Shown here: piece after piece, positions 1-64,000 of the stretch
How positions within the stretch are numbered: the first letter of the stretch is position 1
Layout: every line of letters starts with the position of its first letter
Origin: Chloroflexota bacterium
Lineage (GTDB): Bacteria > Chloroflexota > Dehalococcoidia > Dehalococcoidales > UBA2162
DNA length: 64,000 nucleotides
Direction of reading: 5' to 3'
Assembly (NCBI GenBank): GCA_016190825.1
Contig: JACPPV010000009.1
Span: 151,786-215,785 of the forward strand
Translations under genes and position numbers: made by a program
The notes under the pieces: model-generated
Database searches by the model: none
What the model saw: the letters and a program-made list of their open reading frames with translations, nothing else
Told to the model about the DNA's origin: nothing

Positions 1-489
1 GTGACCACCGGTGCCCAGCAGGATATTAAGATGGCTACCTACCTGGCCCGCCGTATGGTGACTGACTTTGGCATGAGCGAGAAACTTGGACCACGTACCT
101 TCGGTGACAAACAAGAGATGATTTTTCTCGGTCGGGAGATCTCCGAGCAAAAGGACTACGGCGACAAGATAGCTGACGCTATTGATGAGGAAATTGACGG
201 GATTATCCAGAATGCCCATGAGACGGCGAAAAAGATTCTAACCGAGAATAAGCGGAAGCTGGTTCAAATCGCGCAGGCTTTGATTATTAAAGAGACAATT
301 GAGGCCGAAGAACTGGAAGCGCTCTTTAATGAGCCTCTCCCCGCGCCTTCGCCAGAGACTCTAACCACGCCAGCCCCGGCGCCGGTTCCTGCGGAGGCTG
401 CTGCGAAGAAAGAGCCGATACCCAAGACAAAGAAATCCCCGAAACTCCTGCCACCCTTTCCCGAGGGAGCTCCAGCGCCAACTGACTAG
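1..489 (+). CDS. ftsH: ATP-dependent zinc metalloprotease FtsH, C-terminal part (truncated by window start)
   Basis: Protein TTGAQQDIKMATYLARRMVTDFGMSEKLGPRTFG... matches the FtsH peptidase-domain C-terminus; Pro/Ala-rich tail. Confidence 0.9.
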   Translation: MTTGAQQDIKMATYLARRMVTDFGMSEKLGPRTFGDKQEMIFLGREISEQKDYGDKIADAIDEEIDGIIQNAHETAKKILTENKRKLVQIAQALIIKETIEAEELEALFNEPLPAPSPETLTTPAPAPVPAEAAAKKEPIPKTKKSPKLLPPFPEGAPAPTD

Positions 490-595
490 GACACTGCATA
501 CGTTGTCATGCGGGTCGGGACGAAGCAATTCGTGCGATTCTGCCTGAGATTCGTAAAGGACTGCATATTCAGGGTTTCAGGCTTAGAGCGCACGA

Positions 596-1567
596 CTATT
601 TCCTGCGCTGGACCATGTAATTAGCCAGGTCATACAACGACTGCCGGCTGGGGCAAGCGGGCAACAGCTTCAGGTCACGGCAGGCTTCTTCACAGAGCCC
701 GGAGGCAATCTGGAAGCACTCCTGAACTATCGCCGGAGAGTTGCGTACCATTTCTATTGCCTGTCTGGCATCGGCAGGGTCAGTCCGGGACCGGAACCAC
801 CTCGTTACCGGGTTCTTACGAGGATAGCGCTTCAGGAGAAGCATCGCCGGCAGGGTGAATGTTCCCTGCGTCAGATCAGAACCCACCGGCTTGCCCAGTT
901 CTTCTTCGCTACTGGTAAAATCCAGAACATCGTCTATTATCTGGAAGGCAATGCCGAGGCCGTATCCGTACCGGATCAAGACCTGGACCGATTCCTCAGG
1001 CGCCCGGCCCAGGACAGCGCCGGATTCGGTGGCCATAGCAAACAGTGCAGCGGTCTTCTTGCCTACCCTCTCGTAATACTGGTCAGGACTTTGCTCCAGG
1101 TTAAAGGCATTCAGTGCCTGGTTCAACTCCCCGCTTGAGATGGTCTTCAGCGTTTCGGCAAAAAGCTTGATTACCCGTAAGTTGCCCGTGGATGCAGTGA
1201 GGGCACCTGCTTCAGCAAACAAATAATCGCCGAGCAGCACCGCCTGCTCTTCGCCCCACAGAGCGTTCACGGTGGGCTGGCCACGGCGCACAGAAGACTT
1301 ATCAATTGCATCGTCATGGACCAAAGTTGCCGAATGCAAAATCTCGATAGAAGCCGCCATTGGCAGTAGACGGTCGAGATCATAGTCGTAAAACTTGCCG
1401 GAGAGGAGGGTCAACACCGGGCGGAGTTTTTTACCGCCCTTCCTCAGGCTGTGCCCCAGCAGCGCCGATAGATGCGGAAAATTGACCAGGCACATTGATT
1501 CCAGCAGGTCCTCCACCCGATAGAGGTCTTCCTGGATATGCCCATAAATTTCGCTCAGTTCCAACAT
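596..1567 (-). CDS. Polyprenyl (heptaprenyl-type) diphosphate synthase
   Basis: LVHDDAIDKSSVRRGQPTVN and FQIIDDVLDF are the Asp-rich motifs of trans-prenyltransferases. Confidence 0.9.
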   Translation of the reverse strand: MLELSEIYGHIQEDLYRVEDLLESMCLVNFPHLSALLGHSLRKGGKKLRPVLTLLSGKFYDYDLDRLLPMAASIEILHSATLVHDDAIDKSSVRRGQPTVNALWGEEQAVLLGDYLFAEAGALTASTGNLRVIKLFAETLKTISSGELNQALNAFNLEQSPDQYYERVGKKTAALFAMATESGAVLGRAPEESVQVLIRYGYGLGIAFQIIDDVLDFTSSEEELGKPVGSDLTQGTFTLPAMLLLKRYPRKNPVTRWFRSRTDPADARQAIEMVRNSPAIVQECFQIASGLCEEACRDLKLLPACPSRQSLYDLANYMVQRRK

Positions 1568-1614
1568 CTTCCCCTTAAGGTGAAATAAGAAAACTGCAAT
1601 TCAGCCAACCGCTA

Positions 1615-3333
1615 TCACTCAACTGCTGGCTGTCCCAATTTTGCACTCTCCGATTCCGCCAACTTCTCGTCGAGCTTGACAAATAAGGGCTGGGGAAGGG
1701 CCAGCTTCTGTCCGGGCGGAGGGAGGTTCGTCCCCCAGCCATAATCTGTGATACTCCCGTCGAATCCCAGGTATGCGTGCAGCTTCTGGGAACTGAAAGG
1801 CAAAAAGGGATACAGCATCGTTTTGAGCTGGGCGATAACGCCGACCGCCGTGTAGAGCGCCGTAGCCGCCTTCGCGCGGTCCTCTTTGATTATCTTCCAC
1901 GGCGATTTATTATCGAGATAGCGGTTAGTTTCCTGCGCCAGCGACATCGCCGAGCGAATCGCTTCGCGGAAATGGCAGCCGGACAGCAGATCACCTACCG
2001 ACATCAGGGTATTCTCAGCCCTTTGAAGCAGGGCAAGACTTTCGCCATCCAGCTCGCCCGGTTGAGGAACGCTCTCTTCAAAGTTCCGGTAGACGAATGT
2101 GAGGACGCGGTTGACCAGGTTGCCATAGGTGGCAACCAGTTCGTCATTATTCCGCCGGAAAAACTCCCGCCATGAAAAATCGGTATCAGCGGTTTCCGGC
2201 ATGTTGATGGTAAGTATATAGCGTAAAGGGTCAGGGTCGTAGCGTGCCAGGTAATCCGGCACCCATACCGCCCAATTCCGGCTGGTGGAAAGCTTCTTTC
2301 CCTCTATGGTGAGAAACTCGTTTGCCGGTACGTCATAAGGCAGATTCAGCCCGTCATAGCCCATCAACATGGCCGGCCAGATAATGGTGTGGAACGGGAT
2401 GTTGTCTTTGCCGATAAAGTAGTAGCTTTTTGTGCTTTCATCTTTCCAGAAGGGAGTCCATTTGTCCCCGTCTCTTCGGGATTCAGCCCATTCCCTGGTT
2501 GCTGAGAGGTAGCCGATAACCGCCTCAAACCACACGTAGAGACGCTTCCCCTCATACTCCGCGATGGGGAGCGGTATGCCCCATTCGATGTCCCGTGTAA
2601 TAGCGCGGTCTCTCAGCCCCTCCTCAAGGTAGCGGGACGTGAAGTGGAGGACGTTCGGCCTCCAGTGTGACTGCTGTTTTACCCATAGCAAAAGACGGTC
2701 GCTGAAAGCGGTCAGTTTCAGGAAAAAGTGCTCGGAGTCCCTGAATTCGGGCGGGGTACCACATTTGCGGCAGCGGGGCTCAATCAACTCCACGGCGTTG
2801 ATCGGTTTACCGCAGGCATCGCACTGGTCACCCCTTGCGCCAGCAGCGTGGCAAAATGGACAAATGCCCTCGAGATAGCGGTCCGGTAAGAAACGCTGGC
2901 ACTTCGGGCAGAAAGGCTGGGACATTCCTGATTTATAAATGTGACCCTTGTTGAAAAGGCTGAGGAAGACATCCTGAGCAACAGCATAATGGTTTGCCGT
3001 TTCCGTCGAAGTATAAAGGTCAAAGGAAATGCCAAGCTTCTCCCAGCAATCGAGGAACTGCTGGTGGTACCTGGCAGCAACCTCGTTCGGCTTTATCCCT
3101 TCTTCCTCCGCTTTGAGAGTGATGGGCGTGCCATGCATGTCAGAGCCGGACACCATCAGCACATCGCTACCTTTGAGCCGATGATAGCGGGCAAATACAT
3201 CCGCGGGCAGATAAGCTCCGGCAATGTGCCCCATATGAAGGGGCCCATTAGCATAAGGCCAGGCGACGCCGATGAATATTCGCTCACTCATAAAGCCCCG
3301 TTCCCGAGAAACAACTCCTTCATCAACTATCAT
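1615..3333 (-). CDS. metG: Methionyl-tRNA synthetase
   Basis: VAWPYANGPLHMGHIAGAYLPADVFARYHR, zinc-binding Cys pairs and KLSTSRN (KMSKS-equivalent). True start probably ATG at MSERIFIGVAWPY. Confidence 0.95.
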   Translation of the reverse strand: MIVDEGVVSRERGFMSERIFIGVAWPYANGPLHMGHIAGAYLPADVFARYHRLKGSDVLMVSGSDMHGTPITLKAEEEGIKPNEVAARYHQQFLDCWEKLGISFDLYTSTETANHYAVAQDVFLSLFNKGHIYKSGMSQPFCPKCQRFLPDRYLEGICPFCHAAGARGDQCDACGKPINAVELIEPRCRKCGTPPEFRDSEHFFLKLTAFSDRLLLWVKQQSHWRPNVLHFTSRYLEEGLRDRAITRDIEWGIPLPIAEYEGKRLYVWFEAVIGYLSATREWAESRRDGDKWTPFWKDESTKSYYFIGKDNIPFHTIIWPAMLMGYDGLNLPYDVPANEFLTIEGKKLSTSRNWAVWVPDYLARYDPDPLRYILTINMPETADTDFSWREFFRRNNDELVATYGNLVNRVLTFVYRNFEESVPQPGELDGESLALLQRAENTLMSVGDLLSGCHFREAIRSAMSLAQETNRYLDNKSPWKIIKEDRAKAATALYTAVGVIAQLKTMLYPFLPFSSQKLHAYLGFDGSITDYGWGTNLPPPGQKLALPQPLFVKLDEKLAESESAKLGQPAVE

Positions 3334-3345
3334 ACCTTATGTAAA

Positions 3346-3561
3346 CTACGGGAAAAAGGTCAGCACCGGGCCATCTTTCTCCTCTTTGTAGTGGGCATAA
3401 CCCTTTTCAATGGCGCATTGAACACAGTAGTGCATCACCTTTCCTTGCTCGACCTCGACTCCGTTTTCTTCATTCACACCGATATAGCGCTCGGAATGGC
3501 CAATGGTACGCTGGCATCCGTCACAGCGGATATATCCCAGAGAAATGCAGCCCTGCCTCAT
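3346..3561 (-). CDS. Small hypothetical protein with CxxC pairs (zinc-ribbon-like)
   Basis: MRQGCISLGYIRCDGCQRTIGHSERYIG...HYCVQCAIEKGY; directly upstream of metG on the same strand. Confidence 0.55.
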   Translation of the reverse strand: MRQGCISLGYIRCDGCQRTIGHSERYIGVNEENGVEVEQGKVMHYCVQCAIEKGYAHYKEEKDGPVLTFFP

Positions 3562-3627
3562 ATTTATACCTCTTATTCATAGTTTATTCACAGTATTATT
3601 GCTAGCGAAACCAACGTTCTTTATAGC

Positions 3628-3719
3628 CATTCTCCGCCAGGCAGAGAATCCACTTCATTCAAACAGTAGACCTCCGTTCCCGTATCAAGTACGGGACAAA
3701 CTTCGCAGGGGTGACAGTT
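3628..3719 (+). repeat. Dispersed intergenic repeat, family 1 copy A
   Basis: CATTCTCCGCC..GAGAATCCAC plus CCCGTATCAAGTACGGGACAAACTTCGCAGGGGTGACAGTT. Confidence 0.65.
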
Positions 3720-3736
3720 TGGCAATAGGCTCGGGA

Positions 3737-4552
3737 TCAAGCGCGCTTCAGCCATGCCCTGTAAAGCTCCTTTTTGGGCAGGCCAGTCTGGCGCGAAAGG
3801 GTAGCCACTGCCTCCCGGGCAAGCATTCCAGACCGGCGCATTTCGTCTAGCTGGCGCTCGATGTCTCCAGTCATTTGCGGGGTCCTCGCCCCCGTCTGCC
3901 CCTCAACAACCAGCGTAAATTCGCCCCTCGGTTCGGCGAAATGCTCGATCGCCTGGCCAATTGTTCCCCGGAAGACCTCCTCGTGGAGCTTGGTCAACTC
4001 ACGACAGACGGCTATCCGCCGGTCTCCGAAGACTTCCAGAAGGTCACTCAAGGTCGATAGCACACGGTGCGGCGCCTCCGGGACTATCATCGTCGCCGGA
4101 TCATACAAGACGGTGCTGAGAATCTGCCTCCGGGCGCCGCCGCGGCGGGGCAGAAAGCCAAGATAAGTGAAGCGGTCAGTCGGAAGTCCGGAGACTACCA
4201 GCGCCGCCACCACCACCGAGGGTCCCGGGATGGGAACAACGGGCACGCCCCGCTGGCTGGCGGCCACTATGAGGTCATGTCCCGGGTCAGAGATACCTGG
4301 AGTCCCGGCATCGGAGACCAGTGCCACGTCACTTTCTTTCAGAACATCCAACAGGTAACCCAGCTTCGTACGCTTATTGTTCTCATGATAGGACGTCATC
4401 GGCGTCCTAATCTTGTATGCGGAGAGCAATTTTCTTGTCTCGCGGGTATCCTCTGCGGCAATCAGCTTAACGGAACGCAGAGTCTCGATGGCTCGCAGGG
4501 TAATATCAGCCATATTACCGATTGGGGTAGCCACAACATAAAGGACCGGCAC
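3737..4552 (-). CDS. rsmI: 16S rRNA (cytidine(1402)-2'-O)-methyltransferase
   Basis: LYVVATPIGNMADITLRA, AAEDTRETRKLL, SDAGTPGISDPG motifs of RsmI. Confidence 0.93.
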   Translation of the reverse strand: MPVLYVVATPIGNMADITLRAIETLRSVKLIAAEDTRETRKLLSAYKIRTPMTSYHENNKRTKLGYLLDVLKESDVALVSDAGTPGISDPGHDLIVAASQRGVPVVPIPGPSVVVAALVVSGLPTDRFTYLGFLPRRGGARRQILSTVLYDPATMIVPEAPHRVLSTLSDLLEVFGDRRIAVCRELTKLHEEVFRGTIGQAIEHFAEPRGEFTLVVEGQTGARTPQMTGDIERQLDEMRRSGMLAREAVATLSRQTGLPKKELYRAWLKRA

Positions 4553-4785
4553 AAATTCTCGCCCGCCTTAAGCAACTATTCATTTCATTCGGGAAGCCTG
4601 ATTATTATACTTCGCCGTTCTGTTCCTGTCCAGCCCGTGAAACGTAACAAAAATCAGGGAACAAGAGCCAAGAAACAAACAATGCCCAAAGAACAACAAT
4701 CCAATAGCCAAACATGGGGCGAATCGTAATGACAGGCTGTGACAGCGCTCGGAAACACCTCCAAATGAGAGCGTTTAATAGCTCC

Positions 4786-4889
4786 GTTCGCCCCCGTATC
4801 ACGTACGGGGCAAGCTCTGAGCTTGTCGAAGGGCCGTTGTGGTTCCCTTCGTCTGCTCTCAGGGCAGGCTAACGGCTCACCACGAACGG
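4786..4889 (+). repeat. Dispersed intergenic repeat, family 2 copy
   Basis: GTTCGCCCCCGTATCACGTACGGGG ... GGCTCACCACGAACGG. Confidence 0.6.
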
Positions 4890-4925
4890 CTTGGGTGAGT
4901 TGTTAAACAACCTCCCAAATTCGTC

Positions 4926-4955
4926 TTGACTTTGGCGCTGGGGCAATGCTATAGT
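4926..4955 (+). promoter_or_regulatory. Candidate sigma70-type promoter for the guaB-family gene
   Basis: TTGACT (4926-4931), 18-nt spacer, TATAGT (4950-4955), followed by AAAGGAGACACC-ATG. Confidence 0.5.
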
Positions 4956-4977
4956 TACAGTTTAAAAAGGAGACACC

Positions 4978-6117
4978 ATGGAAGCTCCGAGATTCAAACA
5001 GCTCCGCCGTTCATACGGCTTTGATGAAGTAGCGATTGTGCCCGGGGATGTGACGATTAACCCGGAGCAGACAAATATTGAGGCGAAGTTTGGAGATGTG
5101 ATCATCCCGGTCCCAATCTTGGCCGCCGCAATGGATGCGGTCACCGATGTGAATTTCGCTGTCCATATGAGCATGGTGGGCGGGCTGGCTGTGCTCAATA
5201 TTGAGGGAGTGCAGACTCGTTACGATAATCCACACGAAGTGCTCGACCAGATTGCACGGGCGCCGCAAGCGGAAGTCACCGCTCTTCTCCAAAAGGTATA
5301 CGCCCAGCCAGTAAAGGAAAACCTCGTCGGGGAACGCATCCAGGCGATAAAAAAGGGCGGCGCAATCTGTGCCGTTGCCATGGCGCCAGCCAACACCAAA
5401 CGCTTCGCTTCATTAGTCGTCGAGGCTAAAGCCGATATCCTGGTGGTGCAATCCACCGTCACAACCGCCCGTCACATTTCGAAGAGCTACCGGGGGTTGA
5501 TTTTCTCTGAACTGGTACAATCGGTCCCGGTCCCCGTCATCGTCGGCAACTGCGTCAGCTACAATGCCTGCCTCGAGCTGATGCGCACCGGGATACATGG
5601 AGTCCTCGTCGGCGTAGGACCGGGAGCTGCCTGCACAAGCAGGGAGGTCCTCGGCATCGGCGTGCCTCAGATCACCGCCACCATAGACTGCGCCGCTGCG
5701 CGCGACCACTTTTTTGAGGAAACAGGACGATATGTGCCGATTATAACCGATGGCGGGATGCGCCGGGGCGGAGACGTGTGCAAAGCCATAACCGCCGGCG
5801 CCGATGCCGTCATGCTGGGTTCAGTCTTTGCCCAGACAAAGGAAGCCCCCGGCCTGGGCTACGAGTGGGGGATGTCTCAACCCCATGGAACACTGCCGAG
5901 GGGGACACGGATAAAGGTTGGCACCAGCGGAACCCTCGAACAGATACTTTTCGGACCGACTTCTTTGACTGATGGCAGCCAGAACCTGGTGGGCGCTCTC
6001 CGTACCGCGATGGGAGTATGCGGAGCTTTCACAATCCAGGATATGCACCGGACAGAGATGGTCATTGCTCCCGCTATCACCACAGAGGGCAAGTCCTGGC
6101 AACTCGTCCAGCACTAA
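4978..6117 (+). CDS. IMP dehydrogenase/GMP reductase family protein (GuaB3-like, no CBS domains)
   Basis: IPVPILAAAMDAVTDVNFAVHMSMVGGLAVLNIEG, GVGPGAACTSREVLGIGVPQ, ITDGGMRRGGDVCKAITAGADAVMLGS. Confidence 0.85.
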   Translation: MEAPRFKQLRRSYGFDEVAIVPGDVTINPEQTNIEAKFGDVIIPVPILAAAMDAVTDVNFAVHMSMVGGLAVLNIEGVQTRYDNPHEVLDQIARAPQAEVTALLQKVYAQPVKENLVGERIQAIKKGGAICAVAMAPANTKRFASLVVEAKADILVVQSTVTTARHISKSYRGLIFSELVQSVPVPVIVGNCVSYNACLELMRTGIHGVLVGVGPGAACTSREVLGIGVPQITATIDCAAARDHFFEETGRYVPIITDGGMRRGGDVCKAITAGADAVMLGSVFAQTKEAPGLGYEWGMSQPHGTLPRGTRIKVGTSGTLEQILFGPTSLTDGSQNLVGALRTAMGVCGAFTIQDMHRTEMVIAPAITTEGKSWQLVQH

Positions 6118-6297
6118 TACTCACCTGCATCTCTCCCACGAGGAGAGAGAAACCGGTAACTGCGCCTTCTTACGCGGCTAAGTAATATTGGACTGACCAA
6201 AACGCTTCACAATGGAAAACAGCCCATGGAACGGCAGCGGGACCACAACACCTTGAAGCGTCCGGTAGAGCAAAACCGCCGCGCAGGACGTGGGCGG

Positions 6298-7053
6298 TTA
6301 CTCTCCTTCCTCTTCCTCAGCCACGTGGTGGGGTTCATGGTTGATGCGGGGAATCAGTGCCCCTGCTTTCTCCCTCCGGCGGGGCAATGGGAAGGACATG
6401 CTGTCAATCGTCTGCCGCACGTTCTTGAGCTTCTCCGTCGCGGCAGCCTCAATGACAACACAATCAATCCCCGCCTCCCACAAAGCCTGAAGTTCGCTGC
6501 TCGTAACATTCGCTGAGATAGGGGCAAGCAAAGGCTTTGTGAGCAGGTTGCCGAAACGCTGCAACAGCAACAGGCGCTCCCACGTGAGAGAATCATCCCC
6601 CGCTGTTGCGGTCATAAACACCGCATCCACCGGCAAATCATTGACAACGCGCAGTAAGCCATCACCAAGTGAGGCATCGACCGCAAGTATCTTTCCTAGC
6701 TGGCTGCCTTGAATCACCTCAACCGGGGCATGCACCGGGAAAACAATAAAGTCGCATCCCTTCCCGGCAAGGTCTGGCACACCGACGCCGGCCTCTTTCA
6801 ACCAGCCACCCCAGGGAATATCCAGTGCCCTTTGAGGCACCTTGTCCAGAGCTCCATCGGCGGGCAATGCTAGAATTAAGGCATCAGCGACTCCGACAAG
6901 ACCGGCCAGACTTCCGACGCTCTCCGGGGCAACGCTTGCTGCCAGTTGCATTTTGGGTTTGGGCGGGGCTGGCTGGCGCGGACGAAAGCCCATCGGCTCG
7001 GGAGCCCCACCAGAAAGATGCTTCAGTTTATCTATGAACTTACTCATCTGCAT
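6298..7053 (-). CDS. Conserved hypothetical protein
   Basis: Open frame; the ORF track starts at a TTG at 7128, but ATG at 7053 (MQMSKFIDKLKHLSGG) is more plausible; same strand as the DUF502 gene. Confidence 0.55.
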   Translation of the reverse strand: MQMSKFIDKLKHLSGGAPEPMGFRPRQPAPPKPKMQLAASVAPESVGSLAGLVGVADALILALPADGALDKVPQRALDIPWGGWLKEAGVGVPDLAGKGCDFIVFPVHAPVEVIQGSQLGKILAVDASLGDGLLRVVNDLPVDAVFMTATAGDDSLTWERLLLLQRFGNLLTKPLLAPISANVTSSELQALWEAGIDCVVIEAAATEKLKNVRQTIDSMSFPLPRRREKAGALIPRINHEPHHVAEEEEGE

Positions 7054-7124
7054 GCGCTGAATATCTCCATTAACTAAGCGATAGCATAATCGGTGGTGAG
7101 GGCGGAAGTCAAGCCCGCGTGCAT

Positions 7125-7793
7125 TCAAACTTTCCTGAACAGCTTGGACTGGATTTCGGGCGATAACATAGCGCCACCAGAAACAACGATCTTGAAGGCT
7201 TCCTCAACGGGAATGTTGGTACGGACAATATCCTGCTCTTTGACTATTTCCAGGAAACCGGAAGTCGGGTTTGGAGCAGTGGGGATAAACACGGTGAAAA
7301 GCTTCTCGCCGCTCTCCGAAACCGTTTCATTGGTGACGAAACCGATAGCTCTCATACCAGCCCGGGGAAACTCAACCAGTACCACCTGAGCAAACTGGCC
7401 TCTTCCAGAAGCAGAAAACCGCTTCAAGAACTCCCGCACACCTGTATACACATACCGGAATACGGGAACCCGTGCCAACAACGCCTCGCCGAAGAGGATC
7501 AACCTGCGCCCCAGGACGTTGTCAGCTATCAGTCCAACCAGGTAGATCAGTATCAGACCGACCGCCAGGCCGACACCCGGCAACCGCCGCCCCAGAATTG
7601 CCCGAATCGGCGGCTGCAACAAACCGTCTATGGCTGAAAAAATCCAGACCAACACCCAGATAGCGATGACAATCGGCACTACTACCAAAAGACCTTCGAG
7701 AAACTGGGCGCCGATTTTCCGGCGAATCCGTTGTCCGTTCGTTTGTTTTATCTCTTCCATTTTCTTTACGCTCACATCCCTGCTGGTATACAA
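7125..7793 (-). CDS. DUF502 family membrane protein
   Basis: GLLVVVPIVIAIWVLVWIFSAIDGLLQP...VPVFRYVYTGVREFL...VVLVEFPRAGMRAIGFVTNET, typical of DUF502. Confidence 0.85.
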   Translation of the reverse strand: MYTSRDVSVKKMEEIKQTNGQRIRRKIGAQFLEGLLVVVPIVIAIWVLVWIFSAIDGLLQPPIRAILGRRLPGVGLAVGLILIYLVGLIADNVLGRRLILFGEALLARVPVFRYVYTGVREFLKRFSASGRGQFAQVVLVEFPRAGMRAIGFVTNETVSESGEKLFTVFIPTAPNPTSGFLEIVKEQDIVRTNIPVEEAFKIVVSGGAMLSPEIQSKLFRKV

Positions 7794-7852
7794 GAATGAC
7801 AGTGATGATTTTGACTCCCCAGGATGCTGGCGGTCCGATTTACAGAAGCCTG

Positions 7853-8923
7853 CTATCTCTTGAGGTAGATTTTTCTAACTCTTCTGGCGGCATTGATTCG
7901 TTCCAGCGCCAGCATATCGGCCACTTTTGCCGTCGTCAGCCCCTCCACTTTGGCCCGGGTGATAATCCTCTCCATGGTGTGATAGATTTCTGCTGTCTGC
8001 GCCCGCGCCTGCTCAGCATCATATCGAGTCAACTCCATCGCCAGGTTAACAACCCCGCCGGCATTGATGATGTAGTCCGGTGCGTAGAGGATACCTCGCG
8101 CTTGTAGCAGCTCTGCGTCTGGGTCCTCCTCAAGCTGGTTGTTCGCCCCGCCGGCGATTACCCTGCATTTGAGTCGCGGGATCGTCTGGCGGTTCAGAAC
8201 GGCGCCGAGAGCGTTTGGCGAAAACACATCGCATTGAACATCATAAATCGCCCCAGCATCAACCGCCGTCGCCCCGAATTCCTGCCTGGCTCTCTCAAGT
8301 GCCTGTAAGCTGACATCGGTGACAATCAAATTTGCGCCGTCATCCCGGAGAAGGCTGGCGAGATGCGAGCCCACCTTACCGACGCCCTGGATAACCACGG
8401 TCCGGCCGTGTACTGATTCGGAACCGAATGCCTCCTTGAGGCATGCCTTCATCCCCTGGTAAACGCCGAAGGCAGTCATCGCCGAAGAGTCGCCGCTGCC
8501 TCCCCAGGAAAGGGGCAAGCCGGTGACATGGGCCGTCTCGGCGCGGATATTCTGCATATCTGGAACTGTTGTGCCAACATCCTCGCAGATGATGTACCGC
8601 CCGTTGAGTGACTCGACGAAGCGTCCCAGGGAGCGGAAAAGGGCATCGCTTTTGTCTTTGTTGGGATCGCCGATAACAACGGTTTTTCCGCCGCCGAGGT
8701 TAAGCCCGGCCACTGCTGACTTGTAAGTCATCGCCTGTCCCAAGCGGAGCACATCCAGGATAGCTTCTTCCTCAGTGCGGTAAGGCCACATCCGTACACC
8801 GCCAAGCGCGGGACCGAGGGTAGTATCATGTATACTGATGATCGCCCTGAGACCGGCCTGTGGATCGGAGCAGAAAACAAGCTGCTCGTAGTCATGCCGT
8901 TCCATGTATTCGATTATCTTCAT
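7853..8923 (-). CDS. Glu/Leu/Phe/Val dehydrogenase (leucine dehydrogenase-like)
   Basis: ALGGVRMWPYRTEEEAILDVLRLGQAMTYKSAVAGLNLGGGKTVVIGDP; VVIQGVGKVGSHLASLL Rossmann motif. Confidence 0.92.
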   Translation of the reverse strand: MKIIEYMERHDYEQLVFCSDPQAGLRAIISIHDTTLGPALGGVRMWPYRTEEEAILDVLRLGQAMTYKSAVAGLNLGGGKTVVIGDPNKDKSDALFRSLGRFVESLNGRYIICEDVGTTVPDMQNIRAETAHVTGLPLSWGGSGDSSAMTAFGVYQGMKACLKEAFGSESVHGRTVVIQGVGKVGSHLASLLRDDGANLIVTDVSLQALERARQEFGATAVDAGAIYDVQCDVFSPNALGAVLNRQTIPRLKCRVIAGGANNQLEEDPDAELLQARGILYAPDYIINAGGVVNLAMELTRYDAEQARAQTAEIYHTMERIITRAKVEGLTTAKVADMLALERINAARRVRKIYLKR

Positions 8924-8944
8924 ACAGCTTCAATCCTCCAGATT

Positions 8945-9535
8945 TCAGCGTCCCTTTTCTTCCACAGGCAAAGATAAACTGCGTTCTACTTCCGGCTCCG
9001 CCCTCTGTCGCTCCCTGAACCGCTCGACGATATTCTTAGCCCTGACAAGGGCGCGGCCAATGCCGTATTTCTTGCTGAGCCGCAGCGGCACACAGCAGCA
9101 GGCACAGCAATTGCAGATAGCGTACAAGTCCTGCCGGCACTTGATGATGGTATGAATCGATCCTTCACCTTCGCACTGCCTTAAGATGGCTCTCGCTTCT
9201 TCTTTGGTTATCTCCCGGTACTCTTTGGGCCGCTCTCCAGAGAAGATATTCCGGCTGGCGCTGACCATTATCTCGCTCTCTATCGTGCGGTGGCAATTAT
9301 GAAATACCTGGCGGCAGGTGCAAGGGACAACTGTCAGACCGGATGACATATCAATAATCTCGTCCGCTTCTGCCGGCGTCAGAAGATATGCCCCGCTTAC
9401 GTTGCGACCGTAGAGGTTGGCTACCGCCCGCACCAGTCCGCCAATCAGTGGAACCCGGGTCCACTTCGCCTGAAAGATATAATATCGGAGAAACCATTCC
9501 CGGTGCCTGTTGTAGAATCTGAAAGAATGATGCAT
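8945..9535 (-). CDS. Cys-rich putative iron-sulfur protein
   Basis: VVPCTCRQVFHNCHR ... CRQDLYAICNCCACCCVPL Cys clusters. Confidence 0.6.
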   Translation of the reverse strand: MHHSFRFYNRHREWFLRYYIFQAKWTRVPLIGGLVRAVANLYGRNVSGAYLLTPAEADEIIDMSSGLTVVPCTCRQVFHNCHRTIESEIMVSASRNIFSGERPKEYREITKEEARAILRQCEGEGSIHTIIKCRQDLYAICNCCACCCVPLRLSKKYGIGRALVRAKNIVERFRERQRAEPEVERSLSLPVEEKGR

Positions 9536-9719
9536 CCTGAGCGTATTATAGCACTACAGGCATGGATAACAAAACTGGAGCCAGCGGAAAATCTGAGACA
9601 AAATTTGCCGCCTCCTTCAAGAAATACGTGACAAAGGCATGGCGGCTATGCGATGATATAAGCTATCAAGAATGTGAAGTAACGCGCAGACATAACATTC
9701 ACACTATGTGAGAGGTCAA

Positions 9720-11450
9720 ATGGGGATTCAAATAACCGATACCACGCTACGGGACGCTCATCAATCGCTTATCGCCACACGCATGAGAACGAGGGACATG
9801 CTGCCGATCGCCGAAAAGCTCGACCAGGTGGGGTTTTTCTCGCTCGAAGTCTGGGGAGGGGCAACCTTTGATGCCTGCATCAGGTTCCTCAACGAGGACC
9901 CATGGGAACGTTTGCAGGCTTTGCGGGCGAAGATAAAGAATACCCGCTTGCAAATGCTGTTGAGAGGGCAGAATCTCGTCGGCTACCGTCATTACCCGGA
10001 TGACGTTCTCCGGGAGTTCATCCGATTATCAGTTAAGAATGGCATCGATGTCTTCCGGATATTCGATGCGCTAAACGACGTGAGGAATATGGAGCTGGCA
10101 ATAAAGGTCGCCAAGGACTGCAAGGCGCATGTCCAGGGCACCATATGCTATACCACCAGCCCGGTCCACACGATAGACAATTTTGGCCGGATGGCGGCTA
10201 CGCTCGAAAGCCTGGGATGCGATTCTATCTGCATCAAAGATATGGCAGGGCTGATTTCCCCCGTTGCTGCCACTCAAATGGTAACAGCAATCAAGCAGAA
10301 AATAAAGATACCCCTAAACCTTCATTCTCACTGCTCGAGCGGGATGGCCCCGGCAAGTTATTATGCCGGAGCTGTAGCTGGAGTTGACATGGTTGATACT
10401 GCGTTTTCCGCGTTCGGCTGGGGGACGTCCCAACCGCCCACTGAGGGGATTGTGGCGGCTTTCAAGGATACCCCTTTTGATACCTGCCTGGATCTAGAAC
10501 AACTTTACGAGATAGGCGAATACTTTGCCGCGGTGAGCCAGAAATACCGGATGCTCTTCACTGCCGAAGCCACCCGGCCCAGCGTGGATGTTCTCCTCCA
10601 CCAGATTCCTGGAGGAATGCTCTCGAACCTGGTCAGCCAGCTCAGGGAGCAAGATGCGCTAGACAAAATGAGTGAGGTGCTGGAAGAAGTTCCCAGGGTG
10701 CGTAAAGACCTTGGCTATCCACCGCTCGTAACCCCCACAAGCCAGGTGGTCGGCACGCAGGCAGTACTCAACGTGCTCTCCGGTGTCCGCTACAAGCAGA
10801 TAACCCAGGAGGTAAAAAACTACTTCCTCGGCCAGTACGGCCGGCCCCCGGCCGAGGTGAATGAAGAGCTAAGGAGAACGATAATCGGCGAAGAGGCACC
10901 AATAACCGTGCGTCCGGCGGATTTGATCAAGCCGGAGCTGGAAAAGCTGCGGGAGGATGGCCGCAAGCTGGGTATCTTGCACAAAGAAGAGGACCTTCTC
11001 ACCTACGCCCTTTACCCGCAGGTTGCGGTAAAGTTCCTGCGAGGCGAGATTAAGGAAGAGGTCCTCGCCACCCCCAACCAGGTGCAGACCGGCTCAGCTT
11101 TGCCGAACCTGCCCACTGAGTTCGCCGTGGATGTTGACGGTGAGATCTTCAATGTAAAGATTGCCTCTGTCATCGGCAAGACGGTGGAAGTTGTTCAAAA
11201 GCCCAGGAAACCCTCGGGGGAAGCGCCCGGCGCGATAGTTTCCCCGATGGCAGGAATGGTCCTTTCCGTCGAGACGAAGAAAGGAAGCAGTATCCGCGAG
11301 GGCGATGTGGTAGCGACCATCGAAGCGATGAAGATGCATAATGAAGTGCAATCGCCTTATAATGGAGTGGTAAAAGAGATTTTCGTCTTCGATGGTGAAG
11401 TGGTAAACGCCGGAGACGTGCTGATGGTGCTGGATTTAAATGGTAAGTAA
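9720..11450 (+). CDS. pycB: Pyruvate carboxylase subunit B / oxaloacetate decarboxylase alpha subunit with biotinyl domain
   Basis: ITDTTLRDAHQSLIATRMRTRDM; C-terminal biotin motif EAMKMHNEV; next gene is the biotin carboxylase. Confidence 0.92.
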   Translation: MGIQITDTTLRDAHQSLIATRMRTRDMLPIAEKLDQVGFFSLEVWGGATFDACIRFLNEDPWERLQALRAKIKNTRLQMLLRGQNLVGYRHYPDDVLREFIRLSVKNGIDVFRIFDALNDVRNMELAIKVAKDCKAHVQGTICYTTSPVHTIDNFGRMAATLESLGCDSICIKDMAGLISPVAATQMVTAIKQKIKIPLNLHSHCSSGMAPASYYAGAVAGVDMVDTAFSAFGWGTSQPPTEGIVAAFKDTPFDTCLDLEQLYEIGEYFAAVSQKYRMLFTAEATRPSVDVLLHQIPGGMLSNLVSQLREQDALDKMSEVLEEVPRVRKDLGYPPLVTPTSQVVGTQAVLNVLSGVRYKQITQEVKNYFLGQYGRPPAEVNEELRRTIIGEEAPITVRPADLIKPELEKLREDGRKLGILHKEEDLLTYALYPQVAVKFLRGEIKEEVLATPNQVQTGSALPNLPTEFAVDVDGEIFNVKIASVIGKTVEVVQKPRKPSGEAPGAIVSPMAGMVLSVETKKGSSIREGDVVATIEAMKMHNEVQSPYNGVVKEIFVFDGEVVNAGDVLMVLDLNGK

Positions 11451-12936
11451 GATTCTTGTCGCCAACCGCGGGGAGATAGCCATCCGGGTAATGCGCGCCT
11501 GCCGGGAGATGGGGATACCATCGGTAGCGGTCTATTCCCAGGCAGACGAAGGCGCGCTGTTCGCCAAATACGCCAACGAAGCCTATTTCCTGGGGGGGGC
11601 GCCGGCGACAGAGAGCTATCTCAATATAAAGAAGATAATTACTATCGCCAGGGACTGCGGCGCTGATGCCATTCACCCCGGCTACGGATTTCTCGCCCAG
11701 AACCCCAACTTCGCCTATGCCTGTGAGCTCGAGGGAATAAAATTCATTGGTCCGTCCAGCAAAGTGCTGGAGCTCATGGGAAATAAAGTAGCGGCGCGGC
11801 GGGAAATGGCAGAAGCCGGCGTGCCTACCGTCCCCGGCACCGATGGGACCGTGTCCGATTTCAGCAAGGCAAGGGAGGTCATCGCTGATATTGGCTTTCC
11901 GGTCATAATCAAACCTTCAGGCGGCGGAGGCGGGATCGGGATGACGGTTGTCAATAGCGAGACGGAGTTACAGAAAGCCCTGGAATCAGCCCGGGTGATT
12001 GCCAACAGTACTTTCGGGCTGGCCGATGTCTATATCGAGAAATACCTTCCTCACCCGCGCCACATCGAGATTCAAATTCTTGCTGATGCATATGGTAACA
12101 CCATCCACCTGGGAGAGCGCGAATGCTCTATCCAGAGACGCTATCAGAAGATAATCGAAGAAGCACCTTCCCCGGCAGTAACGCCAGAGTTGCGGCGCGA
12201 AATGGGCGAAGTGGCCGTAAGAGCGGCGAAGTGGGTAAACTACGAAGGGGCAGGGACAATCGAATTCTTGTTCTCTGAGGGGAAATTTTACTTTCTGGAG
12301 GCGAACACACGTATCCAGGTGGAACACGCCATCACGGAAGTGGTAACCGGTGTCGATATTGTTAAGGAGCAGATAAGCGTTGCCCGCGGGGAGCGCCTCA
12401 GTTACAAACAGGAAGATATCACCATGAACGGCTGGGCGATAGAATGCCGCATAAACGCCGAGGACCCGTTGAACAACTTTGCCCCGTCTCCCGGCAAGCT
12501 GAGACACTATCGCTCCCCGGGCGGAATCGGTATCCGCATAGACAGCGGCGTACATACAGCCTACACCATACCTTCTGCCTATGACCCGATGATTTCAAAA
12601 CTTATTGCCTGGGGTAGGAACCGCAATGAGGCCATCAACCGGATGCGCCGGGCGCTTTACGAATACATTATAGTCGGTGTAAAAACCAACATCCCATTCC
12701 ACAAAGCGGTTATGGAAAATCCTCGCTTCGTCAGCGGGGAACTGGGGACCCATTTCATCTCGCAGGAGACCTCCCTCGTCAATGATATGAAATGTATCAT
12801 GGAGCGCGAACAGCCGCTCGAAGAGAAGCTTTCAGAGATATTCGCTGATAAGAGGAAAGTGGCGGCGATCGCCGCCGTAACCGCTTTCACCCAGATGCAT
12901 TCGCACGGGGTCCGAAAAGAAAGTCCGGAGGAGTGA
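11440..12936 (+). CDS. pycA: Pyruvate/acetyl-CoA carboxylase biotin carboxylase subunit
   Basis: KILVANRGEIAIRVMRACREMGI; IIKPSGGGGGIGM; ECSIQRRYQKIIEEAPSP; overlaps pycB by 11 nt. Confidence 0.92.
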   Translation: MVSKILVANRGEIAIRVMRACREMGIPSVAVYSQADEGALFAKYANEAYFLGGAPATESYLNIKKIITIARDCGADAIHPGYGFLAQNPNFAYACELEGIKFIGPSSKVLELMGNKVAARREMAEAGVPTVPGTDGTVSDFSKAREVIADIGFPVIIKPSGGGGGIGMTVVNSETELQKALESARVIANSTFGLADVYIEKYLPHPRHIEIQILADAYGNTIHLGERECSIQRRYQKIIEEAPSPAVTPELRREMGEVAVRAAKWVNYEGAGTIEFLFSEGKFYFLEANTRIQVEHAITEVVTGVDIVKEQISVARGERLSYKQEDITMNGWAIECRINAEDPLNNFAPSPGKLRHYRSPGGIGIRIDSGVHTAYTIPSAYDPMISKLIAWGRNRNEAINRMRRALYEYIIVGVKTNIPFHKAVMENPRFVSGELGTHFISQETSLVNDMKCIMEREQPLEEKLSEIFADKRKVAAIAAVTAFTQMHSHGVRKESPEE

Positions 12937-12962
12937 ACGGCGGTGGTTTCGCCTCACCTTAC

Positions 12963-13048
12963 CATTCCCGCGCAAACGGGAATCTACCTCCACCACCTGG
13001 ATCCGGCTCCCATGTCTGTGCATGGGACAAGTTTCGCCGGAATGACAG
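12963..13048 (+). repeat. Dispersed intergenic repeat, family 1 divergent copy C
   Basis: CATTCCCGCGCAAACGGGAATCTACCTC plus CCCATGTCTGTGCATGGGACAAGTTTCGCCGGAATGACAG. Confidence 0.55.
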
Positions 13049-13126
13049 TCTTGGACTGGGATTGCCTCGCGTAGTTCCACCCCGAGCCTTAAAGGAATCT
13101 CCCCGAATGGTTCATCCGCTCTTGTA

Positions 13127-13156
13127 TTGCCTGTTCGCGTTGTAGTATAGTATAAT
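13127..13156 (+). promoter_or_regulatory. Candidate sigma70 promoter for rpsF-ssb-rpsR
   Basis: TTGCCT (13127-13132), 18 nt, perfect TATAAT (13151-13156), 33 nt upstream of the rpsF ATG. Confidence 0.5.
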
Positions 13157-13189
13157 CCATTGTGATTTTTTGGGAGAAAGATTAGCAAG

Positions 13190-13516
13190 ATGGTAACAGA
13201 GAAAACGGCTGCGGAGTCGGCTCAGCGGTTGCGGGACTACGAACTCGTCCTTGTGTTTAAGCCGGATTCCGCCGAAGAGAAGCTCGAAGTGGCATTGAAT
13301 AATCTCGGCAAGTTTGTTGCTGACAGGGGTGGTGCTGTATCTGAAGTGCAGCGGTGGGGCAGAAGAAAGCTGGCTTATCCCATAAAGAGCTCTCTAGAGG
13401 GGATTTATTTTCTGGCAAAGCTCAAATTGAGATCAGCTACGGGGAAGGAACTGGAATCCAATCTGCGGGTTTCTGAAGATGTCCTACGGCACTTGCTGAT
13501 CAACCTTGAAAGCTGA
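13190..13516 (+). CDS. rpsF: 30S ribosomal protein S6
   Basis: RDYELVLVFKPDSAEEKLEVAL...VQRWGRRKLAYPIKSSLEGIYFLAKL. Confidence 0.93.
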   Translation: MVTEKTAAESAQRLRDYELVLVFKPDSAEEKLEVALNNLGKFVADRGGAVSEVQRWGRRKLAYPIKSSLEGIYFLAKLKLRSATGKELESNLRVSEDVLRHLLINLES

Positions 13517-13564
13517 GCCATGACCCTCCAGGATAACGCAGGATGAGCGGACAGGAGCGGAAAC

Positions 13565-13975
13565 GTGGTTAGCGTAAATAAAATCATCATCATCGGTAAC
13601 CTGGGCGGCGAGCCGGAAATGCGCTTTACCCCGAATGGGCGTGCGGTTACTTCTTTCAGCGTGGCAACCAACTGGCGGTATACAACGGCTGACGGAGACC
13701 GCCGCGAGGAAACGGAATGGTTTACCGTGGTCACCTGGGGCAAGCTGGCTGAACAGTGCAACCAGTTCCTGAACAAAGGGCGGCTTGTCTATGTGGAGGG
13801 GAGATTACGTACCCATAGTTGGGAAGGCCAGGACGGACAGAAGCATTCCCGCAACGAGATCGTCGCTAACCGCGTGAGTTTCCTGGACAGGCAAGCCGTA
13901 GCGCCGCTGCCCGGAGAAAGGGTATCTGAAATCCCGGGGGGAGACGAAATAGAACCTGAAGATCTTCCTTTCTAG
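13565..13975 (+). CDS. ssb: Single-stranded DNA-binding protein
   Basis: VNKIIIIGNLGGEPEMRFTPNGRAVTSFSVATN; acidic tail ending EDLPF. Confidence 0.95.
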   Translation: MVSVNKIIIIGNLGGEPEMRFTPNGRAVTSFSVATNWRYTTADGDRREETEWFTVVTWGKLAEQCNQFLNKGRLVYVEGRLRTHSWEGQDGQKHSRNEIVANRVSFLDRQAVAPLPGERVSEIPGGDEIEPEDLPF

Positions 13976-14019
13976 GCAGATCATTCTATATTGACGTGAG
14001 AAACAGGAGAGGATAACCA

Positions 14020-14322
14020 GTGGCAAGAGAACAAAGCGGAGGCAGAGATACCAGGGGTGGACGCCCCAGATATGCGCCGGTACGCAAAGTGTGCCAGTTC
14101 TGCACCGGCAAGATGAAATCAATAGATTATAAAGAAACAGAGAAACTGCGCAACTTTATATCGGATAGCGGGAAGATAGACCCTCGCCGCCGGACGGGCA
14201 CCTGTGCCCAGCATCAGCGTCTCCTGGCTACCGCCATAAAAAGGGCTCGCCATCTCGCTTTACTCCCCTATGTACCAGCCCACGTGCGAAGGACCGGGGT
14301 TTTTGGTTCCACGGCCAGCTAA
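14020..14322 (+). CDS. rpsR: 30S ribosomal protein S18
   Basis: [61 protein letters not shown]. Confidence 0.95.
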
Positions 14323-14380
14323 CTTTCGGGCAGGAGCGCTGTCTTTCAAGAATATTAATTGTTCACAGCGAGGGTTTTAA

Positions 14381-14521
14381 GTGCCAAAAAGGACTTATCA
14401 ACCGAAAAAGATACCGCGAAGACGCGAGCATGGCTTTCTGAAGAGAATGAGCAGCCGGGGCGGACGAATCGTTCTTAAGCTGCGCCGACTGAAAGGCCGG
14501 CAGCGATTGACCGTGGTCTGA
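14381..14521 (+). CDS. rpmH: 50S ribosomal protein L34 (GTG start; not in the supplied ORF track)
   Basis: Own translation: [46 protein letters not shown]; immediately before rnpA. Confidence 0.95.
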
Positions 14522-14555
14522 CGCTGAATCCTCATAAAACAGACCGGGAGGGGGA

Positions 14556-14939
14556 GTGATGAGGGGAGAACAATACCTGACCAAACCGCAGCACTTCGCC
14601 CGGGTTTACGGTAAAGGGGGGTCATGGGCTTCACGGTATCTGGTGTTGAGGGCATTTAGCAAGGGTCTTTCGCTTTCCCGGTTCGGTTTTTCCATCAGCC
14701 GGAAAGTAGGTAATGCTGTAGTAAGAAACAGGCTGAAGCGCTGGCTCCGGGAAATAATGAGGGCTGCACCGTTGAAGGCAGGGTATGACATAGTGTTCAT
14801 TGTCCGCCCTGCTGCGGCGCCGCTTGGTTACTGGGACATAAGAAAAGGGGCGATGGAACTACTATCCCGCTCCCGCTTGCTCCGGGCGGGCAGGCAGCCT
14901 GAAGCAGTGGTAAACGTCGAGGCGGACGGAGAAGGATAA
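14556..14939 (+). CDS. rnpA: Ribonuclease P protein component
   Basis: RFGFSISRKVGNAVVRNRLKRWLREIMR RnpA signature; context rpmH-rnpA-yidD-yidC. Confidence 0.93.
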   Translation: MMRGEQYLTKPQHFARVYGKGGSWASRYLVLRAFSKGLSLSRFGFSISRKVGNAVVRNRLKRWLREIMRAAPLKAGYDIVFIVRPAAAPLGYWDIRKGAMELLSRSRLLRAGRQPEAVVNVEADGEG

Positions 14940-15005
14940 GCAAGACGAGATTGCGCGGTGGCCCCTACCGATACCCCTACCATGAGTGAAAATTACACCT
15001 GACTA

Positions 15006-15239
15006 GTGAACGAAGAAACAAGAGGAAAAGTGAGGACGATTGCGCTGGGTTTAATCCGGCTATACCAGGAGACATGGTCACGCGTCACACCCCCATCCTG
15101 CCGTTTTTTGCCCACATGCTCACAGTACACTTACGAAGCAATCAGCCAACACGGTCTCCTGAGTGGGATGTGGTTAGGAATGAAGCGGCTCGCCCGCTGC
15201 CATCCGCTGCATCCGGGCGGCTATGACCCTGTACCATGA
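15006..15239 (+). CDS. yidD: Membrane protein insertion efficiency factor YidD
   Basis: [62 protein letters not shown]. Confidence 0.93.
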
Positions 15240-15308
15240 TGGACAGGGCAACAGGCGGATGAACATCGTGGTACTTTCAGCGCTTTCGTCCCCGAAGAGT
15301 AAGCATAA

Positions 15309-16577
15309 GTGATAGGTAACATCAGGAAATTGTTATCCCCCGGAAAGCTGCTACTGTGGGCTCTGCTGCTGGGTTTGCTCATCTTTGTGAGCTGCGCCCC
15401 GGGAGCCGCAACCGTCCCCAAGGGATGGTCAGGCGCGGTCATAGCGGATGACACCCTTATCATTGGCTCCATGGAAGGAAAGATGGTGGCTCTCAATACC
15501 GCCGATGGTAAACGACTCTGGGAGCTGCCGCTGGAGATGACAGCCCAACCTGGCGGTCTCTTTGGCTGCGCTCCGGCGCAGTTGCCGGTGGCTATCTACG
15601 GTTCGCCCACGATAGCCGGAGATCTGATTTACCTGGGCGGCTATGACGGCAAATTTTACGCATTTGTCCCCGGCAGGGATGACCCGAGATGGATATACCC
15701 TCGACAGGGGACGGTGGGCGGCTCCATCGTTGGCGGGGCAGCCACCAGCGTCAGCCAGGACAAGGTCTTCTTTGGCGCATCTGACGGCACCGTTTATGCC
15801 CTCGATGCCGCCGATGGCTTCAGGGTGTGGACCTTCCCCACAAAAAGCAAGATATGGTCAACACCGGCAGTTTTGGAAGATACGCTTTTCGTAGGGACTT
15901 TTGATAAGAAGCTTCATGCTCTGGATACGGCCACGGGAGGCAAGAAGTGGACTTTTGAGGCGGCTGGGGCAATTGTCGCCACCCCGGCAGTCCATGATGG
16001 CACAGTTTTTGTCGGCTCCTTTGACCGGAACCTCTATGCGGTGGATGTAATCTCGGGTCAGCTCAAATGGACATTCACCGCCGGCAACTGGTTCTGGGCA
16101 AGGCCTATCGCCACAGACGGTGCCGTCTACGCAGCCTCCCTTGATGGCAAGGTTCATGTGCTGGATGCCGGCAACGGCAGCACGCTTGCGGAATTTAGCC
16201 TGGACAGCCCTGTTAGCTCATCGCCGGTCCTGGCAGGCGGTTCGTTCATAGTAGCCTCCGAAAAAGGCATCGTTTACGCCATTGATACCGCCGGGAAAGA
16301 GATCAGGACACTGGTTGATCTGGAGCTGAAAGGGGCAAAGATAAACGCGCCTCTGGCCACAGATGGGAAAATGGTCTACGTCCACGCCAGCAACGCCAGG
16401 GTCTATGCGGTGAATGTTGATTCCGGTGCGGATATATGGAGCGTTTCCTTGAGAAGTGCACCAGCTCCATCTCAGGAAACTGGCGGAGCCAACTGGGGCA
16501 TAATCATCGGCTTCATTGTTCTCAGCCTTTTGACAATGTTGTTAATCAAGGCGCTGCGCAGGCGCCCTAAAGCTTAG
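15309..16577 (+). CDS. PQQ-like beta-propeller repeat lipoprotein
   Basis: Lipobox-like LLIFVSCAP; repeated VYALDAADG..W.F / LHALDTATGGKKWTFEA repeats; C-terminal TM segment; lies between yidD and yidC. Confidence 0.8.
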   Translation: MIGNIRKLLSPGKLLLWALLLGLLIFVSCAPGAATVPKGWSGAVIADDTLIIGSMEGKMVALNTADGKRLWELPLEMTAQPGGLFGCAPAQLPVAIYGSPTIAGDLIYLGGYDGKFYAFVPGRDDPRWIYPRQGTVGGSIVGGAATSVSQDKVFFGASDGTVYALDAADGFRVWTFPTKSKIWSTPAVLEDTLFVGTFDKKLHALDTATGGKKWTFEAAGAIVATPAVHDGTVFVGSFDRNLYAVDVISGQLKWTFTAGNWFWARPIATDGAVYAASLDGKVHVLDAGNGSTLAEFSLDSPVSSSPVLAGGSFIVASEKGIVYAIDTAGKEIRTLVDLELKGAKINAPLATDGKMVYVHASNARVYAVNVDSGADIWSVSLRSAPAPSQETGGANWGIIIGFIVLSLLTMLLIKALRRRPKA

Positions 16578-16591
16578 TGAGGTAGACTTAG

Positions 16592-17557
16592 TTGAGTATC
16601 GGCGCAATCTGGGACCTGATTATTCTCTCTCCCCTGGTGAACATTGTCGTCGTGCTGTCTCACTACCTTTTTGGCAGCTTCGGCCTGACCATCATCGTGC
16701 TGACAATAGCCATACGGCTCTTGACCTATCCTCTCACTCTAAAGCAACTCCATGCAACCAAAGCCATGCAGAACATCCAGTCCCAGGTGGCAGAACTGCA
16801 GAAAAAGTACGATAAGGATAGAAAGAGGCTGGCGCAGGAGCAGATGAAACTCTATCGGGAAGCCGGCATGAACCCGGCTGGCTGCCTTTTGCCCATGCTT
16901 ATCCAAATGCCTGTCTGGATAGCCCTCTATCAGGCGATAGTCCGCGTCCTGGCAGTAAATCCGGAAGATTTCCTGAACCTGTCAAGACACCTTTACGCTT
17001 CCTGGTCAATGGTTTTCTCCCAGGTGCCACTGGAAAGCCGCTTTCTGTGGCTGGACCTCGCGGCACCGGACCGTTTGATGATTTTGCCCATTCTGGTAGG
17101 CGCTTCAATGTGGGCACAGCAGAAAATGACAACCACGCCGAGCTCGGACCCAAGGCAACAGGCTCAGTCACAGATGATGCTCTGGATGATGCCGCTAATG
17201 TTCGCCTTCCTTACGCTACAGTTTCCGAGCGGCCTGGCCCTTTACTGGACGGTCTCAAACGTCATCGGCATCGTAAATCAGTATTTTGTCACCGGTTGGG
17301 GTGGACTGGTTATCCCAGGAATTACTACTAGGCGAGCGCCCGAAGCGAAGAAGATCAGAGGGCAGGTAGTACGGCAGGAGGCGTCGCCGCAGGCAGGAAA
17401 GGAAACCGCCGCACCCGTCCCCCCGCCCGAAGGGGAGGTAGCAGATGGAAAACCTGGAGTTCAGCGGCAAGACCGTAGAAGAGGCACTTCAGAACGCCCT
17501 GGAAGAACTGGGCGTAGACCGGGAGGAGGTGGAGGTCGTCGTCGTAAAGGAGGGTAA
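16592..17557 (+). CDS. yidC: YidC/Oxa1 family membrane protein insertase (TTG start)
   Basis: GSFGLTIIVLTIAIRLLTYPLTLKQLHATKAMQNIQSQVAELQKKYDKDRKRL; MPLMFAFLTLQFPSGLALYWTVSNVIGIVNQYF. Confidence 0.92.
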   Translation: MSIGAIWDLIILSPLVNIVVVLSHYLFGSFGLTIIVLTIAIRLLTYPLTLKQLHATKAMQNIQSQVAELQKKYDKDRKRLAQEQMKLYREAGMNPAGCLLPMLIQMPVWIALYQAIVRVLAVNPEDFLNLSRHLYASWSMVFSQVPLESRFLWLDLAAPDRLMILPILVGASMWAQQKMTTTPSSDPRQQAQSQMMLWMMPLMFAFLTLQFPSGLALYWTVSNVIGIVNQYFVTGWGGLVIPGITTRRAPEAKKIRGQVVRQEASPQAGKETAAPVPPPEGEVADGKPGVQRQDRRRGTSERPGRTGRRPGGGGGRRRKGG

Positions 17558-18095
17558 AGCTGGCATTCTGGGATTGGGCGCCGAATCCGCTGTGATCAGA
17601 GTAGTACGGCGGGCGCCAGGCTTGCCGGATGCCGTAACTGATACGGCGAGGTCCATACTGGAGAAGCTGCTGGCGCTTATGGAGATAGATGGCACGGTAA
17701 CAGTCGAAACAGAGCTCCTGGCTGGCCAGACTGCCTCAACAGTCCTGAATATAGCCGGTGATGACCTCGGCATCCTGATCGGACGACGCGGGCAGACCCT
17801 CTCCAGCCTCCAATACCTCGTCCGGCTGATGGTCAATCACCAGACAAAAAGCAAAGCGCCGGCGCCTATCATTATTGACGTGGAAGGGTACAGACGGCGC
17901 CGTTATGAGGCGCTGGAGGAATTCGCCAGGCAAATGGCGGAGCAAGTGCGCATCAAAGGCAGGCCATTTACCTTTGAGCCGATGTCTCCATTTGAGCGGC
18001 GCATCATCCACGTAGCCCTGGCTAATAATCCTGAAGTCACCACGGAAAGCACCGGAGAAGGCGAATCACGCCAGGTGGTCATCCGGCTCAAGTGA
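17445..18095 (+). CDS. jag: Jag/KhpB family RNA-binding protein (KH and R3H)
   Basis: MENLEFSGKTVEEALQNALEELGVDREEVEV...GILGLGAE; GRRGQTLSSLQYLVRLMVN; start preceded by GGGGAGG; overlaps the yidC 3' end. Confidence 0.93.
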   Translation: MENLEFSGKTVEEALQNALEELGVDREEVEVVVVKEGKAGILGLGAESAVIRVVRRAPGLPDAVTDTARSILEKLLALMEIDGTVTVETELLAGQTASTVLNIAGDDLGILIGRRGQTLSSLQYLVRLMVNHQTKSKAPAPIIIDVEGYRRRRYEALEEFARQMAEQVRIKGRPFTFEPMSPFERRIIHVALANNPEVTTESTGEGESRQVVIRLK

Positions 18096-18110
18096 AAATA
18101 GTAACTCATA

Positions 18111-21100
18111 TCAGTCAACCCTCTTCACCACCTCCTCCAGCACCTCACGCCACTTTTCGCCGAGGCGGCGGTGATGAAGACGGATTTGAAGGGCATCAAA
18201 ATGGATGCTGCCTGCTTGTAATGAGCCTGTCGAAGCCACCGGAACGCGCAGACCTCTCAGGAAGGGTCCGAGTTTCGCGGTGTCAAAGCGCATTCCATCA
18301 AAGCGGCGGATGATGATTTCTCCCTCCTGGGTGGAAACTGACTCGATGCCGGCCATTGCAGCCAGCGCCCTTATCCTGAGTGCGTAAAGTAGATTTTCTA
18401 CCTCACGCGGCGGCATGCCAAAGCGGTCCTTTAGCTCCCGTGCAAGGCTTTCCACCTGCTCCGCCTTTTCAATTTTGCCCAGCCGCTGGTAAAGAGCAAT
18501 CCGGACCTCAAGCTCAGTGACATAGCCCTCGGGAATAAAGGCGGGGAAAGGCAAGTCTATGGTCGGCGGCGGCAGATGCGCCTTCTTTACTTCCTCTTCA
18601 CTCCTGCCCTCTTTTTTCGCCTTAAGCTCTTCGACCGCCTGCGCCAGAAGCTGGGTGTAAAGGCTAAAGCCTACGGCACTGATGTGGCCGCTCTGCTTTA
18701 CGCCGAGAAGCGTACCCGCTCCCCTGATTTCCAGGTCCTTCATAGCGACGCCAAAGCCCGCACCCAGCTCGGTGGCCTCGTAAATTGTCCGCAAGCGTTT
18801 CCGGGCAATATCAGTGAGGCGTTTTCCTTTTTCATAAAGAAAGTAGGCGTAAGCAAGGTTTGCGCCCCGCCCTACCCTGCCCCGCAGTTGATACAGTTGA
18901 GTCAGCCCAAACCGGTCGGCGTTGTTGACAATAAGCGTGTTGACGTTGGGCATATCCAGTCCAGACTCGATTATGCTGGTACACACCAGGACATCTGCCT
19001 TGCTCTGGACAAAATCGGCCATTACCCTCTCCAACTCCTCCTCATCCATCTGCCCGTGGCCGATGGCGAACCGGGCTTCAGGCACCAGTTCCTGGAGCCT
19101 GCCGGCAATGAAGGCAATACTCTGCACCCGGTTGTGGACGAAGAAGACCTGTCCGTTGCGTTCCAACTCGCGCAAGATAGCCTCCCGCACCAGGCGGTCG
19201 TTGTATTCGGCCACGTAGGTCTTGACCGGCAAGCGCTCTTCCGGCGGGGTTTCCATGACGCTCATATCCCTGACGCCGACGAGGGACATGTGCAGAGTGC
19301 GGGGGATAGGAGTGGCGCTGAGCGTTAGCACGTCTACCTCCTGCCGTTTCCGCTTAAAGAATTCCTTGTGGGTGACACCGAAGCGCTGCTCCTCGTCAAT
19401 GACCAGCAAGCCGAGGTCTTTGAAGATCACATCCTTCTGTATCAGACGGTGTGTCCCGATGCAAATATCAACTGTGCCATGAGCCAGGGCTTCTATGACT
19501 GCCTTCTGCTCCCGGTGTGAGCGGAACCGGCTGAGCATTTCGATCTTTATCGGAAACGCGGCGAAACGCTGGGTAAATGTGGCAAAATGCTGCGCCGCAA
19601 GCACTGTCGTCGGCACCAGCACGCCTACCTGCTTGCCATCCATTACCGCCTTGAAGGCCGCGCGGATGGCAACCTCTGTCTTGCCGTAGCCAACATCGCC
19701 GCATACCAGTCGATCCATTGGTCTGGTTTTCTCCATGTCTTCTTTCACTTCACTTACCGCATCCAACTGGTCAGGTGTTTCTTCATAGGGAAAAGCCGAC
19801 TCGAACTCGCGCTGCCAGACGTTATCGGGGGAAAAAGCGAACCCGGGCACCACCTCGCGGGCGGCGTAAAGAGCCAGCAGTTCTTCGGCTATGTTTGCCA
19901 CCGATTCCTTAACCCTTTGTTTGACCCGGGACCACTCCTGGGTGCCCAGCCGGCTCAGCACCGGTGGTTTTTCTCCGGCACCGATGTAGCGCGTGACGCG
20001 GTCAATCTGGTCCGTCGGGACATAAAGCTTATCGCCGGCGGCATACTCCAGCACAAGGTATTCTTTCTCGGTGTTGGTGGCACCCAGGATCGTCACACCG
20101 GCAAAACGCCCGATGCCATGCTCAACATGCACCACGTAGTCGCCGGGCCGGATGTCAATGTAAAGCTTATGGTGAGGCACCGGATGTTTCTTCAGAAGAC
20201 GGCGCTGCTTCACAAAACCAAAAATTTCAGCATCGGTAAACAGGCAGGTATTGCCCATTACCCACCCTTCGGCCAGCGAACCCTGCAGCAAAGTCATTGA
20301 GCCTGGCTCCGGAACATTCTCAATTCCGGCTAGCGGCGGTGCGATGATACCTTCGGATTCAATGACTTCAGACAGGCGGCTTGCCTGCTGGCTGACAATG
20401 ATGACCCGCTGCCGCTGAGCCAGCAACTCCCTGACTTTGCTCACAAAGCCGGGAAGATGTCCGGCGTAGTTTGGCGCCGGAGCAAATCCCGCCTCAAATC
20501 CGGTATCCTCTTCGTAACCCCAGCCGACAAATACCAGGCGGGTGTGACTTTTCAGAAGCGGCTCCAGGTCGTCCCACAAGAAATAAGGCGTCGGGAAATT
20601 TTTCGGCAGGGTGCCTTCGGCCGTCATTTCGGACCGCAGCTCGATAGCTTTAACGTCCAGGTCTGCCATTACCCCGCTGAGGCTGTCCGGCTCATCGAGC
20701 ACCACCAGGCAGCCAGCGGGCAAGTAGTCAAGCAAACTTCCCCCGTTCAGGGCCGGTGCATAGAAGCTGCTCTCCGCACTTTCTCCATGCAGTAATGCCG
20801 CCAGGTCCTTCTCAAACTGCCGTTTTACTTCGACAGTGCAGCCGCTCAAGTCCAGAGCGCTGAATGCCATCTCAATCTCCTGGTTGGCGGCCAGTAGCTC
20901 TGTAGCCGGAGAAATGGTGATAGAAGGCACCGCTCTGAGCGAACGCTGAGTGGAAGGATCGAACAGGCGAATGCTTTCAATGGTGTCACCGAAGAACTCG
21001 ACTCTGGCCGGTAGGTCACTGCCAGGCGAAAAAATGTCGATGATGCCGCCGCGATGGCTGATCATGCCCGGCATCTCCACCAGGTCTTCCAGCCGATAGC

Positions 21101-21617
21101 CGATCGCCTGCCACCGCTCCAGCAGATCGAAGAGCCTGATCTGCTCCTTTGCCCGTATCGTATAACAGGCGGCCTTAAACCGGGCCACGGATAACAGCTT
21201 CCGTGACAATGCAGGCGCAGACGCGATGACCAGAGGGGCTGGACTTTCTGTGCCTCCAGCGCCGGCGAGAGCGGCCAGTACCTGCAGCCTTTCCAACTCA
21301 ACGGACGTATCTGCGGAGATACGCTCGTAGGGAAGAGCTTCCGACTCGGAGAAAAGCGTGACCGTGCCGGGACCGGCCCACACCGATACCTGTTCGTAGA
21401 GTTTCCTGGCGTTTTCAGGTTGCGAGGTAAGCACTAGTAACGGGCGTTGCAAATGTTCATATAGCGATGCGATAAGATATGGTTTGGCGGCATCGGGGAC
21501 CACCGCCTTCACCTCGCTCTCTGTTTGAAGCCCCTTAATTATCCGATGAGAGCCCGGATTTTCCTCAACCAAGTCTAATAATGGAGTCAGCTTAAGTAAC
21601 ATTTCTTCTCCAAACAC
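18111..21617 (-). CDS. mfd: Transcription-repair coupling factor
   Basis: CarD-like region [20 protein letters not shown]; helicase motifs [40 protein letters not shown]. Confidence 0.96.
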
Positions 21618-21733
21618 CTTTAGGGCTAGACCCGAACCGATAGGGTGCCTAGCCCTGACAAAAGCAATTGTAGCACAGCGGCTAACTCAGGCTCAAACGA
21701 ACGAAGAAGTAGAGCGTTTGGCGATTTTTTCAA

Positions 21734-21801
21734 CCGTTCGTGGTGAGCCATTCGGCAGAATCATCCCGACTTACCGGCACGTGCCTGATACGGGGGCGAA
21801 C
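21734..21801 (-). repeat. Dispersed intergenic repeat, family 2 copy (inverted relative to 4786-4889)
   Basis: Reverse complement shares GTTCGCCCCCGTATCA and GGCTCACCACGAACGG with 4786-4889. Confidence 0.6.
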
Positions 21802-21879
21802 AGAATCTGTAAACCATCTCAGGGACGGAAACTCTCCAGAGAAATAAAGGCGGGGGATGACCCCTTCCGGTGCATCTAC

Positions 21880-23082
21880 CTAAATCCTGTGTCTGAGGTT
21901 TGTCAGTGCAATGATAAGAGCGACGCCCATCACTATCGCCGACAGTGCCAGGCTGGTCTTTATGCCCAATGCTTCCCCGACCCACCCCATGACTGGCGCG
22001 CCAATTGCCACCCCAGCCGTCAGTGCTGCGTAGAACATACCACTGGCGAGCCCGCGCCGCTCAGCAGGCGCATGTTCGGCGACCAGGGCGGAAATAGAAG
22101 GAAAGATGAGCCCGAAAGCCACTCCATATGTTCCCATGGCAGCCGCCATCAACGGGAACGTAGCGGCGGAGGGCAAGACCAGCAAGGAAAGAATGCCCAG
22201 GCCCAAACCGGCGGAGGTTGGCACCACCCTGCCTACCCGGTCTGAAAGTATGCCGCTCGGAAACTGGAGAGCGATGAATGCTATGGTAAAAACCACCATC
22301 AGCATGCCCACATGAAAAGCGCTCATGCCGAAAGCCGTCACGTGGAGCGGAAGCAAGGTGGCGACTCCTCCGAAGGAAAAATACTGGGCGAAAATCGCCG
22401 CGTAAGCCAGCCTCAGCCTCTTCTGGGCAAGCAAACTCTTCATCTGTCTGAGGCTTTCTCCAGCCGGGATTTTGGCGCCCGATTTCACTTCTGGCCTGCC
22501 GCCAGGTAAAAGAAATGCCAGGACTATGGCGAGTACCAGAAGGGTTGCGCCGGTCAAAAAAATTGCCGGATATCCGAGCCGGGAGGCAATAACGCCGCTC
22601 ACGCCATAGCCGACCAGGTTAGCCCCGGCCATCGCAATGCCGTAGAAGCTCATTATCCTGCCCTTGCCGGTCCTGCTGGCATAGCCGGCGAAAACCAGCA
22701 TCGTCGCCGGGCCGGCTATTGCGCTGCTGCTGCCATGGAGCAGCCGTATCAGGACGAGGTGAAGCGGATTACGGCTTAACGTATAGAGCAGCATGCTTAT
22801 GGCATCGCCGGTTAGTCCGATGATTAGCGGTGCCTTGTATCCGGCGCGGTCTATCAGCCTGCCGAACAAGAGGTTCGCCGGCGCGTGGACAATGGAGTAC
22901 ACACCGATTATCACCCCGATGGTGCTGATGCCGGCGCCCAGTTGCGTGGCATAAAGCGCCATGATCGGTATCAGCAACGGCGTATCAAGGAAGCTGAGAA
23001 ATGCGATCACCGAAATGACCGGCAGTACTCTTTTATCCGGCGCTATTGAAAGCCGGTTTACTTTCTCTTTGGCGGTTTCCAT
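21880..23082 (-). CDS. MFS transporter
   Basis: Twelve-TM-like hydrophobicity; LFGRLIDRAGYKAPLIIG and FPSGILSDRVGR loop motifs. Confidence 0.88.
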   Translation of the reverse strand: METAKEKVNRLSIAPDKRVLPVISVIAFLSFLDTPLLIPIMALYATQLGAGISTIGVIIGVYSIVHAPANLLFGRLIDRAGYKAPLIIGLTGDAISMLLYTLSRNPLHLVLIRLLHGSSSAIAGPATMLVFAGYASRTGKGRIMSFYGIAMAGANLVGYGVSGVIASRLGYPAIFLTGATLLVLAIVLAFLLPGGRPEVKSGAKIPAGESLRQMKSLLAQKRLRLAYAAIFAQYFSFGGVATLLPLHVTAFGMSAFHVGMLMVVFTIAFIALQFPSGILSDRVGRVVPTSAGLGLGILSLLVLPSAATFPLMAAAMGTYGVAFGLIFPSISALVAEHAPAERRGLASGMFYAALTAGVAIGAPVMGWVGEALGIKTSLALSAIVMGVALIIALTNLRHRI

Positions 23083-23176
23083 GCAAACAGTATACTTCGC
23101 CTCGCCCGCTCATTGTCCTCAATAGCTCACACTGCTATAATGGAGCGGAAATCTCTGTTGGTTTAGAAAAGGGAAA

Positions 23177-24328
23177 TTGTCACAAACGAACCCCTCACAC
23201 AGATTACCGTATCACCGGATTGTCGTCAAGCTTGGCACAAGCCTGCTTACCAGCGGCACCGACCATCTGGACCCGGCGGTGATGGCTAATCTCGTGAGCC
23301 AGCTTGCTCAGCTTCACCGGCGGGGGGTGGAGCTGGTTGTAGTTACTTCAGGCGCTATCGCGGCGGGACGCTCGAGGCTCGGACTTGTCCAGGGGCGATC
23401 ATCAAAGCACCGGGGTATTCCGCTCAAACAGGTGCTGGCTTCCGTAGGGCAAAGCCGGCTGATGAATGCCTACGAGCAACTGTTCACGGAGCATGGCATT
23501 ACGGTCGCGCAGGCACTGCTGACGCGGGCTGACCTCATCGACCGCGCCGGTTACCTTAATGCACGCAGCACCCTTATGGCTTTGCTTGAGCTGAGGGTAA
23601 TCTGCGTCGTCAATGAAAATGACGTTGTTGCCGTAGACGAACTTCAGGATACGCGGTTCGGGGACAATGACAACCTTTCAGCGATGGTGTCAAATCTCGT
23701 TGATGCTGACCTGCTGCTCATCCTTTCCGATATCGCCGGGCTGTACACTGCGGACCCGCACCGCTACCCCGATGCGCGCCTGGTCCCGCAGGTTGAGGCC
23801 ATCACCCCTGAGATCGAGGGAATGGTCGCCGAATCCGCCGGCAATCTCGGCACCGGCGGCATGACAACGAAGATCGAAGCGGCCAAGCTGGCTACTACCT
23901 CCGGGGTATCCGTTGTCATTGCCGGGGGACGGGAGCCGGGGGTAATTAGCCGGGTCGCCGCAGGAGAACGCATCGGCACTTACTTCCCGGCTGCTACGAG
24001 TAAGAGAGAAAGCCGGGAGCGCTGGATGGTGAGCGGCCTTTCTACAAAAGGCAGCCTGATAGTGGATTCCGGTTGCGCCCGGGCTCTCAAGAGAGACAAG
24101 GGAAGCCTGCTGGCAGTGGGCATCGCAAGAGTTCGGGGTGAGTTTGAGCGCGGGGATGTGGTTGACATCTACGACCCGGATGGGAAACGGTGTGCCTGCG
24201 GCCTGACCAACTATAGCGCGGCGGATATCGAGAAGATAAAGGGCACGCGCTCCAGGGAGATTGCCTCCATTCTCGGCTACGACTACGGCACTGAGATTGT
24301 CCACCGGAACAATATGGTAATGCTGTGA
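23177..24328 (+). CDS. proB: Glutamate 5-kinase with C-terminal PUA domain (TTG start)
   Basis: IVVKLGTSLLTSG...LVVVTSGAIAAGRSRLGL; FGDNDNLSAMVSNLVDADLLLILSDIAGLYTADP. Confidence 0.92.
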   Translation: MSQTNPSHRLPYHRIVVKLGTSLLTSGTDHLDPAVMANLVSQLAQLHRRGVELVVVTSGAIAAGRSRLGLVQGRSSKHRGIPLKQVLASVGQSRLMNAYEQLFTEHGITVAQALLTRADLIDRAGYLNARSTLMALLELRVICVVNENDVVAVDELQDTRFGDNDNLSAMVSNLVDADLLLILSDIAGLYTADPHRYPDARLVPQVEAITPEIEGMVAESAGNLGTGGMTTKIEAAKLATTSGVSVVIAGGREPGVISRVAAGERIGTYFPAATSKRESRERWMVSGLSTKGSLIVDSGCARALKRDKGSLLAVGIARVRGEFERGDVVDIYDPDGKRCACGLTNYSAADIEKIKGTRSREIASILGYDYGTEIVHRNNMVML

Positions 24329-24433
24329 AGGCGCACGTTTTGCCACCTTCGTCCCGATTGAGCTTCCAATTGAAAACTCAAACATTCGCCAGCCAAAGGG
24401 GATGGCTCTCAGATATATAGTATCGGCGCAGAT

Positions 24434-24715
24434 TTAAGTCGCCCTATGAACCCAATCACCTTCTCTGGTTACTTCGCCGCTTTCCTCGAGGACTTCCAAC
24501 ACAGCTTCGGCAAGCTCCTTCGAGCTGGCAAAATCAAGGGTGCGATCGTCGCACCGGATCTCACGGGCAATTTCGCTCACCAGACAAGGGCCCCGGTTAA
24601 GCTGCGCTTTCACCAGGTCATGCAGGGCCTTCACACTGAAATTGGCGCATATGCTATCTATCAAATATTGTAGAGATGCCACGCTATTTCTCCCATCATC
24701 CAGCCAGAGTCCCAA
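24434..24715 (-). CDS. Hypothetical protein, possible winged-helix-like
   Basis: Open frame with plausible alternation (IAREIRCDDRTLDFASSKELAEAVLEVLEESGEVTREGDWVH). Confidence 0.4.
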   Translation of the reverse strand: MGLWLDDGRNSVASLQYLIDSICANFSVKALHDLVKAQLNRGPCLVSEIAREIRCDDRTLDFASSKELAEAVLEVLEESGEVTREGDWVHRAT

Positions 24716-24766
24716 CTTTTCGAGGATTTTGACCGATGCTCTCGGTATTCTGCGCCTTCACCATGT

Positions 24767-25534
24767 TTAGCCCTGCAGATGCTGGCTAAAGAAGGCAAAG
24801 ACCTTTTGCCAGGCATCCATTGCTTGCTGAGGACGGTAGGCTGTTCGATCGTAATACCAGAATCCGTGGCCCGCGCCATCATATCGGTGGAATTCGTAGG
24901 TTTTGCCATGCTTTTTGATCTCCGCTTCATGCCGTTCGACCATTTCAGGAGAGGGATTCGTGTCATCATTACCAAAAATACCGAGCAAAGGGCATTGCAG
25001 GTCCTTCGTATATTGAATAGGCGCTACCGGTTGTTGGACGGTCAGCTCCTGTTCGGACATGACCACCCGGCCACCCCAGCAATCTACGGCAGCGCTGAAG
25101 CCATTTACACGGCATGCCACCAGGAAAGAATGGCGGCCGCCGGAACAAGTACCAATGATACCCACCCTGCCGTTGCTGGTCGGGAGTGCTTTCAGGTAAC
25201 GCATCGCTGCTTCGCAATCGCCTATCACACTTTCGTCGCGTACGCCGCCCTGCCCTCGCGCCGTAGCTGCAACTTCCTCAGGTGTTCCGTCCCCAAACCG
25301 CTGATAAAGGTTCGGACAGATGGCCGCGTACCCGTGCTGAGCAAACCGGCGGGCGGTCTCGCGATAAAACTCGTCCCATCCAGGAAGATGATGGACTAGA
25401 ATGATACCGGGGAAAGGACCTGGCCCAAGCGGTCGCGCGAAATAAGCATTGATCAACTCATTGTTATACTTCGTAATCGTCGCAGTTTCCGCTAACAACC
25501 CCTCGTAGGCATTGGTTCCAAACTGATTCCACAT
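24767..25534 (-). CDS. Dienelactone hydrolase family protein
   Basis: GPFPGIILVHHLPGWDEFYRETARRFAQHGYAAICPNLY; GTCSGG; C-terminal GAGHGFWYYDRTAYRPQQAMDAW. Confidence 0.88.
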   Translation of the reverse strand: MWNQFGTNAYEGLLAETATITKYNNELINAYFARPLGPGPFPGIILVHHLPGWDEFYRETARRFAQHGYAAICPNLYQRFGDGTPEEVAATARGQGGVRDESVIGDCEAAMRYLKALPTSNGRVGIIGTCSGGRHSFLVACRVNGFSAAVDCWGGRVVMSEQELTVQQPVAPIQYTKDLQCPLLGIFGNDDTNPSPEMVERHEAEIKKHGKTYEFHRYDGAGHGFWYYDRTAYRPQQAMDAWQKVFAFFSQHLQG

Positions 25535-25977
25535 GTTTCCTCCTTCTTTAGCCGTGTCTTAGAGATTATCTTTTGCTGACATCGGGTGTCAAGTTTCATC
25601 TCCACAAACTTTGCTCACAGATGGATGAGCCGAGTTACGGTGTCATGTGACAGGCAATTCTTTTGACCGTCAAAAACCGAACCATACCTGCGAAAGGTAC
25701 ATTTGGAGAAAGGTAAATCGATGCCATCCCATGAGCGGCTTAGAGAATAATTAAAAAACGTCTAGTACTTGGCTGTAATAGTAACTGTCACGATGTGCGC
25801 TTAATAAGACGAGAGGGGGGAAATCCAGACCACCTTTCCTTATATCAATTGTGTACCCGGCCAATCCAAAGCACAAAACTGTGAGCGGATAGCTATTGGG
25901 TCGGAGATGCACCGAGCAAACCTTGTGGCGTTAACGCTGCCCCGTTCTGAACAGACTTCAGCAGTGATATTTTCTGT

Positions 25978-27264
25978 GTGAAGGCGTATAATTGGGGTCA
26001 AGTATGCAAGAGCATACTTTTTGCTATGGTATCAATAATCGTCCTTCTGTTGGTTTTCGTACTCATCGCGGTACGACAGATCGGCAGCTTTCGTTTCCAG
26101 ATATGGCAGGTAATGCTTGTCGGTGCACTTGCTGTGTTGCTCACCGGGCAAATTCCGCCGGTTCATGCCCTTAAAGCTATTAACCTTGATGTCATGCTCT
26201 TCCTATCCGGCATGTTCGTAGTAGGACAGGCGCTGGAGGAGAGCGGTTACCTTTCTCACCTTTCATTCCAGTTCTTCGGACGAACCAAATCAACGGACAG
26301 TCTTTTGCTGCTTATACTGTTCGGTACCGGGCTATTATCAGCTTTTTTAATGAATGACACCTTGGCTATTATCGGCACCCCTGTGATGCTAGATATTGCC
26401 AGAAAAACAGGCATACGCCCGAAGCTGCTGCTAATATCACTAGCTTTCTCCGTCACCATTGGCAGCGTAATGAGCCCTATCGGCAACCCGCAAAACTTGC
26501 TGATCGCGATTAACGGAGAAATTGCTAATCCATTCGTCACTTTCATCCGCTACCTAGCGGTGCCCACTTTCGTCAATCTTTTTCTAGCATACCTCATTAT
26601 GAAGTTATTCTACCGAGAGCATTTCAAGAGGGAGCCACTGAATCACTTTGCTGACCCCATTACAGACCCAAAGCTGGCACAATTATCGAAGGTATCCCTG
26701 ATTATTATTGCCGTTCTAGTGCTCGCTAAGATAGCCACCGCTTTTCTGGGACTGAGTATTGATTTTCGCCTTACTTATATTGCCTTGGCGGCAGCATTGC
26801 CTATTATCTTGTTGTATCCTCATCGTCTAAGGATTGTCCATAGAATCGATTGGCCTACCCTGATTTTCTTTGCGGCGATGTTCGTCCTGATGGAGAGTGT
26901 CTGGGACTCCGGCTACTTCCAAAGCGTGATTGCTGACCTGCGCCTGAACCTTTATTCCGCCAGTACCATTATGGTAGTAAGCGTCACGTTAAGCCAGCTA
27001 ATCTCAAATGTACCTCTGGTAGCCCTCTATCTGCCTGTGCTGGGTCGTCTGGGTACAGGGACAAAGGAAATGATGGCTCTGGCAGCAGGTAGCACCATTG
27101 CCGGTAATTTTTCCATTCTCGGCGCAGCAAGCAACGTTATCATTATCCAAAATGCTGAAAGAAAGGCAGGGGAAACATTGACTTTCTGGGAGTATGTCAG
27201 GATAGGTGTCCCCATGACGGTAGCGAACATACTAGTCTACTGGTTGTTTCTTCTGCTTTTCTAA
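25978..27264 (+). CDS. SLC13/ArsB-type anion or Na+/H+ permease (ion transporter superfamily)
   Basis: LSGMFVVGQALEESGYLSHLSFQFFGRTKS; FLMNDTLAIIGTPVMLDIAR; SNVPLVALYLPVL. Start could be ATG at 26026. Confidence 0.8.
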   Translation: MKAYNWGQVCKSILFAMVSIIVLLLVFVLIAVRQIGSFRFQIWQVMLVGALAVLLTGQIPPVHALKAINLDVMLFLSGMFVVGQALEESGYLSHLSFQFFGRTKSTDSLLLLILFGTGLLSAFLMNDTLAIIGTPVMLDIARKTGIRPKLLLISLAFSVTIGSVMSPIGNPQNLLIAINGEIANPFVTFIRYLAVPTFVNLFLAYLIMKLFYREHFKREPLNHFADPITDPKLAQLSKVSLIIIAVLVLAKIATAFLGLSIDFRLTYIALAAALPIILLYPHRLRIVHRIDWPTLIFFAAMFVLMESVWDSGYFQSVIADLRLNLYSASTIMVVSVTLSQLISNVPLVALYLPVLGRLGTGTKEMMALAAGSTIAGNFSILGAASNVIIIQNAERKAGETLTFWEYVRIGVPMTVANILVYWLFLLLF

Positions 27265-27429
27265 TAGTCCTATTTTACTGCCTCTTTCAAACAAGTGTCT
27301 CAGAGTTTGCTTCGGGTCTTGACGATTTAAGAGTCACACACTTGACAAGTAAGCGGAGATGAACTAGGATGAACTAAAATTGGCCCAGAAACTTTGAAGA
27401 AAATCGACCATTAATGCGGAGAGAACAGG

Positions 27430-28005
27430 ATGACGAAAGTTTTGCTTGGTCCCAAGACTTTGACATACCCGTGGCCAGTATTTTTGGTCGGCGCAAACAT
27501 TGATAATAGACCTAATTTCACTGCAATTTCATGGTGTGGTAACATCAGTGGGAATCCCCCAACGATCGTTGTCGGCATACGACCGGCTCGCTATACTTAT
27601 GGAGGAATAAAACAAAATCTGACCTTTTCCGTAAATCTCCCTCCTCTTGGCATGATGAAGAAAACGGACTACTGTGGACTTACCTCTGGCTCCAAAGTGG
27701 ATAAGGTAAAAGACTGTCAGTTTAATGTCTTTTACGGTAAGCTGGGCAGCGCTCCCTTGATTGAGGAATGTTCACTCAATGTCGAATGCAAAGTCTTACA
27801 TGTACTGGATTTGGGGAGCCATTCGCTTATTGTGGGCACAGTTGAAGAAACCCATGTCTCCGAAGATTGTCTCACTAACGGCAAGCCCGACATCGAGAAA
27901 CTGAGGCCTTTTATCTGTACCGTAGGTCCAGTTCGTCAGTACCAATCTGTAGGAAGAGTGATAGGTGAAGCGTGGCGTAGTGGCTGGGAACTTCAGGCAA
28001 AGTAA
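27430..28005 (+). CDS. Flavin reductase family protein (FMN-binding split barrel)
   Basis: YPWPVFLVGANIDNRPNFTAISWCGNISGNPPTIVVGIRPARYTYGGIKQNLTFSVNLP. Confidence 0.88.
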   Translation: MTKVLLGPKTLTYPWPVFLVGANIDNRPNFTAISWCGNISGNPPTIVVGIRPARYTYGGIKQNLTFSVNLPPLGMMKKTDYCGLTSGSKVDKVKDCQFNVFYGKLGSAPLIEECSLNVECKVLHVLDLGSHSLIVGTVEETHVSEDCLTNGKPDIEKLRPFICTVGPVRQYQSVGRVIGEAWRSGWELQAK

Positions 28006-28012
28006 TTGTACT

Positions 28013-28528
28013 GGTCAAGGAAAAACGGACAGCCGATTAAGAGTCTGCCGCGTAACTGATACATAATACGCCGGCTGCCATAAGTGTAGCGGGACTGCCA
28101 GTGGGCCTCTCTGATCCGCGCAATCAACTCCGCCCGCCTGATAGTCTTACCTCTCCTCCGTAGAAACCCGTAGTAAGCCGCTATGGCTGACTTCCAGCAC
28201 TCGCGAGATCAGCCGGACCGGGTATTCGTAACGGTGACGGTAAGTGAAGCCGTTTCAATTCCTCGACCTCACCAGCCTGGCGCCCGGTTCCGGGAAGCGC
28301 ATTCTCCTTCTTCTGCAAATACTCCCGCTTCCAGCGAGCCAGCATATGGCTGTGGATACCCAGATTCCTGGCCGCTTCCGCGATGGTACAGCCGTGGTCG
28401 ATAACCAGTCCTACCGCCTCACTCTTGAATTCCGCCGTGTACTTTCTCCTCTTCCGCTCGGTCAACTGCACACCTCCTGTCGCTCATTTTACTCGACTCC
28501 TCTTGAGATGTACGTTTTACTAGACCAC
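28013..28528 (-). mobile_element. Decayed IS3-family insertion sequence remnant (orfA plus frameshifted 5' part of orfB)
   Basis: orfA RRKYTAEFKSEAVGLVIDHGCTIAEAARNLGIHSHMLARWKREYLQ; orfB YPVRLISRVLEVSHSG-(frameshift)-YYGFLRRRGKTIRRAELIARIREAHWQSRYTYGSRRIMYQLR; catalytic domain missing. Right end (28528) estimated. Confidence 0.8.
28181..28471 (-). pseudogene. IS3-family transposase orfA fragment
   Basis: HTH_Tnp_1-like N-terminus; C-terminus runs out of frame into orfB remnant. Confidence 0.75.
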
Positions 28529-28743
28529 ATTACCACATGGTGCTTGCCCGCCCGATCAGTCTTGATGAAAACCCTTTTTCCATCGTTCATTTGATAAGAC
28601 ACTTTTATTACAAGCGGCTTTGAACACTCTGTTGCCAACATGACATTATTTACGATTTCTCTTCTCGGGAAACATCCGGATCTCGGGTCAATATGGGCAT
28701 GTTCGTATGGACATATCGGTTTTTGGGGCCGGCAGGCAGCCAA
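28489..28743 (-). pseudogene. Hypothetical protein apparently truncated by the IS3 remnant
   Basis: Reading frame MAACRPQKPICPYEH...GKRVFIKTDRAGKHHVVMWSSKTYISRGVE enters the putative IS end TGGTCTAGTAAAACGTACATC and terminates inside it. Confidence 0.4.
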
Positions 28744-28840
28744 TGCTATAATGCTGCAAAACCATTCACCGAGGGGCAGATAAGAAACAAAGCAGTCGGA
28801 GGAAAGGAAGGCTGAAGACGCGGGAAAAAGGAGGCGTATT

Positions 28841-30040
28841 ATGCCCGTATATTCTCACTCCCAACTTAGCACATACGAAGAGTGCCCGCTGAAATTCAAG
28901 TTGTGCTACCGGGACAAGATCAAGAGGGACAGAGAAGGGATCGAGGCGTTTCTTGGAAGCATGGTCCATGAGGCTCTAAGAAAATGCTATGACGATGCAC
29001 GGCGCTCCAGGCTGAATACCTTGGATGAGATCCTCGCCGGCTATGACAGCCTCTGGTTGAAGAACTGGCATGACGATATCATCATCAGCCGGAAAGAAAT
29101 GGCCGCTGACCATTATCGGGCTTCGGGCAAAAAGATGCTTGAGACCTATTACCAGCGCCATGCCCCCTTTAACAGAGATATCACGCTCGGCACGGAGATG
29201 TGGGTCACCTTCTCCCTTGATGAAGCCAACAAGTACCGACTTCGGGGAATCATTGACCGCCTGTCGCTGACACCGGATGGCGTTCACCACATCAACGACT
29301 ACAAGACATCTGCCCACCTACCGGGCCAGGAAGAAGTTGATAACGACCGTCAACTTGCCCTATATCAAATCGGAGTCCAGAAGAAATGGCCTGACATCAA
29401 GGACGTGAAGCTTGTCTGGCACTACCTTGCCTTCGACCGCGAGCTTGTCTCGGCGCGGCATCCCGCGGAAAAACTCGCCAGGCTGGCAGTAGACACTATC
29501 AAGCTTATCGACGAAATAGAGGCGACTGAGGAGTTCTCGCCGCGGGAATCACTTCTGTGCGACTGGTGTGAGTACCCGGACCTCTGCCCCAACCGGAAGC
29601 ATTTCTTTACCCTTGAGGCCTTGCCCGCCAACGAATACCTTAAGGAGCCCGGCGTTGTCCTGGTCAACCAGTATGCCAAGCTACGTGAAGAAGCCAGGAA
29701 GATCGACGAGGAGACGGCCCTGGTCAAAGAGGCCCTCGTTGAGTACGCCAGACGAGCAGGAGTAACGGCAATCAGGGGAAGCGACCGGCAGGTAAGGGTG
29801 AAGTTTGATGAAAAGCTCAAGTTCCCGGGCAGGAAAGAACCGGGGCGGAAAGAGCTTGACGAAACAATTATGGAAGCCGGGAAGTGGCAGGAGGTCTCCC
29901 AGCTTGATACGACAGCGCTGGCCAGGGCGATTCAGGAAGAACTCTGGGACATAAAGCTGATTGAAAAGGTAGTGAAACACGGAAGCCTCGAGGAAACCAG
30001 CGCTGTCTACCTGTCAAAATTGAAGGACGATGAGAAATAG
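28841..30040 (+). CDS. PD-(D/E)XK nuclease family protein (RecB/AddB/Cas4-like, predicted Fe-S)
   Basis: SQLSTYEECPLKFKLCYRDKI, LGSMVHEALRKCY, RGIIDRLSL, HINDYKTS, CDWCEYPDLCP. Confidence 0.87.
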   Translation: MPVYSHSQLSTYEECPLKFKLCYRDKIKRDREGIEAFLGSMVHEALRKCYDDARRSRLNTLDEILAGYDSLWLKNWHDDIIISRKEMAADHYRASGKKMLETYYQRHAPFNRDITLGTEMWVTFSLDEANKYRLRGIIDRLSLTPDGVHHINDYKTSAHLPGQEEVDNDRQLALYQIGVQKKWPDIKDVKLVWHYLAFDRELVSARHPAEKLARLAVDTIKLIDEIEATEEFSPRESLLCDWCEYPDLCPNRKHFFTLEALPANEYLKEPGVVLVNQYAKLREEARKIDEETALVKEALVEYARRAGVTAIRGSDRQVRVKFDEKLKFPGRKEPGRKELDETIMEAGKWQEVSQLDTTALARAIQEELWDIKLIEKVVKHGSLEETSAVYLSKLKDDEK

Positions 30041-30231
30041 CTGAGCCAGCCATGGGGAGTCCGCCCAAAGCCGGGCAATCCCTTTCCGGTTTTCTTTCAA
30101 TAAGGCTTACGTAGTGAACGGTGAATAATTACGTATCTTTACGAATGCAAACAGGCTGGCGCTTGGCTCATAATATACTATCATGCGCCCGAAATATGGA
30201 CCGTCAATGCAGGATGGAGGCAGGGTGATAT

Positions 30232-30891
30232 ATGGAAATGTTGAAAGAAACGACAGTTCTGCCCAGGCTGGGTGACCCGGCGCCCGATTTCACGGCAAAA
30301 AGCACCCACGGGCTGGTGAAGCTCAAAGACTACGCGGATAAATGGCTGGTCTTTTTCTCGCATCCGGCAGACTTCACCCCCGTCTGTACAACGGAGTTTC
30401 TGGCGTTTGCGGAAATCTATCCCTCCCTGAAGGAAAAAGGCGTCGAACTCCTGGGTCTGAGCGTGGACAGTGTAACCTCGCACATCGCCTGGGTGCGGAA
30501 CATCGAGGAAAAGACGGGAGTAAGAATCCCTTTCCCCATAATCGCTGACCTGAGCAAAGAGGTCTCACTCGCTTACGGCATGGTCCATCCCGGGCAAAGC
30601 ACTACCGAAACCGTGCGGTGCGTTTTCATCATCGACCCCAGGCAGGTTATCAGGACTATACTCTACTACCCGATGAGCACCGGCAGAAACATGTCAGAAA
30701 TTGTCAGAATCATGGAAGCTTTACAAACAACTGACAGGTACAAGGTATCAACCCCAGCCAACTGGATGCACGGCGAACCGGTTGTACTGCCTCCACCATC
30801 GACTCAGGAGGCGGCCGAGGAAAGACTAAGACAGGGCTATGAGTGCGTAGACTGGTACCTCTGCAAGAAGTCTCTGCCGGCAGAAGGATAA
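30232..30891 (+). CDS. Peroxiredoxin (Prx6/1-Cys-type)
   Basis: LGDPAPDFTAKSTHGLVKL; HPADFTPVCTTEFLAFAEIY; GVRIPFPIIADLSKEVSLAYGM. Confidence 0.93.
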   Translation: MEMLKETTVLPRLGDPAPDFTAKSTHGLVKLKDYADKWLVFFSHPADFTPVCTTEFLAFAEIYPSLKEKGVELLGLSVDSVTSHIAWVRNIEEKTGVRIPFPIIADLSKEVSLAYGMVHPGQSTTETVRCVFIIDPRQVIRTILYYPMSTGRNMSEIVRIMEALQTTDRYKVSTPANWMHGEPVVLPPPSTQEAAEERLRQGYECVDWYLCKKSLPAEG

Positions 30892-31029
30892 CGCTCTTTG
30901 CCTCTGCCCTTCACCACACGTTTTGTAACTATGGTCACGGACGAACATGCCCGTATTGCCCGATAATCCATAGCGGCAGTTTGATGGCAAGTGCTGGTCG
31001 GCAGGAATACGCTCCGGAGGGTAGATGAC

Positions 31030-31956
31030 ATGGAGACGAGAAAAAGTCTGTTGAGAGAATTGCGTCAGCAGGCCAAGAAGGTCTACCTGGAGGAAGCCGC
31101 AGAGTTTCAGGAGCAGCCGGTCAGGGAGGTCCAGAGGCTGATACACTCACTGGCCATCGAGCTGGCGGACCTGGAGAAGGAAAATGAGAAACTTGTCCTC
31201 GCGAACGCTGACCTTCAAGAGCAACAGTCCGAGTACGCCAGCCATTTTGACTTTGCGCCCGTTGCCTACTTCGATCTGGACAGGGACTGCAACGTCATAA
31301 AGGCTAATTTCCTTGCAAGTACGATGCTAGGTGCCTCAAGGAGCAAGCTTATAGGGATGGATTTCAGCACGTTCATCGCGCCGCAGTATCGACATACTTT
31401 CGATACGTCTTGTCGCGACCTGGAACGGGAGGGAGAAATCCAGAGATTTGAAATAGAAATGCTGAGAAAAGACGGCACCAGCTTCTATGCCCATCTGGAA
31501 GTGGTAGCCATCTACGGCAAAGCGGGCATAATCTACCGGATGGCCGCCCAGGACATCACCGAGCATCGGCTGACACTAAGAGCCCTTGAGGAGAGCGAAA
31601 AACGCTTCCGCAGCACGCTGGACAACTTGCGGGAAGGCTGCGTTATCCTTGATTCTAGCTGGCGCTACTTGTACGCCAACGATGCCTCCATCAGGTTTGC
31701 CCGCCGGACAAAGGAACAACGGCTCGGTCACACCATGCTGGAAGTATATCCCGGTATCGAGAAGACAGAGGCGTTTGCCAGACTGCGGAGGTGTATGGAA
31801 CAGCGCATCGCGAATACATACGAGACCGAGTTCACCTTTCCGGAAGGCATTACGGCCTGGTTTGAAGTCCATGTCGAGCCGGTGCCAGAGGGCATATTCG
31901 TCCTTTACCTGGACATAACCGAGCGCAAACAGAAAGAGCTGGCGAAAGTCTGCTAG
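31030..31956 (+). CDS. PAS-domain protein without recognisable output domain
   Basis: Two PAS-like segments (FDFAPVAYFDLDRDCNVIKANFLASTMLG; FRSTLDNLREGCVILDSSWRYLYANDAS), each ending in ITEH/ITERKQ; ends shortly after. ATG 31030 preferred over ORF-track 30991. Confidence 0.75.
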   Translation: METRKSLLRELRQQAKKVYLEEAAEFQEQPVREVQRLIHSLAIELADLEKENEKLVLANADLQEQQSEYASHFDFAPVAYFDLDRDCNVIKANFLASTMLGASRSKLIGMDFSTFIAPQYRHTFDTSCRDLEREGEIQRFEIEMLRKDGTSFYAHLEVVAIYGKAGIIYRMAAQDITEHRLTLRALEESEKRFRSTLDNLREGCVILDSSWRYLYANDASIRFARRTKEQRLGHTMLEVYPGIEKTEAFARLRRCMEQRIANTYETEFTFPEGITAWFEVHVEPVPEGIFVLYLDITERKQKELAKVC

Positions 31957-32271
31957 CGTGGTGTGTTTAACCCTTCATACCCCATTCGAAATCATACTGA
32001 CGAAAAGCCTGGTATCCAGACAAGAAGCGCGGACTGAAGTCCAGCCTCCTCGCAATGCTACTGGATGCGTAACGTCACTTTCAAATCACTACACTGATGT
32101 GTCCTGGGCATTCATTGAATGATTCCTCTCCCCTAATAAAAGAGGCTTAATGAGGATGAAACGCAAACCGAGGCTCGACCCTCTCACCCCCTTCGGCAAG
32201 CTCAGAACAGGTCTAACTCTTTTCCTTTTCCCCATTTCCATCTACCCCGTTCATATGGTAACATTCTGGTT

Positions 32272-32976
32272 ATGGAAAAACCTGACATCAACTGCATTAT
32301 CACCCTGCTTAGCCGCGAATACGGCGAGCCATCCTGGCAGCCGGACCGCGAACCGTTGGGAACCCTGGTGCAGACCATTCTTTCCCAGCACACCTCAGAT
32401 AAGAACTCGCATCCGGCATACCGGGCGCTGGTTTCCGCTTTTCCAGATTGGTACGCAGTAGCTGATGCCAGCCCCTGGGAAATTGCCGCTCCCATTCGCG
32501 GCGGAGGCCTGGCGGAAATAAAGGCAAAACGCATCAAGCAGGCGCTAAACGAGATACGTGCCAGTCGGTCCGGCTGCATCGAGCTCGACTTCCTGAACGA
32601 GCTGTCGGTCGCCGAGGCGAGAGAATGGTTGAAGCAGCTATCCGGCGTGGGCACGAAGACGGCCAGTTGTGTGCTCCTTTTCTCGCTGGGAAAACCCGCC
32701 CTCCCGGTCGATACGCATATCTACCGCGTATCGAAGAGGCTCGGGTTAATCAGTGAGAGGACCTCGGTGGAACAAGCTCACCAGGCGCTTGAAAACATGG
32801 TCCCTCCCGAAGAGGTCTATCGTTTTCACGTGCTGTTGATTGAGCACGGGCGGAAGGTGTGCAAAGCTGTGCGACCCCGCTGCGGGATATGTGTGCTCCA
32901 GAAACTGTGCCCGGCTTACGGGGAATACGGGAATAACCAAGAGACAATAGCCAAGATACAAGAAACATCCAGGTGA
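32272..32976 (+). CDS. Endonuclease III-like HhH-GPD DNA glycosylase with Fe-S loop
   Basis: LLSREYGEPSWQPDREPLGTLVQTILSQHTSDKNS; LKQLSGVGTKTASCVLLFSLGKPALPVDTHIYRVSKRLGL; CKAVRPRCGICVLQKLC. Confidence 0.9.
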   Translation: MEKPDINCIITLLSREYGEPSWQPDREPLGTLVQTILSQHTSDKNSHPAYRALVSAFPDWYAVADASPWEIAAPIRGGGLAEIKAKRIKQALNEIRASRSGCIELDFLNELSVAEAREWLKQLSGVGTKTASCVLLFSLGKPALPVDTHIYRVSKRLGLISERTSVEQAHQALENMVPPEEVYRFHVLLIEHGRKVCKAVRPRCGICVLQKLCPAYGEYGNNQETIAKIQETSR

Positions 32977-33062
32977 TGACCAAATTCTGGTATCCAAGCA
33001 CGGTCGGCCAGAATGGTGGGCTGCCCAGTCGCGTGGTGAAGCCCTCCTTATGATAAGGAGGG

Positions 33063-33473
33063 TTACTTCTTCAGAGGGTATTGCTCCAATTGGTCCGGGT
33101 CAAATGGGCTTTCGGCGTCAGCAAAGCCGTTTTGAACAAGCAAGTAGCTGAGAACCTGCAGATATTCATCACGCTTAAGGGTGCCGGGCGCTTCCAGCGG
33201 CATGGCGATACTGATATAGTCGAACAGCCGCTGCGCACTCAAAAACTTCTCCAGAGTAGCGTTTTCGCCGATCAAGGCCGGACCAAAAGCCCCCAGGCCC
33301 TGCTTACCGTGGCAGGTAGAACAAATCTCTAAAAAAATCCTCCTGCCAGCCTCAGCGGATTGTCCGATAGTCTGTTTCGGGGCTGACGGCGCACAACCAC
33401 CAGCTAACAGCGCCGCCACGAGAAAACCCGTCGCCACAAGCCGGGCGTGATTAGTAGCCAAATCTTTTTTCAT
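33063..33473 (-). CDS. c-type cytochrome
   Basis: Lipoprotein-like signal LLAGGCAPS; haem site CSTCH; distal Met region ISIAMPLEAPGTL. Confidence 0.88.
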   Translation of the reverse strand: MKKDLATNHARLVATGFLVAALLAGGCAPSAPKQTIGQSAEAGRRIFLEICSTCHGKQGLGAFGPALIGENATLEKFLSAQRLFDYISIAMPLEAPGTLKRDEYLQVLSYLLVQNGFADAESPFDPDQLEQYPLKK

Positions 33474-34723
33474 TCAGACACGTTAACCGGGTGAGGAACA
33501 GTAGCGCCGAAGAGATAGCCAAGCTGGTTCCACTTCTGTGCGGAAACGTCATACTGCGAGTTGCCCTCATCATCGATAGCGCGCGGGATAATAGTCATAG
33601 GACCGGGCCCAGCATTGAAGGAAAACTCCCACCGCGAGCCAGCCCGCTCAACGTTCGGCCCGACCAGTACGGCATCCTGGAAGCTGCCACCTCCGTCAAT
33701 ACTCACTTCAACACGAGCAATCTTACCAAAAGCCGACCAGGCGTAGCCGGTGATTTTCTGCGGACCAGCTTTCAAAGCTGCCGGCCATGGCAGCGCGCAG
33801 GCGCTCTTGACCGTCTGGGTGGTCACAGGCGGCCCTTTCGCCGGTCCTTCCGGCGCGTAGTCCGGACCGATGAGCACGTAATTGGTGGTATTCTTTTCCA
33901 CGTATATTCGCTCTTCGGAAACGGTGATCTTTCCCACCCATTTGATGCTGTTGATCCCCACCCATCCCGGCACGATAACGCGCACCGGGAAGCCATGGTC
34001 CGGCGGGAGGATCTCTCCATTCATCATATAGGCGACAATGGTATCTTCCTCCATTGCCCTCGCCACCGGCATCGGACGTTCCACGGCGGTGCTGTCCAGC
34101 CCCGTTGGCATCACGTCTACCGCCGTCTGCTTGATTCCAGCCCTCTTTAACAGCTCACGCAATGGAACACCGGTCCACCCGGCGACGCCATAAGCACCCA
34201 GCTTCCATTGCCCGCCTTCCGCCGGCCGGTCCAGCAACGTGGCAAAAAAGGAGCGCCCGTTCCCGGCGCACTCAATGAAGCGGGTCACCGTTCTGGACGG
34301 CATTTTGAGAAGGTCATCATAGGTAAGCTCCAGCGGACGCTGCACACCATCCCCCTCTATCCGCAGCCGCCATGTCTTAGCATCAATCAACGGAGCGGAG
34401 GTATGGCTGCGAACAAAAAAGTAAGAGTTCGGAATGATATATGTCTGGTCTGCCATGACCTCGAAACGCATTTCGGCATTAGTACCGAGGGGAATGAAGT
34501 AGTTTTCCGGGACTGGTTTGTGAATCGGTCTGGATGAAGGCGCCGGGGCGGGCGCCGGCCCGGCGGAAGGCTCAGGCACTACCCTGGCACATGCCGCCAG
34601 GACAGCCGCTGCCCCGCCGCTTGCCAGCAGCGCCAGAAACACACGGCGGGACATTCCCGACGCTCTCGCCCGGTCCCATAGTCTGTCTGCCTGGCGGTCA
34701 CGCAACGGTTGCTTCCAGCTCAT
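33470..34723 (-). CDS. Sulfite oxidase-family molybdopterin oxidoreductase (Tat signal)
   Basis: SRRVFLALLASGGAAAVLAAC Tat/lipobox; TRFIECAGNGRSFF (Mo-cofactor Cys); GAYGVAGWTGVPLRELLKRAG; HGFPVRVIVPGWVGINSIKWVGKI. Confidence 0.9.
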   Translation of the reverse strand: MSWKQPLRDRQADRLWDRARASGMSRRVFLALLASGGAAAVLAACARVVPEPSAGPAPAPAPSSRPIHKPVPENYFIPLGTNAEMRFEVMADQTYIIPNSYFFVRSHTSAPLIDAKTWRLRIEGDGVQRPLELTYDDLLKMPSRTVTRFIECAGNGRSFFATLLDRPAEGGQWKLGAYGVAGWTGVPLRELLKRAGIKQTAVDVMPTGLDSTAVERPMPVARAMEEDTIVAYMMNGEILPPDHGFPVRVIVPGWVGINSIKWVGKITVSEERIYVEKNTTNYVLIGPDYAPEGPAKGPPVTTQTVKSACALPWPAALKAGPQKITGYAWSAFGKIARVEVSIDGGGSFQDAVLVGPNVERAGSRWEFSFNAGPGPMTIIPRAIDDEGNSQYDVSAQKWNQLGYLFGATVPHPVNVSE

Positions 34724-34825
34724 GTGATGACTCCTTCTGCGAGTGATTATTTAATTTTACATCATCCGTGCCGATAAGATAAGATTACACACAAAAGAAA
34801 ACGGCGCGGAGGTCGTCTGGAATAC

Positions 34826-35224
34826 ATGGACACGAAAACGATACGGCAGAGGGTGACTTTCAAAGCCACTCCCCATGAAATCTACGAAATACTGATGGAT
34901 TCCAGGAAGCACTCCAAACTGACCGGAAGCAAAGCCACCGTCAGCCGCAAGGTAGGCGGCAGCTTCTCAGTCTTTGATGGCGGGCTATCCGGCGTCAATC
35001 TTGAACTCGTGCCCGACCGAAAGATTGTCCAGTCTTGGCGGCTCGGCGAGTGGCCGGGAGGCTATTTTTCCAGGGCTACCTTTTCTTTGAAGGAAACCAG
35101 CGGCGGCAGCCGGCTGAATCTCAGGCAGATGGGAGTGCCGGTTGAGAGCTACGAAGACGTGCGCCAGGGCTGGCACGAATACTACTGGAAGCCCATGAAG
35201 AAGATGCTTCAGAAGAAAGGCTGA
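34826..35224 (+). CDS. SRPBCC/AHSA1 domain protein
   Basis: IRQRVTFKATPHEIYEILMDSRKHSKLTGSKATVSRKVGGSFSVFDG...IVQSWRLGEWPGGYFSRATFSL. Confidence 0.88.
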   Translation: MDTKTIRQRVTFKATPHEIYEILMDSRKHSKLTGSKATVSRKVGGSFSVFDGGLSGVNLELVPDRKIVQSWRLGEWPGGYFSRATFSLKETSGGSRLNLRQMGVPVESYEDVRQGWHEYYWKPMKKMLQKKG

Positions 35225-35422
35225 AAACCCCTGGCTCTGAAAAACGAAACACGGAATTCGAAACGGGGAAAGTGATCAAATCCCAATTTCCAAATATCGC
35301 CCCGCTTCATTTCTGGGCGTAACGAATCCAATTTGGTTATACCAGAATTTGTTTGGCGTTTGTATCCTGGTTATTGGTTATTGGCCTCGGATTTCGAGAT
35401 TCGGACTTCGAATTTGTGGAGT

Positions 35423-36031
35423 CTAAACCCTCACCGACGTGGCCGCCAATACCAGCCGCTCAAACTCTCTCAGGGCTTGAATCTGGGACATCCTCAAATG
35501 AATATCCCGCTTCTCACGCATGCGCCGAATTGCTTCGTTCGTCCGGTCCCCCTCCAGGATAAAGTATGCAGCGGCAAGGGTTGGGGAGCGCCCGTGGCCT
35601 CGCTTACAGTGGACGTATACTTTGATTCCGTTGTCAACAAACTCTTTCAGGGTCACAGCACCAATAAGAAGCTGTTGAGCTGTCGGTGCGGTGTGGTCAG
35701 TTACCGGCATCCAGAAAAAGTAGCTGACTCCAAAAGGCGCATCCAGCCTATTTTCTTCCAGTGAAATATCAGCCGTTATGCCGCGGGCAAGCAAAGATTC
35801 ATCAAAATGCTTCTGGCAGCACTGGTTCGTGCCAATATAGACATATTCCGTTATCCGGCTATACTCGAAAGGCACATGCTGGGGATGGGGGATATAGCGT
35901 CGTCTGGCTGCCATTTGGACCTCCCACATACTAATGATTGCATGGCTCTGGTCTTCCGTGAAATCCGTAAAGCTACCTATTTTGCGGGTTACGCCCATAA
36001 TATTGGGCTCGTCACCGGTATATCCAGGCAA
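35423..36031 (-). CDS. Dual-specificity (tyrosine) phosphatase-like protein
   Basis: CX5R active site VHCKRGHGRSPTLAAAYFI. Confidence 0.8.
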   Translation of the reverse strand: MPGYTGDEPNIMGVTRKIGSFTDFTEDQSHAIISMWEVQMAARRRYIPHPQHVPFEYSRITEYVYIGTNQCCQKHFDESLLARGITADISLEENRLDAPFGVSYFFWMPVTDHTAPTAQQLLIGAVTLKEFVDNGIKVYVHCKRGHGRSPTLAAAYFILEGDRTNEAIRRMREKRDIHLRMSQIQALREFERLVLAATSVRV

Positions 36032-37085
36032 TGAACGCGAAATAACCCAGTAGCAGCAGGCCGCCCTCCCATCGCAGGATGTGTCCCGCTTTCCTCAATA
36101 CGAGAGGCACCAGCGCCAGTGTAAACCCAACCATCACGGGGATCTCAACAAACAACCATCCTGGCTCTATTTCCAGCGGGTTGAGCAGCGCCCCGATGCC
36201 GAGTATCGCCAGCACATTGAAAACGCAGCTACCAACAATGTTGCCGACAACGATATCATACTCACGGCGAAACGTACCGACGATTGTGGTGGCCAATTCC
36301 GGAAGCGTGGTGCCGAACGCCACCAGTGAAAGACCGATTACGCCCTGGGACACGCCGAAAGCCGCCGCCATCTCAACTGCAGCGTTAATCATCAACCGCG
36401 CTCCGCCGACGAGTATAAGAATACCGCCGGCTACCTGGACCACGTCCCAGGTAATGGCCAGAACCTTGCCGCGTGTTGGAGTCAACGCCGCCTCCGGGAA
36501 GGTGCCCTGAAGCTCCACTACACCGTCGGCGCGGCGGCGCAGCCACCACCACAGATAGACCCCGAAAATCCCCAGGAATATGGCGCCATCAATGCGCCCG
36601 AGCTCTTTGTCGATTACCAGTAAGTAGAATAATATGGAAACGCCAATCAGGAAGAACACTTCCCGCTTCACTCCCGAGATCATAAGGGGGGAAGAACGCA
36701 AAACCGTGCCCACCCCCAGGACCAGGCCCAGGTTGGCAATGTTGGCGCCGGCAATGTTCCCCACCGCCAGCAGGTCCCTTCCTGTTACTGAAGCCATGAC
36801 AACGTTAGCCATCTCAGGCGCCGATGTGCCGAAAGCAACGATAGTAAGCCCAATCGCCAGCCGCGAAACACCTAAAGTCTCAGCCAGGCGGGAGGCACCG
36901 CGTATGAACCCCTGGGCGCCAAAGTAGAGGACCACGGCCCCCAAAGCGAAAAGCAGCAGCTGTAATCCAATTCCGGGAATCATGAGTGCCCCCTGAGGAA
37001 AGATGATAAAGGATACGTGCCAGCCCGTCAATCCAGCGAGGCGTAAAAACAGTGTCTTGTGAAAGGCATTTTGTCTCGAATTCAA
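36012..37085 (-). CDS. Calcium/sodium antiporter (CaCA/YrbG family)
   Basis: Two alpha repeats: VAFGTSAPEMANVVMASVTGRDLLAVGNIAGANIANLGLVLG and VAFGTTLPELATTIVGTFRREYDIVVGNIVGSCVFNVLAILG. Start probably MIPGIGLQLLL. Confidence 0.92.
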   Translation of the reverse strand: MNSRQNAFHKTLFLRLAGLTGWHVSFIIFPQGALMIPGIGLQLLLFALGAVVLYFGAQGFIRGASRLAETLGVSRLAIGLTIVAFGTSAPEMANVVMASVTGRDLLAVGNIAGANIANLGLVLGVGTVLRSSPLMISGVKREVFFLIGVSILFYLLVIDKELGRIDGAIFLGIFGVYLWWWLRRRADGVVELQGTFPEAALTPTRGKVLAITWDVVQVAGGILILVGGARLMINAAVEMAAAFGVSQGVIGLSLVAFGTTLPELATTIVGTFRREYDIVVGNIVGSCVFNVLAILGIGALLNPLEIEPGWLFVEIPVMVGFTLALVPLVLRKAGHILRWEGGLLLLGYFAFIAWIYR

Positions 37086-37099
37086 GCATTCATTATTGT

Positions 37100-37209
37100 C
37101 ATTCTCCGCCCCGTATCGCGGTACGGGGTAACTGCGACGGAGAATCTACGTCACACAAGGAGTACCCCCCCGCATCAAGTACGGGACAAGCTTCGCAGGG
37201 GTGACAGTT
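37100..37209 (+). repeat. Dispersed intergenic repeat, family 1 copy B
   Basis: CATTCTCCGCC..CGGAGAATCTACGTC plus CCCGCATCAAGTACGGGACAAGCTTCGCAGGGGTGACAGTT. Confidence 0.65.
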
Positions 37210-38398
37210 CCAGGGAAGGCTCCAAAACCTCAGCCAGAGATGGTTCTGGTCCAGTCATCTCATCATCGAGGAGCGGCAGAAAGGATGCCTGTTTCTCATC
37301 GGAGAGCATCCCCTGGAACCGAAGGAAGAGAAGGGCTCGTCCGGTTACGACCTTCATCTTCTTCAGTTGTTCCGCTGAAGATATGCTGTGATGTTGACGC
37401 GATTCGATTATTCTCTTTGCCGATACAGGGCCAGTGCCGGGCACACGCAACAGCTCTTCATAGCCCGCTTTGTTAATGTCAACCGGAAAAAGCCACGGTC
37501 GCTTTTGAGCAATGACCAGTTTGGGATCACGCCTGAAGGGAAGATTACCCACCTCATTCAGCGCAAGGTCGATCTCTGACGGCGCAAATCCGTAGACCCT
37601 CAACAACCAATCAGCCTGGTAGAGCCGATGCTCCCGGATTGGCGGGGCCGGACGGACTTGCTCCAACCTTGAATTGGAGATCGGATGGAAGGTGCTGAAA
37701 TATGCCCGCCGTAATCCGATCTCGCGATAAAGGGCGCCTGTCGTATGCAAAATATCGCGGTCGGTTTCGCCGGCAGCGCCGACAACGAACTGGGTTGTTT
37801 GCCCTGAAGGCGTCCAGAACTCGTTCTTCGCCATAACCTGTTTGACCCAGCGCATCCTTTCCACAATACCATTGTGAAGGTCCTTCTTGCGGCTCAGTCT
37901 GGCAAGATGATGGACAGTGGGCGCTTCGATGTTTATGGAAACGCGGCTTGCCAGACGGCAAGCCGTCTCAACCAGGTCAAAGGCGGCGCCGGGCAGGATT
38001 TTCAGATGCACGTACCCCTTGAAGGCATAGCGGTGGCGCAGGATGTCGACCACCTTGAGCATGGACTCCATTGTCTGCGAAGCATCACTGCCAATACCGG
38101 AGCTGAGGAACAACCCCTTGACAAGCCCTTTCCGGTGGAATTCCGCAAATAGTTTCGCTAACTCTTCCGGTTGAAAAGCACACCGGGGAATATCCCGTCC
38201 GACCTGGTTGACGCAATAAGCACAATCGTTAACGCAGGCATTAGTCAGCAGTACCTTGAAAAGGCAGACCGAACCGCCGCCGGGCAGTGCGGCCTCATGA
38301 ATAAAGCGGAGCGCCGGGTTGTTAACAACCGCCCTGCCGCCGCAGACATCATAGTGCGCCGCAGCTACGAGGGCATCAAGCTTGTGGTCAACTTCCAT
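37175..38398 (-). CDS. Radical SAM protein with C-terminal helix-hairpin-helix (putative DNA modification/repair family)
   Basis: LFKVLLTNACVNDCAYCVNQVGRDIPRCAF (CxxxxxCxxC); INIEAPTVHHLARLSRKKDL; HhH NKAGYEELLRVPGTGPVSAKRII. Confidence 0.87.
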   Translation of the reverse strand: MEVDHKLDALVAAAHYDVCGGRAVVNNPALRFIHEAALPGGGSVCLFKVLLTNACVNDCAYCVNQVGRDIPRCAFQPEELAKLFAEFHRKGLVKGLFLSSGIGSDASQTMESMLKVVDILRHRYAFKGYVHLKILPGAAFDLVETACRLASRVSINIEAPTVHHLARLSRKKDLHNGIVERMRWVKQVMAKNEFWTPSGQTTQFVVGAAGETDRDILHTTGALYREIGLRRAYFSTFHPISNSRLEQVRPAPPIREHRLYQADWLLRVYGFAPSEIDLALNEVGNLPFRRDPKLVIAQKRPWLFPVDINKAGYEELLRVPGTGPVSAKRIIESRQHHSISSAEQLKKMKVVTGRALLFLRFQGMLSDEKQASFLPLLDDEMTGPEPSLAEVLEPSLELSPLRSLSRT

Positions 38399-38532
38399 CT
38401 TTGCGTCTCGAACGAGATAAGAACAAACGTACTATATCAACCGGGCCAGAACGTGTCAAGGACCTCACGCGCACCGCACTTGACATTTAGCCTTCGAGAC
38501 TGGTAGAATGCCTTGTTTGGGAGGTAACGACC

Positions 38533-38868
38533 ATTTACGCTATTATCGAAACCGGCGGTAAGCAATACAGAGTCTCCCCGGGGCAAACGGTCCAGGTTGA
38601 CCGTCTGAAGGTTGAGGACGGTGATACCGTTGAGCTTGATCGGGTTCTTCTCATTTCCGATGGCGACCGTGTTGTAGTTGGTGCTCCGGCGGTCAACGGG
38701 GCGAAGGTACGTGCTACCTGCCAGGGCCGGGAGAGGGGTGAGAAGATACTTGTCTTCAAATACAAATCAAAGGTGCGCTACCGGCGAAAGAACGGTCATC
38801 GAGCGGAGTATACCAGGTTGATGATTGATGAGATAGTTGAACCGGAGGTAGTGGAAGTTGGCACATAA
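38533..38868 (+). CDS. rplU: 50S ribosomal protein L21, apparent ATT start (absent from ORF track)
   Basis: Own translation (I/M)[119 protein letters not shown] at 38519; no in-frame ATG/GTG/TTG after the upstream TAG at 38488. Confidence 0.92.
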
Positions 38869-39112
38869 GAAAGGAGCCGGGCGTTCCCGCAACGGGCGGG
38901 ATAGCCAGGCAAAGCGGCTGGGCCCGAAGGTTTATGCCGGTGAGACCGTTCATGCCGGGGCGATTCTAGTCCGCCAACGTGGCACGCAAATTCGCCCGGG
39001 CAATAATGTGGGCACAGGGAAGGACTATACCCTTTTTGCCCTGGTTGAGGGCGTTGTGAAGTACGAACCGGCGGCAAAAAACAAGCGGAAAGTAAGTGTC
39101 TACGCGAGTTAG
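38858..39112 (+). CDS. rpmA: 50S ribosomal protein L27 (TTG start overlapping rplU stop)
   Basis: [52 protein letters not shown]. Confidence 0.95.
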
Positions 39113-39323
39113 AAAAATGAAAGAAAAGATTCATCCCCAGTATTTCACTGATGCCCGGGTAGTTTGCGCCTGCGGAAATACCTTTACCGCGGGCTCCACC
39201 AAGAAGCTGCTCAAGGTGGAGATGTGCAGCAAATGCCATCCCTTTTTTACCGGTGAACGCAAGATGCTGGATACAGCCGGGCGCGTGGAAAGGTTCAGGC
39301 AGCGCTACCAGAAAAAGGCATAG
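39096..39323 (+). CDS. rpmE: 50S ribosomal protein L31
   Basis: [64 protein letters not shown]; start likely ATG at MKEKIHP. Confidence 0.93.
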
Positions 39324-39361
39324 CTCTTATTGCCCGAAAGGCGGGATAGTGAAAACGGAGC

Positions 39362-39395
39362 GGAGTCCCGGTTTTTCGGGACTCCACTTATTTTT
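39362..39395 (+). terminator. Hairpin downstream of rpmE, candidate terminator
   Basis: GGAGTCCCG-GTTTTT-CGGGACTCC perfect 9-bp stem followed by ACTTATTTTT. Confidence 0.6.
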
Positions 39396-39407
39396 CAGGC
39401 AGTATAA

Positions 39408-40295
39408 ATGGCGGGGACATTCTATTACGGCGGGCAGGCAGTAGTTGAGGGTGTGATGATGCGCGGGCGGAAAACAATGGTCACCGCCGTGCGCCGTCCG
39501 GACGGCAGTCTGGCGGTAGATAGCCAGCCACTGCCCGGGCTCTATCATGGCTGGCTGAGACGAACGCCGCTAGCCCGTGGCATTGTCGTCCTGATTGAAG
39601 CCATGTCCCTGGGTATCAAGTCTTTGGTCTACTCTGCCAATGTCTCCCTCGAAGAAGAGGGGGAAAAGGTTTCCGGCGGTATGGCAATGCTAATGGTAAC
39701 CGTATCGCTGGCTATAGCGGTGGGACTCTTTTTCATAGCGCCCCTCTTTTTGACCAGGCTGTTCCATTTCGAGTCGTCACTGGTTTTTAATCTGGTGGAT
39801 GGTTTTTTCCGGGTGGCGATTTTCGTGGCCTACTTGAAGGCTATGTCATTTTTGCCGGATATCAGGCGGGTTTTTGCCTATCACGGCGCTGAGCACAAAG
39901 CCATCAACGCCTACGAAGCGGGGGCGCCGCTGGAGGTAGGTTTTGTCAGGAAATACAGCACTGCCCATACCCGTTGCGGTACCAGTTTTCTTTTCGCGGT
40001 GCTGATAATTTCGGTCATTGTTTTCTCATTGTCCGGTTTGAGGTCGGCCTGGCTGATGGTGCTATCGCGAGTCGTCCTTATTCCGGCAATTGCCTCACTG
40101 GGATACGAGTCCATTTACTTTGGCGCCAGGCACAGTCAGAACTGGCTGGTCAGGGCTGTCATGTCGCCCGGCCTGTGGCTGCAATCGTTGACCACCCGTG
40201 AGCCGGACGATGACCAGATTGAAACAGCCCTGGCGGCTTTGCAAAGCGTGATTGAGGCTGACGGGGCGGAAGAAGCAATCTCGGCGGTGCCGTGA
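39408..40295 (+). CDS. DUF1385 family membrane protein
   Basis: YYGGQAVVEGVMMRGRKTMVTAVRRPDGSL; FAYHGAEHKAINAYEAGAPLEVGFVRKYSTAHTRCGTSFL. Confidence 0.92.
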   Translation: MAGTFYYGGQAVVEGVMMRGRKTMVTAVRRPDGSLAVDSQPLPGLYHGWLRRTPLARGIVVLIEAMSLGIKSLVYSANVSLEEEGEKVSGGMAMLMVTVSLAIAVGLFFIAPLFLTRLFHFESSLVFNLVDGFFRVAIFVAYLKAMSFLPDIRRVFAYHGAEHKAINAYEAGAPLEVGFVRKYSTAHTRCGTSFLFAVLIISVIVFSLSGLRSAWLMVLSRVVLIPAIASLGYESIYFGARHSQNWLVRAVMSPGLWLQSLTTREPDDDQIETALAALQSVIEADGAEEAISAVP

Positions 40296-42323
40296 TCAGG
40301 ACACTTTGCGGCGTTTCTTTCCCAGGTAGTCCAGCAGAAGATACTTCCCCAGGGTGCCCGGGTCACTGAAGAAGACGCGCCCCCGGTTTATCTGTGCCAT
40401 CTGGGTGACGAAACTCGTGAAGAACGGTGAATCGTCAAACATGAAGGTATTTATCACGATCCCCTTCTGGGTGCAGTTCCTGACTTCCTTCAGCGTCATT
40501 TGGAGGGTGCGCAAGCTGGGCGGGTGCTGGAAATAGACCTCCGCTCCTTCGCAGTGCGCCGTCGGCTCACCATCGGATACCAGTATTATCTCTTTATTGG
40601 CGCAGTTCTGGCCAGCCAGCAGTTTCCTGGCAAGCCAGAGGGCATGCTGAAAATTGGTCCCGTGTTCGAAGAAAGGAAACGGCATTCGCAAGAGGTCCTC
40701 TCTCTTAATCTCGTGGGCTCTTCCCGAAAAGCCGATTATATAGAGGTGGTCCTTCGGGTAGTAGCTGGCGATGAGATGGTTCAGGGCGATCGCCACCCTC
40801 TTGGCGGCATCAAAATAGCCGTTCATGAACATGGACCGGCTCTGGTCCACTATCAGAACGATCGCGGAGCGCGTTGATTCTTCTGTCTTCCATACTTCGA
40901 AATCTTCCACGCTGAGGCTCACCGGAGGTGGACCGGGCTCCCGCATCAGGGAGTTCATTATCGTCTTCTGGATGTGAATATGAAAGTCATCCCCAAACTC
41001 GTACTTTCTCGTTTCCTGAGTTCTCTCGGAGCCGGCACCCATCTTATCGAGGTTATGCGGGCCGAAGTGGTCCCTTTTCATGTGAGAAAGGATGTCTTTC
41101 AGAGCTTTCTGTCCGATTTTCCGTATGCCCTGGGGAGTCAACGCATACCTGTTTCCATCTTTCCGGATGTACCCCGCTTCCTCCAGGATTTTCGCCATTT
41201 CCCGCAGTGCTTCCATCTCCCGGGTGGCTTCCTCTCCCAGCAGTTCATTGACCAAGTCAGGATTGATGTCATCCAGGTCCGGGCTGAACTGGGCCTCTTT
41301 TATTTGCTGCTCAAGGCGGTCCATCTTCTGAAGGGATTCCATGAGCTTCATCGCCTCTTCGTATGAGACGGAGTCTTCACCGGAGAATGGGTAGCCTCTT
41401 TGTCTGCGTATTCCAGGGAACATGGCATCCATGTTGACTGCCAGCTTGGCCATCTCAGCCAGCGTTGCATCATCAAACATCGAGTGGATCATTTCCTCGA
41501 GCGCCTGTCTGTCCTCTGGAGACAGGCTTTCCATGAGAGCCTCCGCCTGCTGCATCTGTTCGTGCAATCGCTCCATAAGCTCATCAAAGCTCCTGGGGGG
41601 GTTCGGGCCGAAGAAGTCGCCGAATTGCTGCATGAAGCCATCAAAATCCGGCTCCTCACCCCTTCGCTTTGCCTCCGCCATCTGGTTTATTGCCTCGAGG
41701 AGGTTTCTCATCGCCGCCATGCTCTGGGCATCCATGCTCTGCAGTCTCTGTGTCATATCGCGCATGTATGACTGCATGGCATTTTTCTTTAGCTGGTCTA
41801 AAAGCTCCTGGAACATACGCCGGGCTTCAGGGTCCATAAAATCGTATTTTGTCAGCTCTTTCACCCTGCCGCCCACATCCGGCGGCAGTTCATCCAGCTT
41901 GGCTATGTTTTGCGCCGCCCTATTCTCAAGGGTCTGACGGAGCCTTTCAGTAAGTTCCGGGGGCAGCTCCCCATTCCCTGATTCTGCTTGTTTCTTCGCC
42001 TCGTCCAGTTGCTTCTGGATACCAGCTCTCTCGGTGTCAATTATCTCATCAAGCTTCTGCCGGATATCATCCATGACGGAGCCGAGGTCATATCTTTCAA
42101 GCTGGGTTTGCCTTCTCTGGCGCAGTTGGCGTAGTAGTTTGTCTAGGCCTGGCATCTGCCTGCCCTTATCGTCCGTCATGCCGCTGCGCCGGAGGGCGCG
42201 CAACGCCTGGGCAAGATCCCCGTATTTCATCATCAATTGGTCCAGCTCGTCCATGAGCGTCTCCGCATTCAGGTCAAATACGTCCTGGCTTCCGTCCCAC
42301 TCTGAATAACGATAGGTTTTCAT
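40296..42323 (-). CDS. VWA-domain protein at the distal end of the gas-vesicle locus
   Basis: MIDAS-type ALVLIVDQSRSM region (SAIVLIVDQSRSMFMNGYFDAAKRVAIALNHLIASYYPKDHLYIIGFS) and EIILVSDGEPT; long Glu/Gln/Met-rich helical N-terminus. Confidence 0.88.
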   Translation of the reverse strand: MKTYRYSEWDGSQDVFDLNAETLMDELDQLMMKYGDLAQALRALRRSGMTDDKGRQMPGLDKLLRQLRQRRQTQLERYDLGSVMDDIRQKLDEIIDTERAGIQKQLDEAKKQAESGNGELPPELTERLRQTLENRAAQNIAKLDELPPDVGGRVKELTKYDFMDPEARRMFQELLDQLKKNAMQSYMRDMTQRLQSMDAQSMAAMRNLLEAINQMAEAKRRGEEPDFDGFMQQFGDFFGPNPPRSFDELMERLHEQMQQAEALMESLSPEDRQALEEMIHSMFDDATLAEMAKLAVNMDAMFPGIRRQRGYPFSGEDSVSYEEAMKLMESLQKMDRLEQQIKEAQFSPDLDDINPDLVNELLGEEATREMEALREMAKILEEAGYIRKDGNRYALTPQGIRKIGQKALKDILSHMKRDHFGPHNLDKMGAGSERTQETRKYEFGDDFHIHIQKTIMNSLMREPGPPPVSLSVEDFEVWKTEESTRSAIVLIVDQSRSMFMNGYFDAAKRVAIALNHLIASYYPKDHLYIIGFSGRAHEIKREDLLRMPFPFFEHGTNFQHALWLARKLLAGQNCANKEIILVSDGEPTAHCEGAEVYFQHPPSLRTLQMTLKEVRNCTQKGIVINTFMFDDSPFFTSFVTQMAQINRGRVFFSDPGTLGKYLLLDYLGKKRRKVS

Positions 42324-42491
42324 CTTGGTCCTCCCTCAGGCGCCCCCGCCCGGCCTTTTTCCCAGCACAAACAACAGATTCCTCGGAGGAAAATTGATAC
42401 TGTTATTCTAACACATATAAAAGGCTTTGCTCAAAACTGCTCCGGGAGAGAGCGCGTCTAACATCTCAGAAAAGGGGAACCCCCTCCCCGG

Positions 42492-43289
42492 TTAGAACGG
42501 CGGCCAGGGCATGCTCCGGTACGATGCCGGGTAGGGGAAAAAGGGATGTTCGATGATCTTACTAAGGCGCCGCTCAAGAGCCTCGACCTCTTCTGCTGCC
42601 AGCAGGTCGGACAGTGCTGCCCTTTCCGGCATTGGCGGCTTCAGTGCCCGATGGAATGCCTCCAGGTCCGCTATGAGTCCTGGGGGGATGGACTGTCCGG
42701 CGAAGTCCCAGATTACCGTGCGGAGCTTCGGGACAGTGTTGAAAGAAAGCGCATTGTCAATGGCCCATATGCGTCCGTCCTGCCCTTCCAGCAGATGCCC
42801 TCCCTTACGGTCGGCGTTGTTCACCAGGCAATCAAAGACAGCTATCCGTTTTAGCTCGGCTGAGTGTTTCGCCCTCAGTACATTGTAGTCCGAGCCTGAA
42901 TTCGTTTCTATGAACCATTGTACCGAGCCGATGCCGTACGGACCGTCCCGGATCACGGTAGGCGGAACGATAAACCACCCGAGGGCCTGGCTCACCACAC
43001 AGGCAGCGCACTCTCTTTTGTAAAGCGTGCCTTCCGGGAAGTCCCACAGGGGTCTTTCGCCGGCACGCGGTTTATAGACTGCCCTGGCAAACCGTTTCCC
43101 CCGGGCAAGTGTGAGCAAGAAGACGTGGTTCGATCCCCTGTAGAGCGGCTCGCAGCCGCTGATCCGCCCGCGCTTGAGAATGGCGCAGACCTCAGGTGCG
43201 GGAACGGCGCGCGCATGGAATCCTGATTTGATTGGAAAGGAGTCTCGATTCGATTCTGCTTCCAAATACCTGTTCTCCATGCAGACCAT
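42492..43289 (-). CDS. SCO1664-like family protein (PI3/4-kinase-like fold suggested)
   Basis: VFLLTLARGKRFARAVYKPRAGERPLWDFPEGTLYKRECAACVVSQALGW...VFDCLVNNADRKGGHLL...IDNALSF. Confidence 0.7.
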   Translation of the reverse strand: MVCMENRYLEAESNRDSFPIKSGFHARAVPAPEVCAILKRGRISGCEPLYRGSNHVFLLTLARGKRFARAVYKPRAGERPLWDFPEGTLYKRECAACVVSQALGWFIVPPTVIRDGPYGIGSVQWFIETNSGSDYNVLRAKHSAELKRIAVFDCLVNNADRKGGHLLEGQDGRIWAIDNALSFNTVPKLRTVIWDFAGQSIPPGLIADLEAFHRALKPPMPERAALSDLLAAEEVEALERRLSKIIEHPFFPYPASYRSMPWPPF

Positions 43290-43526
43290 CCAGCAAATCG
43301 CTCCGCGGCGTTACGGGTTCTGGTCGTGCTGCGGTATTTTTCGAGCGGTGTATAGGTAAATCATGGCTTACCTTGATGAGCCGTGTCAAGAAATCGGGGA
43401 GTTGCTGCGGAAATCAAATTGGGGGCTATGTCGAAACTGCTGAGTAATACGGGTGGTATTAAGCCGGGGATTTCGGTTGCCTTTACTGGAATAGCAGGTG
43501 GCCAGTGGAGCTACCGCAGACTCCTC

Positions 43527-44150
43527 CTATTTTCCGGTCAGAGCCTTATAGTATTCCCTAACCGTGGAGATATCCTTTACTTGGACCACCTGGATATCTT
43601 TGGGCAGCCTGTCCGTGACGTCATGATAGGCCCCGATGAATAGGACGCCGGTTTCACCTCCGCCCAGGGTCTCTCGGATTGTTTCTGCGATGAAATTATC
43701 GCGCTGCTTCAACAGCTTGTCCTGTGCCAACTTATATCTGAGGGCCCAGGTCTCTCTTTCCCTCTGCGAAGTGGAGTGGGCTATTTTTGCGATATAATCA
43801 TACTCCCGCTTGACCAGAAGGGGGTCTTCTGTCTTGACCAGTATCGCTCCCCGCTCCAGCAGGCTTCCCACGATCTCAAAGTTTTTGCTGCCCCGGCTGA
43901 TGCCCTCTTTGACAATTCGTAAACCGTTGGGACCTTCCGCTACCATCCCATCCTGGTAAATTTTGAAACCCTTTACGTCTAGGGCGCTAAAGAAGTCGGC
44001 GATGGAATCCCAGAAGCTGGAGATAGCCTGCTCGTGCTTTTGCCACGCCTCGTCTCCGATTTCTTCTGCCGCGACCTTTTCCAGGGCTGAAGCCAAAGAG
44101 CCCATGTCGGCTTTCATATGAAGGATGGGGACAAGATACAGTTTCCTCAT
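43527..44150 (-). CDS. Uncharacterised 207-aa protein in gas-vesicle locus
   Basis: ATG at 44150 (MRKLYLVPILHMKADMGSLASALEKV...); ORF-track start 44366 runs antisense-like through the upstream zinc-ribbon gene. Confidence 0.65.
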   Translation of the reverse strand: MRKLYLVPILHMKADMGSLASALEKVAAEEIGDEAWQKHEQAISSFWDSIADFFSALDVKGFKIYQDGMVAEGPNGLRIVKEGISRGSKNFEIVGSLLERGAILVKTEDPLLVKREYDYIAKIAHSTSQRERETWALRYKLAQDKLLKQRDNFIAETIRETLGGGETGVLFIGAYHDVTDRLPKDIQVVQVKDISTVREYYKALTGK

Positions 44151-44179
44151 TGTCTCGTCCTGTTGCCCCCCGTTTCCGT

Positions 44180-44374
44180 CTATCTGTTCTGAAATTTGAT
44201 TCGTTTTTCTACGGTTGCTCCGCATTCGGGGCAGAACTTGTAGAACTTCCAGAAGCGCCATCTTGCGCGGCAATGAGAGCACGTCATCGTCCAGGGCTCC
44301 CCACAATGAGGACAAAAAGCATCGGCGCTGTTTACGGTGGCGCCGCACCCGGGGCATTTGTTCCATTCCGTCAT
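44180..44374 (-). CDS. Small double zinc-ribbon protein
   Basis: MTEWNKCPGCGATVNSADAFCPHCGEPWTMTCSHCRARWRFWKFYKFCPECGATVEKR: four CxxC knuckles; ATG at 44374. Confidence 0.75.
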   Translation of the reverse strand: MTEWNKCPGCGATVNSADAFCPHCGEPWTMTCSHCRARWRFWKFYKFCPECGATVEKRIKFQNR

Positions 44375-44584
44375 GTTATTCTTCCTGCCCTGGCGGAGGG
44401 CTGAAAAAGCCTTTCTCATCAATCTTCTGGTACTTAGTTGCATAATTAACTTTATGTATTGCCTCTCCCTCTGTGGGGCATTCTATTTCACCCTTATCCC
44501 GTTGCTTCGCTCATCTCGATATGTCGGGATAACTTTCTCCCTTGAGGGGAGAAAGGAGAGATATTGCATGGTATTTTTGTAGTG

Positions 44585-44839
44585 CTAATTATCCATCGTT
44601 TCACCGCGTCTACGCAGTTTCTTCCTCCCGAAGCTGAAAACGTTGCCATCGCAGTCGAGGCAGACCTCGTAAAGTCCCAGTACATCCATCGTATCCGGGA
44701 TGGCCTTTCTTTCTACCGCTTCCAGCGAGACCAGCCAGCCCATATCCGTCTTTAAGACGCCGATAATCGAATTGATAGGCAGCCTGCTAAGGCTGGCAAA
44801 CTCATCCTGCGCCTTTCTGATAATATCATTGGCATTCAT
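44585..44839 (-). CDS. gvpO: Gas vesicle protein GvpO
   Basis: AQDEFASLSRLPINSIIGVLKTDMGWLVSLEAVERKAIPDTMDVLGLYEVCLDCDGNVFSFGRKKLRRRGE is GvpO-family-like. Confidence 0.85.
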   Translation of the reverse strand: MNANDIIRKAQDEFASLSRLPINSIIGVLKTDMGWLVSLEAVERKAIPDTMDVLGLYEVCLDCDGNVFSFGRKKLRRRGETMDN

Positions 44840-44842
44840 GTG

Positions 44843-45085
44843 CTACCTCCTGTCCATGCTTTCGCAATGTGTTGTTGCGTCCATTCGCAACGCTTCATCC
44901 CATTCCTGCCAAGTGCCGTACCTGAGCATTGTTTCCATCCCGGCGATAGCGGCCCTCAGCTTTATGCCTAGAAGAGGGATGCCGGCTACTTGGATAATGA
45001 GGTCGGCATCAATTACGAGGCCCCTGTCCAGCACCCTTTCCAGGAGGTCTGCCAGAGTGGCCCGGGTTTCCAGCGTCGAATTCAT
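44843..45085 (-). CDS. Gas vesicle protein, GvpA/J/M family
   Basis: MNSTLETRATLADLLERVLDRGLVIDADLIIQVAGIPLLGIKLRAAIAGMETMLRYG; ATGA overlap with upstream GvpL/F stop. Confidence 0.9.
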   Translation of the reverse strand: MNSTLETRATLADLLERVLDRGLVIDADLIIQVAGIPLLGIKLRAAIAGMETMLRYGTWQEWDEALRMDATTHCESMDRR

Positions 45086-45909
45086 CCTTCCGCCTCCGCC
45101 TGTGCCATCGCAACCGGCTTTGTCACAAAGCTGTAGGGAGGCCATGGGCCGGAGAAGCGGACCGAGATTCCGTCAGTGTTGTTGATTTTCTCCAGCTCTT
45201 CGCCGAGGTCGACCGCCTTTTCTTTTGCTACCAGGCATGAAAGATTGAGCAGCATTACTTCCTCTGGAGCCGCTTTCCGGGTCTTCTCAACGGCGATGTC
45301 TTCGCAGTGACTTTTGATCCTTTGGTAGAACTCATGGAACCGGTCCTTCGCCAGCGTTTCTATTTCGGCTTTCATCTCTTTCTTGATGCGCTGTTTGTAT
45401 AGAAATGCCGTTCCCTGCGATTTCGCCGCCATTTCTTCCATGAGCTCCCGGATTCTGCGACTGTGAGCCGAAAGCTGCTTTTCCAGGGCCGGGAGTGCGT
45501 AGAAGACTTGCACTCCGTATTCGTCTTTCCCCTCTATTCCCTTCAGAATAAGGGAAAATCGCTCGGAATTATCTTTCAGCCAGTGTTTTGCTGCCTGCTC
45601 GGGAGAGTCTTCGCCATCCTTGGGGAGCAGTATCGTATTGAAGCCGGCGGGGATCACGGTACCGAAGACCTCTTGTGCCCGGTCCAGGACGTTCTGGTGA
45701 TCCTTCACCCATCTTGTGACGGTCTTCCGATCAGGGGATTGATACGGCGCAGCCGGACACCGGTGCACGATTACGCAAAGGTCCTTCTCCGCAACGGTAT
45801 ATACTTCGCTGCCATCAACGCCGACCAGGTCAAGGTTTATTGACTTCCAGCCGGCAGCAATTCCGTAAAGGTATAGTCCTTCTTTCTCAATAATCGGTCT
45901 AATCTCCAA
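45082..45909 (-). CDS. Gas vesicle protein GvpL/GvpF family
   Basis: LYLYGIAAGWKSINLDLVGVDGSEVYTVAEKDLCVIVHRCPAAPYQS...VLDRAQEVFGTVIPAGFNTIL...GPWPPYSFV. Confidence 0.9.
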   Translation of the reverse strand: MEIRPIIEKEGLYLYGIAAGWKSINLDLVGVDGSEVYTVAEKDLCVIVHRCPAAPYQSPDRKTVTRWVKDHQNVLDRAQEVFGTVIPAGFNTILLPKDGEDSPEQAAKHWLKDNSERFSLILKGIEGKDEYGVQVFYALPALEKQLSAHSRRIRELMEEMAAKSQGTAFLYKQRIKKEMKAEIETLAKDRFHEFYQRIKSHCEDIAVEKTRKAAPEEVMLLNLSCLVAKEKAVDLGEELEKINNTDGISVRFSGPWPPYSFVTKPVAMAQAEAEG

Positions 45910-46219
45910 CCTTGACCTCCCTTCGAGTCTTTTCCGTGCTGACGAGCCCGCTCACAAGGTCATCTACGACTCCGTCCAGCTGTTCCCTCACCGTCTGAAC
46001 GGATTCAGATATGCCCTGCTCTTCCTTGATATCCTCAATGGCGGCATCAAGCTTCATGAGGGCTTTCCCCAGCCTCTCACACTCCTCCTCGCTCAGGGTG
46101 CCCCCCTCCATTCTTTTCAGCGCCTGGATATTGAGCGCGTCCCGGATAACCTCGATGAGCGCCACTACCAGGCCGAGGACGCCGTGTTTGAGATTGGTCT
46201 CATCAATCTGTATCACCAC
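45899..46219 (-). CDS. gvpK: Gas vesicle protein GvpK
   Basis: LKHGVLGLVVALIEVIRDALNIQALKRMEGGTLSEEECERLGKALMKLDAAIEDIKEEQGI. Confidence 0.93.
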   Translation of the reverse strand: MVIQIDETNLKHGVLGLVVALIEVIRDALNIQALKRMEGGTLSEEECERLGKALMKLDAAIEDIKEEQGISESVQTVREQLDGVVDDLVSGLVSTEKTRREVKVGD

Positions 46220-46241
46220 GTTTAACTCGCTTTCGCCAAGA

Positions 46242-46619
46242 TTACTCGGCTAACAATTCCTCGACAGGACGTACTCTCGCCTTCTTCGCCTTGGCGCTCA
46301 CCCAGCCGCACCACGGACAGCCCTCCTTGCCCAGCAGTTCGGCGACCGCGACCCGTTTGCCGCACTCAGGGCAGGGCTCCCTGCTGGACTGAGCTTCGTT
46401 CCAGGCGATCCTTTCATGGTTCGTCCCGGAGGGAAATTCCATCCCGTAGCGGGCGGCGGTCTCAAAAGAGGCTACCGCAGCCCTTATCTTGATGCCCAGC
46501 AGCTCAACCCCGGCCAGCGATACGCAAATATCGGCGTTAATGACCAGTCCTTTATCCAGGACGCGATCAATGACATCAGCCAGGGTAGAAATCCCGTCTT
46601 TTTCAGCCTGAAGCGCCAT
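46242..46619 (-). CDS. gvpJ: GvpA/GvpJ-family gas vesicle protein with C-terminal zinc ribbon
   Basis: STLADVIDRVLDKGLVINADICVSLAGVELLGIKIRAAVASFETAARYGMEF followed by CPECGKRVAVAELLGKEGCPWCGW. Confidence 0.88.
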   Translation of the reverse strand: MALQAEKDGISTLADVIDRVLDKGLVINADICVSLAGVELLGIKIRAAVASFETAARYGMEFPSGTNHERIAWNEAQSSREPCPECGKRVAVAELLGKEGCPWCGWVSAKAKKARVRPVEELLAE

Positions 46620-46875
46620 CTGCTTTCCTCCTTTGATTCTGGTATTCCCTGACGGCTCTCAACCGTTCGATGAGATGCGTTTCCAACCGCTCATATTCCT
46701 CTTCGTCCAACTCACCATCCTGTAGCGCCAGTTGAAGCTGTTGCAGTCTTTCTTTAATTGATTCTTCGGTGATCAACCGTTCACGGTCAATCTCGTCCCG
46801 CAGCTTTTCCATGACCTGGACAGTCATTGTGATCGGTACGCCGATCAGCAGGTCATACAGTAATTTGACTATCAA
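46603..46875 (-). CDS. gvpG: Gas vesicle protein GvpG
   Basis: Short acidic helical protein (VMEKLRDEIDRERLITEESIKERLQQLQLALQDGELDEEEYERLETHLIERLRAVREY) between gvpF and gvpJ; ATGA overlap with gvpF. Confidence 0.9.
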   Translation of the reverse strand: MIVKLLYDLLIGVPITMTVQVMEKLRDEIDRERLITEESIKERLQQLQLALQDGELDEEEYERLETHLIERLRAVREYQNQRRKADGASG

Positions 46876-47624
46876 TCCGCCGCCTTCAGCTTCAAACTGA
46901 CAAAGTTGTAAGGGGCGAGCGGCCCCACATACTTGAAATTAACCTTGCCCTGATACTGGGAGTCCAGGCGGTAAACTTCCTGCCTGAAGTCATTCTCTGC
47001 TGTTTTATCCACCAGGAATGAGGCGTTCAGGATATTCTTCACTCCGAGGGGGTTATTCAGGCGGGCATCAGCGGCAAGACCCCTGAGAATAGCATAGACG
47101 TGATCGGCGTATTTCGCCTTCCAGTCTAAGGCTATACGCTCCACCATTTTCCCCGCCTGCATGAGCAGTTGCTGGACCTTGGCCGGGGAGGCGGCGCTGT
47201 TTATGCTCGCTTTCAGGCGCATGAGCTCTTCGTTACCGCTTTGAAGTTCCCTGATTACGGCCTCCTGGTCCCAGAAGACCTTGAGCTCCACTTCAACTTT
47301 GCGGTCAAGCCGTTTTAGCTCGCTGGCAAGGTTCTGGTGGTTCGTCTGCATAAGGTTCAGGACATCCTTTTGACTCTTTGCCACCATGCCGAAAGCCATT
47401 GGCAAAATGGTATAGTTTGAGAGCAGTTCGTCCTGGACCAGGGTATGGGCGCGGACATTAGCGCGGGTGGGGTCTATTTCTTCAAGCTCGATATTGCTGA
47501 CAACTGCGGCGAGTCCTTCCCAGTGGATAGTGAAAACCTCGGCATCCATCATGCCGGGAGCGTTGAATCTTCTGGGCTCAGTCTCACCGATGATCCCGTA
47601 GATATATTTGCGTTCAAAGGCCAT
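46872..47624 (-). CDS. gvpF: Gas vesicle protein GvpF/GvpL family
   Basis: KYIYGIIGETEPRRF...GLAAVVSNIELEEIDPTRANVRAHTLVQDELLSNYTILPMAFGMVAKS...VKNILNASFLVDK...GPLAPYNFV. Confidence 0.93.
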   Translation of the reverse strand: MAFERKYIYGIIGETEPRRFNAPGMMDAEVFTIHWEGLAAVVSNIELEEIDPTRANVRAHTLVQDELLSNYTILPMAFGMVAKSQKDVLNLMQTNHQNLASELKRLDRKVEVELKVFWDQEAVIRELQSGNEELMRLKASINSAASPAKVQQLLMQAGKMVERIALDWKAKYADHVYAILRGLAADARLNNPLGVKNILNASFLVDKTAENDFRQEVYRLDSQYQGKVNFKYVGPLAPYNFVSLKLKAAD

Positions 47625-49759
47625 TATTTCCCCCTTTGTTTTTTGAGCCAGTCCGTAGCCAGTGAGAAGTGTTTGCGGGAGATTTCCGGTTTGCCCATGT
47701 CCGGGTCACGCTCAATTGATTCCCGTATGGCGTTAAGCGAAGCTTCGCGGCAGATGGCTTCTATCTCCGCGCCGGACAGTCCTGCGGTCTCCCGGGCTAG
47801 CATCTCAAGAGAGACGTCTTCAGTAAGAGGTTTCCCGCGGGTATGCACCTTCAATATTTCCAGCCGTCCTGTTTCATCAGGCATTGGAAATTCCAGGATG
47901 AAGTCAAACCTTCCCTGTCTCAGGACGGCGGAATCAATGAGGTCGGGACGGTTGGTGGCCGCCAGTACCAGCACTCCCCTCATTTCTTCCAGCCCGTCAA
48001 GCTCTGTCAGGAACTGGCTTATTACCCTTTCGGTAGCCTGCGAGTCCCTCGCCAGTCCCCGTTCCGGAACGAGGGAATCAAATTCATCGAAGAACACGAT
48101 GCAGGGGCTGGCCTGTTTTGCCTTGCGAAAGACTTCCCTGACCCCCCTCTCCGACTCCCCGATGTATTTGGACATCAGCTCCGGTCCTTTGACGGAGATG
48201 AAATTGATTTCGCTCTCGTTAGCCAGGGCTTTGGCGACCAGGGTTTTGCCCGTCCCCGGCGGTCCGGAGAGTAATATCCCCTTTGGCGGTCTCAGTTTGA
48301 CTTCCTGGAACAGGGCCGGGTATTTCAGCGGCCATTCCACCGCCTCGGCCAGCTTTTGCTTCACCTCGGCGAGGTTGCCCACGTCCTCCCACCTGACATT
48401 CGGTATCTCGACGAAGACCTCCCGGATCGCCGAAGGCTCCACCTCCTTGAGCGCCTCCATGAAGTTGTCCATCCCCACCTCGAGCTTGAGCAGCGTTTCG
48501 TATGGGATCTCATCCAATTGAAAATCAATGCTCGGCATTATCTTCCTCAAGGCGTTCATCGCCGATTCGCGGCAGAGGGCTTCAAGGTCGGCGCCAACAA
48601 AGCCGTGGGTAATCTGTGAGAGCCTTTCCATGTCAGCATCTTCTCGCAGGGGCATGCCGCGCGTATGTATATGAAGGATTTCAAGGCGTCCCCTCTGATC
48701 CGGGATGCTGATGGCGATTTCGCGGTCGAATCTGCCGGGACGCCGTAGCGCCGGGTCAAGGGAGTTTGGGATATTCGTGGCGCCGATGACGATTATTTCC
48801 CCACGCGATTCCAGCCCGTCCATAAGCGCCAGGAGCTGGGCGACCACCCGCCTTTCGACCTGTTTTTCTCCGCCCATTTCCTCCCTTTTGGGGGCGATGG
48901 CATCAATTTCATCAATGAAGAGTATGGCCGGGGCACGGACTTTGGCTTCTTCAAAGACTGCCCTGAGGCGGCCTTCGCTTTCACCGTAGAATTTTCCCAT
49001 TATCTCCGGCCCGGTGATGTGGGTAAAGTAGGCAGCCGTCTCATTGGCGACAGCCCGCGCAATCAGTGTTTTGCCGCATCCGGGAGGTCCGTGAAGGAGC
49101 ACTCCCTTTGGGGGGTCTATACCCAGCCGCTCGAACAGTTGGGGATATTTCAGGGGTAGCTCGATCATTTCCCTTACCCGCTGCAGCTCTTTTGCCAGTC
49201 CGCCAATATCTTCATAGGCAACCCTGGAATCCCTTGCTTCCGCCTTGTCTTTTTGTGCCACTTCTATTCTGGTCCTCGGGTGTATTACCACCGCTCCCTT
49301 TGGCACAGTGCTGACAACGGCAAAATCCTGGCCGCGGGTGCCGAAAAGATTGGCCCTTACCGTATCCCCCTCGATGAGCGCAAGCCCATCGAGAAGGGTG
49401 CCGATGTAAGCGGCGTCCCTTTCCTGGCTGGTTGTTCTGCTTACCGTCAGGCGTCTTAACATTATCTTGTCCGCCGGCGAAAAATCAATTTTTCGCACAC
49501 TTACCTTTTCATCAAGCGAAACTCCGGCATTTCCCCGCAGAAGCCCATCCATCTGGACGAGGGATTTGTCCCGGTCCTCGGCATAGGCTGGCATGATCTT
49601 GGCGACCGTCTTCCGTTTGCCCTCTATCTGGACAATGTCGCCAACCTGGACGTTTAAGCCTTCCATGTCACGCGGGTCAATCCGGCAGATTCCCCGTCCA
49701 ACATCCTTCGCCTTCGCCTCGGCAACCCGGAGGCTCAGGGACCTAATTTCCGTACTCAT
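47624..49759 (-). CDS. CDC48/VAT-type AAA ATPase (double-psi N-domain plus two AAA modules)
   Basis: [41 protein letters not shown]-domain; [17 protein letters not shown] and [17 protein letters not shown] Walker [13 protein letters not shown] and [12 protein letters not shown] Walker B. Confidence 0.95.
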
Positions 49760-49775
49760 TTCTGCCAGCCTCCGA

Positions 49776-50318
49776 TCATTTTTCCTTTTCGAGCCTGATC
49801 TCTAAAATGCCGTTCTGATAGGCAGTCTTTAGTGAAGCCGGTTTTACCCTGGTGGGAAGCAGAATCTCTTTGGCATATTTCCTGTCCACATCCGAGGCGG
49901 CGATATTGAGAATATCACCGGCTATCTCAATACTGATTTTGTCTTCGGATACCCCGGGGAGCTCAGCGATGACCACTATATGCCTTTCTTCATCGAAGAT
50001 ATCGGTAATCGGCTCGCGGACTTCCTGTACCACCGGCCCCTTCGCCGTCTCCCGGATATTGCCAAAGCTCTCGATTACCGGCTTACCAGCCATGGTCCTG
50101 ATGCTGAAGCCGTATACCCCTTTCATGCCCTTTGGCAGGTCTTTGATTTCACCCGTTTTCTCTACTTCTTCCTCTTTTAACTTGGCCGCAAGGTCGACGA
50201 GATTACCCAGACCCTTGAAGAGCCCGCCGAAGCTTATCTTGCCGGCCCCGAAATCAATTTCGACCCTGTCCTCTTCTTTTTCTTTTTCCCGGTCTTTTTT
50301 CTTTTTCCCGTCAGCCAT
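49776..50318 (-). CDS. Hsp20/alpha-crystallin-like protein (GvpH-like)
   Basis: [52 protein letters not shown]...[11 protein letters not shown] alpha-crystallin pattern; ATG at 50318 ([14 protein letters not shown]). Confidence 0.87.
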
Positions 50319-50328
50319 TATGTTCTCC

Positions 50329-51237
50329 TTACCAGAAATGGACACCCAGAGTGTCATCAATTGCCCGCGTAACCGCTTCCCTCTCGTCTCGTGGGACATC
50401 CGGCAACAGGATATCAGTGCAGATCTGCCTGAATGCAGCACCGTTTCTTGACAGGTCGTCTCCCTTCATCTTCAGTATCTTCCCGATGACAACACACGCC
50501 CGCACTGTGGGAGTAAGGCTGTCTGACTTTGATTCCCTTACCCTTCTTACCAGCCTGACGATGCGCAGGGCGTCTTCAATTGGGAGACCGGACTTTTTCA
50601 TGGTGATGGCGGTCTCGGTCTCCTCGTCAAAGTTGCCCACTTCTATGGTTACCATGCGATTGCGAAGGGCATCCTGGGTCCTGTAAACACCGGCATATTC
50701 TTCGGGGTTTGAGGTAAAGATAGCGGTAAAGGCGGGATGCACCTTCAGGTAGCTCTCTTCTCCCCTGGCAGCCGGCACGGGGAGGATTCTCTCTTCAAGG
50801 ACTGAAAGGAGGATGTTATTTGCTTCTGGTCGTGACCTGGTAAACTCGTCGTAGACCAGGGTAAACCCGTGCTGGCAGGCGGTGGTAAGCCGGTTGTCCA
50901 CCCAGTGCGATGTCATGCTCTCGTCGGTCTTAATCACCGAACGGATAAAGTTATCCTTCATGAACTTTTTGTGGTACCCGTTAAGCCCGCCCACGAAGTC
51001 TGAGCTGTTAAATTCGTGGTCTCCGCAGATGAGCACCACCGGGCGGCCAAGCTGGGCAGCCACGTGCAGAGCCAGCGTGGTCTTGCCTACCCCCGGGGGA
51101 CCGCTGAAATGTACCGGGAAGCCGGCCCTTATGCAGTCCAGCGCCCTCCCGGTGAGGTTTTGAACGTACGGCGTCTCGATAAAGTCCCCGCCGGGCTTAA
51201 TGCTTAAAACTGTTGTCATATCGGTTCCTGTCTCCAT
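50329..51237 (-). CDS. gvpN: Gas vesicle protein GvpN (MoxR/CbbQ-class AAA ATPase)
   Basis: HFSGPPGVGKTTLALHVAAQLGRPVVLICGDHEFNSSDFVGGLNGYHKKFMKDNFIRSV...LVYDEFTRSRPEANNILLSVLEERIL. Confidence 0.95.
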   Translation of the reverse strand: METGTDMTTVLSIKPGGDFIETPYVQNLTGRALDCIRAGFPVHFSGPPGVGKTTLALHVAAQLGRPVVLICGDHEFNSSDFVGGLNGYHKKFMKDNFIRSVIKTDESMTSHWVDNRLTTACQHGFTLVYDEFTRSRPEANNILLSVLEERILPVPAARGEESYLKVHPAFTAIFTSNPEEYAGVYRTQDALRNRMVTIEVGNFDEETETAITMKKSGLPIEDALRIVRLVRRVRESKSDSLTPTVRACVVIGKILKMKGDDLSRNGAAFRQICTDILLPDVPRDEREAVTRAIDDTLGVHFW

Positions 51238-51259
51238 CAGTCCTTCTCAAAATCAAAAA

Positions 51260-51667
51260 CTAATAGCTTAACTCAATCTGGTGCAGCTTCACCTCTGAAA
51301 CTGCTTTGTTTGCTTGCGTCGCCGGGACGGTATCTTCCCAGCGCGCTTGCTGGAGCTTTTGCCTTAGCTCGGTCAGTGCCCGGTTTTTGTTTACCGTCAT
51401 CGCCAGCTTATGCCTGGACCTGAGCATTCTCTGCCTCGATTTATTGACCGCGGCATCGAGAGCTGCGGACCGCTTCTTTTCCCTTTCCAGCACCCGGGCA
51501 AGGCGAGGGTCAGCGAGGTTTTCAAGGTACCGTTTCTCCTCTTCAGTCCTGGACAGGCTATTGGTGGTATTGGTCTTCTGTCTTCGGGCGAGGTCCAGGC
51601 TGGTCTTCACCTGGCGCATTGTCCTGACGTTTCTCAACGCCTCACTTTTCATGACAGCCTCAATCAT
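51260..51667 (-). CDS. Small Arg/Lys-rich coiled-coil protein in gvp operon
   Basis: ATG at 51667 (MIEAVMKSEALRNVRTMRQVKTSLDLARRQ...), 8-nt overlap with the upstream stop; predicted helical from composition. Confidence 0.65.
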   Translation of the reverse strand: MIEAVMKSEALRNVRTMRQVKTSLDLARRQKTNTTNSLSRTEEEKRYLENLADPRLARVLEREKKRSAALDAAVNKSRQRMLRSRHKLAMTVNKNRALTELRQKLQQARWEDTVPATQANKAVSEVKLHQIELSY

Positions 51668-52460
51668 TGCTCGCCGGGAAGTAGGTCCTGTCTTCCCTGC
51701 GAATTTTTCCTTTGTCAATGAGCTTTTTTGCCGCGCGCCCGAGGACGATGGGCGCAACACTCAGGCTGGCTGCAATCTCAGCCAGGGTGCTTCCTTCAGG
51801 GCGCTCACCAACTGCTGTCAGCAATCTGGTTTCCAGATCAGGGACTTCCGGTGTTTCTACTGCCGTTTCCTTGGGACCTTCTGGCTGTGTGGGCGTGCGG
51901 TTTGCCCCTGGCGTGTTTGCCAGGCTATGCCAGGCTTCACTTGCCTGTCTTATCTCCTCCCTTATCCCGGCACGCGCTTTGTGCAACGTGTCCCGCATCC
52001 CCCCGACCACCGCCCTGATTCCAGCCATGCCTTCAGTCAGGTCTTTCCTTAACTCAGTTCCCGCTGTCTGCCTGGACTGATTGAAGTCTGTAACAATGTT
52101 TTGGAATCCGTTGAGCAGTTCTTCCATGTCGGCCCTGTGGTTCGCACAAGTCCGGATAAGCTCTCTTCTGAGCCGTCCGCCCTCTTCTCTCCGAAAGGAG
52201 TGGGCAGTCGACACGGCCTGCCTGGCGTTTCTCCTGAGAGTGTTGACGTCAGACCTGCGCAGCGAGGCTGCCCTGGTCAGATTCCTGCGGAGCTGGACCC
52301 TCGCCTGACCGCGTGAGGATTGAAAGTTCTTTATGAGGCCACGGGCTTCCGCCGATAGGGTTTCTGCATCTTTTCTCATATTGCTGATTGCCTTTATCCT
52401 GTCCTGGCGGGAGGAGGCAATGTCTTGAATCAGTTCCTTCATGCTGGATGCGATTGTCAT
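51660..52460 (-). CDS. GvpC-like repeat/coiled-coil protein with C-terminal winged-helix-like segment
   Basis: Imperfect repeats beginning MRKDAETL / LRRNLTRA / LRRELIRT / LRKDLTEG at intervals 29, 40, 40; C-term LLTAVGERPEGSTLAEIAASLSVAPIVLGRAAKKLIDKGKIRREDRTYF. Confidence 0.75.
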   Translation of the reverse strand: MTIASSMKELIQDIASSRQDRIKAISNMRKDAETLSAEARGLIKNFQSSRGQARVQLRRNLTRAASLRRSDVNTLRRNARQAVSTAHSFRREEGGRLRRELIRTCANHRADMEELLNGFQNIVTDFNQSRQTAGTELRKDLTEGMAGIRAVVGGMRDTLHKARAGIREEIRQASEAWHSLANTPGANRTPTQPEGPKETAVETPEVPDLETRLLTAVGERPEGSTLAEIAASLSVAPIVLGRAAKKLIDKGKIRREDRTYFPASND

Positions 52461-52487
52461 TCTGCTACTCCTTTCTTGAACTCTTGA

Positions 52488-53165
52488 TTACTGTTCTGGA
52501 TTGCCGTCTGCGGACGACACGCTCAAAGTAAGGTAAAGTCTTTGCACATCCTTTTGTCGGCAGTCTCCGGGTAGGTTTTGTCCTCGGGCGGCCTCACCGG
52601 CCTGAAGCTGTCTCAGGTCCTCCGTTCTCAGGGTCTCTCCCATACCCACCAGCTTCTGGAGCTTCATGTTTATCTCCTTCTGTTCCCTTCGGAAAGACTC
52701 CAGTCGCGCCTGGAAATAACGCAGCGAAGCAAAAGCCTGCTGTCCGCCATGCCGGTATGCGGCTTCAATCATGCCCATCGTTGTTTCAAGGACGATTGTG
52801 TCCCCTTTCCCGTAGATGAACCCGGCTAGCTGTTGGTGAAGGTTGCACACTGATTGCTTCAACTCGTCGAGGTAGCTGTTGAGCCCTTCGCCAATACGTA
52901 TGCGGTCGGTTTCCAGCGCTGTCAGGTCTTTCTCATACCGGCAACGTATCCCCTTCGTCAATGATTCGAAGTCTTTTTTCCGGAGAGTGCAATTTTTCGC
53001 CAGTAATACCTGCAAAGTGTTCTCCAGCCTTGTTCTCTCTCCGGCAACTTCAGCCAGGTTGGTATTCATGGTTGTCATCGAGTAAAAGGCGCCAGTGATT
53101 AACTCCTCTATTATCGAAATCCTGTTTTCGCAGGTGGTGATCAGGTCGAGAACCAGTTGTTTCAT
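52488..53165 (-). CDS. Coiled-coil protein in gvp operon
   Basis: ATG at 53165 (MKQLVLDLITTCENRISIIEELITGAFYSM...); long charged helical segments; ORF-track start 53240 is upstream of a better start. Confidence 0.65.
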   Translation of the reverse strand: MKQLVLDLITTCENRISIIEELITGAFYSMTTMNTNLAEVAGERTRLENTLQVLLAKNCTLRKKDFESLTKGIRCRYEKDLTALETDRIRIGEGLNSYLDELKQSVCNLHQQLAGFIYGKGDTIVLETTMGMIEAAYRHGGQQAFASLRYFQARLESFRREQKEINMKLQKLVGMGETLRTEDLRQLQAGEAARGQNLPGDCRQKDVQRLYLTLSVSSADGNPEQ

Positions 53166-53260
53166 CTCTTCCTCCACTTTGCCGGGGGCGAATTTGGCAG
53201 GGTGCACGCGGCCAATGGCTAGGGGCGGGCACTCTGGCAAAACTCCCCCGCCGCTTCAGT

Positions 53261-53467
53261 CTAGGCCGCTGGCGCAGTCAAGCCAATTGCTTCCGCGTAC
53301 TTCAGATAGGTTTCGACACCGGCGAGGACGATCCTGGCTTCAACAGTCAGAATTTCCAGACCCAGCAGGGATACTCTTACCCAAGCATCCAGCACAAGCC
53401 CTTTGTCCAAAATCCGGTCAAGAACTTCAGCAAGCCCGGAAGACGCCATCGAAGTCTGAACTGCCAT
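53261..53467 (-). CDS. gvpA: Major gas vesicle structural protein GvpA
   Basis: [55 protein letters not shown] is canonical GvpA; preceded by AGAAAGGAGGTGAT. Confidence 0.98.
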
Positions 53468-53472
53468 TACTA

Positions 53473-53486
53473 ATCACCTCCTTTCT
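53473..53486 (-). promoter_or_regulatory. Extended Shine-Dalgarno of gvpA
   Basis: AGAAAGGAGGTGAT, 14 nt complementary to the usual bacterial 16S rRNA 3' tail (ATCACCTCCTTTCT). Confidence 0.8.
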
Positions 53487-53564
53487 CTAAAATTTGGATT
53501 CGAAGAGTTTTCCCCCCGGGCTGTAATAATGATGACGCTCAGGGAGGTCTCTGAAATCCGCCAT
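53487..53564 (-). CDS. Candidate 25-aa leader ORF just upstream of gvpA
   Basis: ATG..TAG reading MADFRDLPERHHYYSPGGKLFESKF*; stop abuts the gvpA Shine-Dalgarno; no strong SD of its own. Confidence 0.3.
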   Translation of the reverse strand: MADFRDLPERHHYYSPGGKLFESKF

Positions 53565-53704
53565 GATAACCCGCTAATGCTCATGTGGGGTTTCCACTCC
53601 GGCGATTTTCTGGCAAGGACTTTTCTTCATTTGATGACGGCTGGCAATATCTTTCACTGCGTATTGACTCCCTAGTGCGTTACTTTAAGTGCCAGTTGAC
53701 ACCT

Positions 53705-53733
53705 ATTATGCACTGAAAGTGCCCTCTTGTCAA
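53705..53733 (-). promoter_or_regulatory. Candidate gvp operon promoter with palindromic spacer
   Basis: Minus strand TTGACA (53733-53728), 17 nt, CATAAT (53710-53705); palindrome GCACT-TTC-AGTGC at 53722-53710. Confidence 0.55.
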
Positions 53734-53970
53734 TACCTTTTGGCAACTTTTTTTTGACTGATGGCATATCTTTTTCCGGTGGTGAAACAGGGGGCGAAAA
53801 TGTGGCATTCAGCGCCATGACAGGTTAAAGATGACAATAACCAGGAAATAAAAATCTTTGCTTTTGCTGGCGGGAGTGGGTATGGAGTGTGCTATCATAA
53901 ATAATGAGGGCGTTTCCGTGGACTTGATTTCCCGCCTTGGCCGGATAAAATCATTTGTGTGGAGGGGAGA

Positions 53971-55161
53971 ATGACCACTCAACGCTTTTTGGTGAGCCTG
54001 TTTCTTATTTTGATGCTCCTTGCTGCCTGTACCGGTCCAACTTCACCGCAGGCGCCAGCTCCGGAGCCATCCCCTGCTGCCCCCTTATCTCCACCCGTAG
54101 CTGTGCCGACGCCCCAGCCTCCTGTCATCCCGCCTGCCAAGTCGCCATTAACGCCATCGCTCCCCCCGACGTTACCGGAACAGCCAGTCATCACGTCCCT
54201 GGTAAAGAACCTGGAAATTCCTTGGGCGCTTGATTTTCTGCCGGATGGCAGCATCGTCTTGACCGAGCGGCCGGGAAGGGTAAGGCTTGTCGACAGGGAA
54301 GGCCGTTTGCAAGCTCAGCCAATTTTCGTTGTGGCGGACGTCGCTCCGCGTGGGGAGGGCGGCTTACTCGGGATTGCCGTTCACCCCGATTTCGAGGAGA
54401 ACCAGTTCATTTACATTTATTACACCTACCAGAGCGGCGGCAATCTGGCGAACAAAGTGGTGCGTCTAATAAAGCAGGGAGACGCATTCGTTGAGGACCA
54501 GATCATTATCGAAGGTATTCCCGGAGCCACGATTCACGATGGCGGCAGGATAAAGTTTGGGCCTGATGGCTCTCTATATATCGGCGCTGGCGATGCCGCC
54601 GTTCCTAACCTGGCCCAGGACAAGGATGCCCTTGCCGGAAAAATCCTGCGGCTGAGTGATGACGGCGCAATCCCGCCGGACAATCCTTTTCACGGTTCCC
54701 CGCTCTACTCCATGGGACATCGCAACCCACAGGGCTTGGCGTGGGATGATCTGGGTAGACTGTGGGAGACCGAGCATGGCTCCTCCGCGACCGATGAATT
54801 GAATCTCATCGAGGCCGGCAAGAATTATGGCTGGCCCATCATCCGCGGTGATGAGACACGCGAAGGGCTGGTCAGCCCAATGATACACAGCGGAACGGCG
54901 ACCTGGGCGCCTTCCGGCATGGCTTTCGCAAATGGCTCACTCTTCTTTGCCGGATTGCGAGGCCAGTCATTATTCCAGTTCACCCCGGACGACCCGCAAG
55001 CAGGGTTGCGGCGCCACCTGCAAGACCGTTTTGGCCGTTTGCGTGACGTCGTCCTCGGCCCGGATGGTTTTCTATATCTGCTGACCAATAACCGGGACGG
55101 CCGGGGAGTGTCTTCCGCCGATGATGACCAGCTTATCCGCATAGACCCGAAAAGACTTTAG
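53971..55161 (+). CDS. PQQ-dependent sugar dehydrogenase-like lipoprotein
   Basis: Lipobox LMLLAACTG; LEIPWALDFLPDGSIVLTERPGRVRLV; GEGGLLGIAVHPDFEENQFIYIYYT; YSMGHRNPQGLAWD. Confidence 0.92.
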   Translation: MTTQRFLVSLFLILMLLAACTGPTSPQAPAPEPSPAAPLSPPVAVPTPQPPVIPPAKSPLTPSLPPTLPEQPVITSLVKNLEIPWALDFLPDGSIVLTERPGRVRLVDREGRLQAQPIFVVADVAPRGEGGLLGIAVHPDFEENQFIYIYYTYQSGGNLANKVVRLIKQGDAFVEDQIIIEGIPGATIHDGGRIKFGPDGSLYIGAGDAAVPNLAQDKDALAGKILRLSDDGAIPPDNPFHGSPLYSMGHRNPQGLAWDDLGRLWETEHGSSATDELNLIEAGKNYGWPIIRGDETREGLVSPMIHSGTATWAPSGMAFANGSLFFAGLRGQSLFQFTPDDPQAGLRRHLQDRFGRLRDVVLGPDGFLYLLTNNRDGRGVSSADDDQLIRIDPKRL

Positions 55162-55320
55162 CCAGGTCAGGCCGTTTCCGCCATGACTACATCCTGTCGT
55201 CGCGGCAGACTCGCCTTGACACTTAGCGAAGTTGACAAAACGGCGGACACAATCTATATTTAGCCAAGCAATTCCGCTCATTCGGGAAAATACGGTGGCA
55301 GATTACTGCCACCCGGGAAA

Positions 55321-56703
55321 ATGACAGGAGGCACAGTGGAAAGAACGAAATTTGTCCTTGATGAAAAAGACATGCCCACTTTCTGGTACAATATCCTCCC
55401 TGACCTGCCGGTGCCGTTGCCGCCGGTAATGCATCCCGGCACGGGGCAGCCGGTAACTCCCAACGATCTGGCGCCGCTTTTTCCCATGGCGCTTATCATG
55501 CAGGAGTTCAGCCCAGAGCGGTACATTGAGATACCAGACGAAGTGCAGGCGGTTTACCGCTCCTGGCGGCCGACCACCCTATTTCGAGCGCACCGGCTGG
55601 AAAAGGCGCTGGATACGCCGGCCAGGATATACTACAAGTATGAGGGGAGCAGCCCTGCCGGCAGCCACAAGCCTAACACGGCTGTCGCCCAGGCCTATTA
55701 CAACAGGCAGGAGGGTGTCAAACGCCTGACTACTGAGACTGGCGCCGGGCAGTGGGGCAGCTCGCTTGCCTTCGGCTGTATGCTTTTCGGCCTGGAGCTG
55801 AAGGTATATATGGTCAAAGTTAGTTACCACCAGAAGCCTTACCGCCGCATCATGATGGAGACCTGGGGGGCTAAATGTATTCCCAGCCCGAGCCTTGATA
55901 CCAACGCCGGGCGCACCGTGCTGGCAAGGGACCCGGAATCGCCGGGCAGCCTGGGTATTGCCATCAGTGAGGCAGTCGAAGATGCCGCCACCCGTGATGA
56001 TACGCACTATTCCCTGGGAAGCGTCCTCAACCATGTCCTGATGCACCAGACCATCATCGGCCAGGAAGCCAAAAAGCAGATGGAGATGGCCGGTTTTTAC
56101 CCGGATATCATCGTCGGCTGTGTAGGCGGCGGCTCGAACTTCGCCGGCATGTTTCTGCCTTTCCTCAAGGACAAAATCGATGGCAGGAAGCCTGACCTGC
56201 GGATCATCAATGTGGAGCCGGCAAGCTGTCCCACCCTCACCAAGGGGCTTTACGCCTATGACTTTGGCGATGAGGCGGGGATGACGCCGTTGCTGAAGAT
56301 GCATACGCTGGGGCACAAATTTATCCCGCCGCCGGTCCATGCCGGCGGGCTACGCTACCATGGCATGGCGCCCATCATATGCCACGTTTATAAACTTGGC
56401 CTGGTAGAGGCGAGGGCTGTAGGTCAACTGGCCACCTTTGAGGCCGGCCTGACCTTTGCCCGCACCGAAGGCATCGTCAGCGCGCCGGAAACCAACCACG
56501 CCATCAGGGTGGTAATCGATGAAGCACTGAAGTGCCGGGAATCCGGCGAGGCAAAGACTATCCTGCTGGCGCACAGCGGGCACGGTCATTTCGATATGGC
56601 TGCCTATGAGAGCTATCTTACCGGGAAGCTCGCCGATTACGAGTATCCGGAAGACAGGGTACGGGAGGCTCTGGCATCATTACCACAGGTGCCCACCGCA
56701 TAA
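55321..56703 (+). CDS. TrpB-like pyridoxal-phosphate enzyme (TrpB2 type)
   Basis: [16 protein letters not shown]-like region; [24 protein letters not shown] (PLP Lys); [27 protein letters not shown]. Confidence 0.9.
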
Positions 56704-56826
56704 AAGCGAGGTGATATCATTACTGCATTGTGCTGATATTCGTGCGCGGCGTGTGCTTGATACGGAAGCAGGAATCCAGTTGGCTCGTGCTGGCGCACAC
56801 CTGTTTCCCCGATATGAGAGGGAGAA

Positions 56827-57741
56827 CTAACCTGCCACGAACCATCCTACTACCTGCCTGATTTCGTCGTATGCATCCTTTCCGATGTCAAACCACCGAA
56901 TTCTCTTATCGCTCAGGCGGAACCAGGCGTACTGGTGACGCGCCACGCGGTGCGTCTCGAGCTTGATTTTCTCAATGGCGGACTCCAAGGACAGTTCCCC
57001 CCCCAAGTACCGGGCGATCTCTTTGTAGCCAATGCCGGACGTCGAAGGTAGGTCTAAGCCGTATCCCATATCCACTAGTTTCGCAACCTCGTCAATCAGG
57101 TCATGTTCAATCATTTTGTCCACGCGGACATCAATTCTCCGGTAGAGCTCAGCGCGGTCGGTGGTCAGACCGATGATGAGGCCATCGAAAGGCGGCGGAT
57201 CTTTTCGTTGCGCTTCGGAGAAAAGAACGCCGGCGCGGCAGACCTCGAGGGCACGTATTACCCGCCGCACATCGCTGGGGTCAATCTTCTGCGCTGCCGC
57301 TAGGTCTATCTCTGTTAGCTCCCGATAAAGCTCATCTGCTCCACCACTGGTTGCCCGTGACCACATCTCGCGCCTGAATTCAGGGTCGGGCGCCACTGGC
57401 GGTATCGTCCAGCCTTCCAGCACCGCCCAGACGTATAGACCGCTGCCGCCGACAAGCAGGGGAAGTTTGCCCCGGAGTTGAATATCATCTATAGCCTGGT
57501 AAGCCATTCCCTGGTACTGGGCAAGGCTGAAATCATCATCAGGATTGACAATATCGATAAGATGATGGGGAACCAGGGACTGTTCCTCTTTCGACGGCTT
57601 GGCGGTGCCGATATGCATGTAGCGATAGACCTGGCGGCTATCGGCATTCACTATTTCGCCGCTAAATTCCCGGGCAAGGCGGAGGGCAAGTTCGGTTTTG
57701 CCGATGGCTGTCGGGCCGACGATAGCTACAACCTGCTTCAT
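56827..57741 (-). CDS. miaA: tRNA dimethylallyltransferase
   Basis: VAIVGPTAIGKTELALRLAREFSGEIVNADSRQVYRYMHIGTAKPS; GIGYKEIARYL; HRVARHQYAWFR. Confidence 0.95.
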   Translation of the reverse strand: MKQVVAIVGPTAIGKTELALRLAREFSGEIVNADSRQVYRYMHIGTAKPSKEEQSLVPHHLIDIVNPDDDFSLAQYQGMAYQAIDDIQLRGKLPLLVGGSGLYVWAVLEGWTIPPVAPDPEFRREMWSRATSGGADELYRELTEIDLAAAQKIDPSDVRRVIRALEVCRAGVLFSEAQRKDPPPFDGLIIGLTTDRAELYRRIDVRVDKMIEHDLIDEVAKLVDMGYGLDLPSTSGIGYKEIARYLGGELSLESAIEKIKLETHRVARHQYAWFRLSDKRIRWFDIGKDAYDEIRQVVGWFVAG

Positions 57742-57789
57742 GGTTCACGTAATGTTGCGAGGCGTTCCCGATCTCAGCCGGCAGCACGC

Positions 57790-57990
57790 CTATTTCTGGC
57801 TGTAGCTTTTGCCCTGGCCAAATGCAAATTTCATCGGGCACCAGGCAATTGCGGCCGTAATCACCTCAATGCCGCCAAGCACTACCAGTATCACCGTCAC
57901 CCATGCTGCAAGCTTGGCTGATAGTGCCAGTCCCGCGATGATTGCCGCCACACCGAGAATAGCTCTGATCCATCTTTCTGGCGTTCCCAT
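57790..57990 (-). CDS. DUF2892 (YgaP-like) membrane protein
   Basis: ERWIRAILGVAAIIAGLAL...VTVILVVLGGIEVITAAIAWCPMKFAFG. Confidence 0.85.
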   Translation of the reverse strand: MGTPERWIRAILGVAAIIAGLALSAKLAAWVTVILVVLGGIEVITAAIAWCPMKFAFGQGKSYSQK

Positions 57991-58063
57991 GTTGCGCTTC
58001 AGTTTTATATGGAACCTCCTTTTGAAGTTAAATGGAGAGACAACCTCTCTCGCAATTCTTCTA

Positions 58064-58825
58064 TCAGGTCCCCTTGGTCACCCAGGTCTGGTTGACGATG
58101 CTGGCGAACTGGGCCGCCTTCAAGCTTGCCCCGCCGACCAGTGCGCCGTCAATCTCGCGCTCCTCAATGAACTCCTCGATGTTGTCCGCGGTGACGCTGC
58201 CGCCATACAGGATGCGCAGGTCTCCGGCATTGCCTTTGCCATAGAGCACAGAAAACTGCTCCCTGATCAGCCCGATGGTCTCATTCGCCTGGTCTCCGGT
58301 AGCGGCTTTGCCGGTGCCAATCGCCCAGATAGGTTCGTAGGCGATGACCAGGTCCCGGGGATACTCTATTCCGGCGAGCCCCTCTTTCACCTGGCGTGTC
58401 ACTACATCTTTTGTTATTCCGGCCTCGTTGTCCTGGAGCTTTTCCCCGATGCACATAATCGGTTTCAGTCCTGCCTTCAGGGCAGCCCGGAGCTTTTTGT
58501 TGACAATCTCATCGGTCTCGCCGAAATGCTGCCTCCGCTCAGAATGCCCAATGATAACATACTCGCAGAGCCCTGTCAGCATGAGCGGGGAAATCTCGCC
58601 GGTGTAGGCGCCTTTTTCTTCGAAATACAGGTTCTGCGCTCCGAGTTTTATGGTGGTTCCGGTAATGGCATTCTTTACCGCAGTAAGGGAAACAAAGGGA
58701 GGACACACGACCTTTTCAATGCCATCAATCCTGTCCAGGTCAGAGCGCATCTCGGCTACGATTTTTACGGCCTCGTCAACCGTAGTGTTCATTTTCCAGT
58801 TACCGGCTATAAGAGGTGTCCGCAT
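58064..58825 (-). CDS. tpiA: Triosephosphate isomerase
   Basis: TPLIAGNWKMNTTVDEAV; IIGHSERRQHFGETDE; VIAYEPIWAIGTGKAA; ILYGGSVTADN. Confidence 0.96.
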   Translation of the reverse strand: MRTPLIAGNWKMNTTVDEAVKIVAEMRSDLDRIDGIEKVVCPPFVSLTAVKNAITGTTIKLGAQNLYFEEKGAYTGEISPLMLTGLCEYVIIGHSERRQHFGETDEIVNKKLRAALKAGLKPIMCIGEKLQDNEAGITKDVVTRQVKEGLAGIEYPRDLVIAYEPIWAIGTGKAATGDQANETIGLIREQFSVLYGKGNAGDLRILYGGSVTADNIEEFIEEREIDGALVGGASLKAAQFASIVNQTWVTKGT

Positions 58826-58834
58826 TTTATTCTC

Positions 58835-60040
58835 CTAAGCCCCGAATTTATTCAGCTTTAAGGCGTGTGCCATCGCCAGGGGCATGATATCCGTCGCTGA
58901 AATCCGTCCCAACCCGCCGGTGCGGCAAGCCGATTCGGAAAATTTGCTCAGGTTGTCCGGGCGGCACCAGCGGGAGTAGAGCAGCACCGGCACTGGATGC
59001 CAGCTATGTGCTTTGAGCATCGCTGGAGTGGAGTGGTCTCCTGTTACCACAAGTACATCCGGCTGTAAGCCGGACAGGACGGGTAGAGCCCGGTCAATTT
59101 CCTCAATCACCGCCACCTTGCGGTCGAAATCGCCGTCTTCACCGGCGGCGTCGGCTCCTTTGATGTGCACGAAGAAGAAGTCGTAATCTTTGTAGTTCTT
59201 GGCTAACGTTTCGAACTCTTCTGCGACCGTGCCGCCCGTGGACAGGGTGTTCATGCCCACCAGTCGCGCCAGCCCCCGATACATAGGGTAGCTGGCAACA
59301 GCCGCAGGTGTGAGCTTGTAGATCTCTGACACAGTCGGCCAGTCAGGGCGCTGAGAAAAGCCGCGAAGAAGCGCCATATTCGCCGGATAATGCCCGGCGA
59401 GGATTTCCTTCGCCTTTTTCGCAAATTCGTTGGCGATTCTGGCAGTTTCTTCGGCGGCTGGAGCGAGGGCGGCGATTGCGAGTGGCGGTACGCCGGTCCT
59501 CTGGGGGTCAGAGTCGGCAAGCTCTGCGCTAAGACCTGTCCCACGGAACACGCCGATGAAACGGTAGTCCTTCGCCGGTTCTACCAGGACCTTGGCGTTG
59601 CCGATGCTCATGCCATTGAGCAAGCGAGACAGCTCGACGCATTTGTCCGTTGAGATACGCCCTGCACGGCGGTCTGTGATCCGGCCAGCCTCGTCTATGG
59701 TGCAGAAATTACCCCGCGCGACGACATCACCGGGCTCCAGGGGAAAGTCGATGCCGACAGCCTCGAGGACACCACGCCCGATATTGTAGGCGACCGGGTC
59801 ATAGCCGAAGAGTCCCAGATGGCCGGGTGAGCTACCCGGAGTTATCCCCGGCCCGATGGGATTGCTTAGGCCGCACATTCCTGTGCCTGCAAGACGATCA
59901 AGGTTGAGGGTTTTTGCCGTCTCCAGCTCGGTACCGCCGGTTCCCGGGCGTGGCAATCCGCCCACTCCATCAATAACGAGCAGAATTATTTTCGACGGTG
60001 TGACTATTGAAAGAGACTTTATGAGGTCTAGAGCAGCCAT
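58835..60040 (-). CDS. apgM: 2,3-bisphosphoglycerate-independent phosphoglycerate mutase, archaeal (ApgM) type
   Basis: KIILLVIDGVGGLPRPGTGGTELETAKTLNLDRLA; NPIGPGITPGSSPGHLGLFGYDP; VVTGDHSTPAMLKAHSWHPVPVLL. Confidence 0.92.
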   Translation of the reverse strand: MAALDLIKSLSIVTPSKIILLVIDGVGGLPRPGTGGTELETAKTLNLDRLAGTGMCGLSNPIGPGITPGSSPGHLGLFGYDPVAYNIGRGVLEAVGIDFPLEPGDVVARGNFCTIDEAGRITDRRAGRISTDKCVELSRLLNGMSIGNAKVLVEPAKDYRFIGVFRGTGLSAELADSDPQRTGVPPLAIAALAPAAEETARIANEFAKKAKEILAGHYPANMALLRGFSQRPDWPTVSEIYKLTPAAVASYPMYRGLARLVGMNTLSTGGTVAEEFETLAKNYKDYDFFFVHIKGADAAGEDGDFDRKVAVIEEIDRALPVLSGLQPDVLVVTGDHSTPAMLKAHSWHPVPVLLYSRWCRPDNLSKFSESACRTGGLGRISATDIMPLAMAHALKLNKFGA

Positions 60041-60042
60041 TG

Positions 60043-61260
60043 TTAACGCACCAACCTTCTGGCTTCCCGCGAGTCTTTGTCCAGTAGAGCCTCAACGCCG
60101 GGGAGTTTCTCTCCGCCGAGAAACTGGAGTGAAGCACCGCCGCCGGTCGAAACAAAAGTCATCTTCTCGGTCAGTTCCATGTTGGTAACAATCTCGGCCG
60201 TGGAGCCTCCCCCGATGATGGTGGTTGCTTTAAGGTCGGCAAGCTCATTCGCCATGGCTCTTGTGCCTGCCGCAAACTGGGGCAATTCGAAGATTCCCAT
60301 CGGTCCGTTCCAGAAAACCGTCCGGCACTCGCGCAGCACGGCGGCAAAGTTCTGGACTGTTTCCGGGCCGATATCCACAATGCGGTGCTGCGGCAAAATC
60401 TTGCCCAGTGACGCCACTTCGGCTCTTGCCCCGGGGCCGATTTCCTCTGCCACGATGGCATCAACGGGCAGCATAAGGCGCACACCCTGTTCTCTCGCCG
60501 TGGTCATTAGCCGGGCAGCAGTCTCCACCAGGTCGTCTTCGACCTTTGACTGGCCGACATCGTAAGACTCAGCCTTCAGGAAGGTAGCTGCCATGCCGCC
60601 CCCGACGAGCAAGAAGTCAATCTTTTCAATGATATTTTCCAGTACTGCCACCTTATCGCTGACCTTGGCGCCACCGACCAGCGCGGCAAATGGGCGCTCA
60701 GGGTCCTCAAGAAGGCCCCCGAGCATATCAATCTCTCTCTCGAGTAGAAACCCTGCAACCGAAGGGATAAAATCAGCAATGCCGCTTATGGAAGCATGCG
60801 CGCGATGGGAGGCGCCGAAGGCATCGTTTACGAAAATATCGGCGAGACTCGCCAGAGCGCGTGCAAAAGCCGGATTTCCCTTCTCCTCGTCGGGATGGAA
60901 ACGCACATTCTCGAGCAGTAAGACCTGCCCTTCGCGCAGGCTTACCACCGCCTTTCGCACGTCCGGGCCAATGCAGTCCGCGGTCGTGCTTACAGGCTGA
61001 CCCAGGAGCTGTGAAAGCCTTTTTACTACCGGCGTGAGTCTCATTGACTCAACTACCTTACCGTCGGGCCGACCCAGGTGAGAGCAGAGAATAATTCTGG
61101 CTTTGCTATCGATAAGGTATTTAATGGTGGGCAGAGCTGCCCGGATGCGGCTGTCATCAGTTATAGCGCCGGTCTTCTCGTCAAACGGCACATTGAAATC
61201 AACTCTGACGAAAACTCTCTTCCCCGCCACCGCAACGTCTCTCACCGTCAGCTTCTTCAT
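60043..61260 (-). CDS. pgk: Phosphoglycerate kinase
   Basis: KRVFVRVDFNVPFDEKTGAITDDSRIRAALPTIKYL; LLLENVRFHPDEEKGN; FVSTGGGASLQFLGGEKLPGVEAL. Confidence 0.96.
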   Translation of the reverse strand: MKKLTVRDVAVAGKRVFVRVDFNVPFDEKTGAITDDSRIRAALPTIKYLIDSKARIILCSHLGRPDGKVVESMRLTPVVKRLSQLLGQPVSTTADCIGPDVRKAVVSLREGQVLLLENVRFHPDEEKGNPAFARALASLADIFVNDAFGASHRAHASISGIADFIPSVAGFLLEREIDMLGGLLEDPERPFAALVGGAKVSDKVAVLENIIEKIDFLLVGGGMAATFLKAESYDVGQSKVEDDLVETAARLMTTAREQGVRLMLPVDAIVAEEIGPGARAEVASLGKILPQHRIVDIGPETVQNFAAVLRECRTVFWNGPMGIFELPQFAAGTRAMANELADLKATTIIGGGSTAEIVTNMELTEKMTFVSTGGGASLQFLGGEKLPGVEALLDKDSREARRLVR

Positions 61261-61491
61261 GGTCCTCCTCTAGCGGCCAGACTTTGGGCTAAACTTCGTT
61301 GCAGGAAGCTCCGAATCCGCAAATGGCACTGTTGGCATTAACCTGGATAAATGTCACTGATACAGGGGTTGTCTCATTTGTCAGGTTAGCCAGAAATCTT
61401 CATCATACTATCAACGGGCGGAAGGAGTTGTCAAGCAATCACGATGAACCATTATCCGTGAGTTTGAATTCAGGAAACCACCTTGACGTTG

Positions 61492-61607
61492 TCATTGCGA
61501 GGAACACGTTCCCCTTCACCACGTTCAGGGTCAGTGTAAACTCCGAGACGAAGTAATCCGTCTGTAATCAGTGAGGGAGCGGATTGTTTCGCTAACGCTC
61601 GCAATGA
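61492..61607. repeat. Foldback/MITE-like repeat upstream of dedA
   Basis: Perfect terminal inverted repeats TCATTGCGAG (61492-61501) and CTCGCAATGA (61598-61607); sub-terminal CGAAGTAATCCG/CGGATTGTTTCG. Confidence 0.6.
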
Positions 61608-61687
61608 AAATTAGATTTTCCGAGAATCCACGGATTACGGATGAATCGGGATTGACGCGGCATCGCGACTTTGCTAGACTGCCAAGA

Positions 61688-62359
61688 ATGGAGTCCATCG
61701 AGCAGTCGATCATTGCTTTCATCAGCCAGGTATATGGCTTGATGCAGTGGCCGGGCGTGGTGGCACTTATGGCCATCGAAAGCGCCAGTATTCCTTTGCC
61801 GAGTGAGATTATTATGCCCCTTGCCGGCTGGATGCTTGTCAGGGAGCAGAACTTGCCCGCGGTCTACACTCTCGTAGCGGGAGCGTGGGGAGCCCTCGGC
61901 TGCACCATTGGCTCGGTCATCGCCTATGGCATCGGGGCGGGGGGAGGACGTCCCTTTCTTAGGAGATACGGAAAGTATTTTCTCATTCATCACCACGATC
62001 TAGAACTTGCCGATAAATGGTTCGAGCGGCGGGGGAGTTTGACAGCCTTTTCCTCCCGGTTACTGCCAGTGGTGCGCACTTTCATCAGCCTGCCGGCGGG
62101 TATTGCCCGGATGAATTTTCCAAGGTTCCTCATTTACACCTTTGCCGGCTCTTTCATCTGGTGCACCGCGCTGGCTTATGGTGGCTACAAACTTGGCGAG
62201 CACTGGGAACAGCTTCGCTTGGTGATGCGTCCTTTTGACCCGCTTATCGGAGCTGTGATTATTGTGCTTGTCGTCCTGTACGTTTACCGGCATGTCAGGC
62301 GGGCGCAGGCAGAAAAGCGGTCCGCCGTCGCTGGTCAGCGTGACCTGATCGAGAGTTGA
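61688..62359 (+). CDS. DedA/SNARE-associated family membrane protein
   Basis: MESASIPLPSEIIMPLAGW-type motif (IESASIPLPSEIIMPLAGWML); FFERRGSLTAFSSRLLPVVRTFISLPAGIARMNFPRFLIYTFAGSFIWC-like. ATG 61688 preferred because ORF-track start 61571 is inside a repeat. Confidence 0.88.
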   Translation: MESIEQSIIAFISQVYGLMQWPGVVALMAIESASIPLPSEIIMPLAGWMLVREQNLPAVYTLVAGAWGALGCTIGSVIAYGIGAGGGRPFLRRYGKYFLIHHHDLELADKWFERRGSLTAFSSRLLPVVRTFISLPAGIARMNFPRFLIYTFAGSFIWCTALAYGGYKLGEHWEQLRLVMRPFDPLIGAVIIVLVVLYVYRHVRRAQAEKRSAVAGQRDLIES

Positions 62360-62454
62360 AGAACCATAGTGGTATTTTGTTGCCAGGGTAGAGGCAGTCC
62401 GGCAGTTGACCTCGTCTTCCGGCTCATGCTAAATTTTGAATGAAGGTGCAGTTC

Positions 62455-62528
62455 GTCCCTGTAGCTCAGTTGGACAGAGCGGCTGCCTTCTAAGCAGTTG
62501 GTCGGGCGTTCGAATCGCCCCAGGGACA
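62455..62528 (+). tRNA. tRNA-Arg (anticodon TCT)
   Basis: GTCCCTG...CAGGGAC acceptor stem; anticodon stem GCTGC/GCAGT around loop CTTCTAA; T-arm GGGCGTTCGAATCGCCC. Confidence 0.93.
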
Positions 62529-63037
62529 CTTTGAAGCTGGGCAATTTGCTCATCACCAAGAGACAAAGATCAGGCAAAAGTGATAGCAACTTACTGCGTG
62601 GGCCGACCGCAATGAAATTGAGGCGATATACAAAGTCGATAGGGCTAGTGGGAAGAATCAAGAAACTGCGGATAGTAACGGAATTGGGGGGCACATGCGA
62701 TTGCAGCTCACCGTGCCGCGCAATATCAAGAAGCGGTTCGCCTGTCTCTTTTGCTTCTTGGGAAAGCGGGGCATAGCGGAAGTAAGCAGCGCTTCTCCTC
62801 CGATGATTTTAACTTCTCTCGTGTAGCTATGTCAAACCTGCAGGTGCGCCAGTCTCGTTACACGCTGACCAGCATATCATTCACTCTGGCCCCGTCGCCA
62901 GCCCGGTTACCCCAGGGCTCCGGATACGGGAGGGGGTTGGAGGGAATTTAAGCCGTGGGAACAAAGTAGTCAAAGCCCTCAGCACCCTGGTTTACCCCCC
63001 GGCGGGGCCAGACAATCATGAAGTCATATTTGTTTGC

Positions 63038-63976
63038 TTATTTCCTGCCCGTCACCTTCTGTTTTAAGTCCTGGTCAATCCAGGCAAATCTGAGCCATTG
63101 CGTGCCGTATACCGGCGACTGGTCAAGCTCTCCTCCGTAGTTCTTCACCCATGGCTGCCAGAAGGTATACATATATGGCACCGGCAGCGGTATCCAGTAG
63201 GCTTGCTCCGCCAGGTAAGGACCCAGCTTCTCGCGGTACACTTCTGCCGCTTTCTCCATGTTCACGAAGGCGTAACCCTGCATCTCCTGGTAGGGCACTT
63301 CGATACCGGGGTCGCTTCCCGCGGGGAGATTGATTCTGGGAATGTTTGAGGTGCTGTTGCGGGTGAAATTGGTCTGGTTCCAACCAAAGGGGAAAATCAC
63401 CCCACTCGTTGATAGTATAAAATCCTCGTAGGCGAGGTTCCGGCGGACGTTACTGAGAAGGGCCGAGTCCCTGGGCTGGATCTCCACCTCAACCCCCACC
63501 TTGGCCCACATCGCTTCGACGGTCTGCGCCATGTCCAGGTGAACCGAGAGGTTCTGGACCAGCATCTTCGTCTTAAAACCATTGGGGTAGCCGGCCTCGG
63601 CCAGGAGCTGTTTCGCCCTTTCCGGGTTATAGGTGTAGATCTCCTGCACCGTCTCCGGCATCTCCTCAACCGGTTTAAAGACATCCTTAGAAACCGGGCT
63701 TGCCGGGAAGCCCGTAAGCTCGGCATACCCCTGGTACAGGTCTCTCACTATCGACTGCCTGTCAATGGCCATGTGCAACGCATGGCGCACCCTGACATCC
63801 TGAAAGGGCTTGCCGGGAATATCCATTCTCGCGCTGACGACCGGTCCTGAGTACCAGATAAAGGGGCTGTATGTGATGTCGGGCCTGGTCTTTACCAGGC
63901 TCATGGCGTCCTCCCACGGAATCTCGGTATCCCAATCTATCTTTCCCGTGCGCAGAGACGCCAGCCGGGTTGACAT
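63038..63976 (-). CDS. ABC transporter substrate-binding protein, peptide/family 5 (5' end outside the window)
   Basis: VRHALHMAIDRQSIVRDLYQGYAELTGFPASP; YNPERAKQLLAEAGYPNGFKTKML. Confidence 0.88.
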   Translation of the reverse strand: MSTRLASLRTGKIDWDTEIPWEDAMSLVKTRPDITYSPFIWYSGPVVSARMDIPGKPFQDVRVRHALHMAIDRQSIVRDLYQGYAELTGFPASPVSKDVFKPVEEMPETVQEIYTYNPERAKQLLAEAGYPNGFKTKMLVQNLSVHLDMAQTVEAMWAKVGVEVEIQPRDSALLSNVRRNLAYEDFILSTSGVIFPFGWNQTNFTRNSTSNIPRINLPAGSDPGIEVPYQEMQGYAFVNMEKAAEVYREKLGPYLAEQAYWIPLPVPYMYTFWQPWVKNYGGELDQSPVYGTQWLRFAWIDQDLKQKVTGRK

Positions 63977-64000
63977 ATCCGTGATGTAGAAAGCCTTGAT

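Follow-up and report, generated by a model that had tools for sequence, protein, structure and literature searches.

Organization of the gas-vesicle operon

Profile matches combined with a reading of the open reading frames revealed a 16-gene gas-vesicle operon on the minus strand of the window (the whole 64,000-nucleotide stretch that was analyzed). It runs from 53467 to 43527 in the order gvpA-cc1-cc2-cc3-N-H(Hsp20)-CDC48-F-G-J(Zn)-K-L-M-O-zinc ribbon-orphan.

53705..53733, minus strand: predicted sigma-70-type promoter, TTGACA-17-CATAAT (11/12 consensus matches, top of the scan)
53261..53467, minus strand: gvpA, shell protein, 68 aa (NF006874, 118.8 bits, above cut-off)
52488..53165, minus strand: cc1, helical, ~225 aa (no family match above cut-off; start from homologs)
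51660..52460, minus strand: cc2, three 40-residue repeats and a C-terminal winged-helix-like domain (self-similarity)
51260..51652, minus strand: cc3, basic helical protein, ~130 aa (start from homologs)
50329..51237, minus strand: gvpN, MoxR-like AAA+ ATPase (TIGR02640, 334 bits, above cut-off; Walker A and B intact)
49776..50318, minus strand: gvpH-like Hsp20 small heat-shock protein, ~180 aa (archaeal-type NF041800, 146 against a cut-off of 140)
47624..49759, minus strand: CDC48/p97-family double-ring AAA+ unfoldase, 711 aa (TIGR01243, 945 bits, cut-off 803)
46872..47624, minus strand: gvpF (PF06386, 208.7 bits); its start overlaps the CDC48 stop
46603..46875, minus strand: gvpG (PF05120, 47.2 bits, above cut-off)
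46242..46619, minus strand: gvpJ with a C-terminal zinc ribbon, CPxC...CPWC (PF00741, 61.6 bits)
45899..46219, minus strand: gvpK (PF05121, 67.8 bits)
45082..45909, minus strand: gvpL (PF06386, 200.1 bits)
44843..45085, minus strand: gvpM-like GvpA paralog (PF00741, 59.6 bits, above cut-off); its start overlaps the gvpL stop
44585..44839, minus strand: gvpO (PF05800, 68.3 bits)
44180..44374, minus strand: double zinc ribbon protein, ~64 aa (PF12773, 34.7 bits, above cut-off)
43527..44150, minus strand: terminal orphan, 207 aa, possibly TraB/PrgY-like (homolog neighborhoods and alignment)

Every minus-strand gene listed in the original prediction was recovered in the reported order from the ORF list and profile matches, and the core Gvp families that it named (A, N, F/L, G, J, K and O) are each intact and above their Pfam/NCBIfam cut-offs. 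Its run of about 17 genes from gvpA to a VWA gene is correct in genes and order but too long as an operon, which stops after 16 genes at the orphan (43527). A chromosomal setting had also been proposed, and housekeeping genes indeed flank the cluster on both sides inside a 215,785-base contig. The end of the -10 box lies 238 nt upstream of the gvpA start, and the first promoter base is 53733, where the original prediction had placed the end of the locus; gvpA itself is preceded by a strong Shine-Dalgarno site (AAAGGAGGTGAT). On the basis of homolog alignment and the positions of upstream genes, the true starts are probably 53165 (cc1), 51652 (cc3), 50318 (H), 45085 (M), 44374 (zinc ribbon) and 44150 (orphan). 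Chance is excluded because related genomes keep the gene order, with the individual proteins 32-99% identical, and the locus is best read as a single complete gas-vesicle operon.

Downstream of the operon lie SCO1664 (42492-43289) and VWA (40296-42323), which form a separate conserved pair. GvpN is a MoxR-type AAA+ ATPase with this VWA gene downstream of its operon, and VWA pairing is known for other MoxR proteins, so that GvpN and VWA could be imagined as a MoxR-VWA pair (as NorQ-NorD or CbbQ-CbbO), with VWA thus part of the system. Gene neighborhoods contradict this reading and make it highly improbable. VWA homologs occur in 23 of the 156 genomes of the order, mostly gvp-less ones, with three matching places in the window's genome; elsewhere VWA has SCO1664 as its partner or lies behind a different ATPase gene, and none of the relatives' gvp loci contains one. 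Both the partnership with GvpN and the earlier inclusion of the two genes in the gvp set were rejected, since gvp-less relatives carry SCO1664 and VWA as a pair of their own.

Core genes and comparison with the haloarchaeal cluster

Judged by profile, GvpA (85-99% identical in three related genomes) is of the shell family, GvpJ-Zn, GvpM and GvpK are of the minor hydrophobic/nucleation families, and GvpF, GvpL, GvpG and GvpO together with GvpN are the standard accessory set. Haloarchaeal models are the closest for J, L and M, though all three score below cut-off: GvpJ at 102 bits (NF046090, cut-off 125), GvpL at 174.9 (NF045778, cut-off 200) and the GvpM-like protein, previously labeled a second GvpJ, at 83 bits (NF046091, cut-off 109). 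The Hsp20 reaches 15.5 bits against the GvpH model PF05455, below the cut-off of 22.

The Halobacterium salinarum cluster on pNRC100 (gvpACNO / gvpDEFGHIJKLM) shares A, N, O, F, G, a gene of Hsp20/GvpH type, J, K, L and M with the window. However, it is transcribed in two directions, whereas the window locus uses one and has no GvpD, GvpE, GvpI or recognizable GvpC. CDC48, cc1-3, the zinc ribbons and the orphan are additional to the haloarchaeal locus, which is without CDC48. A single strand, no D/E, and J, L and M under their NCBIfam cut-offs set the operon apart from the haloarchaeal type.

The cc genes and the end of the operon

Three genes separate gvpA from gvpN. The first, cc1, is kept as second gene in eight loci (L034-L037, L153, L157, L158 and L186) and is modeled as three long helices at low confidence (pLDDT 72); it is a probable shell-associated or assembly factor. 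The second, cc2, shows self-similarity at lag 40 (z 7.2) and lag 80 (z 5.9), with values of 9-13 and 6-10 in relatives, and has three repeat copies in the window and four in relatives. As a control, the same lag method returned 33 residues for cyanobacterial GvpC. No Pfam/NCBIfam GvpC model matches cc2. By sequence it is nevertheless GvpC-like in position and repeat character: as in GvpC, helical tandem repeats of varying copy number are encoded between gvpA and gvpN. It differs from GvpC in its repeat length (40 residues versus 33 in cyanobacteria) and in its fused winged-helix-like domain (MarR_2, E 5e-4, below cut-off). The third gene, cc3, directly precedes gvpN in eight loci. The same analysis found no strong repeats in cc1 or cc3.

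At the other end of the operon, zinc ribbon homologs occupy the equivalent position in three loci (L122, L124 and L153), and an orphan homolog closes the gvp operon in seven (L120, L121, L123, L124, L126, L127 and L153). An alignment of 23 orphan members displays PxxH and GxxH motifs; compared with the GxxH pair of TraB/PrgY (EreA/ChaN-like) proteins, the C-terminal GxxH is kept and the N-terminal motif is PxxH. The orphan scores 13.4 bits against PF01963 (TraB/PrgY; cut-off 26.8), with a weak match in 11 of the 23 members. Its AF2 model (pLDDT 92.7) had no significant match among PDB and viral structures, and no TraB relative for a profile comparison was found among 61 Chloroflexota genomes. 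Orphan matches are present in 87 of 156 genomes of the order, in most of them as distant paralogs, and one lies in the window's genome outside the window. With these paralogs, mostly at 25-33% identity, found elsewhere, the view of the orphan as gvp-specific without qualification was narrowed; the close clade is the gvp-linked one. The orphan is thus conserved as the last gene of the operon, and its sequence weakly resembles TraB/PrgY.

Distribution of CDC48 and of the gene order

The CDC48 of the window is comparable to archaeal CDC48/VAT and eukaryotic p97 in its N domain (CDC48_N, E 9e-29, beside CDC48_2), two AAA rings, catalytic motifs (both Walker A/B pairs intact, GRFD motifs) and aromatic pore-loop residues in both rings (KFYG and KYIG). 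It differs from them in being without the C-terminal HbYX proteasome-docking tail. An HbYX-like tail is present in none of 68 gvp-linked CDC48s, versus 15 of 19 archaeal ones. A search for the 20S proteasome (PF00227) gave no match in the window's genome (G000, assembly 91% complete) or in four gvp-bearing relatives.

Within the order, CDC48 is found in 6/7 gvp-bearing genomes versus 0/149 others (p = 4e-10). Among 400 Chloroflexota genomes the figures are 42/60 versus 34/340 (p = 5e-22); 18 of the 60 gvp-bearing genomes are without CDC48, and CDC48s unconnected with gvp exist in the phylum too. In a multi-phylum sample (genome_contigs) of 80 gvpN loci, non-random in that it was ranked by similarity to this GvpN type, the 53 loci of at least 12 kb contain CDC48 in 47 cases, Hsp20 in 44 and ArsA, which the window locus does not have, in 28. 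In all 58 CDC48-holding loci the gene is on the gvpN strand, at a median distance of 2.2 kb. The proposal that CDC48 and Hsp20 are housekeeping chaperones in the locus by accident could appeal to both being general chaperone families, but we consider it barely tenable: none of the gvp-less genomes searched within the order has CDC48, 40 of the 43 bacterial genomes picked for a gvp-linked CDC48 carry no second one, and gvp-linked copies cluster in the CDC48 tree (3 label changes versus 31 in shuffles). An archaeal origin of these copies was considered and dropped, as the tree root is unsupported (SH-aLRT 35).

Neighborhood comparison confirmed that the accessory genes other than SCO1664 and VWA are kept beside gvp in relatives, and the literature searched contained no description of this gene order. 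The order is shared from A to O, or from A to the orphan, by a Chloroflexi MAG from Lake Tanganyika, by Synergistota/Atribacteria and by Syntrophomonadaceae. In Synergistota bacterium L-13 (CP074691) and a Syntrophomonadaceae MAG it reads A-cc1-(cc2)-cc3-N-H-CDC48-F-G-J(Zn)-K-L-M-O, with CDC48s 65-67% identical to the window's in a shared clade (SH-aLRT 100). These two loci differ in having two or three gvpA copies and no detected terminal zinc ribbon or orphan, and the Syntrophomonadaceae locus has no cc2 match.

Looser relationships extend further. Castillo and Saier (2010) reported, in the available part of their paper, gvp operons of Bacteroidota/Chlorobiota, deltaproteobacteria and others that likewise combine gvp with an extra ATPase and Hsp20, the ATPase reported there being ArsA and not CDC48 (PMC2963123). 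The gvp cluster of Desulfobacterium (Desulfocicer) vacuolatum DSM 3385 is reported to make gas vesicles in E. coli (PMC10344784). Its genomic locus (L185, as distinct from the cloned construct) encodes, all on a single strand, Hsp20, CDC48, gvpA, a cc2-like gene, gvpN, F and G, but the arrangement is different: CDC48 lies upstream of gvpA, and ArsA is included. On a Nostoc plasmid, the gvp locus likewise contains ArsA and a CDC48-like ATPase. CDC48 is not universally required for gas vesicles, because Halobacterium makes them without a gvp-linked copy and plasmid-borne gvp loci of Spartinivicinus and Octadecabacter contain none. Literature searches for gas vesicles or gvp together with CDC48 returned nothing relevant, although gvp-linked ArsA and Hsp20 are mentioned.

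Gene content and order therefore resolve two levels: a gvp type that contains CDC48 and is widespread, and a compact subtype that keeps the exact order and is known from at least three phyla. The distinct subtype of the original prediction survives as the latter, but the CDC48 link is far wider than a private subtype. Similarly, the accessories lie outside the known gvp set of Halobacterium but not outside gvp sets generally, given that CDC48 and Hsp20 accompany gvp in many bacterial phyla.

Possible roles of CDC48 and Hsp20

A dedicated assembly and quality-control machinery, as first suggested, is the most economical reading of the CDC48, Hsp20 and zinc ribbon genes from their content and conservation, their function being inferred. 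We consider it probable that the operon has a dedicated, proteasome-independent Hsp20-CDC48 module serving GvpA/J/M. Haloarchaeal GvpH prevents GvpM aggregation (PMC6107691), and a review lists GvpA solubilization and any specific mechanism of vesicle degradation as open (PMC10903477). In the proposed mechanism, Hsp20 (GvpH) would hold aggregation-prone GvpA/J/M, and a CDC48 hexamer with no proteasome partner would spend ATP on unfolding or extracting these proteins from aggregates, dead-end nuclei and collapsed shells, so that they could be reused. The cc2 protein, perhaps with cc1 and cc3, may add stiffness to the shell as GvpC does, and each of its 40-residue helical repeats would then cover about five GvpA subunits rather than four. 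The zinc ribbons and the orphan could act as adaptors or in processing. CDC48 is missing from many bacteria, and the locus would therefore supply it; in archaea a housekeeping copy is already present.

Other roles for CDC48 can be envisaged. It might dismantle mature or collapsed vesicles, for buoyancy loss or protein recycling, instead of aiding assembly. CDC48 elsewhere segregates polypeptides out of large assemblies (PMC5468458), and no specific route of gas-vesicle degradation is known (PMC10903477). We regard this as rather doubtful, in that the gene lies among assembly genes and is probably co-transcribed with them, so that a factor for disassembly alone would be at work during vesicle growth. 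Regulation is less plausible still: CDC48 would unfold or extract a transcription factor or anti-factor of gvp, in a role like that of haloarchaeal GvpD/GvpE. Three relatives have a small excisionase/MerR-like gene immediately upstream of gvpA, and this and the winged-helix-like domain of cc2 are in keeping with it. However, in the window gvpA is not preceded by a regulator of this kind, CDC48 sits among structural and assembly genes, beside Hsp20 and overlapping gvpF, and the CDC48-gvp pairing persists across phyla.

The Hsp20-CDC48 module remains our preferred reading. Its extension is more tentative: for many of the bacteria possessing a CDC48/p97, it may be a gas-vesicle protein, proteasome-independent and gvp-borne across many phyla, which would keep the GvpA family assembly-competent and dismantle faulty or collapsed vesicles, in the compact subtype together with a GvpC analog having repeats that span five shell subunits. 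A gvp-linked CDC48 that occurs in many phyla and is missing from the Halobacterium model locus is a concrete candidate for the question of GvpA solubility and degradation, and may help explain the failure of many cloned clusters in E. coli. How water-repelling vesicle proteins stay soluble, are repaired or are dismantled becomes directly testable, and heterologous operons already serving as ultrasound reporters could be used for a test of CDC48. This reading would give bacterial CDC48 a proteasome-independent role, and would give GvpC an analog of different repeat length.

Gene content and extent of the gas-vesicle operon

The gas-vesicle finding is real: an ORF list and family searches place all of the reported gvp-locus genes on the minus strand. 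GvpA, GvpN, GvpF, GvpL, GvpG, GvpK, GvpO and two GvpJ/M-type proteins score over curated cut-offs in the window, and an archaeal-type Hsp20 and a full-length CDC48 are encoded along with them. The contig has 215,785 bases, in a genome of 1.8 Mb (41 contigs, 91% complete). A near-consensus promoter, its -10 box ending 238 nt ahead of the gvpA start codon, precedes a strong Shine-Dalgarno site at gvpA, and comparison with relatives shifted several start codons downstream.

53733-53705, minus strand: promoter TTGACA-17-CATAAT, upstream of gvpA
53165, minus strand: revised start of cc1 (coiled-coil gene)
51652, minus strand: revised start of cc3 (coiled-coil gene)
50318, minus strand: revised start of Hsp20
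45085, minus strand: revised start of GvpM
44150, minus strand: revised start of the orphan (terminal gene)

Judged from its sequence and its relatives, the operon is the minus-strand stretch from gvpA (53467) to the orphan (43527), because SCO1664 and VWA never occur in relatives' gvp loci, which end with the orphan and then unrelated genes. The original prediction had included both as gvp-locus genes, and this part of it is withdrawn. In relatives without gvp, SCO1664 and VWA are adjacent genes, and homologues of VWA are found in 23 of the order's 156 genomes and at three places in the window's own. The window's SCO1664-like kinase-fold gene (42492-43289) and VWA gene (40296-42323) form a conserved pair of their own in relatives.

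GvpN scores above cut-off in 4/156 genomes of the order. Three relatives keep the order A-cc1-cc2-cc3-N-H, which continues after Hsp20 with CDC48-F-G-J(Zn)-K(-L) in two of them. In the third, G062, the first locus ends after Hsp20 and a second contig holds CDC48-F-G-J-K-L-M-O-orphan. Further relatives' contigs carry the operon end as K-L-M-O, sometimes a zinc ribbon, the orphan and then unrelated genes; three additional gvp-bearing genomes (G082, G045, G042) were recognised from such contigs. The related genome G127 (contamination estimate 8%) has at least two gvp loci (L034, L035, L120, L121, L122), and on one of its contigs gvpL and gvpM are separated by a gene for a free-standing DnaJ-type CXXCXGXG zinc protein. 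In three relatives (L035 5516-5779, L036 3045-3440, L037 797-1045) the gene immediately 5′ of gvpA codes for a small excisionase/MerR-like DNA-binding protein; the window has no such gene upstream of gvpA.

Coiled-coil genes and the orphan family

Self-similarity analysis of cc2 revealed 40-residue repeats, with peaks at lags 40 and 80 (z of 7.2 and 5.9 in the window, 9-13 and 6-10 in four close relatives); cc2 has three copies of the repeat in the window and four in the relatives, and the repeat signal is weak or missing in more distant loci. The same method returned 33 for cyanobacterial GvpC, whose 33-residue repeats span four GvpA subunits (PMC10903477), so by arithmetic each cc2 repeat would cover about 4.85 subunits, nearly five. 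Like gvpC, cc2 sits between gvpA and gvpN, but its product matches no GvpC model and has a C-terminal winged-helix-like domain, and we therefore file it as GvpC-like and not as GvpC. Clear repeats were absent from cc1 and cc3 by self-similarity, and the structure model of cc1 is of low confidence.

The orphan (207 residues) is a member of a conserved, gvp-linked family found at 23 of 80 GvpN loci; its conserved motifs are VPxxH close to the start, YQDG, and GxxH close to the end. Its predicted structure is confident (pLDDT 92.7) and had no significant match among solved and viral structures. A weak TraB/PrgY match occurs in 11 of the 23 members, and our guess is a TraB-type metal-dependent hydrolase. 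A distant paralogue (about 27% identity) lies outside the window on contig C2 of the same genome (L128 9846-10529), and its family is widespread in the order without gvp.

CDC48 as a probable gas-vesicle partner

The distinctive part of the window's gvp locus is its dedicated CDC48. Across the order, the only genomes with CDC48 are six gvp-bearing ones, against 0/149 others (Fisher p = 4e-10); in 400 Chloroflexota genomes it occurs in 42/60 gvp-bearing versus 34/340 others (p = 5e-22), and among 40 gvp loci retrieved from these genomes, 18 show it within the stretch read. Many non-gvp Chloroflexota CDC48s, some from those 34 genomes among them, are a separate long type of ~900 residues, frequent in one family (f75; L257-L260 and similar). 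The 80 loci come from many phyla and were obtained by scanning named genomes for GvpN. Among the 53 of at least 12 kb, CDC48 is found in 47, Hsp20 in 44, ArsA in 28, the orphan in 21 and DnaK in 5; as the 80 are best matches to a window-type query, the CDC48 fraction is valid for this GvpN branch and not for all gas vesicles. CDC48 lies on the gvpN strand in 58/58 CDC48-bearing loci. It is missing from the gvp loci of Halobacterium pNRC100 and of the Spartinivicinus and Octadecabacter plasmids. ArsA and a CDC48-like AAA ATPase (~613 aa, 540 bits against the window CDC48) come after the cyanobacterial gvp locus of Nostoc sphaeroides plasmid p4 (L336 9801-13584).

Forty-five named genomes were searched whole for CDC48, and 40 of the 43 bacteria among them, picked for a CDC48 seen in the gvp locus, have no second copy. 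A Methanosarcinales archaeon has its sole copy, presumably housekeeping, on a contig other than the gvp contig. Archaea have housekeeping CDC48s, and an archaeal gvp locus would therefore not need to carry its own.

On a tree of 109 CDC48 sequences (a quick tree with an unsupported root), the gvp label changes 3 times, against 31 in shuffles. The window CDC48 falls in a clade (SH-aLRT 100) with G127, G124 and G042, a Lake Tanganyika Chloroflexi MAG, Synergistota L-13 and a Syntrophomonadaceae MAG, and all members except G042 share the compact gene order. The proposal of a distinct subtype holds for the exact gene order, a compact subtype in at least three phyla, whereas the dedicated CDC48 is far more widespread than supposed. 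ArsA and Hsp20 in gvp operons are among the observations of Castillo and Saier (PMC2963123). In a search reaching a minority of subscription papers and preprints, we found no paper that links CDC48 to gas vesicles in the way meant here; some database records already annotate it, such as the gvp-side 'CDC48 family AAA ATPase' on Methylosinus plasmid pMSC49b.

We infer gvp-linked functions here from conservation and family knowledge. The window CDC48 has intact Walker motifs in both ATPase rings as well as GRFD motifs, and its pore loops, KFYG and KYIG, carry aromatic residues, as would be expected of a threading unfoldase. A C-terminal HbYX-like tail is present in 0/68 gvp CDC48 copies versus 15/19 archaeal copies, and 20S proteasome/HslV (PF00227) had no match in the incomplete assemblies of the window's genome and four gvp-bearing relatives. 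The natural reading is that gvp-linked CDC48 would remodel proteins without proteasomal degradation. The neighbouring Hsp20 fits such remodelling, since haloarchaeal GvpH stops GvpM aggregating, mutants lacking it forming fragile vesicles (PMC6107691), and the window operon encodes a GvpM-like protein. DnaK adjoins gvp in several loci (L154, L156, L159, L160, L182, L184, L198), and some gvp types may therefore have a larger Hsp20-Hsp70-CDC48 chaperone set.
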